Positions 1 through 36,490 of a stretch of DNA of 36,490 nucleotides are shown piece by piece. The stretch lies in IMG/VR virus record IMGVR_UViG_3300013126_000102, positions 1 to 36,490 of that record. The stretch is one strand, 5' to 3'. How positions within the stretch are numbered: position 1 is the stretch's first letter; each line of letters begins with the position of its first letter. This stretch comes from a virus. The position numbers and the translations under genes are program-made. A model generated the notes under the pieces. That model saw nothing but the letters and a program-made list of their open reading frames with translations, did no database searches and was not told the DNA's origin.

Positions 1-75
1 CCTGAAGTACAGCAGTGGTTTAAAGAAAATGCGGTTAAACAATCTGAACCAGAATTGGTACCGATAAATTTTTAA
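1..75 (+). CDS. C-terminal end of an upstream gene (partial)
   Basis: An open frame enters from the left edge and ends at a TAA at 73-75, leaving 24 residues that finish in ELVPINF. The gene start lies outside the window and the fragment is too short to identify. It lies on the same strand as the following genes and is followed by a hairpin. Confidence 0.5.
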   Translation, partial: PEVQQWFKENAVKQSEPELVPINF

Positions 76-97
76 GGGTGAAGAGACCTAATGCATT

Positions 98-120
98 GCG
101 GGAGTTTACATGGCTCCTGC
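98..120 (+). terminator. Hairpin after the upstream gene, possible weak terminator
   Basis: A 7-bp stem (GCGGGAG with CTCCTGC, one G-U pair) encloses a 9-nt loop. It follows the stop at 75 by 22 nt. Only three T follow it, so termination would be weak. Confidence 0.35.
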
Positions 121-160
121 TTTGCAGTTAGGGTTAACGTGTTAATTTTAAATAAGTTAT

Positions 161-346
161 ATGAGTGAGCAGGATAAGCGTCCCGTATATATGGGAACAT
201 TTGAAAGACAAAAAAAAGAAATTAATGTAAGGCTTGATGATATTATTATACAGGTTGCTTCTATCAAAAGGAGTTTAATGTATGCAATATTTTTAGCTAG
301 TCTTGCTTTAGGTACAGCCATTGTTAGTATCATAGCTATATACTAA
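161..346 (+). CDS. Small single-pass membrane protein
   Basis: This 61-residue protein has a charged, cytoplasm-like first half (residues 1-37, many K, R, E, D) and one hydrophobic segment from about residue 40 to the C-terminus (YAIFLASLALGTAIVSIIAI). The topology is tail-anchored, with the N-terminus probably inside. It stands alone between the hairpin at 98-120 and the promoter at 367-406. A holin-like or membrane-tether role is possible, but no family is recognised. Confidence 0.65.
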   Translation: MSEQDKRPVYMGTFERQKKEINVRLDDIIIQVASIKRSLMYAIFLASLALGTAIVSIIAIY

Positions 347-366
347 GCAAAAATTTTAGTAATGTC

Positions 367-406
367 TTGACTTTTTGTAAAAACTTTATTATAAGTTTTA
401 TATTTG
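367..406 (+). promoter_or_regulatory. Bacteroidetes-type -33/-7 promoter
   Basis: The -7 box TATATTTG lies at 399-406 and matches TAnnTTTG exactly. A TTTTG ending at 377 sits 21 nt upstream as the -33 element, inside a T-rich stretch. Transcription would begin around 409, giving the gene at 423 a leader of about 14 nt. This is the best promoter match seen in the window. Confidence 0.75.
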
Positions 407-422
407 TATAACCCTTATGTAA

Positions 423-710
423 ATGATTTATCAACTACCAAATGGCAAAACTATTAATCTAAGTATTGAAGATTTTCTTCAATTAACTGATGATGACATA
501 AAGTTACTTGTCAGTATGAATATTGGTGAGACAATCATTAATCCATTCCAAGGTTCTGTACTTGAAGATAATGTAAAAAGTAAAATTGAGTATATAGAAG
601 AATTAGATGACTACAATGTAGAAGATATATCTGATGATGCCTATAGTCTTGATGATGAAAATTCATTATCTGATTTCTTAAATGAGTACGACTTGGATCC
701 AGAAAATTAA
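423..710 (+). CDS. Acidic hypothetical protein
   Basis: This 95-residue protein is very acidic in its second half (EELDDY, DISDDAY, DDENSLSDF, EYDLDPEN) and has no cysteine or membrane segment. It is the first gene after the promoter at 367-406 and shares that transcript with the gene at 724; the transcript ends at the terminator at 1233-1263. Such acidity is seen in DNA mimics and in proteins that bind basic partners, but nothing here proves either. No family recognised. Confidence 0.7.
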   Translation: MIYQLPNGKTINLSIEDFLQLTDDDIKLLVSMNIGETIINPFQGSVLEDNVKSKIEYIEELDDYNVEDISDDAYSLDDENSLSDFLNEYDLDPEN

Positions 711-723
711 AAATCAATTAGTT

Positions 724-1212
724 ATGTCAAAAGTTATTGTTACTGGTGACCAGAACGGTCATGTTGTTGTGCCTGCGGGCGAGAATTTTGGTTATATCCG
801 TGTAGAAAAATCAACAGACATGTTTACTGACCGTGGATTTGCTGTAAAGAAAACAGTTAGCGCACTTATTTTTGGTAAGTATGATACTTTAAAATCTTTT
901 GGATGGCAAGATGGTCAAGAGATAGAAGGTACTATTGTAATTAAGGAATCACTTATACCATTTAATAAAAAGAATCCTGAGAAAGATTTAAAAGTAGCAG
1001 GTAAAAGTAATGTACCTTGTACCAAAGGTGGTAGAAATATCTATCGTCGTGCTGTGTATACTCCTAATGTTAATGCAGTTGATGAGTTAATTAAACATGA
1101 TAACTACATTGCTCCAGACGCACCAGAAAGTATTGAGTTAAAAGAAATTGATTTGTTTACTGTACCAGAAATTGAGCTTTCAAACTTGCCAGATTTTGGT
1201 GAAGAAAATTAA
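724..1212 (+). CDS. Hypothetical protein, second gene of a promoter-terminator unit
   Basis: A 162-residue protein starting MSKVIVTGDQNGHVVV. The in-frame ATG at 682 would put 14 extra residues inside the end of the preceding gene; the ATG at 724, 13 nt after that stop, is preferred. The N-terminal half looks beta-rich and the C-terminus is acidic (ELSNLPDFGEEN), reminiscent of single-stranded DNA-binding proteins. That is only a resemblance and no family is recognised. A strong terminator follows at once, so this gene and 423-710 form a discrete unit. Confidence 0.75.
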   Translation: MSKVIVTGDQNGHVVVPAGENFGYIRVEKSTDMFTDRGFAVKKTVSALIFGKYDTLKSFGWQDGQEIEGTIVIKESLIPFNKKNPEKDLKVAGKSNVPCTKGGRNIYRRAVYTPNVNAVDELIKHDNYIAPDAPESIELKEIDLFTVPEIELSNLPDFGEEN

Positions 1213-1232
1213 ATCTAAGTTTAGTATTGTGT

Positions 1233-1263
1233 GAGCAGGGGAAAAATCTCCTGCTCTTTTTTT
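1233..1263 (+). terminator. Strong intrinsic terminator
   Basis: A 10-bp stem (GAGCAGGGGA with TCTCCTGCTC, one G-U pair) closes on an AAAA loop and runs straight into seven T. It begins 20 nt after the stop of the gene at 724-1212. Confidence 0.9.
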
Positions 1264-1280
1264 GTATAAATTCTAAAATT

Positions 1281-1748
1281 ATGTCCAACTATCAAAAAGT
1301 CAACTACACAGGTAAGCTGAATAAGTATCAGCTTTATGGTTCTACCTATCAGAAGATAGAGTATGAGCGTGATCCATTTAATGCATATCAAAACTTTCTG
1401 TATAAGAGAGCTTTGTTTGGTCTGTCGGTGTATAACCCAGACGAGTTATCTAAAATGCATTGGGATAAGAAAAAACGCATTGATAAAGTACACAAGCGTG
1501 CTCAAGAGATTTTAAATCAATGGAAGCAAGAGCTTGTTAATACTTGGTGTTCAGGATTTTTATCAGATATTTTTTGGCATAGTGCCTTAGTCAAAGATTA
1601 CTCTGAAAAGTTTGTTTATGAAACAGACTCTGATTATATTAGCACTTTAGAATTTAAAGATCTCGGTGTCAGCAAACAAGATATTGTTGATAAGTTGATA
1701 TCTGCAAAAGTGCTACCATTTAACTTTTATGATTTAACAAAGGCATGA
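1281..1748 (+). CDS. Hypothetical protein, 155 residues
   Basis: The start MSNYQKVNYTG at 1281 lies just past the terminator. An upstream in-frame alternative would run through the terminator hairpin and is rejected. The protein is rich in lysine and tyrosine and probably helical from about residue 35. It has two Trp-rich stretches (HWDKKK, NQWKQELVNTWCSGF). It overlaps the next gene by 4 nt (ATGA), so the two are translationally coupled. No family recognised. Confidence 0.75.
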   Translation: MSNYQKVNYTGKLNKYQLYGSTYQKIEYERDPFNAYQNFLYKRALFGLSVYNPDELSKMHWDKKKRIDKVHKRAQEILNQWKQELVNTWCSGFLSDIFWHSALVKDYSEKFVYETDSDYISTLEFKDLGVSKQDIVDKLISAKVLPFNFYDLTKA

Positions 1749-2056
1749 AACTATCAGACTTGAGCAATGAAGAAGTTCTTTTTATGTATTTCAGTAACCG
1801 TAAATGGTTAGATACATATGAGGATATTTTTAAACACGGATCAATTGAGGATGTTATGAACATACTCGACTTTGGTGAAATTAGAGTATCACAAAGCGTA
1901 ACAGATGAGGATATTGATCGTATTAAAAATAGCTATCATTATAAGTTAGCATTAGCTGTTGAGTTTAAGTTATACCCTTTGGTAGATATGATTCGAGATG
2001 CTGATGGTAATTTGTACCAGTCTATTGTTGATTGCTTTAATAAAGCCGAGATTTAA
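1745..2056 (+). CDS. Hypothetical protein, 103 residues
   Basis: It starts in an ATGA overlap with the preceding stop and is followed 3 nt later by the next gene. The protein is acidic and mostly helical in appearance, without cysteines or membrane segments. It resembles a small regulatory or inhibitory protein in size only. No family recognised. Confidence 0.7.
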   Translation: MKLSDLSNEEVLFMYFSNRKWLDTYEDIFKHGSIEDVMNILDFGEIRVSQSVTDEDIDRIKNSYHYKLALAVEFKLYPLVDMIRDADGNLYQSIVDCFNKAEI

Positions 2057-2059
2057 TCT

Positions 2060-2269
2060 ATGAAAACAACATTTATTATGAACGGGTCCACAAAACTTGT
2101 TCTAACTCCTGAGACAGAAGCTGAGGAGATTATGCTTAAGCAGCTAACAAAACAAGATAACGTAGTAACCCAAGTAGGAGAACAAAGTCATATTGCTCTT
2201 ACTTATGGTACTAACAGTATTGTTGTAATGAAATCTGAAAATGCTGCAAGCCAAACCGAAGAAATGTGA
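2060..2269 (+). CDS. Hypothetical protein, 69 residues
   Basis: A short protein with an N-terminal beta-like segment, a helical stretch (TEAEEIMLKQLTKQ), and a second beta-like half ending in an acidic tail. The pattern LTPETEAEEIMLKQL is common in small Bacteroidetes phage proteins, from memory. Its 3' end overlaps the next start by 29 nt. Function unknown. Confidence 0.65.
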   Translation: MKTTFIMNGSTKLVLTPETEAEEIMLKQLTKQDNVVTQVGEQSHIALTYGTNSIVVMKSENAASQTEEM

Positions 2270-2663
2270 CGGGTGTGAAACCATCCAACCTATCTGGAAG
2301 AAAGAAGGTAGCAAGAGATATTGTAAGCATTGCTGGAATAGCCAAGATATTAAGGGTTTATCAAGCATTAAAAAACCAACTGCTCGCAAAGCTCTTGCTG
2401 CCAAATCTTCTAAACAAGAAAAGTTAGATGAATTATACTCTGTACTGCGTGCGCAGTTTTTAAAAAGAAAACCTTATTGTCAAGCACATCTTCCAGGTTG
2501 TGCAATTAATGCTACTGATGTACACCATAAAAAAGGTAGAATTGGTAATCTATTATTAGATGATACTGAGTTTTTAGCTGTATGCAGAAGCTGTCACGGA
2601 TGGATAGAAACCCATCCTCAAGAAGCAAAGCTATTAAACTTTAGCAAATCAAGGGAATTATGA
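2241..2663 (+). CDS. Zinc-ribbon / HNH-like nuclease
   Basis: This 140-residue protein has two metal-binding halves. Residues 9-32 carry a zinc ribbon (CDGC and CKHCW). The C-terminal half has an HNH-like core with DVHHKKGR near residue 93 and CRSCHGWIE near residue 115, plus a CQAHLPGC pair. Such proteins nick or cut DNA in phage packaging, recombination or intron mobility; the target here cannot be told. The layout also resembles lambda NinG-like recombination proteins. The start at 2241 overlaps the preceding gene by 29 nt. Confidence 0.7.
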   Translation: MLQAKPKKCDGCETIQPIWKKEGSKRYCKHCWNSQDIKGLSSIKKPTARKALAAKSSKQEKLDELYSVLRAQFLKRKPYCQAHLPGCAINATDVHHKKGRIGNLLLDDTEFLAVCRSCHGWIETHPQEAKLLNFSKSREL

Positions 2664-2998
2664 TTATAAGATTTGAAAAAATACACGGGTTTGAAAACCT
2701 ACGTGTATCAGAACCTACGTGGAGAGGAGACAGTAATGACTTGGTAGTACACGCTGAATTAACTAAAGCTATACTCAAATTTTGGGAAGAGCCTGTTAAT
2801 GATGGTGATATAATCAAGTTTGAGATATCTGCTACACCTCTTCTGGATAGTGAGATGTTTACCCTAGAGAGTATCAAAAAGGGATTACCCGGTGCTATGT
2901 ACACTAATAAAACAATAGGTTTACAATATATGTGTGAGCTTATGTTGCTGTATGTGGGTCCCGATTATCCTCAGAACTTTTACATTAAGAAAGCATGA
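2660..2998 (+). CDS. Hypothetical protein upstream of SF2 helicase
   Basis: A 112-residue protein beginning MIIRFEKIHGFENL, starting in an ATGA overlap and ending in an ATGA overlap with the helicase at 2995. It looks alpha/beta, with a hydrophobic C-terminal stretch (LQYMCELMLLYVG) too weak for a membrane segment. The tight coupling suggests it is made together with the helicase. No family recognised. Confidence 0.7.
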   Translation: MIIRFEKIHGFENLRVSEPTWRGDSNDLVVHAELTKAILKFWEEPVNDGDIIKFEISATPLLDSEMFTLESIKKGLPGAMYTNKTIGLQYMCELMLLYVGPDYPQNFYIKKA

Positions 2999-4083
2999 CA
3001 AAAGAAGAGATTCAAAAAGAAGCTCTTAATGTATTAGATGATTGTGCAAGATGCGGTATTGCTGTATCTATGGGAGTCGGTAAGACTCTCATAGGTTTAC
3101 AGCATATGGCCCGTAATTATTCTGATACACTACGAGTACTTGTAGTAGCACCAAAAAAATCTATTTTAAAATCTTGGAAAGACGAAGCTGCTAAGTTTAA
3201 TCTAAAGTACCTTTTAGATCATATAACCTTTACTACGTATCTATCACTAAACAAACAGGATATAGACTACGACATAGTTTATCTTGATGAGTGTCACAGC
3301 TTACTTTTTTCTCATGATCAGTGGTTAAGTAACTATAAAGGAAGTATAATCGGTATGACAGGTACACCTCCAAGATTTGCTAATTCAGAAAAAGGTGTAA
3401 TGGTAAACAAGTATTGTCCGATAGGCTTTAAGTATATAACTGATACAGCAGTAGAAGATGGTATCTTAAATGATTATAGGATTATTGTACATGTTTTAGA
3501 TCTTGGTACTAAGAAAGACCATGCAAATAAAACAAAGAAAGGTACCTTTTATACTTCAGAACTTTCTAATTATAACTATTGGACTCAAAGATTGATGACC
3601 GAGGATTCACCAAAGTCTCAACAGATACTAAGAGTTATGAGAATGAAAGCACTAATGGGATATAAGTCTAAAGAAGACTATGCAAAGAAACTCTTTGAGA
3701 GTATTCCTGATAAGTGTATCTTATTTGCTAATACACAAGATCAAGCGGATAAACTATGTAAGTTTAGTTATCATAGTGGTAATAAATCTTCTGAAGTTAA
3801 CCTTGATAAGTTTAAATCTGGAGAGATAGATAAACTTAGTTGTGTGTTACAGTTAAATGAAGGTGTTAATATTCCTGATTTAAAACAGGGTATTATCATG
3901 CATGCATATGGTAATGAGAGAAAGTCTGCACAAAGACTTGGTCGTTTATTAAGATTAAGCCCTGATCAAACTTCTATTATCCATATTCTCTGCTATAGAA
4001 ATACAGTAGATTTTACTTGGGTAAAGAAAGCATTAGAGCAATATGATGAGTCAAAAATTAAATGGATTGAAAATGGAATTTAA
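2995..4083 (+). CDS. SF2 (DEAD/DEAH-like) helicase
   Basis: A 362-residue two-domain superfamily 2 helicase. Visible motifs are Walker A SMGVGKT at residues 25-31, motif Ia VLVVAPKKS, the Walker B box DECH near residue 98, motif III TGTPPR near 122, and motif VI QRLGRLLR near 314. It would use ATP to remodel DNA or RNA during replication, repair or recombination. At 362 residues it is short for the family: it begins almost at Walker A and lacks accessory domains, as in many phage versions (UvsW-like or SNF2-like). Coupled to the gene at 2660. Confidence 0.88.
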   Translation: MTKEEIQKEALNVLDDCARCGIAVSMGVGKTLIGLQHMARNYSDTLRVLVVAPKKSILKSWKDEAAKFNLKYLLDHITFTTYLSLNKQDIDYDIVYLDECHSLLFSHDQWLSNYKGSIIGMTGTPPRFANSEKGVMVNKYCPIGFKYITDTAVEDGILNDYRIIVHVLDLGTKKDHANKTKKGTFYTSELSNYNYWTQRLMTEDSPKSQQILRVMRMKALMGYKSKEDYAKKLFESIPDKCILFANTQDQADKLCKFSYHSGNKSSEVNLDKFKSGEIDKLSCVLQLNEGVNIPDLKQGIIMHAYGNERKSAQRLGRLLRLSPDQTSIIHILCYRNTVDFTWVKKALEQYDESKIKWIENGI

Positions 4084-4150
4084 AAACCACAAAACTGTAG
4101 AAGTTCAAGTAGAGAAAATTAAAGAACTAACGTTTAACCGTGCTAAATAA
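4073..4150 (+). CDS. Possible 25-residue ORF or split N-terminus of the next gene
   Basis: An ATG inside the end of the helicase gene opens a 25-codon frame (MEFKNHKTVEVQVEKIKEL, then TFNRAK, stop TAA 4148-4150). It ends 11 nt inside the next ORF, which has only a GTG start in the other frame. A +1 shift at AAA-TAA would join them into one protein. It may be a real leader peptide, a programmed frameshift, or a sequence error. Confidence 0.4.
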   Translation: MEFKNHKTVEVQVEKIKELTFNRAK

Positions 4151-4664
4151 GAGATTAAATATTAAGAAGGTAAATGCTATTGTTGTTGAAACAGAATCTA
4201 TTAATAAGATTGTTGAGATGATGGCTATTCTAAATAATGTTCAACAAAAATGGACATTAATAGATTATATTAACGCATACTGCGGACTAGGTAATGAGAA
4301 TTACTTTAAGTTAAAGACCCACTTTCTTACTAACGGACTTACTCCCGCTATATCAAGTGTAATATTAGGTGGCGGTAGTGCTGCCGGTAAAGGTCTCAAT
4401 GGTATCCGAAATGGTAATTTTAAAGTTATTTCTGAAGACTCAGAGCAACTTACTAAATACCTAATTGAGGCATCTGCATTAGTTAAGACAGTTAGTGCAA
4501 AATTTCATGCAGCGTATTGCACGTTTTACAGATCGCAAGGTAAAAAGTATGATCATACAAGAATGCTTAATGCGCTTAGAGATAATTCAGATTTTGATAA
4601 TATCCCGCATGATATTGGATATCTTAATAGTCTAATCAGTAAAGCTTATAATAATGCAAAGTAA
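4140..4664 (+). CDS. Hypothetical protein with doubtful start
   Basis: The longest reading begins at a GTG (4140) and gives 174 residues. The N-terminal part looks helical (INKIVEMMAILNNVQQKW) and there is a glycine-rich centre (ILGGGSAAGKGLNGI). The glycine stretch recalls a P-loop but lacks GK[ST] in the right place, so no ATPase claim is made. The true N-terminus may be encoded at 4073-4150 through a frameshift. It overlaps the next gene by 11 nt. Confidence 0.65.
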   Translation: MLNKRLNIKKVNAIVVETESINKIVEMMAILNNVQQKWTLIDYINAYCGLGNENYFKLKTHFLTNGLTPAISSVILGGGSAAGKGLNGIRNGNFKVISEDSEQLTKYLIEASALVKTVSAKFHAAYCTFYRSQGKKYDHTRMLNALRDNSDFDNIPHDIGYLNSLISKAYNNAK

Positions 4665-4896
4665 TTTACCAGCTGGTGCAGAGACAGATCTTCGTGCACC
4701 TTGGAATCAAGTTAGTGACTTATGTAAGTATTGTGACCGGGATATAATCCACGGTATGGCTTTAGAAGCTTCTGATAAAGAAGAACGCACAGTAGAAGAG
4801 CTTGAAGAAGCTATGCTTGAACAAGCAGGAATGTGTGGTACTTGCTATAAAGACCAAAAAGAAGATGATGATGAATGGATCAATTGGCGAGATTGA
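4654..4896 (+). CDS. Small zinc-ribbon-like acidic protein
   Basis: An 80-residue protein with two cysteine pairs, CKYC near residue 24 and CGTC near residue 61, separated by an acidic helix (KEERTVEELEEAMLEQAG). The pairs probably bind one zinc ion. The C-terminus is strongly acidic (EDDDEWINWRD). It overlaps the ClpS gene by 32 nt, and the co-expression hints at a shared task, but function is unknown. Confidence 0.7.
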   Translation: MQSNLPAGAETDLRAPWNQVSDLCKYCDRDIIHGMALEASDKEERTVEELEEAMLEQAGMCGTCYKDQKEDDDEWINWRD

Positions 4897-5167
4897 AACC
4901 GTTGAACTAGAAGATGTTAAGCTTGACCTGTCCTTTATGGAGGACAGCAAGCTCATCTTGTTTAACGATGACCATAACAGCTTTGATAAAGTTATTATGG
5001 CTCTTATTATATATTGTCAACTAGACAATGAGAAAGCTGTAGAGCTTACTATGCAAATTCATACTAAAGGGAAAGCTGTTGTTAAATATGGTTCCCGGGA
5101 TAAACTTGAACCTATAGCAGATGTTCTTGGTCAACTAGACTTAACCTGTGAAATAGAGGACCCATGA
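4865..5167 (+). CDS. clpS: ClpS-like N-degron adaptor for Clp protease
   Basis: A 100-residue protein matching the whole ClpS core. ClpS carries substrates with destabilising N-terminal residues to the ClpA or ClpC unfoldase. Taking the first of three consecutive ATGs as residue 1, the substrate-binding set is visible: LFNDDHNSF with N34, D35, D36, and IHTKGKAVV with H66. F40 stands where E. coli has the gatekeeper Met40; from memory, Bacteroidetes ClpS also has Phe there. Start could be 4865, 4868 or 4871. It overlaps the zinc-ribbon gene before it and the first gene of the small-gene array after it (ATGA). Confidence 0.85.
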   Translation: MMMNGSIGEIETVELEDVKLDLSFMEDSKLILFNDDHNSFDKVIMALIIYCQLDNEKAVELTMQIHTKGKAVVKYGSRDKLEPIADVLGQLDLTCEIEDP

Positions 5168-5358
5168 TTGAGATTGGAGACTTTTTAAGAAGACAAGATG
5201 GTGTGGTTCTACTTGCAGTTGAACAAATAGGTGATAATCTACATAAATGTATTATAGTTAAACATCACCGCAAGCATCTTATAGGAACACCTACTTATGC
5301 TGATATTAGAAACTTAAACAATACAGTATTTATTAATCCTTTATTTATAGAGAAATGA
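5164..5358 (+). CDS. Array member 1, small beta-rich protein
   Basis: 64 residues: MIEIGDFLRRQDGVVLLAVEQ at the start and TVFINPLFIEK at the end. The opening GDFLRR resembles the GDF opening of members 9-14, although the two are far apart in the array. It begins in an ATGA overlap with clpS, which ties the array to the ClpS transcript. Function unknown. Confidence 0.7.
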   Translation: MIEIGDFLRRQDGVVLLAVEQIGDNLHKCIIVKHHRKHLIGTPTYADIRNLNNTVFINPLFIEK

Positions 5359-5588
5359 GTATAAAAAGTGAGTTACTAGGTAAGTATTTTATGGTTTCAA
5401 CATCTCCTCGTGAACAAATGCTTTTAAGAATTACAGATGTTTATACGAATATTTGTGAGGCTAGACGTGTAGATAGAATTACTGGTCATATCATAAGTGT
5501 AGGGGTTGCGGTTCATCTTTCTGATGTACATGTGCCGGTAAAAATTGTTAGAATTGACCCTCACCGTATAATAATTTTAAGCTCATGA
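5355..5588 (+). CDS. Array member 2, small beta-rich protein
   Basis: 77 residues beginning MSIKSELLGKYFMVSTSP and ending IDPHRIIILSS. The LLGKYF opening is like the GKWF opening of member 8. The final strand is all aliphatic (RIIIL) where later members have IWI or IFI. ATGA overlaps at both ends. Confidence 0.7.
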   Translation: MSIKSELLGKYFMVSTSPREQMLLRITDVYTNICEARRVDRITGHIISVGVAVHLSDVHVPVKIVRIDPHRIIILSS

Positions 5589-5806
5589 CTAGATCAAATA
5601 TATATTTTAAACATCAGGTTTTTAATATCTTACTAAAAGTTTTGGAAACTGAGAATAAAGGTTTTTATAAGGTTGCTAGGGTCAGTCCAAAAACAGGACA
5701 AGTCATGTATACTGAGAAAAATTTACACAGAGATCTTGAGTTTTACTACAATCAAGTAAGAGTTGTTAAGGTAGACTATGAGAAAGTAATAATTGTAAAG
5801 TCATGA
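5585..5806 (+). CDS. Array member 3, small basic protein
   Basis: 73 residues, basic, beginning MTRSNIYFKHQVFNILLKV and ending VDYEKVIIVKS. The closing strand (EKVIIVK) aligns with the EKV/DKQ-I-F-I ends of its neighbours. It has ATGA overlaps at both ends. It is one of the least typical members and could be taken for an unrelated gene without its position and tail. Confidence 0.65.
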   Translation: MTRSNIYFKHQVFNILLKVLETENKGFYKVARVSPKTGQVMYTEKNLHRDLEFYYNQVRVVKVDYEKVIIVKS

Positions 5807-5997
5807 AAGAAGGAGATTATGTAAAAACAGAGGGTGGTAATGTATACCGTCTTGTAAAACTAAGGCCAGATAAGTTGACAAACAACTATGATGTTTGGCT
5901 TGTGTATCAGTGTAGTGGCGGTTTCCGTGACTCTATGGCAGTGCTCTATATAACCGAGGATGTAAAGAAAGTTGTACCAATATTTATTGAGCCGTGA
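5803..5997 (+). CDS. Array member 4, SH3-like small protein
   Basis: 64 residues beginning MKEGDYVKTEGGNVYRLVKL and ending KKVVPIFIEP. The opening GDYVKTEGGNVYRL has the look of an SH3-like barrel and matches the GDF-x-x-D-x-x-x-x-x-x-V-F-x-I opening of members 10-13. It ends in a GTGA overlap with the next gene. Confidence 0.7.
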   Translation: MKEGDYVKTEGGNVYRLVKLRPDKLTNNYDVWLVYQCSGGFRDSMAVLYITEDVKKVVPIFIEP

Positions 5998-6206
5998 AAG
6001 ACTATTTAAATCAGTGGTTTGAAAGTCCTGCGGGAACCTTTCTTCTTCCAGTTAAATCTTTTACAATTAGTGGTGGGTCAGTTGTTTTTGAATGTAAAGC
6101 TCACGATAGAGTAGGAGTATTTATACATACTAAAGGTTATATAGATTCTGGCTCACCTGTGATGCCTATTAAGTTAGAGAATATCACATTATTTATAAAG
6201 AGATGA
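5994..6206 (+). CDS. Array member 5 (GTG start), WF sub-family
   Basis: 70 residues, with a GTG start in a GTGA overlap. This is the only non-ATG start in the array. The protein opens MKDYLNQWFESPAGTF and closes PIKLENITLFIKR. It is the first of four consecutive members with a WF pair near the N-terminus. Confidence 0.7.
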   Translation: MKDYLNQWFESPAGTFLLPVKSFTISGGSVVFECKAHDRVGVFIHTKGYIDSGSPVMPIKLENITLFIKR

Positions 6207-6448
6207 GTAGAACTAGAAGCTTTGAATTTAGTAAAGAGTATACATACAAGTGGTTTAAAAGAACTGAGAAAGACAATTCAATCTTTATTGTACATGGAGA
6301 ATTTAAGGCTCGGGATGGTACATCTTCTTATTATAACTGTAAGATGTATAACGGAGTGTCCTGTTCCTTAACTAGGAGCCAGATAGAAGATTCTTTACCT
6401 TTAAAGTCTATGTTAATAGACAACATAAGAATATTTATTAAAACGTAA
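6203..6448 (+). CDS. Array member 6, WF sub-family
   Basis: 81 residues with YTYKWFKRTEKDNS near residue 13 and the end LIDNIRIFIKT. The centre (YYNCKMYNGVSCSLTRSQIE) matches the centre of member 7 (HTCSFYNGHIDILTKAEVD): C-x-x-Y-N-G, then L-T-(R/K)-(S/A)-(Q/E)-(I/V). These two are the clearest pair in this block. It is followed by a 2-nt gap, the only gap in the array. Confidence 0.75.
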   Translation: MSRTRSFEFSKEYTYKWFKRTEKDNSIFIVHGEFKARDGTSSYYNCKMYNGVSCSLTRSQIEDSLPLKSMLIDNIRIFIKT

Positions 6449-6450
6449 AC

Positions 6451-6684
6451 ATGAATAAATTTCCTAAAAGCTATACCGGTCAATGGTTTAAAAATGTTAG
6501 TAGTTTTATTAGTCCTAGAATACCATCACATTCACCTTTTCAAGTACGTCATGTAGACACATTTTTTCATACCTGTAGTTTTTACAATGGTCACATTGAT
6601 ATTTTAACTAAAGCAGAGGTGGATCTTTGTGTGCCGATAAAGTGTTTTGAAGTAGATGGTAGAAGTATATTCCTAGAAACATGA
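6451..6684 (+). CDS. Array member 7, WF sub-family
   Basis: 77 residues opening MNKFPKSYTGQWFKNVSS and closing FEVDGRSIFLET. It shares the C-x-x-Y-N-G centre and the S(L)-P-(L/I)-K-(S/C) approach to the last strand with member 6. ATGA overlap with the next gene. Confidence 0.75.
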   Translation: MNKFPKSYTGQWFKNVSSFISPRIPSHSPFQVRHVDTFFHTCSFYNGHIDILTKAEVDLCVPIKCFEVDGRSIFLET

Positions 6685-6902
6685 TCATATTAGGTAAATG
6701 GTTTAGGCGTTATATGCCTATATCTCAAACTTATATTTATTATAAGGTAATTCAAATACTTGATACTAAACACTATAGCTTTAATATTGTTTCTATTGAC
6801 AGCACTGGTGTACAAAGAAGTATGAGTAGATCTGCTGTAGAACGTAGTGAAGAAGTAATGTGTCTTACACTTGATGATAAACAAATCTTTATACGCTTAT
6901 GA
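6681..6902 (+). CDS. Array member 8, WF sub-family
   Basis: 73 residues opening MIILGKWFRRYMPISQTY and closing LTLDDKQIFIRL. It is shorter at the N-terminus than members 6 and 7 and its tail is intermediate: the LTLDDKQ form is shared with the following GDF block, while IFI is shared with the preceding block. ATGA overlaps at both ends. Confidence 0.75.
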   Translation: MIILGKWFRRYMPISQTYIYYKVIQILDTKHYSFNIVSIDSTGVQRSMSRSAVERSEEVMCLTLDDKQIFIRL

Positions 6903-7129
6903 GTGATTTTAAAGTAGGTGACCATCTTGTAGATTATGAAGCTGAGGTAAATCCTAAATGTTTAGCTTGTTGCTTAATCATGAAGGTTACATCAGTTCAT
7001 GAAGAAACTCTTACCCTTGTTGGATTAGGTGCCGATATGTCTCACTATTTAGTATTTAAGGATGATCCTTACGTACAACTGCTGTACCAACTAGTTTTAG
7101 ATGATAAACCTTTATTTTTAGAAAGATGA
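6899..7129 (+). CDS. Array member 9, GDF sub-family
   Basis: 76 residues opening MSDFKVGDHLVDYEAEVNPK and closing LVLDDKPLFLER. It is the first of the block with V-G-D-x-x-x-D near residue 6. It contains a Cys pair (CLACC) absent from its neighbours. ATGA overlaps at both ends. Confidence 0.75.
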   Translation: MSDFKVGDHLVDYEAEVNPKCLACCLIMKVTSVHEETLTLVGLGADMSHYLVFKDDPYVQLLYQLVLDDKPLFLER

Positions 7130-7365
7130 GTAACATATATAAGCCCGGTGACTTTATAACAGATAGAGTTTTTCCTGGAGCAATCTATAAAATAACATCA
7201 GTTTACGATGGTTATTTTAATGTTAGACTTTTAGTTGTAGATCATAATGGTTTTTATGAAGATAATGAGTTAGGGGGTTTGTATAATAGATCTAATAGAG
7301 ATCCAGATATGGAAATAATGCATGTTATAGATTTAGATTCTAAAAAAATATGGATAACAAGATAG
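7126..7365 (+). CDS. Array member 10, GDF sub-family
   Basis: 79 residues opening MSNIYKPGDFITDRVFPGAI and closing IDLDSKKIWITR. The core P-G-D-F-I-x-D-x-x-F-P-x-x-(I/V)-(Y/F)-x-I is shared with member 12 at many positions. Its last 16 nt are also the first 16 nt of member 11, the first of five identical-length junctions. Confidence 0.8.
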   Translation: MSNIYKPGDFITDRVFPGAIYKITSVYDGYFNVRLLVVDHNGFYEDNELGGLYNRSNRDPDMEIMHVIDLDSKKIWITR

Positions 7366-7610
7366 AAAATATTGATGTAGGAACTTTTATAGTTGATGAT
7401 TCTTATCCAGACGCTGTATTTACAGTAACTAAGATAGATCCTCCTATATCTTTTAGCATGAAGCCTTACAAGCACAATGAGTATACAACAGAGGATTTTA
7501 GATATGCTAGATTCTATGATAGCTATACACCAGTTGTAAGACGTGACTTCATATATAGGGTAGTTTTTAGAGTAAAACTAGATAATAAAGAAATATGGAT
7601 ACCAAGATGA
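7350..7610 (+). CDS. Array member 11, GDF sub-family
   Basis: 86 residues opening MDNKIENIDVGTFIVDDSYP and closing KLDNKEIWIPR. GTFIVDDSYPDAVFTV replaces the GDF form but keeps the spacing. It starts within the last codons of member 10 in a 16-nt overlap and ends in another. Confidence 0.8.
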   Translation: MDNKIENIDVGTFIVDDSYPDAVFTVTKIDPPISFSMKPYKHNEYTTEDFRYARFYDSYTPVVRRDFIYRVVFRVKLDNKEIWIPR

Positions 7611-7870
7611 AAGATCTAAAGTCATTATGGTCACCTGGAGATTTTGTAAAAGATTTTTACTTTCCTGATAACGTCTTCTGTATTATAGATATACTTGAGC
7701 AAGCTGAAGATAACTTTAGATTAAACTTAGTAACTGTTGAAGATACTGGTGATACTAGTGACTTTAATTACGGAAAGGGAGATAGGGCCCGAAGAAGACT
7801 TAATGATCCAAGTTTATATAAAGTATGCAGATTAACCTTAGAAGAAGAGACAGTATGGATACCCACATAA
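7595..7870 (+). CDS. Array member 12, GDF sub-family
   Basis: 91 residues, the longest unit, opening MDTKMKDLKSLWSPGDFVKD and closing LTLEEETVWIPT. The start at 7595 makes the 16-nt overlap seen at the other junctions; an in-frame ATG at 7607 would give a 4-nt ATGA overlap instead. Either is possible. Confidence 0.8.
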   Translation: MDTKMKDLKSLWSPGDFVKDFYFPDNVFCIIDILEQAEDNFRLNLVTVEDTGDTSDFNYGKGDRARRRLNDPSLYKVCRLTLEEETVWIPT

Positions 7871-8124
7871 TATCTTGTGTTTACCTAGGAGGTGATTTTG
7901 TAAAAGATGATGTATTTGTGGGTAACGTTTTCCGTATCTCGCATGTATTTGATTTTGTTAAAAGGCCTCCTACACTATGCTTAGAGTGCATTGAATCTGA
8001 TCCCAAATCTGAGGATCTACAGTATAAAAAAGGACAGGTTATCTATAGAAATAAAACATCCGAGGGATTGTTTAAAGTACATAAGCTAACCTTAGAAAAC
8101 AAAACAATATGGATACGGAGGTAA
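7855..8124 (+). CDS. Array member 13, GDF sub-family
   Basis: 89 residues from the ATG at 7855, opening MDTHIISCVYLGGDFVKDDV and closing LTLENKTIWIRR. An in-frame ATG at 7825 exists, but 7855 gives the same 16-nt junction as the neighbours and places the family motif at the usual distance from the start. GGDFVKDDVFVGNVFRI is very close to member 12. Confidence 0.8.
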   Translation: MDTHIISCVYLGGDFVKDDVFVGNVFRISHVFDFVKRPPTLCLECIESDPKSEDLQYKKGQVIYRNKTSEGLFKVHKLTLENKTIWIRR

Positions 8125-8354
8125 AAAAGTATCCTGTGGGTACATTCTTAAAGGATCGTGTTCTAAAAAATACTGTATTTGAGATAATGCAGTATACTAG
8201 CTATGATATCGTTGAGATAGAAATAACATTCTTTAATGGTACTAATAAAAATAAATACAGGCATGCTAATCCATTAACATGGATTAGTGATCGAGATGTG
8301 TATGAAGTAAGAAAAGTATTAATAGAAGATAAGCTCATATGGATACCAATGTAA
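8109..8354 (+). CDS. Array member 14, GDF sub-family
   Basis: 81 residues opening MDTEVKKYPVGTFLKDRVLK and closing LIEDKLIWIPM. It is the last recognisable member. It overlaps by 16 nt with member 13 and with the unrelated gene at 8339. Confidence 0.8.
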   Translation: MDTEVKKYPVGTFLKDRVLKNTVFEIMQYTSYDIVEIEITFFNGTNKNKYRHANPLTWISDRDVYEVRKVLIEDKLIWIPM

Positions 8355-8650
8355 AAAACAAGACTAGAAAAACTGATGTAGAAATAACTAAAGATATTAT
8401 AAACACTATGTTTGTAATAGCTGAGTTAGATGTTACCGTTGATGATTTAACAGATAATAAGGATGATTGGTATAACCAATATACTATGACTCCTGAACAA
8501 GATGCTACCTGGACAGACTGGGCAATTAAGTACTTAAAGAAACATAAAGCTTGGAGTACAGCTAAGTGTCGCAAAGAATTTAGCTGGTTAAAACTAGCTT
8601 ATGGACTAAAAGTTATTTACCCTAAACAACAAGAATGTCATGAAGGTTAA
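8339..8650 (+). CDS. Hypothetical protein joined to the array by its 16-nt junction
   Basis: A 103-residue protein whose first residues, MDTNVKN, resemble those of member 14 (MDTEVKK), while the rest (MTPEQDATWTDWAIKYLKKH) is unrelated to the array. It has a tryptophan-rich, probably helical C-terminal half. Its start lies inside the last 16 nt of member 14. It looks like a gene whose 5' end came from the array. Function unknown. Confidence 0.7.
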   Translation: MDTNVKNKTRKTDVEITKDIINTMFVIAELDVTVDDLTDNKDDWYNQYTMTPEQDATWTDWAIKYLKKHKAWSTAKCRKEFSWLKLAYGLKVIYPKQQECHEG

Positions 8651-8876
8651 TGGAGATAAGATTGTAAATGCTGTAATAGCTTTATTGTTTCTCGCGTGTG
8701 TTGTACAGTTTGTACTTATTTATTATAAGTACAAGGACAAAGAAATTACCCCGGGCAAACCCTGGAGAGAAGTATGTTTAGATAACAACATTGATACTAA
8801 TACAGTAGGTACTACTTCAGATCCTACTGATGAAGAACTATTAGAGTATGAAAGAGCTACTAGAGAAACTGATTAA
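8640..8876 (+). CDS. Small membrane protein, N-terminal anchor
   Basis: 78 residues. A hydrophobic segment at about residues 9-28 (IVNAVIALLFLACVVQFVLI) is followed by a basic stretch (YYKYKDKE) and an acidic tail. With few positive charges before the segment and several after it, the C-terminal part should be cytoplasmic. It overlaps the gene at 8339 by 11 nt. Function unknown. Confidence 0.65.
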   Translation: MKVNGDKIVNAVIALLFLACVVQFVLIYYKYKDKEITPGKPWREVCLDNNIDTNTVGTTSDPTDEELLEYERATRETD

Positions 8877-8988
8877 GGATATGGAAAACCTGAGAAATAA
8901 CAGGACGGTGCCATATCTAAACCCGTATAAGGGTATTGACGATTGTATAGAGATAGTACAACGGGAACTTAAAAAGTATGATAAATAA
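8848..8988 (+). CDS. Small protein, 46 residues
   Basis: A short frame opening MKELLEKLIKDMENLRNNRT and ending VQRELKKYDK. It begins inside the 3' end of the membrane-protein gene and overlaps the next start by 11 nt, the same packing as its neighbours. An inner ATG at 8881 would give 35 residues. It fills what would otherwise be the only 100-nt gap in this stretch. The protein is basic and probably helical. Confidence 0.55.
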   Translation: MKELLEKLIKDMENLRNNRTVPYLNPYKGIDDCIEIVQRELKKYDK

Positions 8989-9202
8989 CTTACCCATTAT
9001 CTCGGATAAGATAGTATTTACCCGGGTTAAACACCAGTGCGTGTGCTGTCAAAGAAATATACCTGAAAAAGAGTACATGAGAGTTATTAATTTTAGGTAT
9101 AACACAGGTATAAGAGTTTATATCTGCAGATTTTGTAATGATAATAACAAGGACTTACCTGTATTTCAAGAACGTCCTATTAAAAAACCCAAAAAGAAAT
9201 GA
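8978..9202 (+). CDS. Zinc-ribbon small protein
   Basis: 74 residues with two Cys pairs, CVCC near residue 21 and CRFC near residue 50, about 25 residues apart, fitting a treble-clef or ribbon zinc site. The C-terminus is basic (RPIKKPKKK), which suits nucleic acid binding. ATGA overlap with the next gene. No family recognised. Confidence 0.7.
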   Translation: MINNLPIISDKIVFTRVKHQCVCCQRNIPEKEYMRVINFRYNTGIRVYICRFCNDNNKDLPVFQERPIKKPKKK

Positions 9203-9447
9203 GTAAATATTGTATAGTATCTACTATAGACTTAATGAGTGTTAGAAATAAAGAACTCTTTAACAAAGAAGAGTATGTTGAGCATGAAATCGTTATTTTT
9301 AAGTCTGATGTAACTGCGTTTAGGGAAAATGGTGTAGATGAAGGTATGGCCATTGACCCTAATAAATGCTGTGTATACTTAAAAAGCGGAGAAGCTTTTA
9401 TTATAAACACACCTTATGCTGAAATAAAGAAAATGTTTATACCATGA
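9199..9447 (+). CDS. Hypothetical protein, 82 residues
   Basis: Opens MSKYCIVSTIDLMSVRNKEL in an ATGA overlap with the zinc-ribbon gene. The protein alternates beta-like and helical stretches and has a CC pair at about residue 57. A 28-nt gap separates it from the next gene. Function unknown. Confidence 0.65.
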   Translation: MSKYCIVSTIDLMSVRNKELFNKEEYVEHEIVIFKSDVTAFRENGVDEGMAIDPNKCCVYLKSGEAFIINTPYAEIKKMFIP

Positions 9448-9475
9448 AGTACCCACTAACCAATATCAAGTAACT

Positions 9476-9937
9476 ATGACACCAACTAAGCAAACAGTTT
9501 ATGTACCTGTAAAGGTAGAAGATAGGAGAACTCCTGAGTTTTATAGAGATAGATTATTTCTTTTGAGAGGAGAAGTAAGGGATGTTGGAGATTATATGGG
9601 TGATAATGTTTTCTACTCACAAACAGATACAAAAACAACTCAAGAAGTAACTCAGTGGCTTAGCCCACAAGAAGGCTACTTCTTCACACCTGAGCAGCTT
9701 AATGAGTACACAAAGGAGGTAATTAAAGAAGCTCTTGCGACTGCTGCTGAGAAAGCTAAAGTTGTTGAAGAAGAGCTAGGTGATAATGAGCTTAGAGAAA
9801 CACCTATTAGTACGTTTCAATCCCATAGTTTTACTGCGGATAAGGGGTATGAAGAGTGCTCTTATTACAGATATACAAGCTCAAAAGAATCAATCACCAA
9901 CACCTTTGAACAAACCTTTAATAAATTTAAGCTATGA
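9476..9937 (+). CDS. Hypothetical protein, 153 residues
   Basis: Opens MTPTKQTVYVPVKVEDRRTP. The middle has WLSPQEGYFFTPEQLNEYTK followed by an alanine/glutamate-rich helix that may form a short coiled coil. The motif 'eGYVFTPEELxxLxxxxxxxA' is common in Bacteroidetes phage and prophage proteins, from memory. It ends in an ATGA overlap with the next gene and probably acts with it. Confidence 0.7.
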   Translation: MTPTKQTVYVPVKVEDRRTPEFYRDRLFLLRGEVRDVGDYMGDNVFYSQTDTKTTQEVTQWLSPQEGYFFTPEQLNEYTKEVIKEALATAAEKAKVVEEELGDNELRETPISTFQSHSFTADKGYEECSYYRYTSSKESITNTFEQTFNKFKL

Positions 9938-10284
9938 CCACAAGAGTAAACTTTGAGATAGCAAAATTGCTAAAAGAGAAGGGGTTTGAGCAAAATGCTA
10001 TGAAATACATTAATCAAGCAACGATGGAAGGGACTGTTGTTTTTCCAACCATCGGTGAAGTAGTAATGTGGCTGTATAAGAAGCATGGGATTTGGATTAG
10101 TGTTGACATAGTTGATAATACTACTGAATTTTATTTCTACCCTACTATTACTACTTGCAAAGAAAGAGAATATCACGATGAGGATATGACTGACCAAGCA
10201 AGGCAACATTATGGTGAGGAATCTAAAACACCAACTGAAGCCTACTTAGCAGGTATTGAATACACACTTGAAAAGTTAATCTAA
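9934..10284 (+). CDS. Conserved Bacteroidetes phage protein of unknown function
   Basis: 116 residues opening MTTRVNFEIAKLLKEKGFEQ. The sequence PTIGEVVMWLYKKHGIWISV and the end TPTEAYLAGIEYTLEKLI match a widespread small protein of Bacteroidetes phages and conjugative elements, recognised from memory. The family has no assigned biochemical role. It is coupled to the gene at 9476. Confidence 0.75.
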   Translation: MTTRVNFEIAKLLKEKGFEQNAMKYINQATMEGTVVFPTIGEVVMWLYKKHGIWISVDIVDNTTEFYFYPTITTCKEREYHDEDMTDQARQHYGEESKTPTEAYLAGIEYTLEKLI

Positions 10285-10321
10285 TGGGTATCTGGATTTG
10301 GGCTGATTAAAAATTAATAAC

Positions 10322-10699
10322 ATGAAAAAAGTATTAACCTTAATGTTGTTACTTGTATGTAGTATTACGTACTCACAAGTAACAATGAAAGCTACTAGTA
10401 TCACCGTTGGTACTAGAGCTAATTCTTATTCAGAAGTGGTCTTTGGTGAAACGGAGTATGATATTAACATACCGGTACACGTTACCAAAGATGATGTTGT
10501 ACATATTTACTCTAAGGAAGACCAGGTTTATTATAAAACCAGTCTTACTAAAAAAGGAGATAATGGAGATTTAACTTGGACTGCTATAGACCAAGATGGT
10601 GACCGCTGCACTATGTATTTAATGACGGTAGACGGGCAATCTTATCTACTAATAGAGTTTGCTAACATTGCCTGGTATTACGGATTAGAAAATTACTAG
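10322..10699 (+). CDS. Exported protein with signal peptide
   Basis: 125 residues with a clear signal peptide: basic MKK, hydrophobic core LTLMLLLVCSI, and cleavage after TYS before Gln20, the usual flavobacterial YSQ pattern. The mature part is about 106 residues and beta-rich, without a lipobox cysteine. It would be released to the periplasm. In a phage early region such a protein may block superinfection or alter the envelope, which is inference. A 37-nt gap precedes it. Confidence 0.75.
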   Translation: MKKVLTLMLLLVCSITYSQVTMKATSITVGTRANSYSEVVFGETEYDINIPVHVTKDDVVHIYSKEDQVYYKTSLTKKGDNGDLTWTAIDQDGDRCTMYLMTVDGQSYLLIEFANIAWYYGLENY

Positions 10700-10700
10700 T

Positions 10701-10994
10701 ATGAAAGCTTACAATAAGGGAGAAAAGACCCGGTTTACTGTGTACCAAGACGTACAAGTAGATGTTGAAGTAGATTTTAGTGTAGAAGAGGTTATGGAAG
10801 CTGTGCAGGATGACCCTGAAGCTCTAGTTAAGATGAGAGAACTTTTAGGGGTATCCCCTGAGTTAATCTGTGAGGATTTTACGGATACCCAAAATAGATT
10901 ATTTCATCTTATTAAACAGAGTTATAGACTTTCTGTAGAAGATGAAGATCTTATTATAAGTTTGTCAGAGAAGTATAATTATTTAAAAGACTAG
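10701..10994 (+). CDS. Hypothetical acidic protein, 97 residues
   Basis: Opens MKAYNKGEKTRFTVYQDVQV. A beta-like start (TVYQDVQVDVEVDF) leads into a helical, acidic remainder. The pattern of a V-rich strand followed by 'EEVMEAVQDDPEAL' is common in small phage proteins. It lies 1 nt after the exported protein and 1 nt before the next gene. Function unknown. Confidence 0.7.
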   Translation: MKAYNKGEKTRFTVYQDVQVDVEVDFSVEEVMEAVQDDPEALVKMRELLGVSPELICEDFTDTQNRLFHLIKQSYRLSVEDEDLIISLSEKYNYLKD

Positions 10995-10995
10995 T

Positions 10996-11307
10996 ATGGC
11001 TGAAAATTATTATTTAGTAGAGCAGAACAAGGACTATGTATATGTTATTGTTGTAGATGATAACACTTATACACTTAAGAGAACTCATTCAGGTACCTGG
11101 ACCGAGCAAGCTAAGGGTGTTGCTGTAATAACTATTGTTGATGACGGTGACGGTATTACCATTAAGTTTGATAAAGCTAAACCCAGTAAAATGGATTATG
11201 CTAAGCAAAGAGAACTTCAGTTATTACTTACCTTTATTCAGTTACACTCACCTGTAGATGATTCTTTAACAATTCACGGACCTGTGCCGTATTGTATAGA
11301 GTTATAA
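10996..11307 (+). CDS. Hypothetical beta-rich protein, 103 residues
   Basis: Opens MAENYYLVEQNKDYVYVIVV. The first 55 residues look like a series of strands, followed by a helix (MDYAKQRELQLLLTFIQLH). No cysteines apart from one near the end, and no membrane segment. The putative promoter for the next gene starts directly after its stop. Function unknown. Confidence 0.65.
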   Translation: MAENYYLVEQNKDYVYVIVVDDNTYTLKRTHSGTWTEQAKGVAVITIVDDGDGITIKFDKAKPSKMDYAKQRELQLLLTFIQLHSPVDDSLTIHGPVPYCIEL

Positions 11308-11309
11308 CT

Positions 11310-11317
11310 TATATTTG
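11310..11317 (+). promoter_or_regulatory. Possible -7 promoter box
   Basis: TATATTTG is a perfect TAnnTTTG box and lies 19 nt before the ATG at 11337. The nearest TTG (11292-11294) is only 15 nt upstream, closer than at the other promoters, so the -33 element is poor. Confidence 0.45.
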
Positions 11318-11336
11318 TAAAACTAAAAAACCAATT

Positions 11337-11609
11337 ATGAAATTACACGGAAAAAGAATTCTCATTGAGAAGCCTGTTAAACCTGAGTCTCAGGTAATCT
11401 TAACTCCAGAATCTGAAGCCAGCATGGAGAAAGAATGGATGAAAAGCTGGACTAAGCTTAATGTATATGCAGTAGGTGCAGATTGTACTAATGTTAAAGA
11501 AGGTGATTTAGTATATGTAGGAAACGCTCTTGCTAATGCTGAGATCATTGACATTGACGGTGCACTATACTTCTTGGTTAACGAGGCTGCTGTTTGTATT
11601 ACTTGGTAA
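11337..11609 (+). CDS. GroES-like co-chaperonin
   Basis: 90 residues from the ATG at 11337. Features of the GroES barrel are in order: MKLHGKRILIEK as the first strand, a mobile-loop-like segment with ILTPESEASMEKEWMK, then WTKLNVYAVGADCTNVKEGD (as in G-x-V-x-A-V-G and V-K-x-G-D), LVYVGNALANAEIIDIDGA and LYFLVNEAAVCITW. Phage co-chaperonins such as T4 gp31 adapt host GroEL for capsid folding. Assignment rests on this pattern alone. Confidence 0.6.
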   Translation: MKLHGKRILIEKPVKPESQVILTPESEASMEKEWMKSWTKLNVYAVGADCTNVKEGDLVYVGNALANAEIIDIDGALYFLVNEAAVCITW

Positions 11610-11610
11610 T

Positions 11611-11919
11611 ATGAAAGTAGAATATAGAAATAGATATGATGACTTAATAACCTTTGAGAAAAAAGGCGATACTGTAGAGATGACAGGCATAGGTGAGCAT
11701 TACCGTTTAGGTGGCTGGCCTGGTGAAAGAGGTATGCCTAAAGATAAATTCTCTATGATTGACCCTAGTGGTGGTCCTTATATTACAGCACAAGCTGAAT
11801 GGCACGGTGAAGAAATTACCGGTACAGATATGGGGGCATTCTCAGAAAAATGGAAAGGTTTAAAAATTGAGTATATTACCGTAGAAGGTAGTGTTGCAAC
11901 GTTACATTTATGTCATTAA
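11611..11919 (+). CDS. Hypothetical protein, 102 residues
   Basis: The start MKVEYRNRYDDLITFEKKGD at 11611, one base after the preceding stop, is preferred over an in-frame ATG 27 codons upstream inside the GroES-like gene. The protein is beta-rich with several glycines (RLGGWPGERGM). It overlaps the next gene by 10 nt. Function unknown. Confidence 0.7.
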   Translation: MKVEYRNRYDDLITFEKKGDTVEMTGIGEHYRLGGWPGERGMPKDKFSMIDPSGGPYITAQAEWHGEEITGTDMGAFSEKWKGLKIEYITVEGSVATLHLCH

Positions 11920-12257
11920 CAGAACAAGATTACCAAGATAGAGTAAAGATTGCTACTCTAGTTGTGTGGTTGCAGATGGCAGTGTTTGCTGCAGATGAAA
12001 CAATGCACATTGCGTGGTTTAATAGGCACAAGACTAAGAATGTTTTAAATAACTTTAATGATACCGTTGTTAAGGAACACGGTAAATTACTGAAAGCATT
12101 CTGGGATATGCCTGATCAAATAGATATGCCTGATGTATGCAACAGGTTAACTAAATTTGCAGAACTCCTAACCGATATGGATTATGCGGAGATGCAGGAT
12201 TGCATAGAACTAATTGAAAAATATTTAAAAGAAAAAAGAAATGGTAACACTAACTGA
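11910..12257 (+). CDS. Hypothetical helical protein, 115 residues
   Basis: Opens MSLTEQDYQDRVKIATLVVW. The protein appears all-helical and contains several His, Asp and Trp residues (ADETMHIAWFNRHK). Such an arrangement could bind metal, but no known motif is complete. It overlaps the next gene by 17 nt. Confidence 0.65.
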   Translation: MSLTEQDYQDRVKIATLVVWLQMAVFAADETMHIAWFNRHKTKNVLNNFNDTVVKEHGKLLKAFWDMPDQIDMPDVCNRLTKFAELLTDMDYAEMQDCIELIEKYLKEKRNGNTN

Positions 12258-12549
12258 TGTTATGGTATTAGCAGGTGCTGGTCTAGTAGGCGGTATCTGC
12301 ATTGGATTGCTTATAAGAAGTAAGCAAATTCAAAATCTTAAAGATGAGGTTACTTCTGGTGACAACTCTTACATGAATCTAATAGATAAATATATGGATA
12401 TAAGCAGTTCATATAGAAGTCTCATGTTAGCTAATGCTAAGAACAAGCTCGCTAAGAAGTCACCTGGAAGACCTAAAGGAAGTACTAATAAACCTAAGAG
12501 CAATGTCAAACCAACTACCCGTAAGTATACGCGCAAAAGTAGTAAATAA
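12241..12549 (+). CDS. Membrane-anchored protein with AT-hook-like tail
   Basis: 102 residues. A glycine-rich hydrophobic segment at about residues 6-25 (DVMVLAGAGLVGGICIGLLI) is followed by RSK and a linker. The last 35 residues are strongly basic and hold SPGRPKGSTNKP, an AT-hook core (GRP) like that of HMGA proteins, then TTRKYTRKSSK. This predicts a membrane-tethered protein whose cytoplasmic tail binds AT-rich DNA. It overlaps the next gene by 47 nt. Confidence 0.7.
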   Translation: MVTLTDVMVLAGAGLVGGICIGLLIRSKQIQNLKDEVTSGDNSYMNLIDKYMDISSSYRSLMLANAKNKLAKKSPGRPKGSTNKPKSNVKPTTRKYTRKSSK

Positions 12550-12877
12550 GAATCTAGAGATAGATCCGTTAGGATCTGCTAAGCTAGGTCTATTTATTAA
12601 AGGATTGCAAGAAGGTGATACAGTTATCATTACTTATGAAACACAAACCTCTGATGCTAGTTATGCACAGATGAGCAAAGTGCATAAGCATATTAGAGAA
12701 CTAGCTAACTATACCGGTGATTCATTTGAAGATATGAAAATGCAGGTAAAGCTAAGAGCTGGCTTGTGCAGTGCTTCAGAATGTAAATCTTTTGCTGAAT
12801 GTAGCAAAGAAGAATTAAGCTTGGCTATTCAGGCGTCGATTGAGATTGGGGAGCTTGTGGGTTTTTCTCTGTATTAA
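12503..12877 (+). CDS. Hypothetical protein, possible recombination-associated family
   Basis: 124 residues from the ATG at 12503; a start at 12434 would be wholly inside the preceding gene. The centre, SYAQMSKVHKHIRELANYTG and DSFEDMKMQVKLRAGLC, then KSFAECSKEELSLAIQASIE, forms a conserved-looking helical unit that resembles proteins found near phage recombination genes (NinB-like), from memory and with low certainty. Its 3' end overlaps the minus-strand gene at 12825-13175 tail to tail by 53 nt. Confidence 0.7.
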   Translation: MSNQLPVSIRAKVVNKNLEIDPLGSAKLGLFIKGLQEGDTVIITYETQTSDASYAQMSKVHKHIRELANYTGDSFEDMKMQVKLRAGLCSASECKSFAECSKEELSLAIQASIEIGELVGFSLY

Positions 12878-13175
12878 CTGATTCTCCTGACTCAATATCG
12901 TAGGTAGTTTTTTTAATCTTACCTTGCTTGCGAGCAGCTTCTTCAATTATGTATGAGAGTCCAAACAAGACTTTAAATTTGAAATATTCATGATCAGAAT
13001 CATCAACTTCTTTATCATTAATTCTTGTAACAAGATCCTTTAAAGTTTCAGGATCTTTTGGTAGACTATCCACAATAAACTTATTAATGTGGGCATATAG
13101 ACCGGCAGGGACATCTATGGTAATAATTGAGTTTTCTTCTATAATTTCAATATCAACAGTTTTGTTTGGATTCAT
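12825..13175 (-). CDS. Isolated minus-strand hypothetical protein
   Basis: 116 residues opening MNPNKTVDIEIIEENSIITI, with a beta-like start, a helical centre (FKVLFGLSYIIEEAARKQGK) and a disordered Ser/Gln/Pro tail. It is the only minus-strand gene before 35005. It lies between convergent and divergent neighbours, and its start is 24 nt from that of UDG on the other strand. The good coding character argues against a shadow ORF, although its 3' 53 nt do overlap a real gene. Function unknown. Confidence 0.7.
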   Translation of the reverse strand: MNPNKTVDIEIIEENSIITIDVPAGLYAHINKFIVDSLPKDPETLKDLVTRINDKEVDDSDHEYFKFKVLFGLSYIIEEAARKQGKIKKTTYDIESGESVNTEKNPQAPQSQSTPE

Positions 13176-13192
13176 AACTCTAAATTTATTTG
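13161..13192 (+). promoter_or_regulatory. Possible promoter for UDG in the divergent gap
   Basis: TTTATTTG at 13185-13192 differs from TAnnTTTG at one position and ends 7 nt before the UDG ATG; TTTG at 13165-13168 could serve as the -33 element. On the minus strand the same gap reads TATATTAG upstream of the other gene. Both transcripts could start in these 24 nt. Confidence 0.35.
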
Positions 13193-13199
13193 CTAATAT

Positions 13200-13907
13200 A
13201 TGTTAGATAGTGTAAACTTACAAGATGTAAGAGAAAAATTAATTGCTAAGTTATCTGACTGTGGTTGGGGTAACAAGCTTAGGACTTTTATAAAAAGTTC
13301 TGAAATGGAAACTATACTAGAGACTTTGCTTAAAGAAGCTTTAGATAATAAAAGATTTACACCAAAAGTAAAAGATATGTTTAACGCATTTACTGCGTGT
13401 CCATATGATAATACTCGAGTTGTAATTATAGGTCAGGATCCTTATCCTCAGCCAGGTGTAGCAGATGGAATTGCTTTTAGTTGCAGTAACATTGGTAATA
13501 TAGAGACATCTTTAAAATACATGCATAACTCTATTAAAGCTACTGTAGATCCTAATTACGTAGGTTATACAGATTTAAGACCTTGGGCTGACCAAGGAGT
13601 TCTCCTACTTAATACAGCACTTACTACTACAATTGGAAAGCCTGGTAGTCATCAATTATTATGGCGTCCTTTTATAGTGCAGGTTTTAGATAGTTTGATT
13701 TGGGAAAAACCAGGGTTAGTTTATGTATTTCTTGGTAAAAAAGCTCAAGATTATGCTGACCTTATACCTGATAACAACTATAAAATTATGGTTAGTCATC
13801 CTGCTAGTGCTGCTTACAGTAATCAAACTGAGTGGGATTGTGAAGACATGTGGAATAAAATTAATAAATACTTAAATGCTTCTGGAAAAAGTCCCATTAT
13901 ATGGTAG
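13200..13907 (+). CDS. ung: Uracil-DNA glycosylase, family 1
   Basis: A 235-residue UNG that removes uracil from DNA. Motif A GQDPYPQPGVADGIAFS starts at residue 78 with catalytic D80, the LLLNTALTT segment and GSHQLLWRPF follow, and the DNA-intercalation loop is VSHPASAAY with catalytic H200. Length and motif spacing are normal for family 1. Its presence suggests the phage DNA contains no deliberate dU and that repair accompanies replication. It overlaps the next gene by 32 nt. Confidence 0.95.
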   Translation: MLDSVNLQDVREKLIAKLSDCGWGNKLRTFIKSSEMETILETLLKEALDNKRFTPKVKDMFNAFTACPYDNTRVVIIGQDPYPQPGVADGIAFSCSNIGNIETSLKYMHNSIKATVDPNYVGYTDLRPWADQGVLLLNTALTTTIGKPGSHQLLWRPFIVQVLDSLIWEKPGLVYVFLGKKAQDYADLIPDNNYKIMVSHPASAAYSNQTEWDCEDMWNKINKYLNASGKSPIIW

Positions 13908-14202
13908 AGTTAGAATTAGTGCTAAACTAGATCAAAGATTTGGTGAAATGCACTTTGAAGTATACGCACGTAAAGAAGTTGTTACAACTAACAAATGTCT
14001 TTATGATGCATTATCAGAATTTGGTATTGACCTAGATGATGCAAAAGGTATAGTAGAAGACTTTGCTAAGATGTTAAACGGTGAAAAGTATTACACTGTA
14101 ACATATAAATCTTATAAAAAACCTGAAAATGAAATTAACAAGGCAACAGAAAAGACAAGAGATGGAGAAGTTACTTCAGATCTTGAATGTGGACATCAAT
14201 AG
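13876..14202 (+). CDS. Hypothetical protein, 108 residues
   Basis: Opens MLLEKVPLYGRVRISAKLDQ inside the last 32 nt of ung. It is alpha/beta in appearance with a short lysine-rich C-terminal part. Its 3' end overlaps the next ORF by up to 74 nt, so one of the two starts may be mis-set. No family recognised. Confidence 0.65.
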   Translation: MLLEKVPLYGRVRISAKLDQRFGEMHFEVYARKEVVTTNKCLYDALSEFGIDLDDAKGIVEDFAKMLNGEKYYTVTYKSYKKPENEINKATEKTRDGEVTSDLECGHQ

Positions 14203-14599
14203 GGCCATGAATCAATTTCTTGCTAATGTTAATCATAAACTTAGCAGAGATGAAAGCATTCCTGTAAAAACTGTTTCATTTACAAAACTTATGAAACTTG
14301 TTGATGAATATTATGATGACGAGAAACCTTTCACTAACATTAATTCTAGAAAAGGTAGGTTACCTATGCTCAGACATATTACATTGTACATAGGTCGAGA
14401 TATGGGTTCTACTGTTACTCATATGCGAGATTGTATTAATGAGATGCATAAGGCGTTACCATCTAAACCAGCAGGACATTCTAATATATCTCTTGTAATA
14501 AATGGTGTTGAAGATAAACTTTATGTAAAAGATAAGGCTTATACAACGATTAGAAGTGAGATTTATTCCTTACTTTTAAATGAAGAAAGCAAGTTATGA
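14129..14599 (+). CDS. Hypothetical protein, 156 residues or fewer
   Basis: The longest reading opens MKLTRQQKRQEMEKLLQILN. In-frame starts at 14162 and 14208 would shorten the overlap with the preceding gene; 14208 (MNQFLANVNHKLS) removes it fully. The protein is basic and helical with a small beta segment (NISLVINGVEDKLYV). It is coupled by ATGA to the next gene. Function unknown; its position suggests a replication accessory role. Confidence 0.65.
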   Translation: MKLTRQQKRQEMEKLLQILNVDINRAMNQFLANVNHKLSRDESIPVKTVSFTKLMKLVDEYYDDEKPFTNINSRKGRLPMLRHITLYIGRDMGSTVTHMRDCINEMHKALPSKPAGHSNISLVINGVEDKLYVKDKAYTTIRSEIYSLLLNEESKL

Positions 14600-15165
14600 A
14601 AGAAATATTTAACAAATTATCTAAGTCTGGCATATCACCAAATGCCTTTTATGCATTGTGGTGCATATATTATAAGGAAAAGTCTTATATGCAAAAAGTA
14701 AATCTTGATCTAAGAGCTTTAGTATCAGCAGGTTACATTGATGAATCTTATCTTGTAACAATGAAAGGTGTTGATCTTCTTGCATCTATAGAAACTTTTG
14801 CAAAAACTACACCTATGGCGATTGCAACTGATGTAGATAATTATGATAAATTTCTATCTATATTTCCTAAAGGCAAATTACCCAGTGGTAAGCCTGCAAG
14901 AGTTAACAAGAAAAACATAATTGAAGCTTTTACATGGTTTTTTAAACATTACACATATGAGTGGGATGTAATTTTACGTGCTACTTGGTATTATGTTGAA
15001 ACCTATGAAAAAGCTAACTTTATGTACATGAAAAACTCGCAGTACTTTATACGTAAACAGAATACTGATAAGTCATGGGATTCTGAACTTGCTAATTACT
15101 GTGAGATTATTATTAATGGGGAAGATGAGCCTGATAGTTCACACTTCTCAGATAAAGTAGTATGA
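14596..15165 (+). CDS. Winged-helix-like protein, candidate replicative helicase loader
   Basis: 189 residues. The first 65 residues look like a winged helix (SPNAFYALWCIYYK, LRALVSAGYIDE, MKGVDLLASIE). The C-terminal half (KKNIIEAFTWFFKHYTYEWD and MKNSQYFIRK) recalls helicase-loader and initiator proteins that precede dnaB-like genes in many phages. No residues prove this. It lies two genes before the DnaB-like helicase in the same tight cluster. Confidence 0.6.
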   Translation: MKEIFNKLSKSGISPNAFYALWCIYYKEKSYMQKVNLDLRALVSAGYIDESYLVTMKGVDLLASIETFAKTTPMAIATDVDNYDKFLSIFPKGKLPSGKPARVNKKNIIEAFTWFFKHYTYEWDVILRATWYYVETYEKANFMYMKNSQYFIRKQNTDKSWDSELANYCEIIINGEDEPDSSHFSDKVV

Positions 15166-15359
15166 GTCAAAGAAAATTTGAAAAAATAGTATTACAGATT
15201 TTAGTATCTGTGATACTTAGTGTAGTGTGCTGGGTAATTGTTAATAATTATATAGTTCCCGTTGCATTTTTAAACTACATTTTTATTGAGTTTTTATTGC
15301 TTTTTGCATTTAGATTGTATATATTTGTTGCTATGGCTATTGGCAGAATAGCCGACTAA
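15162..15359 (+). CDS. Small membrane protein with two TM segments
   Basis: 65 residues with hydrophobic segments at about residues 10-33 and 35-58, a short hinge between them, and basic residues at the N-terminus (SQRKFEK). Both termini are probably cytoplasmic. It sits inside the replication cluster between the loader candidate (ATGA overlap) and the helicase, which hints at membrane association of replication. Function unknown. Confidence 0.65.
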   Translation: MSQRKFEKIVLQILVSVILSVVCWVIVNNYIVPVAFLNYIFIEFLLLFAFRLYIFVAMAIGRIAD

Positions 15360-15373
15360 TTTCCCTTAATTTC

Positions 15374-16381
15374 ATGACCAAGAAAAAAGAAGAAAGCTCT
15401 CTTCCCTGGAATAGTCAGCGAGAAGGTTTCCTAGATTCGCTTAACTACATGAAGGGTAGAAAAGAAGGCTCTATCAAAAGCCTGAAAACTCCTTGGGAAA
15501 AATTTAATGATGCTACAACTGATGGTCTGGAATGGCACTCCATGACTGTTATAGGTGGAAGACCTGGTAGCGGCAAGACGCTGATCAAAGATCAGATTAT
15601 ACGTGAAGCCTTTGTACTTAATCAAGGTATGAGCTTCCGTGTGTTAGAGTTTCAGTTTGAAATGCTAGCAAGAACCTCTGCAATTAGAGAATATAGTAGT
15701 GTACTTGGCAAGTCCTACAAGTATCTCTGTAGTGCAGATGGTAAACTCACAGATGAAGATTTAAATATTTGTTATCAGCATGCTGTAAAAAGAGTTAAGT
15801 ATCCTATTGATGTAGTAGAAAATCCTATAACTGTTAATGAGTTAAAGGAAATAATACATACGTATATGGATCACCACTCTTTTGAAGGAGATGATGGTAA
15901 GCAACAGTTTACAAAAACAATTGTAACTCTTGACCACTCACTCCTGTTAAAGAAAGCACCGTTTGAGAAAGACAAATATGATAGTTTGTATAATCTTGGT
16001 GAGGCTCTTACAGAGTTAAAAAGATTATATCCAATTGCATTTATTATTCTTAGTCAGCTTAATAGAAGTATTGATAGCCCTGAGCGTAATGAAGACGGTA
16101 AATACGGTAACTATATATTAGAATCAGATTTGTTTGGTGCAGATGCGCTATTGCAACATGCTGATACTTTAATAGGTATCAATAGGCCGGGTAAACAAAA
16201 GATTAGACAGTATGGTCCTGATAGATATCTTATAGAGGATGATAAGGTTCTAGTCTTGCACTTTTTAAAATGTCGTAATGGTGATAACCGTATGAGTTTT
16301 TTCAAGGCGCAATTTGAGAGGATGTGTATTATAGAAATGGAAACACCTCCTAAAGCAGAACGTAAAACTATTTTAAAATGA
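15374..16381 (+). CDS. DnaB-like replicative DNA helicase (RecA-fold domain)
   Basis: 335 residues of superfamily 4 helicase. Walker A GGRPGSGKT is at residues 61-69, a glutamate-containing VLEFQFEM follows, Walker B VTLDHSLLLKK and the H4-like FIILSQLNRSI are near residues 195-235, and an arginine-finger region follows (HFLKCRNGDNR). The DnaB N-terminal primase-interaction domain is missing, as in many phage helicases. It unwinds the fork ahead of the family B polymerase at 31221. ATGA overlap with the next gene. Confidence 0.88.
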   Translation: MTKKKEESSLPWNSQREGFLDSLNYMKGRKEGSIKSLKTPWEKFNDATTDGLEWHSMTVIGGRPGSGKTLIKDQIIREAFVLNQGMSFRVLEFQFEMLARTSAIREYSSVLGKSYKYLCSADGKLTDEDLNICYQHAVKRVKYPIDVVENPITVNELKEIIHTYMDHHSFEGDDGKQQFTKTIVTLDHSLLLKKAPFEKDKYDSLYNLGEALTELKRLYPIAFIILSQLNRSIDSPERNEDGKYGNYILESDLFGADALLQHADTLIGINRPGKQKIRQYGPDRYLIEDDKVLVLHFLKCRNGDNRMSFFKAQFERMCIIEMETPPKAERKTILK

Positions 16382-16914
16382 GTATAAGTACAGTAAACAA
16401 ACCCGAAGAAACAAGGGAAAAGATTGCTAAGCTTAGAGAGTATCATCAGCCTATTCTTGATGCAATAGGACAATCTGATGCGCTTTTTATTCCTAAGTTA
16501 TCCTATGTCCCAAAAGGTAAAGATGAGGCTTATGTAAGTTTCTTCTTAGGAGAATTGCGTAAACAGCAAGATGTTTATATGGAATTTACAAGTAAAGAAC
16601 TTGTAAGTGAAGATCCAGAAAGAACACTATGGCTGTGGAAGTATAACCAGTATTGGGAAGAAGAGTATGACACTACTGATCCCATGCCTAATGGTCAAGT
16701 GCGTTATTTGATTCCAGTATCAGAACTTATTAAAGTTAATGCTCCACAAAAAAAAGAAGAACCTAAGCAGCTTAGTGTTGAATTTTTTAAGGACATGATG
16801 GATCCAAATACAGATGCGCCAATAGATCAGCTTACAATTAGAGATCTTGCAGCTATTTTGTTAAAAAAACCTGTAAGTCAAAAAAAATGGTTAAATGATT
16901 TAGTAAAAGAATAA
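16378..16914 (+). CDS. Hypothetical replication-cluster protein
   Basis: 178 residues in two parts: an alpha/beta N-terminal part, and a C-terminal helical segment with QLTIRDLAAILLKKPVSQKK and WLNDLVKE. That C-terminal motif recurs in Bacteroidetes phage proteins, from memory, and may be a protein-interaction tail. It lies between the helicase (ATGA overlap) and the Sak4-like ATPase. Function unknown. Confidence 0.7.
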   Translation: MSISTVNKPEETREKIAKLREYHQPILDAIGQSDALFIPKLSYVPKGKDEAYVSFFLGELRKQQDVYMEFTSKELVSEDPERTLWLWKYNQYWEEEYDTTDPMPNGQVRYLIPVSELIKVNAPQKKEEPKQLSVEFFKDMMDPNTDAPIDQLTIRDLAAILLKKPVSQKKWLNDLVKE

Positions 16915-16915
16915 C

Positions 16916-17659
16916 ATGGAAATCAAACTCCCTACTGAAAAGGTAGCCGCGGAAATAAGTAGTCCGCGTAACCTGATAATTTTTTCAAAACCCAAAACAG
17001 GTAAGACAACTTTATTATCACAGCTTGATAACTGTTTAATATTAGATTTAGAAAAAGGTTCTAAGTATCTTGATGCTATGAAAATTGAAGCTAGTTCTAT
17101 TGAAGAGATTAAACATATTGGTAAAGCAATTAAGGAAGCCGGCAATCCGTATAAATACATTGCTGTGGACACTATTACCGCATTAGAAGAAATGTGTATT
17201 CCTTATGCTGAAGAGCTGTATATGAAAACACCTATGGGTAAAAATTGGTTAACCGATGGTAAACCTAAGTATGGTACAATTATAAGCTTGCCTAATGGTG
17301 CTGGTTATCAGTATCTTAGAGAAGCATTTACAAAAGTTGTGACCTATATACAAACTTGGGCACCTAGAACTATTCTTGTAGGGCACGTCAAAGATACTGT
17401 TCTTGAGAAAAACGGTGCTGAATTTAACTCTTTAGATCTTGACCTTACCGGTAAGCTAAAAAGAATTACAGCATCTAACTCAGACTCTATTGGTTACTTG
17501 TATCGCAAGGGTAAGAAAAATATTCTTAGCTTTAAAACTTCTGATGAAGTTGCATGCGGTGCAAGACCCAAGCATTTGAGTAATGAAGAGATAGTAATAT
17601 CTGAAGTAAGTGAAGATGGTGAAATTACCTCTCACTGGGACAAAATTTATATTGATTAA
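16916..17659 (+). CDS. Sak4-like RecA-fold ATPase (AAA_24)
   Basis: 247 residues. Walker A SKPKTGKT at residues 24-31, a Walker B-like YIAVDTITALEE near residue 80, and ILVGHVKDT near residue 160 match the phage Sak4/AAA_24 nucleotide-binding family. These short RecA relatives act in single-strand annealing and recombination together with an SSB. The next gene is SSB-like, which is the usual partnership. Confidence 0.8.
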   Translation: MEIKLPTEKVAAEISSPRNLIIFSKPKTGKTTLLSQLDNCLILDLEKGSKYLDAMKIEASSIEEIKHIGKAIKEAGNPYKYIAVDTITALEEMCIPYAEELYMKTPMGKNWLTDGKPKYGTIISLPNGAGYQYLREAFTKVVTYIQTWAPRTILVGHVKDTVLEKNGAEFNSLDLDLTGKLKRITASNSDSIGYLYRKGKKNILSFKTSDEVACGARPKHLSNEEIVISEVSEDGEITSHWDKIYID

Positions 17660-17670
17660 TCTTAAGTAAA

Positions 17671-18375
17671 ATGATAAGTACAAAAAACATCGGAGGAGAC
17701 TCAGCTGGAAGCGGAGTTCCTAAAACATTGCAACCTGGAAACACTACTGCAAAAATAACAGGCATTAAATTAGAAGCTAGTCGTTTTGACGCTGGTGCTT
17801 ATAATATTATTATAAGTCTTGAAGGTGAAGATATGGGCGAAGGCTTTGAGGGTTTTTGGATTAACAAAGATAATGAGTCTTTGGGACGTCACAAAGGTCA
17901 AGTGGGCCGTGTACGCCTTAGTGAGTATGCATATCAAGACGGTACTACTAAAACAGGTATTAAAGTTAGCCGTGATTATGATATTTTACGTGCTGTACAA
18001 AATCTTTGTAAAGTAACCAATAACTTAGTTTGGTTTGATGCACAAGATAACCAACATGATACTATTGAAAGTCTTGTTGAGCAATTTGCAAGCGATGCTC
18101 CTTTTAAAGATGTGTATGTAAAATGGTGTCTCGGTGGTAAAGAGTATCAAAATAAAGATGGTTATACTAACTATGACTTGTTTGTTGTAAGACCGGGTAA
18201 AGGTTATTATGCGTATGAATCTATAGATACTCCTGAAGATAAGAGTAAGCTTATTAAATTTAATGCTGATCTTCATATTAAAAAGAAGCGTTCTGAAAAT
18301 GTTAGCTCATTTGGAACTGAAGTAAGTGGTGATGTAACTACCTCAGCTTCAGTCAGTAATGATTTTGAACTATAA
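17671..18375 (+). CDS. SSB-like / DUF669-like protein
   Basis: 234 residues. LQPGNTTAKITGIKLEASRF opens a beta-rich domain (residues 20-75, GFEGFWI) like DUF669 and phage SSB proteins. A helical middle follows (ILRAVQNLCKVTNN), and the protein ends in a Ser-rich linker with an acidic-hydrophobic tip NDFEL, comparable to SSB tails. It probably coats ssDNA and recruits partners. A strong terminator follows. Alternative: an unrelated protein paired with Sak4. Confidence 0.6.
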   Translation: MISTKNIGGDSAGSGVPKTLQPGNTTAKITGIKLEASRFDAGAYNIIISLEGEDMGEGFEGFWINKDNESLGRHKGQVGRVRLSEYAYQDGTTKTGIKVSRDYDILRAVQNLCKVTNNLVWFDAQDNQHDTIESLVEQFASDAPFKDVYVKWCLGGKEYQNKDGYTNYDLFVVRPGKGYYAYESIDTPEDKSKLIKFNADLHIKKKRSENVSSFGTEVSGDVTTSASVSNDFEL

Positions 18376-18395
18376 TAGTTCTTGGATTTGAAATT

Positions 18396-18423
18396 AAAGG
18401 GGAGTATATTCACTCCCCTTTTT
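18396..18423 (+). terminator. Strong intrinsic terminator
   Basis: AAAGGGGAGT pairs with ACTCCCCTTT (10 bp) around a 6-nt loop and is followed by a T-run. It begins 20 nt after the SSB-like gene and ends 12 nt before the primase ATG. Confidence 0.9.
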
Positions 18424-18435
18424 AATTCCTTTTAT

Positions 18436-19404
18436 ATGATAAGTACAAAAGCTTTAGCTTCTGATCCGATGAGTGTACCCTCTTATTGGATATTTGAGTA
18501 CTACTGTAATCTTTCTGAAAGACTTACAGGACAAGATGTAAAAATCAAATCTGTATTTAATCCTACAGAAAAAACTGCAAGCTTTTGCATATACATGGTA
18601 AACGATGCTTATTATTTTAAGGACTTTAGTTCTGGTAAAGGTGGTAATGCATTACAGTTTGTTAAAGATTACTTTGACTTAAATGTATCAGCAGCAGCAG
18701 CTAAAATGCTAAAGGATTATAATGAATACATGATGACTGGTAAGATTGATGATGATATTAGAAACTTTAAAAAGCAATCTAAATATCAAGTTACTAGCTA
18801 TGTAAAAAGAAGCTGGACAAAGGATGATGCTGATTTCTGGACTCAGTATTCTATTTGCTCTGATGTACTGACTAGGTATAATGTTATTCCTGTAGAATCA
18901 TATACTATGACTAAAGATGAGAATAACATTTTAGTTATTACAGGTAAGAATTTATATGCATACACACGACTTGATGGTACAGTATATAAGATATATCAAC
19001 CTAAAGTTGCTGACCATAAGTTTCTTAAAGTAAAGAATTACATCCAGGGTACAGATCAGTTAAAGTTTGATCAACCTAATCTTGTAATCTGCAGTTCTCT
19101 TAAAGATGCTATGTGTCTTACTAAATTTGGTTATAATCTAGAAGTTGTAGCTCCCGATAGTGAGAATGCATTGATACCCCCGGGTGCAATTGCAATGTAT
19201 AAACTAAAGTATAAAGCTATATGTACTCTCTTTGACAATGATACTGCTGGTCTTAAAGCTGTGGATAAATACAAAGAGGAGTATGATATACCGGGTTTTG
19301 TGCTACCAATGTCTAAGGATCTATCTGATTCTGTTAGAGACTATGGTATACCTGAGACAAGAAAAGCACTACACCCTTTATTAAAAGAAGCATTAAAAAA
19401 ATAA
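18436..19404 (+). CDS. DnaG-like primase with TOPRIM domain
   Basis: 322 residues from the ATG at 18436; a longer in-frame reading would pass through the terminator hairpin. The N-terminal domain has the shape of a primase zinc domain (FNPTEKTASFCIY, YYFKDFSSGKGGNALQFVKD) but lacks the zinc-binding CHC2 cysteines. The TOPRIM domain has VICSSLKDAMCL and CTLFDNDTAGLKA with D267 and D269. It makes RNA primers for the DnaB-like helicase complex. Confidence 0.85.
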   Translation: MISTKALASDPMSVPSYWIFEYYCNLSERLTGQDVKIKSVFNPTEKTASFCIYMVNDAYYFKDFSSGKGGNALQFVKDYFDLNVSAAAAKMLKDYNEYMMTGKIDDDIRNFKKQSKYQVTSYVKRSWTKDDADFWTQYSICSDVLTRYNVIPVESYTMTKDENNILVITGKNLYAYTRLDGTVYKIYQPKVADHKFLKVKNYIQGTDQLKFDQPNLVICSSLKDAMCLTKFGYNLEVVAPDSENALIPPGAIAMYKLKYKAICTLFDNDTAGLKAVDKYKEEYDIPGFVLPMSKDLSDSVRDYGIPETRKALHPLLKEALKK

Positions 19405-19408
19405 AATT

Positions 19409-19636
19409 ATGGAAACACAAGGACCAATAATGGAAACGGGTTCTCTGATTCGCCCTATAACAAGACATGAAAGACTAAGAGATAAGGTTGCAAAGTATTG
19501 TTTACCTGATCAGGCTGATAAGGTAATACTTACAATATTATCCGATATACAAGGTTATGATGCAGTAGATACTCATCGTAATATTAATACAATAATTACA
19601 GAACTTGCAGAAAATAATTTAGGTCTACAACAATGA
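19409..19636 (+). CDS. Hypothetical protein, 75 residues
   Basis: Opens METQGPIMETGSLIRPITRH; an inner ATG (MET at residue 8) is an alternative start. The remainder is helical (HERLRDKVAKYCLP, INTIITELAENN). It is coupled by ATGA to the following nuclease-like gene. Function unknown. Confidence 0.65.
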   Translation: METQGPIMETGSLIRPITRHERLRDKVAKYCLPDQADKVILTILSDIQGYDAVDTHRNINTIITELAENNLGLQQ

Positions 19637-20052
19637 GTTGGATTTATCAAGGTGTAGAATTTACTGAAGCTATGATCCCGGAAGGGGCAGTAGGCTTTAT
19701 ATACCAAATGGATGTTATCCTAGATGGTCAGCGTAAGTCTTATATAGGTAAGAAAAACTTCTTTGCGGATATCAAGACTAAGCTTAGTAAAAAAGCTATG
19801 CCTACTGATAAACGCAAGAAGGCTTATAAACGTGTAAGAAAAACTGTATATCAAAATTACTATAGTAGTAATGAAACACTTAAGGCAGCTCACAAAGCTG
19901 GAGTACAGATCAAAAGGACTATCCTAAAAATATGTTACTCTAAGACCGAGCTCTCTTATCAAGAAGTAAAGTATCAGTTTATGTGTGAAGTACTAGAGAA
20001 AGATTTCTGGTTAAACGCTAATATTCTGGGTAGATTTTATAAACAAAAGTAA
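19633..20052 (+). CDS. GIY-YIG-like nuclease family protein
   Basis: 139 residues. GFIYQM near residue 21 and SYIGKKNFF near residue 36 are in the right order for a GIY-YIG core. VYQNYYSSNE, IKRTILKICYSKTELSYQEV and the end LNANILGRFYK match a phage family seen from memory next to replication genes. It lacks a recognisable intron around it, so it may be a resolvase or repair nuclease, not a homing enzyme. Confidence 0.6.
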   Translation: MSWIYQGVEFTEAMIPEGAVGFIYQMDVILDGQRKSYIGKKNFFADIKTKLSKKAMPTDKRKKAYKRVRKTVYQNYYSSNETLKAAHKAGVQIKRTILKICYSKTELSYQEVKYQFMCEVLEKDFWLNANILGRFYKQK

Positions 20053-20054
20053 TT

Positions 20055-20411
20055 ATGGCAAGTGTTAAATTAAGTTCACTTATCTCACGTTTACGAGATG
20101 AGGGTGTTATTCAAGTGGAGATTAGGTATGATGGTTCAGGAGACTCCGGTTCAGTTGAAGATATAGAGCTAGTGACAGGTAATCATGACCGTGAAAACCA
20201 AAAAAGACTGGATGATATGTTTGATGAAGAGCTTAGGGACTTTGCATATCATGTCTTAGAACATCACTATGATTGGGACTGGTATAATAATGAAGGTGGT
20301 TATGGTAGCGTAGACATTAATGTAGAAACCAGCGAAATATCTATTAATGGTTATGTTAGAGAAGTTGTTGATGCTAGTACTAGTGTTGATGTTGATCAAA
20401 TAGAATACTAA
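20055..20411 (+). CDS. DUF6878-like protein
   Basis: 118 residues. IRYDGSGDSGSVEDI near residue 23, then LRDFAYHVLEHHYDWDWYNN and a glycine-rich GGYGSVDINVE are the pattern of DUF6878, a family of unknown function. It carries many acidic residues, histidines and tryptophans. It is followed with a TAATG overlap by a DUF6915-like gene; I recall the two families as neighbours in mobile elements. Confidence 0.7.
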   Translation: MASVKLSSLISRLRDEGVIQVEIRYDGSGDSGSVEDIELVTGNHDRENQKRLDDMFDEELRDFAYHVLEHHYDWDWYNNEGGYGSVDINVETSEISINGYVREVVDASTSVDVDQIEY

Positions 20412-20752
20412 TGGCTCATCCATATGATCATGCCCGCAGTTCTGTTAAGAAGTATGGCGGTAAAATAGAAGATTACATAGATATTCATAACTGGTTTGAT
20501 GCCACTAAACAATGGTTAGGAGATAGCCGTCATAGGTTATTCAGACATCATAGTGAAGGTATCTTTGAGTGTGAATCTATATTTGGTACTTATATAACTA
20601 ACTCTTCCGGTAAAAAGGTAATGGTGCGTTATATAGGTGAGCAACATGTAAAAGAAGATTGCAACGGGTACATCCCGAGTGCTAAAGAATGGATTATTAA
20701 TTTAGACAAACCACCTTTGTGGATGTTAAAGACTTTAAAAATAGAAGACTAA
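20411..20752 (+). CDS. DUF6915-like protein
   Basis: 113 residues opening MAHPYDHARSSVKKYGG, then IHNWFDATKQWLGDSRHRLF, HHSEGIFECESIFG and RYIGEQHVKED. The His-rich order (MAHPY-x-H, DSRHR, RHHSEG, GEQHV) fits DUF6915, with several potential metal ligands. Function is unknown. TAATG overlaps link it to both neighbours. Confidence 0.75.
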   Translation: MAHPYDHARSSVKKYGGKIEDYIDIHNWFDATKQWLGDSRHRLFRHHSEGIFECESIFGTYITNSSGKKVMVRYIGEQHVKEDCNGYIPSAKEWIINLDKPPLWMLKTLKIED

Positions 20753-21075
20753 TGGAAAAAGACATTAAGCTAGACTATGAGAAATTTAAAATAACCTTAG
20801 TAAATGAAGCAAATGCTGAAGATACTGATATGGTTATAGAATTTACTTGTAAAAGAGATGGTGATAACAAAATAACTGAGGTCCTTGTAGACCCAGCTTT
20901 ATTTGAAAAAGAACCATCATTTACAACTAATGTATATTTAGATGTAGTAAATGTGTTAATGGCTATTAAAAAGCAATTTGATAATAATAAGCCGTATGAA
21001 ACTCTTCATGTGTTAAACAAGGATGAGTATAAAGAGTATGTAACAAAAGTATTAGGTAATAAAATAGAAGGATAA
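20752..21075 (+). CDS. Hypothetical protein, 107 residues
   Basis: The start MEKDIKLDYEKFKITLVNEA at 20752 makes a TAATG overlap with the preceding stop; a longer in-frame start at 20719 is inside that gene. The protein is acidic with an N-terminal beta-like half and a helical C-terminal half. Function unknown. Confidence 0.65.
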   Translation: MEKDIKLDYEKFKITLVNEANAEDTDMVIEFTCKRDGDNKITEVLVDPALFEKEPSFTTNVYLDVVNVLMAIKKQFDNNKPYETLHVLNKDEYKEYVTKVLGNKIEG

Positions 21076-21491
21076 TGGAAAACACAGTATTATTTACAGA
21101 GCAAGGGTATAACAACTTGTTATTAATGGTTAAATCCTCAGATAAGGAGAATCATGTTATTGTACGTAGCATCTTAGAAGGTGCTGATATGAGTAAAGCA
21201 ATTGTATATGCTTTGTTATTATATAAAGAAATGGACCGCTCATTAAGAGACGATATCTTTTCTGATGAAGTTGTAGAGGCCATGAAGCCATATGTGGTTA
21301 TTAAAGAGTCAAGTTTTAAAAACATTGACTGGGCAAATATTATTGAGATAGCAATTGCCAACAAAGAAGCTTGTCCAGAAGGAGAAGGTGTAGTAGTTGG
21401 TCGTTTTGCTAAAGAGATTGAACATCAGCTTGTAGAAAGTGGGTTTGAGTTCATGAAGAATTATAATTTATTTATTACTAAACGTGTATGA
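21075..21491 (+). CDS. Hypothetical protein, 138 residues
   Basis: Opens MENTVLFTEQGYNNLLLMVK, all-helical in appearance, without recognisable motifs. TAATG overlap upstream and ATGA overlap with the metallopeptidase exon downstream suggest that it is made with the MoxR-VWA pair. Function unknown. Confidence 0.65.
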   Translation: MENTVLFTEQGYNNLLLMVKSSDKENHVIVRSILEGADMSKAIVYALLLYKEMDRSLRDDIFSDEVVEAMKPYVVIKESSFKNIDWANIIEIAIANKEACPEGEGVVVGRFAKEIEHQLVESGFEFMKNYNLFITKRV

Positions 21492-21781
21492 ATAAACACG
21501 ATAGCTTAGCCAAAGCTAGTAAAGAACTAATGTTGAAGGAGCCCTTTTATGGGCTCTTTCTTATTAGTCTTAACAAAGTTTGGGAAAACAGGGTTCCTAC
21601 CGCAGGTGTGAGTAAGAACAATATTAATTATCAGCTTAGTATTAATGAAAAGTTTTGGGAAGCGCTATCGCATGTGCACCATATAGGTCTCTTGAAACAT
21701 GAGCTCTTACACATTGCTTTCTTTCATCTTACTATGCATGATAACTTTGCAGACAAAGAGTTAGCTAACATAGCTATGGAT
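21488..21781 (+). CDS. VWA-domain metallopeptidase, exon 1
   Basis: Codons 1-98 of a 400-residue spliced protein. HELLHIAFFH at residues 71-80 is an HExxH zinc site, the mark of the DUF2201 N-terminal metallopeptidase-like domain. The frame would stop two codons after the exon boundary if not spliced (TAA at 21785). The junction restores IAMD-LEINQYID, the usual sequence of the family. A hairpin in codons 17-24 resembles a weak terminator. These proteins pair with MoxR ATPases, here the next gene. Confidence 0.85.
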
Positions 21782-21960
21782 TTGTAACTAAGTCCCGCTG
21801 TATAGTAATGTACAGTATGAAAGCTTTAAATTGACGGGAAGTTCCTTAGAGCTTAATCTACCAAGCATTTGTAGTAATACAACTGTGGCTGAAGTAATTA
21901 CTCAGGTATGGTAAAAAAGATTAAGATTGGATAATCCGCAGCCAAATTTCTTAAATAGTT

Positions 21961-21991
21961 TTGGTATAATGGAAATTAATTAGTATATTAG
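21961..21991 (+). promoter_or_regulatory. Intron-internal promoter for the LAGLIDADG gene
   Basis: TTG at 21961-21963, 20 nt, then TATATTAG at 21984-21991, one mismatch from TAnnTTTG. The ATG follows 3 nt later, so the transcript would start almost at the start codon. Confidence 0.55.
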
Positions 21992-21994
21992 TGT

Positions 21995-22834
21995 ATGAAG
22001 AAACTAGTAGTACCAATTGATAAAGTTATACTTATGTATAATCAAGGTATGAGTTGCAGTAAAATTGCAGCCACCTTTAACTGTTCAGAATCCTTTATTA
22101 ATAAAAAGATTGCTGAGCAAAACATTACAAAAAGAGCCGGTGGTTCTTATAGAAGAAACTATGATCAAAATTTCTTTGATGTTATTGACACAGAAGCTAA
22201 GGCTTATTGGTTAGGATTTTTGTATGCAGATGGTTGCGTACAAGAAAAATTAACAGGTCAAAAGCTAATATCATTAGCGGTTAAAGACAAAGAGGTTATA
22301 GATAAATTTATAGAATCCTTAAAAGGAAACTTTGTAACTAAGACTTATAAAGATGTACACACTGTACATCTTACTAGCACGATAATGTTTAACTCTCTTG
22401 TTAAACATGGTTGCATTCCTAGGAAGTCATTAGTCCTGAAGTTTCCGAATCTTCCAGCTGACCTAGTTAATCATTTTATGAGAGGTTATTTTGATGGAGA
22501 TGGTTCTGTCTTTATAACTTATCCTAAGAATCGCAATAAAACAAATACAATTTACAAGAGTATTGGTATTGGTATATGCGGGACAAAGGAGTTTCTATCT
22601 GAGTATAATAAATACTTAGGTTTTAATGAAGCTAAAAAGGATAAGAGAAAAAAGAGTAATGTTTGGTATTTATCTACATCTGGTACAAATAAAGCAAAAG
22701 CTTTTTATGAATTTATTTATAAAGATGCTACTGTATATTTAACCAGAAAAAAAGATAAGTTTGAAAACTATTTTAAAGAAAGAGGTTCAACGACTACAAT
22801 AAGCCATCCTAATAAGGATGAAGGTATAGTCTGA
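21995..22834 (+). CDS. LAGLIDADG homing endonuclease
   Basis: 279 residues. The N-terminal 45 residues form a resolvase-like helix-turn-helix (MSCSKIAATFNCSESFINKK). Two LAGLIDADG helices follow, YWLGFLYADG at 71-80 and MRGYFDGDG at 162-170, so it is a single-chain two-motif enzyme. It would cut intron-less copies of the metallopeptidase gene. The last codons, from residue 264 onward, overlap the P7-P3-P8-P7' core of the host intron, and its TGA lies directly after the TATAGTC element. Confidence 0.9.
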   Translation: MKKLVVPIDKVILMYNQGMSCSKIAATFNCSESFINKKIAEQNITKRAGGSYRRNYDQNFFDVIDTEAKAYWLGFLYADGCVQEKLTGQKLISLAVKDKEVIDKFIESLKGNFVTKTYKDVHTVHLTSTIMFNSLVKHGCIPRKSLVLKFPNLPADLVNHFMRGYFDGDGSVFITYPKNRNKTNTIYKSIGIGICGTKEFLSEYNKYLGFNEAKKDKRKKSNVWYLSTSGTNKAKAFYEFIYKDATVYLTRKKDKFENYFKERGSTTTISHPNKDEGIV

Positions 22835-22864
22835 TCTACAGGGAAACTTGTAGTTAACATCATG

Positions 22865-23773
22865 TTAGAGATCAACCAATATATTGATCCTCAGTATCTT
22901 CCACCAGATGGTTGTACTATAGATAGTGAGAAATTTAAAAAATACAACTTACCACCAAAAGCTGGTTGTAGAGAATATTATGACATCCTATCTAAAGCAA
23001 AAGATAAGGAGCAACAAAATGGCGGAGGTAAGAGTAAACTTCAAAAGATGCTTGATGCTATGGCTAATGGACAAAGTCACGATGAAGATGGTGATGCAGT
23101 TCCTGATCACAGCACTTGGAAAGATTTTGAAGATTTATCAGAAGCAGAAAAGAAGCTTATTGAAAAGCAATTAGAGCATACTCTTAAAGAAGTAGCGCAG
23201 CAAGTTAAAGCTCGTGGTACCGTTCCTGGAGAAATGCAAGGGTTGCTTGATAAACTTCAAAATCCAGAACCGCCTAAGTTTGACTGGCGCGGATATCTTA
23301 GAAGATTTGCTGGAGGCTCTCAAAAAGTGTATACCAAAAAGCTTAGAAGAAAATACAATAAGCGTTTTGAAGATATGGCTGGTTTAAAGATTAAGCCTAG
23401 AAAACATATCTTAGTATCTATTGATACTAGTGGATCTGTGTGTGATGATGAACTAAGAGAGTTCTTTCACGAGATAGATCATATGTATAAAACCGGTTGT
23501 GATATTACTGTATTACAGTGTGACACAAGGATTAATAGTATAAAACCCTATAAACCAGGGGACACTGTAGAAATATTTGGGCGCGGTGGTACCGAGTTTG
23601 ACCCAGTATTAGAGTATTATAATGAACATTTACGTCATTATAGCTGCATGATTTATTTAACAGATGGCGAATGCTACTGTAATGTAAAACCAAGAGGTAA
23701 AATGTTGTGGGTAATGTCTTCTCGTTCACAGTTGAATGAGTCATTACCAGGACCAAAGATCAAATTGAATTAA
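22865..23773 (+). CDS. VWA-domain metallopeptidase, exon 2
   Basis: Codons 99-400 of the spliced protein. It holds a charged linker (DEDGDAVPDHSTWKDFEDLS) and then a von Willebrand A domain with a complete MIDAS: DTSGS near residue 285, the Thr of GGTEFDP, and LTDGE near residue 364. An ATG at 22862 would allow separate translation, but its G is the last intron base. Its MIDAS probably engages the MoxR ATPase encoded 14 nt downstream. Confidence 0.88.
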   Translation, partial: LEINQYIDPQYLPPDGCTIDSEKFKKYNLPPKAGCREYYDILSKAKDKEQQNGGGKSKLQKMLDAMANGQSHDEDGDAVPDHSTWKDFEDLSEAEKKLIEKQLEHTLKEVAQQVKARGTVPGEMQGLLDKLQNPEPPKFDWRGYLRRFAGGSQKVYTKKLRRKYNKRFEDMAGLKIKPRKHILVSIDTSGSVCDDELREFFHEIDHMYKTGCDITVLQCDTRINSIKPYKPGDTVEIFGRGGTEFDPVLEYYNEHLRHYSCMIYLTDGECYCNVKPRGKMLWVMSSRSQLNESLPGPKIKLN

Positions 23774-23787
23774 TAAAAACTAAGAAA

Positions 23788-24021
23788 ATGGCTAAGAAAG
23801 AAAGTACTCAAGTAGACTTAACAACTGATGAGTTAAAAGGATTTGTAAATCACATTGTGACTAACAATAGATATCTACAAAATAACGGGAAGATTCCCGT
23901 GGCAATTGCTGTAGAAGGTGAAGCGGGTATTGGTAAGACCAGTACTATTTTGGAGATCGGTCAAGAACTAGGTCTTCACGTTGTTAAGGTTAACTTAGCT
24001 CAGATTGAGGAGATTGGGGAT
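23788..24021 (+). CDS. MoxR-type AAA+ ATPase, exon 1
   Basis: Codons 1-78 of a 402-residue spliced ATPase. Walker A GEAGIGKT is at residues 44-51. The exon ends in AQIEEIGD; the intron begins with TAA, so unspliced RNA would give a truncated protein ending exactly at the junction. MoxR proteins are chaperone-like ATPases that activate partner proteins with VWA domains. This one follows its probable VWA partner directly. Confidence 0.88.
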
Positions 24022-24041
24022 TAATATTAAGTTTTTTGTTG

Positions 24042-24049
24042 TATATTTG
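24042..24049 (+). promoter_or_regulatory. Intron-internal -7 promoter box
   Basis: TATATTTG, a perfect TAnnTTTG box, 16 nt before the endonuclease ATG at 24066. The nearest TTG at a plausible distance is 25 nt upstream, so the -33 element is weak. Confidence 0.5.
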
Positions 24050-24065
24050 TATAAACAAAGATGCA

Positions 24066-24827
24066 ATGAAAAATAATCTTCTCAATTTGAGCGCTAAAAC
24101 GTTAAGAGGTAAATCAGGTATCTATCTTATTAAATGCAAAGATCACGCATATGTAGGAAGCAGTAAGTCTTTATATGACCGATTACTAGAACATAGACAG
24201 AAACTTATTAATAATAAGCATTCTAATGATTTTATGTTAAAAGCATTTAATAAATATGGTATACATGCATTTACCTATGAGATTTTAGAATTCTGCAACC
24301 CTGAAACCAGGATAAGCAGAGAAAAGTATTTTATAGATTTTATAAAACCTGATATGAATTTACAACTGGACCCTGTATTACATACACTAAGTGTGTATAG
24401 CCGGCAAAAGTTAAGTAAATCCATTAAGGATGGAATAAGCAAGGGTAAGTATAAAACTAAGTTTGACTATTGTGAAATAGACTGCTATGACTACTTAGGT
24501 AACTATGTTACAACTTACCCTGATAAAGAAAAGTGTGCCGAAGAACTAGGTATAACTAATAAGCAAGTTCAAAAATTTGCAGGCGGTTATACTAAAGGTC
24601 TTGCATATAAAGGCTATAGACTTAGATATAAGTCTAGTAATACACCTATTAAAACTTTTCCTATTAATCCTAATTACTTAGGCAAGCATTATAAATTTTT
24701 ATATGATTCTAAAGAAGGTGAGCAGATTGCTTTTACTAGTGTAAAAGATGTATGGTCTTTCTTCTCAGAGCAAATCATAAAAGGTAATAATGAAATATCT
24801 ATAAAAATAAAAGTAAAAACCAGTTAG
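24066..24827 (+). CDS. GIY-YIG homing endonuclease 1
   Basis: 253 residues from the ATG at 24066; a longer frame begins at a TTG before the -7 promoter box and is rejected. KSGIYLIKCKDHAYVGSSKS (near residue 16) has the GIY and YVG halves; the catalytic Arg is in DRLLEHR and the Glu in SREKYFIDFIKP. The C-terminal half holds a NUMOD-like DNA-binding unit (CYDYLGNYVTTYPDKEKCAE). Its last codons and TAG stop are also the P10 guide of the intron. It is a paralogue of the enzyme at 25356. Confidence 0.9.
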   Translation: MKNNLLNLSAKTLRGKSGIYLIKCKDHAYVGSSKSLYDRLLEHRQKLINNKHSNDFMLKAFNKYGIHAFTYEILEFCNPETRISREKYFIDFIKPDMNLQLDPVLHTLSVYSRQKLSKSIKDGISKGKYKTKFDYCEIDCYDYLGNYVTTYPDKEKCAEELGITNKQVQKFAGGYTKGLAYKGYRLRYKSSNTPIKTFPINPNYLGKHYKFLYDSKEGEQIAFTSVKDVWSFFSEQIIKGNNEISIKIKVKTS

Positions 24828-25087
24828 GTCCCCATTAAATTTCGTGAACTCAGGGAACATCCTACTAAGGACAATCCTGATCCAAGCATTGTAGAAATAC
24901 ATTGAAGGAGCAACGACTAGATAAAGTATTCTTACCAGATGGTGCTGAAGAAGAAATATCCACGAGCGCGAAACATTACCTTATATCTACCAAGATTTAA
25001 AGGGTAATGATGATATAGTCTGAACACTACGTATATATATAAAGGTAGTGAAGCATAAGATAAAGAGCTTATGCGATAACATGAATG

Positions 25088-25300
25088 TTGACTGGTTTTC
25101 CTATTAAGGAGTATGAAGTATCTAAGACTACTGATGACGGAAGTAAAGTATCTAAATGGATTCCTGAAAACGTTATGCCTATGTATATTCAAAATAAGTA
25201 TGTGCCAACTGGAGAAAAGCGCATGTCTCATGCTACTCCAGAGTGGATTCAAGGTAAAGAAGAAGGTGGAATTTTGATTTTAGATGACTATACTCGTGCT
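25088..25300 (+). CDS. MoxR-type AAA+ ATPase, exon 2
   Basis: Codons 79-149. It opens LTGFPIKEYEV, which joins naturally to exon 1's EEIGD, and contains Walker B ILILDDY with D144 and D145. It ends in TRA right beside the active site. The next intron begins with TAA, again closing the frame at the boundary. Confidence 0.85.
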
Positions 25301-25318
25301 TAAAAATTATAAATATTT

Positions 25319-25351
25319 TTTAGTATAGTCATCAAGAATATTGTATATTTG
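25319..25351 (+). promoter_or_regulatory. Intron-internal promoter for GIY-YIG gene 2
   Basis: TATATTTG at 25344-25351 is a perfect -7 box; TTTAG ending at 25323 lies 20 nt upstream as a poor -33 element. The ATG at 25356 follows 4 nt later, suggesting a leaderless or nearly leaderless transcript. Confidence 0.5.
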
Positions 25352-25355
25352 GCGT

Positions 25356-26093
25356 ATGAATAATCTATACGCTGCTAAGAATCTGACTAAAAACTATTCA
25401 AAGTCAGGTATCTATATGTTACTAATAAATAACAAAACTTATATAGGAAGTTCTGTATGCATGAGTAAGAGATTATTTTGTCATAGGAGAAGACTTAAAA
25501 CAGGAAAACATGCTAACATCATACTAATTAATCATTTTAAAAAGTATGGTGAGAAGAGTTGTTTTTTTAAAGTCTTAGAATACTGTGAGCAAAAAGATTT
25601 ACTTACTCGTGAGAAGTTTTATATTGATACTTTAAAACCTGAGCTTAACATTGAACAAGACCCCGTGTTACAACAAGGATCTTATAAATGTAAAAAGGTT
25701 TATCAATATACTCTAGACGGACGTTTTATTAAAGAGCATCTTTCCGCAGCATCTGCTGAAAGAGAATTAGGCAAAAACAGTAGCATGATTGCTTCTGCAG
25801 CTAGAGGAAATACTTCTTTTAGATCAGCCTATGGTTATTTTTGGTCATATGAAAAAACAGATAAGGTTTCATATAGTAACAATAGTCATAAAGCTAAAGC
25901 TAAAACGATAGAAAAATGTGATTCATTTGGTAGTTTTATATGTGAATACCCATCAATTGCTGATGCAGTTAGGGATTTACAGTTAAAAGGAAATTTTGAT
26001 TCACATTGTACTAATGTTTCAGCATGTTGTAGAAATATTACAACACAAGCTTATGGTTACATATGGAAATTTAAAACGAGAGTGGGCACGTAA
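25356..26093 (+). CDS. GIY-YIG homing endonuclease 2
   Basis: 245 residues from the ATG at 25356; the frame extends back to a TTG that overlaps the promoter. KSGIYMLLINNKTYIGSSVC holds the GIY and YIG halves, KRLFCHRRR the Arg, and TREKFYIDTLKP the Glu. Two NUMOD-like repeats follow (VYQYTLDGRFIKEHLSAASA, then CDSFGSFICEYPSIADAVRD, each ending in AYGY-x-W). The final codons KTRVGT encode the P10 and P1 guides, and the TAA directly follows the guide. Confidence 0.9.
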   Translation: MNNLYAAKNLTKNYSKSGIYMLLINNKTYIGSSVCMSKRLFCHRRRLKTGKHANIILINHFKKYGEKSCFFKVLEYCEQKDLLTREKFYIDTLKPELNIEQDPVLQQGSYKCKKVYQYTLDGRFIKEHLSAASAERELGKNSSMIASAARGNTSFRSAYGYFWSYEKTDKVSYSNNSHKAKAKTIEKCDSFGSFICEYPSIADAVRDLQLKGNFDSHCTNVSACCRNITTQAYGYIWKFKTRVGT

Positions 26094-26320
26094 TTGGGAG
26101 AATTGCTGGGACATCTTTACTTATGAAGACAATCAGCAGCCGAGCTTAGAATTTAAAAGTTCTTTGAAGGTTCAACGACTAATCCTTGAAACCAGTTTAC
26201 TGGAATATAATAGGAACACGAGCACCCAACACACAAGTATGTGTGAAGATATAGTCTGGACTATACGTATATATAAAGGTATAGAAAATCAAGTTAAATG
26301 CTTGATTGATAACAAGTTAG

Positions 26321-27082
26321 GACTCTCGTTTTTTACAGGCATGTATGGAGTTGATTGACCGTCAAACTTATATTTCTTGGAAGTTACCAAAAGACTGGCA
26401 TATTATCTTGACTACTAATCCTGATACTGGTGACTATAACGTTACTAGTATTGACGTAGCTCAAAAGACTCGCTTTATCACAACTAACTTAAAGTTTGAT
26501 GTAGACTGCTGGGCACGCTGGGCAGAGAAAAATGAGATTGACTCTCGTTGTATTAACTTCTTGTTGATGCATCCTGAGACGGTAAATCAGAGAACTAATG
26601 CTCGTAGTATTACTACATTCTTCAATAGTATTTCTAGCTTAGAAAGCTTTGAGGAAAGCTTACCACTAATCCAAATGATTGGTGAAGGTAGCGTAGGTGC
26701 TGAGTTTGCTAGCTTGTTTACTATGTTTATTCACAACAAGTTAGATAAGATGACATCTCCTAAAGATATGCTAACTCACACTAGCTGGGAGTATATCAAA
26801 GGTCAGCTTAATGCAACAATGGGTAAAGTGGGTGAAGATACTTATCGTGCGGACATTGCCAGCGTACTAGCTCACCGTTTGATTAACTACACTGTACACT
26901 ATTCTGAATCTAATGCAGTTGACCAGAAGATTATTGACCGTATTACAGCTTATGTTACTGATGCGGATATTTTCACTAATGACCTTAAATATGCTATTGT
27001 AAAAAGCATTGTTAATGGTAACAAAGCCAAGTTTACTAAGCTCATGTTGAATCCCGAGATCGTTAAAATGGCGGTAAAATAA
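26321..27082 (+). CDS. MoxR-type AAA+ ATPase, exon 3
   Basis: Codons 150-402. Joined at base 26321 it reads DSRFLQACMELIDRQTYISW, restoring the unbroken family sequence DDYTRAD. Sensor 1 is IILTTNPDTGDYN; the C-terminal helical lid follows (RSITTFFNSISSLESFEESL). An ATG at 26345 would allow a partial product but drops seven conserved residues. TAATG overlap with the next gene. Confidence 0.88.
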   Translation, partial: DSRFLQACMELIDRQTYISWKLPKDWHIILTTNPDTGDYNVTSIDVAQKTRFITTNLKFDVDCWARWAEKNEIDSRCINFLLMHPETVNQRTNARSITTFFNSISSLESFEESLPLIQMIGEGSVGAEFASLFTMFIHNKLDKMTSPKDMLTHTSWEYIKGQLNATMGKVGEDTYRADIASVLAHRLINYTVHYSESNAVDQKIIDRITAYVTDADIFTNDLKYAIVKSIVNGNKAKFTKLMLNPEIVKMAVK

Positions 27083-28206
27083 TGAAAACTGATTTAACTT
27101 CTAATCCAGTTACTTCTACTATGTTGGCACAGCTTCCCTTTATTGGGGAGGCTATGCCTATCATAGCTTACCCTAAAGATAAGGTTAAGTTATATAACAT
27201 GTATGTTGTGACTGACGAGGATCTACCAAAGATCCAAAATTTATTAAAAGGTGGGGATATGCCTAATCTTCCTAAGAAGAGTAAGGTATATGTTTTACCT
27301 AATTGTATATATACACAGGTGCAGATCCGTGAGATATGCAGAATGCATGGGTTTACCATTACTAATGATCTGTCTAAGGCAAACTTATTTGTAGGTAATA
27401 CCCGCAGTGTGTTACACCAAATTGGTGGAGAGCCTGCAGAAACACTTGCTACTAAAGAATTACGTTTAAAGCACTTTCATATTGCTTCTGATTTTGATGG
27501 TCTTACTTTACTAAGTAAATTCCCACAGTTTCCTGATTTAGATGTTTCTACTGACAAGGATGTATTTTTTACTAATGGGTATTATAACCGCAAAGATTCT
27601 TGGGGACCGCTATATGCAACAGATAATACTTACAATGTAATCTCTGGTGATGGTGTAGCTGTTTTACACAGAATTTTATCCGGTAACATACCTGTTGTAA
27701 ATGAGGAAAGACTCTTCAACTCTATAGAAAGAGTTGTTATAGATGAAGACATATATAACACTTTGCACATAATGCTTGAGGCTGGCACAGAAGACCGCAT
27801 TTTAGCAACAGAAATGCTGTTTAATTGTGACTATAATAAGTCAAGGTACTATATTGTAAAACTTATTCAGGAAGATAGTTACCGTATTGAGGCTTATATG
27901 AATAGGAAGAACTTAGATATCTTCCGTAATCACTTTCCTATAAGTAAGATTGCTAGATTTAACTACAAAGAAACGCTTAAGTACTTGCTTAATTATAAAT
28001 GTCTTACTGAAGATATTTATATGGATGTTTTATACACATCAATGTCTATGCAGAAAACACAATTTGAAAACCAATTTGAGAGTCTTAGAGATTTCTTTGC
28101 GGTAGACCTAATGGTAATTAAGCCATATCAAGATTATATTAACGAAAATACTCCTAAAAATGAAGAGAACAAAAGCACTGATGCTGAAAGCCAGCCCGCC
28201 TGCTAA
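27082..28206 (+). CDS. Hypothetical protein, tandem paralogue A
   Basis: 374 residues. A segment near residue 65, KVYVLPNCIYTQVQIREICR then MHGFTITNDLSKANLFVG, has the strand-helix-strand order of a BRCT-like fold. The C-terminal region has helical units (EDIYNTLHIMLEAGTEDRIL, ATEMLFNCDYNKS). The next gene is the same length and matches in both regions. It is translationally coupled to the MoxR gene, so it may be its substrate or partner; that is inference. Confidence 0.7.
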   Translation: MKTDLTSNPVTSTMLAQLPFIGEAMPIIAYPKDKVKLYNMYVVTDEDLPKIQNLLKGGDMPNLPKKSKVYVLPNCIYTQVQIREICRMHGFTITNDLSKANLFVGNTRSVLHQIGGEPAETLATKELRLKHFHIASDFDGLTLLSKFPQFPDLDVSTDKDVFFTNGYYNRKDSWGPLYATDNTYNVISGDGVAVLHRILSGNIPVVNEERLFNSIERVVIDEDIYNTLHIMLEAGTEDRILATEMLFNCDYNKSRYYIVKLIQEDSYRIEAYMNRKNLDIFRNHFPISKIARFNYKETLKYLLNYKCLTEDIYMDVLYTSMSMQKTQFENQFESLRDFFAVDLMVIKPYQDYINENTPKNEENKSTDAESQPAC

Positions 28207-29308
28207 TTTTTCCCTAGAGATTGTAGATATTTACTTAAACGAAAAAGGTAGACCTGATAGTGTAAAGTATTCTGATGAAAAACCTGATGTAATACTTAAA
28301 GAAGGTTTAGACTTAAGCAATGTAAAATTGGTCTATTTTACACCTAAAGTAAATGTACCTAGAGAAAGGGTCCGTCCTTTTCTAGAAGGTAGAGGAATTA
28401 AAATTACAAGAGACTCTGCTAAAGCTGATGTAATTATTACATGTCCTGATTATTTTGAAAGTAATTTAGAACATAACTATGTGGATTACGTGCAGATTGA
28501 AGGTCTTAAGTTCTTCTTGAGTAATTTTAGAGGAATGTCTAATGCATCAGAAATACTTACCCAAGTAAATGAATATGCTGTAGCTCATGAAATTAAGTAT
28601 TGTTTACTAGAAGATAAAAACTATATAAATCGAGTATATGGAGCTGATCACGTTAATCCTAATAAGATTAATGTTTGGGCAGGTACCGCTTTTCAATTTA
28701 GAGAATCAGATTTTCTCCAGTCATCAATCCCTAGAAATAGTGTAAGTATTGTTAAAGATACTAGTATTTACGAGGCTGCGTTTATAGATAAAGCATATGA
28801 CCAAAAAGAGCTGATAAACTTACTTGGTGAAACTGTAATAGATAAAGATTCTTATGAATCTATAAGAACTATGTTTCAAAGTCAGGATAAAGGTGATCAT
28901 CTTATGGGTATGACTGTTATGGCAAATAGTCATTATGAACAAAGTTTTATGTATCTTGCACTACTTCTTGAGGAATACGGTAGAACTGCTATAGATAACC
29001 ACCCTTATAAAAATACAGTAGCATTTAAGTCTCTTACTAAATGGATGGGCTATAATAGATACCGCTTTGATAAAGATCGTATTTTTGACATAAGTCTTGA
29101 AAAAGCATTACTTACTCCCGAGTTATTGGGAATAATTAAAGCAGAGAATTTAGAAAATGCTAGTGCTATGAGTGATCATTATGATGTTACTGATATTCAC
29201 CTTACTCCAGAGACTCAAGAAAAAGTAGATAAATTATTTAAAGAAAAAGGATATGTTGACGGACTTTCAGGCGGAGGAGAACTTCTACAGCAAGAAGTTT
29301 CACTTTAG
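28160..29308 (+). CDS. Hypothetical protein, tandem paralogue B
   Basis: 382 residues. LVYFTPKVNVPRERVRPFLE then GRGIKITRDSAKADVIIT matches the same part of the preceding protein (P-x-x-x-x-x-x-x-x-R, G-x-x-I-T-x-D-x-x-K-A). DKDSYESIRTMFQSQDKGDH aligns with its EDIYNTLHIML region. An N-terminal ATG at residue 8 is an alternative start; the overlap with paralogue A is 47 nt. Function unknown. Confidence 0.7.
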   Translation: MKRTKALMLKASPPANFSLEIVDIYLNEKGRPDSVKYSDEKPDVILKEGLDLSNVKLVYFTPKVNVPRERVRPFLEGRGIKITRDSAKADVIITCPDYFESNLEHNYVDYVQIEGLKFFLSNFRGMSNASEILTQVNEYAVAHEIKYCLLEDKNYINRVYGADHVNPNKINVWAGTAFQFRESDFLQSSIPRNSVSIVKDTSIYEAAFIDKAYDQKELINLLGETVIDKDSYESIRTMFQSQDKGDHLMGMTVMANSHYEQSFMYLALLLEEYGRTAIDNHPYKNTVAFKSLTKWMGYNRYRFDKDRIFDISLEKALLTPELLGIIKAENLENASAMSDHYDVTDIHLTPETQEKVDKLFKEKGYVDGLSGGGELLQQEVSL

Positions 29309-30227
29309 TTATTCAGGGTTTAACAAACTACTGTATGCACCAAGTGCTTTCTATAAGCATTACATCTTAAATCAAAGAGAAGACAAAATGGAACAGCACC
29401 TAGTTGAAGGTAGCTTGCTTCATTGTCTTCTCCTAGAGGAAGATAAGTTTGATGAGAAGTATGTGGTGTCCCCGGTTAACTTGCCGGGTGACAGCATTAA
29501 GAATGTTGTTGATAAAGTCTTTGTAAGGGCCTTGATTGATGGCTATCTTGAATTATCTTTGGAGCAGAATGAGTTCCAGATCCTTGAAATATTAAAGGAT
29601 ATAAACTTGTATCAGAGTCTCAAAACTGATGCACAAAGAGTTGAGAAGGTAGTTACTGACGCAAGTATAAGTTACTATAACTTCTTAACTACAAAGGGTG
29701 ACAAATCTGTTATAGATAATGACACCTTAGAAAGAGTAAAAGGTTATGCTGAGATTGTAAAATCTAATAGTAAAATTACAAGCTTGTTAAGTATCGGTAG
29801 TCCTGATAGTCATAGCGAGGTGCCACTTGTAATGGATACACCGTATAACTTTGGTCTAAGAGGTTTTGTAGATAATATTAATATAGATCCTATTGCCAAG
29901 GTGATTTATGTTAATGATCTAAAGACTAGCGGAAAACTGCTACAAGATTTTCCTGAGACTATAGAGTATTATAAGTATTGGTTGCAAGCTGCAGTGTACT
30001 GTAAATTAGTAAGGGCTAACTATCCAAATTTAAGTGATTACAAAATTAAGTTTCATTTCATAGTGGTTGACAAACTCACCCAGTGTTATGCTTTTGAAGT
30101 TAGTGCTGTAACTCTTAATAAATGGTTAGATAAGCTCGACGATGTAATGAAAATTGCAGACTATCATTACTCAAATAGAAAATATGACTTACCTTATGAG
30201 TATGAAGTAAGTAATGTAATCTTATAA
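29253..30227 (+). CDS. PD-(D/E)XK nuclease, Cas4/RecE-like
   Basis: 324 residues. GSLLHCLLLEE near residue 53 is the helix before the core, LRGFVDNI carries D207, VNDLKTSG carries D222 and K224, and YWLQAAVYCKLV carries the motif-IV-like Gln near 245. This is the order of the PD-(D/E)XK exonucleases of the RecE/Cas4/AddB type, which resect DNA ends for annealing. With the Sak4-like ATPase and SSB-like protein it could make up a recombination set. It overlaps the preceding gene by 56 nt. Confidence 0.82.
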   Translation: MLTDFQAEENFYSKKFHFSYSGFNKLLYAPSAFYKHYILNQREDKMEQHLVEGSLLHCLLLEEDKFDEKYVVSPVNLPGDSIKNVVDKVFVRALIDGYLELSLEQNEFQILEILKDINLYQSLKTDAQRVEKVVTDASISYYNFLTTKGDKSVIDNDTLERVKGYAEIVKSNSKITSLLSIGSPDSHSEVPLVMDTPYNFGLRGFVDNINIDPIAKVIYVNDLKTSGKLLQDFPETIEYYKYWLQAAVYCKLVRANYPNLSDYKIKFHFIVVDKLTQCYAFEVSAVTLNKWLDKLDDVMKIADYHYSNRKYDLPYEYEVSNVIL

Positions 30228-30229
30228 TA

Positions 30230-30778
30230 ATGATTAAAGAAGTGTATAAAAGCTATTTTCAGAAGTCTAGGATATTTTTGTATCCTGTTTTAGGCATCTC
30301 ACAAAATCTTGTTCCTCCTCACCAAACTTATATTGGTTGGGATGGACATATAAACCCTGATGATAAGTTACTAGTTGTAACGTATGATCTTAAACATAAG
30401 TCTTTCTCGTTATTTGAGAAAAGTGTTTTGAAACATCCTCAGCTACAAGATTTTTATGAATTAGATAACAAGCTTGGTGCTTATATATTTTATTTAGGGG
30501 ATTTTCCAGACTGGGAACTTTTTATAAATGGTAAGTACAGCAAGTTTAGTGATAAAACAAAATCTAAAATTCTTGGACAGTATGGTACAAGTACTGCAAA
30601 TGCTGAATATCTAAAGAGTTATCTTAATCCAGATGAATATTATTCTGATTATTCTAAAGCTTTAGGTGTGGATGAGGGTATACTAAGGTCAGTTGGTGAA
30701 TTGTGTAGCCAGCCAAATTTAGACCGTGAAATTTTGAAAGCTACACAAAAACAATTAGATTTGTCTAAAATTATATAA
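30230..30778 (+). CDS. Hypothetical protein, 182 residues
   Basis: Opens MIKEVYKSYFQKSRIFLYPV. The first part (GISQNLVPPHQTYIGWDGHI) is rich in aromatic residues and the C-terminal third is helical. It may be conserved among related phages, since it sits in the replication block, but no family is recognised. It lies 2 nt after the nuclease. Confidence 0.65.
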   Translation: MIKEVYKSYFQKSRIFLYPVLGISQNLVPPHQTYIGWDGHINPDDKLLVVTYDLKHKSFSLFEKSVLKHPQLQDFYELDNKLGAYIFYLGDFPDWELFINGKYSKFSDKTKSKILGQYGTSTANAEYLKSYLNPDEYYSDYSKALGVDEGILRSVGELCSQPNLDREILKATQKQLDLSKII

Positions 30779-30788
30779 TTAAGCCAAC

Positions 30789-31166
30789 ATGTTAGAAAAA
30801 TCAATGATGCTTGTCACGAGTTCGTGGAATAATGACAAGACTTTTAAAATGATTCCTGTATCATCAGAGTGTCCGTATGTAGAATGTATTTATGATCCTA
30901 AAGCAAAAGTTTTAGCAATCATGTCTACAGTAAAGAAAAATCTATTTCATATGGTCCCTAAACTTGATGCTAATGGGGATCCTGAATTCCGCAAAGTTCC
31001 TGCTAAAGACGGTGTGCCAGTTAAACAAGAACGTCGCACAATTGAGACTTTTCAAGAATACTATGTAGAGAATGATGCGGAGATTAAAGACTTTATCAAA
31101 GGTTTTGCAATCAATGCTGATAGCTTTGACTATAACAGTATTATGGAAGCTCCTGTAGCTGAGTAG
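30789..31166 (+). CDS. Hypothetical protein before the polymerase terminator
   Basis: 125 residues opening MLEKSMMLVTSSWNNDKTFK; M6 or M7 are alternative starts. A beta-like N-terminal half is followed by a charged segment (RKVPAKDGVPVKQERR) and an acidic helical end. Position and size suggest a replication accessory protein, without motif support. A terminator follows 23 nt after its stop. Confidence 0.65.
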   Translation: MLEKSMMLVTSSWNNDKTFKMIPVSSECPYVECIYDPKAKVLAIMSTVKKNLFHMVPKLDANGDPEFRKVPAKDGVPVKQERRTIETFQEYYVENDAEIKDFIKGFAINADSFDYNSIMEAPVAE

Positions 31167-31189
31167 TACTTTTATAACAATCTTTTAAT

Positions 31190-31215
31190 GGGGTCCTAGT
31201 GACCCCTAATTTTTC
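31190..31215 (+). terminator. Intrinsic terminator before the DNA polymerase gene
   Basis: GGGGTC pairs with GACCCC around a 5-nt loop (CTAGT), followed by TAATTTTTC. It ends 6 nt before the polymerase ATG, so the polymerase depends on readthrough or on a promoter not identified here. Confidence 0.75.
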
Positions 31216-31220
31216 TATAT

Positions 31221-33125
31221 ATGACGCACTATGTAATGGATTATGAAACTTTAATCAATTGTTTTGTTGCTGTATTTACAGAATATAAAACAGATGATAC
31301 AAAAGTATTTGTCATACATAAGACCCGTAATGATTTTAGAGAACTAGCTAAATTTCTATTTGACTGTGCTAATGAAGAAGTATTTCATATTTCTTTTAAT
31401 GGTATTGCATTTGACTCTCAAATAACAGAGTTTATATTGCGTGAATATGACTATTTAGAAGAGTTATCTGCTGAAGATCTTGCGCATTCTTTATACATGC
31501 AGGCTCAACGTACTATAGAAAGATCTAATGCTGGTGAATTTGCAGAGTTTTCCGAGAGGGAAATGAAGATAAAACAACTGGACGTGTTTAAACTAAATCA
31601 CTGGGATAATCCAGCTAAAAGATCTAGCCTTAAATGGATTCAGTATTCTATGGACTGGAGTAATGTCCGGGACATGCCAATTCACCATAGCACTTATATT
31701 ACTTCAAAAGAAGAGCTTGATACCATCATTAGTTATTGTGTGAATGATGTAAAGTCAACTAAACAAATCATGAACCTCAGTAAGGAACAGATAATGCTAC
31801 GTAAAACCCTTACTGAAGAATATAATATCAACCTGTTTAGTGCATCTGAACCTAAGATCTCAAAAGAGTTATTCCTATTATTCCTCTCCCAGAAGATGGG
31901 TATTAACAAGTATGATCTTAAACAGATGCGGACTTTGCGTAACGAGATTAGAGTTGGAGATATAATCCTGGACTATATACACTTTAATAGAAAAGAGTTT
32001 AAATCAATTCATGATAAATTTAAAACTCTTGTTATAGATCCAGAAAATACTAAAGGTGGTTTCAAGTACTCTGTTACACACAAAGGTGTGAAAACAGACT
32101 TTGGTTTAGGTGGTGTGCATGGTGCAACATCTGCAGGTGTGTATGAGGCTAAAGAAGGTATGATACTAATGACGTCTGACGTTACTAGTTTTTATCCTAA
32201 CCTTGCTATCCGCAATAGATGGTCACCAGCACATTTACCTAAAGAAGAATTTTGTGAGCAGTATGAATGGTTCTTTGAGGAGAGAAAGAAGATACCCAAG
32301 AAGGATCCAAAGAACTATGTATACAAGATTATTCTAAATAGTACTTATGGTTTAAGCAATGATAAAAACAGTTTCCTGTATGATCCAGAGTTTACTATGC
32401 GCATTACTATTAATGGTCAGCTTAGTTTGCTAATGTTGTATGAAATGCTTTCTGATGGTATTCCAGGTAGTATACCTATTATGCAAAATACAGATGGTCT
32501 TGAGATGCTAATTCCTGAAGGTTATAAAGATAAATACTTTGAAATCTGTACACAATGGGAGAAGCTAACTCAGTTACAACTGGAGCATGACGAGTACCAA
32601 AAGATTATACTAGCAGACGTTAACAACTATATTGCCGTATATAAAAATGGTAAGACTAAGTGTAAGGGCCGCTTTGAGTTTAATGATCTAGCACTACATA
32701 AAAATAAGTCGGCGCTCATTGTTCCAAAAGCAATATACGCATACTTTATTAATGATGTAGTACCGGAAGTTTTCTTACAGCAGAATAGAAATATCTTTGA
32801 TTATTGTGTGGGTGTAAAGAAGAAGGGTGATTGGTTCTTTATGGAGACTTGTTTTAACAAAGGTAAAAGAACTGATAATATATTACAGGCCGTAGTTAGG
32901 TATTATTTATCTAATAAAGGATGTAAGATAATTAAAGTAAATTCTGCTGATGGTCGAGAGACTCAGACTGAAGCAGGCAAATGGATGCAAACTGTATTTA
33001 ACGAGTTTCAAGAGAAACCTTGGAGCATGTATGATGTAAATGATGATTATTATTTAGACAAGATCTATAAAGAGATTGAGAAGATCTGTAAAACAAAATC
33101 TAATTCACAATTAAGTTTATTTTAA
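31221..33125 (+). CDS. Family B DNA polymerase
   Basis: 634 residues with 3'-5' exonuclease and polymerase. Exo I is D7-Y-E9, Exo II FNGIAFD at 59-65, Exo III YCVND at 172-176. Polymerase motif A is DVTSFYPNL from residue 320, motif B KIILNSTYGL from 369, motif C QNTDGL with N423-T424-D425, and the K-x-K-G-like element KCKG near 480. The first Asp of the usual DTD motif C is Asn. The enzyme is short for family B and replicates the phage genome. Confidence 0.92.
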   Translation: MTHYVMDYETLINCFVAVFTEYKTDDTKVFVIHKTRNDFRELAKFLFDCANEEVFHISFNGIAFDSQITEFILREYDYLEELSAEDLAHSLYMQAQRTIERSNAGEFAEFSEREMKIKQLDVFKLNHWDNPAKRSSLKWIQYSMDWSNVRDMPIHHSTYITSKEELDTIISYCVNDVKSTKQIMNLSKEQIMLRKTLTEEYNINLFSASEPKISKELFLLFLSQKMGINKYDLKQMRTLRNEIRVGDIILDYIHFNRKEFKSIHDKFKTLVIDPENTKGGFKYSVTHKGVKTDFGLGGVHGATSAGVYEAKEGMILMTSDVTSFYPNLAIRNRWSPAHLPKEEFCEQYEWFFEERKKIPKKDPKNYVYKIILNSTYGLSNDKNSFLYDPEFTMRITINGQLSLLMLYEMLSDGIPGSIPIMQNTDGLEMLIPEGYKDKYFEICTQWEKLTQLQLEHDEYQKIILADVNNYIAVYKNGKTKCKGRFEFNDLALHKNKSALIVPKAIYAYFINDVVPEVFLQQNRNIFDYCVGVKKKGDWFFMETCFNKGKRTDNILQAVVRYYLSNKGCKIIKVNSADGRETQTEAGKWMQTVFNEFQEKPWSMYDVNDDYYLDKIYKEIEKICKTKSNSQLSLF

Positions 33126-33126
33126 A

Positions 33127-34143
33127 ATGAGTAAGAGAATTCCAACGGGTATTACCCGAGAATATTTGGAGTCTGTAGCCCTGCCTAACCACGGCGGGCG
33201 CTACACTCCTATTAGCCACAAGTCTATTATTGATAAAGTTCATGAAGAACTTGCAGCACGTGGCTTTAATGTAGAACAAGAACTTTACCGTGCAAGTGTT
33301 GGTGGTAATGTTGCAAATGGAATCCATGTCCTAGACCAGGGCACAGATCCAGATATGAAAATGATTTTTGTATGGGGTAACTCATATGATAAAACTATGC
33401 GTTTTAAGTGCGGAGTAGGTGTATACATTCCTAAAACAGATAGTTATATGTTTGCCGGTAATGTTGCTACTTATGCAAGAAAGCATACAGGTAAAGCTGA
33501 TGAGGAAGCTGCAGAAATGATAGCATATCATCTTAATTTTGCTAATGCTCACTATACTGATTTAGTAAATACTAGAAACACATTAATTAACGTTAATGAG
33601 AATTTAACCAAGTATGCTGAGATTACCGGTAGATTGTTCATTGAATTAGGTGCGCTTAATAAAGAACAAACTTCAGTAGTTAGAGATCGCTTAGTTAATG
33701 AAGTATCTTTATTTGATAACCTTGCATGGAACAATGCCTGGAACTATTACAATTCAGTAGCTTCTGCGTTACGAATATCTCACCCTAAATCATGGTTTGA
33801 AGATTTATCTAAAGCTCATGATTTAATTACTTCTACTTTTAATAATGTATCTCAAGTACCTGTACTAGACGCAGTACCAGAAGAAGTAAAAGAAGAACTT
33901 AGCAATGCTGTTGAAGAACTAAGCAATCAGCTTAATCTTATTGATGTTATAGCAGAAATGGAAGCTGAACAAAAAGAAGAAGTTATAGGATTGACAATCA
34001 ATGATTTACCAGAGAATGATCAAGAGCAAATCTATGCTGATGATATTGTCCAAGAAAAAGTCAACGAAATTGCTAATCCTAATGAAGAGTTCTTTAACTT
34101 TGGTAATGCAGAACTGCCAACATTTGAATTACCTGATCTATGA
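33127..34143 (+). CDS. DUF932-like protein
   Basis: 338 residues. VWGNSYDKTMRFKCGVGVYI near residue 82 and the following AGNVATYARKHTG correspond to the NSYDKS-x-(x)RF-x-x-G-x-x-V and C-x-N-G parts of DUF932 phage/plasmid proteins, with the cysteine-asparagine pair altered. A long helical middle and a strongly acidic C-terminal region follow. The biochemical role of the family is unknown. ATGA overlap with the next gene. Confidence 0.6.
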   Translation: MSKRIPTGITREYLESVALPNHGGRYTPISHKSIIDKVHEELAARGFNVEQELYRASVGGNVANGIHVLDQGTDPDMKMIFVWGNSYDKTMRFKCGVGVYIPKTDSYMFAGNVATYARKHTGKADEEAAEMIAYHLNFANAHYTDLVNTRNTLINVNENLTKYAEITGRLFIELGALNKEQTSVVRDRLVNEVSLFDNLAWNNAWNYYNSVASALRISHPKSWFEDLSKAHDLITSTFNNVSQVPVLDAVPEEVKEELSNAVEELSNQLNLIDVIAEMEAEQKEEVIGLTINDLPENDQEQIYADDIVQEKVNEIANPNEEFFNFGNAELPTFELPDL

Positions 34144-34625
34144 AAAAAGAAGAATTTAGCAACAAGGTAGAACAGAGAATTAATCTCATTCGCCAAACTC
34201 TACTAACCAAACATGAAGAGTATGCTAAAGATGATAACGTATTTAGAAACTTTGATGAAGCTGCGGGGGGATTATCCCTCCACAGCACATCAGCTCAAGT
34301 TCTTTGGAGTTATATGACTAAGCATTTAGTTTCTATTAAAGATATAGTAGCTGATAACAAACCGGTTAAAGCGGAAGTAGTTTCTGAAAAAATTGGTGAT
34401 GTAATCAACTATCTTATCTTACTAGAAGCTATGCTTAACAAAGACAGCGATTGTCATCTTAAAAAAGAGATTAAGCAAAGAGAAGCTTATGAGCGCTTAT
34501 CTAAATGGACTAGTGATTACTCTACTAATACCGATATGCTAGGTTTGGTTAGCATGCCTAAAACAGGAGAGTATGAAAAGCCCGATAAGTTAAAGTATCA
34601 TACTAACGGAGAAAACGGATATTAA
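34140..34625 (+). CDS. MazG-superfamily-like (DUF1599-like) protein
   Basis: 161 residues. The helical core has KHEEYAKDDNVFRNFDEAAG, a central LWSYMTKHLVSIKDIV, and EKIGDVINYLILLEA, matching the E...D arrangement of all-alpha NTP pyrophosphohydrolases such as DUF1599. It may hydrolyse a (d)NTP or house-cleaning nucleotide. The neighbour at 34625 is a clearer relative of the same superfamily. Confidence 0.65.
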   Translation: MKKEEFSNKVEQRINLIRQTLLTKHEEYAKDDNVFRNFDEAAGGLSLHSTSAQVLWSYMTKHLVSIKDIVADNKPVKAEVVSEKIGDVINYLILLEAMLNKDSDCHLKKEIKQREAYERLSKWTSDYSTNTDMLGLVSMPKTGEYEKPDKLKYHTNGENGY

Positions 34626-35008
34626 TGAAGAAATTTATAGAAATGGTAGCGGAGTTTCACACCGCTTTCAATATGCCAGATCCCAAAGACTATACACAGC
34701 TTACCCCAGAACAATATGAGTTACGTCACAGGCTCTTGGAAGAAGAGAATAATGAGTACCTTGAGGCTTGTACTCATGATGACTTGGTGGGTATTGCTGA
34801 TGCTCTTGGTGACCAGCTTTATATCATTTACGGGACTATTCTTAAGCATGGCCTACAAGATAGGATTGAAGAAGTCTTTGCAGAAATCCACAGATCTAAC
34901 ATGAGCAAGCTTGATAAAAATGGAAAACCCATCCTCAGAGAAGATGGGAAGATCCTAAAAGGTCCTGGTTATTTCAAACCAGATATCAAGAAAGTACTTG
35001 GTATCTAA
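34625..35008 (+). CDS. MazG-like nucleotide pyrophosphohydrolase
   Basis: 127 residues. LLEEENNEYLEA (EExxE at residues 40-44) and IADALGDQLYIIYGTI (ADxxGD with D59 and D63) form the metal site of MazG/HisE-type enzymes. A C-terminal segment with NMSKLDKNGKPILREDGKIL is typical of phage members. It would convert (d)NTPs to monophosphates, or lower ppGpp alarm signals. It is the last plus-strand gene; its stop abuts the minus-strand gene at 35005. Confidence 0.85.
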   Translation: MKKFIEMVAEFHTAFNMPDPKDYTQLTPEQYELRHRLLEEENNEYLEACTHDDLVGIADALGDQLYIIYGTILKHGLQDRIEEVFAEIHRSNMSKLDKNGKPILREDGKILKGPGYFKPDIKKVLGI

Positions 35009-35147
35009 CGACCTTGGCCACGGTAGGCCTTTTTATAATTCTTACTAGACTTTGATCTGCTAGTTTAGTTTTAGCTATTACACCAGGGCGACTAACTTTA
35101 GTTGCCTTAGGTGCATAGCTATTTTTAGAGTTTACTACTTTTGCCAT
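35005..35147 (-). pseudogene. Small basic protein gene with an apparent -1 frameshift
   Basis: The frame from the ATG at 35147 reads MAKVVNSKNSYAPKATKVSR then PGVIAKTK. The frame read one base back from there continues TSRSKSSKNYKKAYRGQGR and stops at 35005. That ending matches a small basic protein common in Bacteroidetes phages, from memory. Read without a shift, the protein continues differently (LADQSLVRII) and stops near 34988 inside the MazG-like gene. The gene is therefore broken, frameshifted by programme, or carries a sequence error. Confidence 0.55.
35016..35034 (+). terminator. Candidate weak terminator at the convergent point
   Basis: GGCC, six bases, GGCC, then TTTTTAT. The stem has only 4 bp, but it lies 8 nt after the last plus-strand stop, where a terminator is expected. 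Confidence 0.35.
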
Positions 35148-35158
35148 TGGTTATATAT

Positions 35159-35305
35159 TTAGGAGCCGCAATATAAGCAGCCATCTTCATCTTCAGTGTT
35201 ATTACTTGCAAGTATTTTTTTGCATTCATTTTCTATTTCCGCATCACTCCACTCTGGGTGAAACGCTTTTACTTGAGCTCTTAGGAATTGATAATTATTA
35301 TCCAT
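35159..35305 (-). CDS. Small acidic protein with CxxC end
   Basis: 48 residues opening MDNNYQFLRAQVKAFHPEWS and ending DEDGCLYCGS. The helix AEIENECKKIL and the terminal CLYC pair could bind a metal. It starts in a TAATG-type overlap with the gene upstream on its strand. It sits in the tiny-gene cluster between the lysis genes and the strand switch. Function unknown. Confidence 0.6.
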   Translation of the reverse strand: MDNNYQFLRAQVKAFHPEWSDAEIENECKKILASNNTEDEDGCLYCGS

Positions 35306-35436
35306 TAACACTTCTTACCTTTCATAGAACCACCTTTCTTCATGCTCGTTTTAGGTTTAGCAGCACCACCTTTTTTCATGTTTGAAGCAGGAACCATTCT
35401 TGGTTTAATCCCGGGTTTGATTACATTAACAGCCAT
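35305..35436 (-). CDS. Small Lys/Gly-rich basic protein
   Basis: 43 residues opening MAVNVIKPGIKPRMVPASNM, with the repeats MKKGGAAKPKTS and MKKGGSMKGKKC. It has no acidic residues, so it should bind nucleic acid, another acidic partner, or a virion component; proteins with KKGG repeats are frequent among small Bacteroidetes phage virion-region genes, from memory. It begins 12 nt after the stop of the spanin-like gene. Confidence 0.6.
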   Translation of the reverse strand: MAVNVIKPGIKPRMVPASNMKKGGAAKPKTSMKKGGSMKGKKC

Positions 35437-35448
35437 TTTAGTATGTTT

Positions 35449-35907
35449 TTAATTTGTTATTATAAGTATACTCAATAAAAATACGGAGATTCCTCCAAAT
35501 ATCCAATTATTTGTTTTAGCACTTTTAAGTTTACCCTCTGTAGTTTTTAACTTAGACTTAGTATCAACTAGCTGAGCATTGATCTCAGCGTTAGTATTTA
35601 AGCAGTCGACAGTTCTTTTGTTAGCTGTGGTAATTGCTTCTTGCTGTTTTTTAATAAACACATCCCGATCAGAGATTCTTACTTCCATAATCTTAATGGT
35701 GCTATCTCTTCTAACCAGGGCTGCTTTACAGTAGTCATAGTCTATAATAGCTTTAAGTAAGTCTTCTTCTTGTTTATCTGTAAAGAAGATCCCTTTAGTG
35801 TTATTATAGTTAATTCTTTGGGGAGTAAGTTGCCCATAACTTATCTCGCTCTTTATCATCAGTAGTAGGAATAATAGAGATAATAAGGTCATGCTTAGCT
35901 TTGTCAT
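35449..35907 (-). CDS. Spanin-like lysis protein with signal sequence and C-terminal TM
   Basis: 152 residues. The N-terminus is a signal sequence or anchor (LSMTLLSLLFLLLMIKSEIS, cleavage expected after YG before Gln). A long helical, coiled-coil-like stretch runs from about residue 60 to 130 (KQQEAITTANKRT, DTKSKLKTTEGKLKSAK). The C-terminus is a TM segment (NWIFGGISVFLLSILIITN). It overlaps the next upstream gene by 98 nt, as Rz/Rz1 pairs do. It would act at the envelope in lysis. Confidence 0.65.
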   Translation of the reverse strand: MTKLSMTLLSLLFLLLMIKSEISYGQLTPQRINYNNTKGIFFTDKQEEDLLKAIIDYDYCKAALVRRDSTIKIMEVRISDRDVFIKKQQEAITTANKRTVDCLNTNAEINAQLVDTKSKLKTTEGKLKSAKTNNWIFGGISVFLLSILIITN

Positions 35908-36169
35908 ATCTGTCCTGTGTGTTTAGGTTATTAATTTGTTTAAGTCTCTGAAGATCAACTATATATAAACTATCTTGAACTATACGTAGTTTCATAGAAT
36001 CAATTTCTATTTGGTGTAATTGTTCTGTAGAGTATAGCTTCTGTGTAGTTTCCTGTTTAAGTTTATTATACTGTTTACTTTTATATACAATAATAGTAAC
36101 AGCAATAATAAATAACAAGACTACTCCAGAATTAATTATCTGTGTTTTCAGGTTCTTGAGGTTGTTCAT
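35810..36169 (-). CDS. i-spanin-like (Rz-like) protein
   Basis: 119 residues: TM segment at about residues 14-29 (SGVVLLFIIAVTIIVY), then a basic, helical periplasmic part (KSKQYNKLKQETTQKLYSTE) of coiled-coil type. This type II topology is that of Rz. It lies between a holin-like gene and a second membrane-bound coiled-coil protein, which supports a spanin role. Overlaps are 38 nt upstream and 98 nt downstream. Confidence 0.65.
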   Translation of the reverse strand: MNNLKNLKTQIINSGVVLLFIIAVTIIVYKSKQYNKLKQETTQKLYSTEQLHQIEIDSMKLRIVQDSLYIVDLQRLKQINNLNTQDRYDKAKHDLIISIIPTTDDKERDKLWATYSPKN

Positions 36170-36416
36170 CTTTAACTTCTGGTTTTTGTTTTTTAGCCCG
36201 GGTTCTCATTGTAAACACTGTTTCTGCAACGGTGCCTAGAAATGCTGCGGCTCCTATATACATCATAGTATTATACATATAGTCTGGTGTTTTGTGATCT
36301 GTAAAAGTAGCTATCCAGGCCATAGCTGACCCAGATAAAATACAGTAGATCCCAATAAGCCTTTTAGAGCTTTGGTCACCATCAGCACTTAATATGGATA
36401 ATATCCACTTTTTCAT
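36132..36416 (-). CDS. Holin-like membrane protein
   Basis: 94 residues with TM segments at about residues 19-37 (KRLIGIYCILSGSAMAWIAT) and 47-68 (YNTMMYIGAAAFLGTVAETV), then a charged cytoplasmic tail rich in K, E, P and Q. Two TM segments, small size and position before the spanin-like genes fit a class II holin, with both termini inside. It would form the membrane lesions that release the endolysin. Confidence 0.7.
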   Translation of the reverse strand: MKKWILSILSADGDQSSKRLIGIYCILSGSAMAWIATFTDHKTPDYMYNTMMYIGAAAFLGTVAETVFTMRTRAKKQKPEVKDEQPQEPENTDN

Positions 36417-36490
36417 TAGAACTCTCTTAGTAGAGTATAGGTAAATTTCTTATATCCACTGCTCTTGCATGCTACCATAAGTTTAGCAAA
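36416..36490 (-). CDS. C-terminal end of a minus-strand gene (partial)
   Basis: An open frame enters from the right edge and ends TYTLLREF before a TAA that overlaps the holin start as TAATG. The 24 visible residues (VACKSSGYKKF) do not identify it. An endolysin or a structural protein is likely by position only. Confidence 0.55.
   Translation of the reverse strand, partial: FAKLMVACKSSGYKKFTYTLLREF

Follow-up and report, generated by a model that had tools for sequence, protein, structure and literature searches.

We found that fourteen consecutive small ORFs (g1 to g14; positions 5164-8354, + strand) lie directly 3' of a phage clpS gene, in a place that in related genomes is a hypervariable accessory slot, with fixed borders, variable content, faster evolution than its flanks and exchange between genomes. 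We read the array as an extreme, 14-member expansion of this slot, in which small barrel proteins would act as binders of changing host targets and together make up a standing binder set; we give this reading a little less than an even chance. The targets and the function of the barrels are what we infer in it. The window, by which we mean the whole stretch of DNA analysed, is a 36,490-base record classed as virus. Since the longest related contigs reach 98-123 kb, it is probably a piece of a larger genome.

The array and its two flanking genes are as follows.

clpS, 4802..5167, + strand: left slot border; uncertain start codon; residues 50-107 are the ClpS domain
g1, 5164..5358, + strand: 64 aa, type B
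g2, 5355..5588, + strand: 77 aa, weakly linked member, pairs with g3
g3, 5585..5806, + strand: 73 aa, weakly linked member
g4, 5803..5997, + strand: 64 aa, type B; AlphaFold pLDDT 68, predicted SH3-like
g5, 5994..6206, + strand: 70 aa, type C, GTG start
g6, 6203..6448, + strand: 81 aa, type C
g7, 6451..6684, + strand: 77 aa, type C
g8, 6681..6902, + strand: 73 aa, type C; link between types C and A
g9, 6899..7129, + strand: 76 aa, type A
g10, 7126..7365, + strand: 79 aa, type A; AlphaFold pLDDT 81, predicted SH3-like
g11, 7350..7610, + strand: 86 aa, type A; 16-nt overlap start
g12, 7595..7870, + strand: 91 aa, type A; 16-nt overlap start
g13, 7855..8124, + strand: 89 aa, type A; 16-nt overlap start
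g14, 8109..8354, + strand: 81 aa, type A; 16-nt overlap start
g15, 8339..8650, + strand: conserved gene, right slot border; 16-nt overlap start

A tandem array of fourteen ORFs had been described by a first-pass annotation of this DNA, and we recovered every one of them, at the same positions, as a single unbroken chain (14/14, counting ORFs of at least 60 aa). The longest chain never exceeded 1 in 500 Markov shuffles of the same stretch, and it was also 1 on the opposite strand. The array occupies 3.2 kb of a compact genome, and its members are 64-91 aa long if g13 is taken to start at the ATG at 7855 (89 aa); as the longest ORF, g13 would start at 7825 and measure 99 aa. The junctions take three forms: nine genes (g1-g6, g8-g10) share exactly 4 nt (ATGA or GTGA) with the gene before them; g7 starts 2 nt past the end of g6; and for g11-g14 together with g15 the shared stretch is exactly 16 nt, the start reading ATGGATA. 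Promoters and terminators internal to the array showed no excess over shuffled sequences. The pI of the array proteins spans 4.5 to 9.7 with no common charge, and that of the slot proteins in relatives is mostly acidic. We rejected an assembly artefact as the origin of the array, as the copies are strongly diverged and similar genes sit in the same slot of other contigs.

Both borders of the slot are conserved genes. The clpS product matches Pfam PF02617 (E 4e-16; 59 bits vs a curated cut-off of 23), so the phage ClpS noted earlier directly before the array is real. It is kept in 23 relatives, and, as a putative N-degron adaptor to ClpA, it has an NDDHN stretch that is invariant in the ClpS alignment. 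Among GenBank phages, ClpS matches came from three uncultured phage records of 635-642 kb and no others. The right border, g15, encodes 103 aa in the window and 97 aa in relatives, and has orthologues at 19 loci, with 41-48% identity. Upstream of clpS, the gene at window positions 4140-4664 matches a PHROG annotated as a ParB-like partition protein (E 6e-10).

Kinship among the members was visible in pairwise alignments, where 21/91 array pairs exceeded a Z of 4, vs 0/91 control pairs drawn from other small proteins of the window. The farther apart two members lie, the less similar they are (Mantel r -0.54, p 5e-5), and similarity is organised in blocks, with pairwise Z up to 11.5 within g5-g8, up to 13.8 within g9-g14, 5.6 for g2-g3 and 3.2 for g1-g4. 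A profile of g9-g14 matches g8 at E 5e-6, and it also matches single-copy genes of the relatives (E down to 6e-7), which ranked above 296 decoy proteins; a type B profile built from relatives matches g4 at E 6e-4. The link between types A and B is weak in profile comparison (P 8e-4, probability 25%), and the weakest links to the rest of the array are those of g2 and g3. Judged by these alignments, most array members are homologous, with g2 and g3 linked weakly.

Two features of the earlier description held in part. The shared C-terminal strand pattern is clear in g5-g14 but reduced in g1-g4, and the three types in blocks are roughly as described (g9-g14 are type A, g5-g8 type C and g1/g4 type B), except that g2 and g3 pair together and are weakly linked. 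Identity of the type A members to g10 is 25-30%, and the longest direct DNA repeats in the array are 37-49 nt long with 65-81% identity. Similarity in blocks together with decay over distance is the pattern of repeated duplication of neighbours followed by divergence. The 16-nt junction common to g11-g15 suggests that the last duplications in the array carried the g15 junction along with them.

We modelled two of the fourteen members, g10 and g4, the latter from the most distant type. The AlphaFold model of g10 is an all-beta domain of six strands (pLDDT 81, pTM 0.71), and its best structural matches are mostly SH3-like barrels (Spt5 KOW, UvrD/PcrA Tudor, RapA; Z 5.3-6.4). The g4 model is weaker (pLDDT 68, C-terminus unsure); its matches are SH3-like barrels, with the N-domain of EF-P on top (Z 6.7). 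Three UvrD/PcrA Tudor chains (5dma, 7egs, 9dqs) are common to the two match lists. Foldseek alone returned nothing below E 1e-3 in the PDB or viral models, two proteins of the crAss-like phage cr111_1 ranking second and third with TM about 0.6, and the type A profile had no sequence match in the PDB. An SH3-like small barrel fold is likely for g10 and g4 on these models, which supports for two distant types the barrel-like fold proposed earlier. All structural matches of both proteins stay at Z <8; together with the Foldseek result, this makes the fold class likely and a closer family assignment impossible. In the arrangement of their strands, the models resemble the KOW, Tudor and EF-P N-domain barrels (Z about 5-6.7 across roughly 50-56 residues), but we found no sequence relation between those barrels and the array, and the structural Z is tied among many families, so that function is not transferable. 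MazF/CcdB-type toxins were considered and set aside because neither model contains a helix.

We then compared the same slot, between clpS and g15, in related genomes. A ClpS search in IMG/VR gave 24 loci, 23 within the lineage and one distant (L027). The slot holds 0, 1, 2 or 3 barrel genes in the 23 relatives, vs 14 in the window: none in L013, L019, L021 and L024; one in L004-L011, L025 and L026 (the last starting inside clpS at a contig end); two in L014-L017, L020 and L023; and three in L012, L018 and L022. Some loci are repeated, with identical slot genes (L005/L006, L008/L009 and L014/L015/L016). Types A and B occur in at most one copy each per relative and, in the relatives' records searched, in the slot only. 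Type B adjoins g15 in the relatives that have it; in the window it is type A that adjoins g15. Random absence from relatives had been raised as a point against the array. Four of the 23 slots do lack a barrel gene, but the others carry one to three homologues in the same slot, and the pattern is presence/absence variation of an accessory locus, not random disruption. The L019 slot (8368-8790) holds instead a gene for a 141-aa protein with a cREC_REC domain (PF20274, E 1.2e-22). A role in phage-host conflict has been proposed for cREC, namely the processing of cyclic nucleotides or RNA ends (PMC7824862), and in view of that proposed role the gene fits a host-conflict reading of the slot.

A second small paralogous family lies just downstream in some relatives (L022, at 9914-10648 or offsets 1563-2297 after clpS, and L005, L006 and L025). 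Its members have 'QTAVEWF'-like starts and 'YNETYGG'-like ends, and form one to three tandem copies.

In the relatives, slot genes evolve faster than their surroundings. By simple tree-free counting on relatives' genes 70-75 codons long (the window array has no close relative), pooled dN/dS was 0.90 for type A (bootstrap 95% 0.76-1.11) and 0.63 for type B (0.53-0.75), vs 0.11-0.27 for eight nearby genes (ClpS 0.14, g15 0.27, six further genes 0.11-0.26). These values support the diversification that had been proposed for the family. Within type A, dN/dS reaches 1.23 in the middle while the ends are conserved, with dN of 0.13 in the first 20 codons and 0.07 in the last 20. The last 20 codons also have a low dS (0.09), for which recombination in the conserved ends may be the cause. 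L010 and L012, whose ClpS proteins are 84% identical, have type B at 100% identity, and in L014, L022 and L023 type B is 95-97% identical although type A is at 58-65%. These identities show that slot cassettes swap between genomes singly and independently of their flanks.

Searches for the family elsewhere reached close relatives only. Within that reach, types A and B gave no further contig among 2.9 million viral contigs, and type A was absent from the bacterial and archaeal genomes searched. The single members g12 and g6 had no relative in viral contigs, and in GenBank phages neither the region (at the nucleotide level) nor a relative's type A protein had a match. Pfam, PHROGs, NCBIfam and PADLOC, libraries that cover part of the known anti-defence proteins, gave no credible match for the members scanned. 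Word searches of open-licence papers found no report of such an array. We tried one further candidate, a conserved gene of ~90-105 aa near clpS in more distant contigs ('KVICI...YTV...PYEFY'; L071, L072, L027, L067, L068), and dropped it, because no profile link to the array was found and its own profile found nothing in the closer relatives.

Two considerations shaped our interpretation: (i) fixed borders, content that is variable, fast-evolving and exchangeable, and absence in some genomes indicate that the slot is not core machinery; and (ii) a pI range of 4.5-9.7 without a common charge disfavours a single nucleic-acid-binding role and favours protein surfaces that vary. On both grounds we favour small proteins that bind host proteins, with defence proteins most likely among them. 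Such variable slots in phages commonly carry genes aimed at the host. The array bears the pattern of stepwise tandem duplication with divergence of the copies. We propose that each barrel would be a small soluble binder with a surface, mainly mid-chain, adapted to a host protein target that changes, most likely a defence or host-takeover protein. The members would be translated together from one message after ClpS, and the 14 copies would form a standing set with different targets or specificities. It is less likely, though a fair possibility, that one phage keeps a repertoire of 14 single-domain binders from one scaffold, each for a different host defence or other host protein; that each member would counter a different host factor, as the first-pass annotation suggested, is again something we infer. 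Several points speak against the binder reading: none of the members scanned has a sequence match to a family already known, whether counter-defence or other; relaxed constraint, too, can give a dN/dS near 1; the dN/dS values come from the relatives and not from the window's array; and SH3-like barrels have many functions, with all structural matches at Z <8.

Relaxed constraint, under which duplicates would accumulate in the slot and drift with little function, is indeed what a dN/dS near 1 and the empty slots of some relatives could indicate. We nevertheless consider it unlikely, given that 14/14 ORFs are open and tightly packed, that 3.2 kb has been retained in a compact genome, and that the ends of type A are conserved while its middle exceeds 1. 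An alternative is a partnership with the phage ClpS, in which the barrels would select or protect substrates of host AAA+ proteases and the array would be a panel of adaptors or anti-adaptors: g1 overlaps clpS by 4 nt and is probably co-translated with it, the slot follows clpS in 23/23 relatives, and the structural matches include HspQ (5ycq, Z 5.5), a specificity factor for Lon. However, ClpS persists in the four relatives without any barrel gene, so a link to proteolysis is possible but not needed; ClpS also evolves slowly (dN/dS 0.14), and dozens of other SH3-like barrels tie with HspQ in the match list. We judge such a partnership improbable.

The best structural matches raise a different role, since RNA polymerase or the ribosome is the binding partner of many KOW, Tudor and EF-P N-domains, and the barrels could by analogy bind these or nucleic acid and redirect host gene expression. 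The fold is generic at Z <8, however, the pI values range from 4.5 to 9.7 and are mostly acidic in relatives, and rapid evolution would be unexpected against a conserved target, which makes this role quite improbable. Least credible is the suggestion in the first-pass annotation that the members build one mixed-subunit structure. Co-translation of 14 related single-domain proteins would suit such a complex, but relatives manage with 0-3 genes and members are exchanged singly; we found nothing positively in its favour and regard it as very unlikely.

Parallels to the proposed binder set exist in known phages. Under defence pressure, T4 makes tandem copies of tifA, which encodes TifA, an 85-aa inhibitor of ToxN (PMC9391042), and in T6 anti-defence loci undergo SegB-driven amplification (PMC13096335). 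As in the array, small phage genes are multiplied in tandem in these cases, where the repeats arise through short homologies or with a homing endonuclease (PMC9391042, PMC13096335). The T-even copies, however, are recent repeats of one segment selected for dosage, whereas the 14 members of the array are strongly diverged and their anti-defence role would be an extrapolation on our part. We rejected dosage-type amplification of the tifA kind for the array, which lacks near-identical copies (type A members at 25-30% identity to g10; longest direct repeats at 65-81%). Nip, the NADase inhibitor of Bacillus phage phi3T, is a counter-defence protein with predicted SH3-like domains that binds a TIR domain (PMC11984713). 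It shares with the array proteins a phage origin and a predicted SH3-like fold (PMC11984713); unlike them, it has 279 aa, with two SH3-like domains and an HU-like domain. Bacillus phage G carries a lineage-specific zinc-ribbon expansion of about 35 copies (PMC7824862), likewise a phage-specific expansion of one small domain. Those zinc ribbons have another fold and are proposed there as transcription factors or structural DNA-binding proteins; the passage on them in PMC7824862 describes neither a tandem slot between two fixed genes nor a measure of selection.

If the binder reading holds, duplication, diversification and swapping of a single small scaffold in one slot would provide a simple marker, made up of fixed borders, copy number and dN/dS, by which new phage inhibitors and the host proteins they target could be found. 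It would also offer a natural series in which one fold has many specificities. With clpS and g15 as borders, the slot can readily be traced in other genomes.

Elsewhere in the window, we noted a group I intron and putative homing-type ORFs. The intron, at 26051-26277 (Rfam RF00028, 58 bits, E 1.8e-12), overlaps the end of ORF 25341-26093, whose N-terminus is GIY-YIG-like by eye. Also by eye, an AAA+ ATPase-like gene at 23788-26358 is seemingly split twice by GIY-YIG-like ORFs (24036-24827 and 25341-26093). Three ORFs, again read by eye, follow one another at 21488-23773: the first is metallopeptidase-like (21488-21787), the second homing-endonuclease-like (21995-22834) and the third VWA-like (22862-23773), and this arrangement is possibly another intron insertion.
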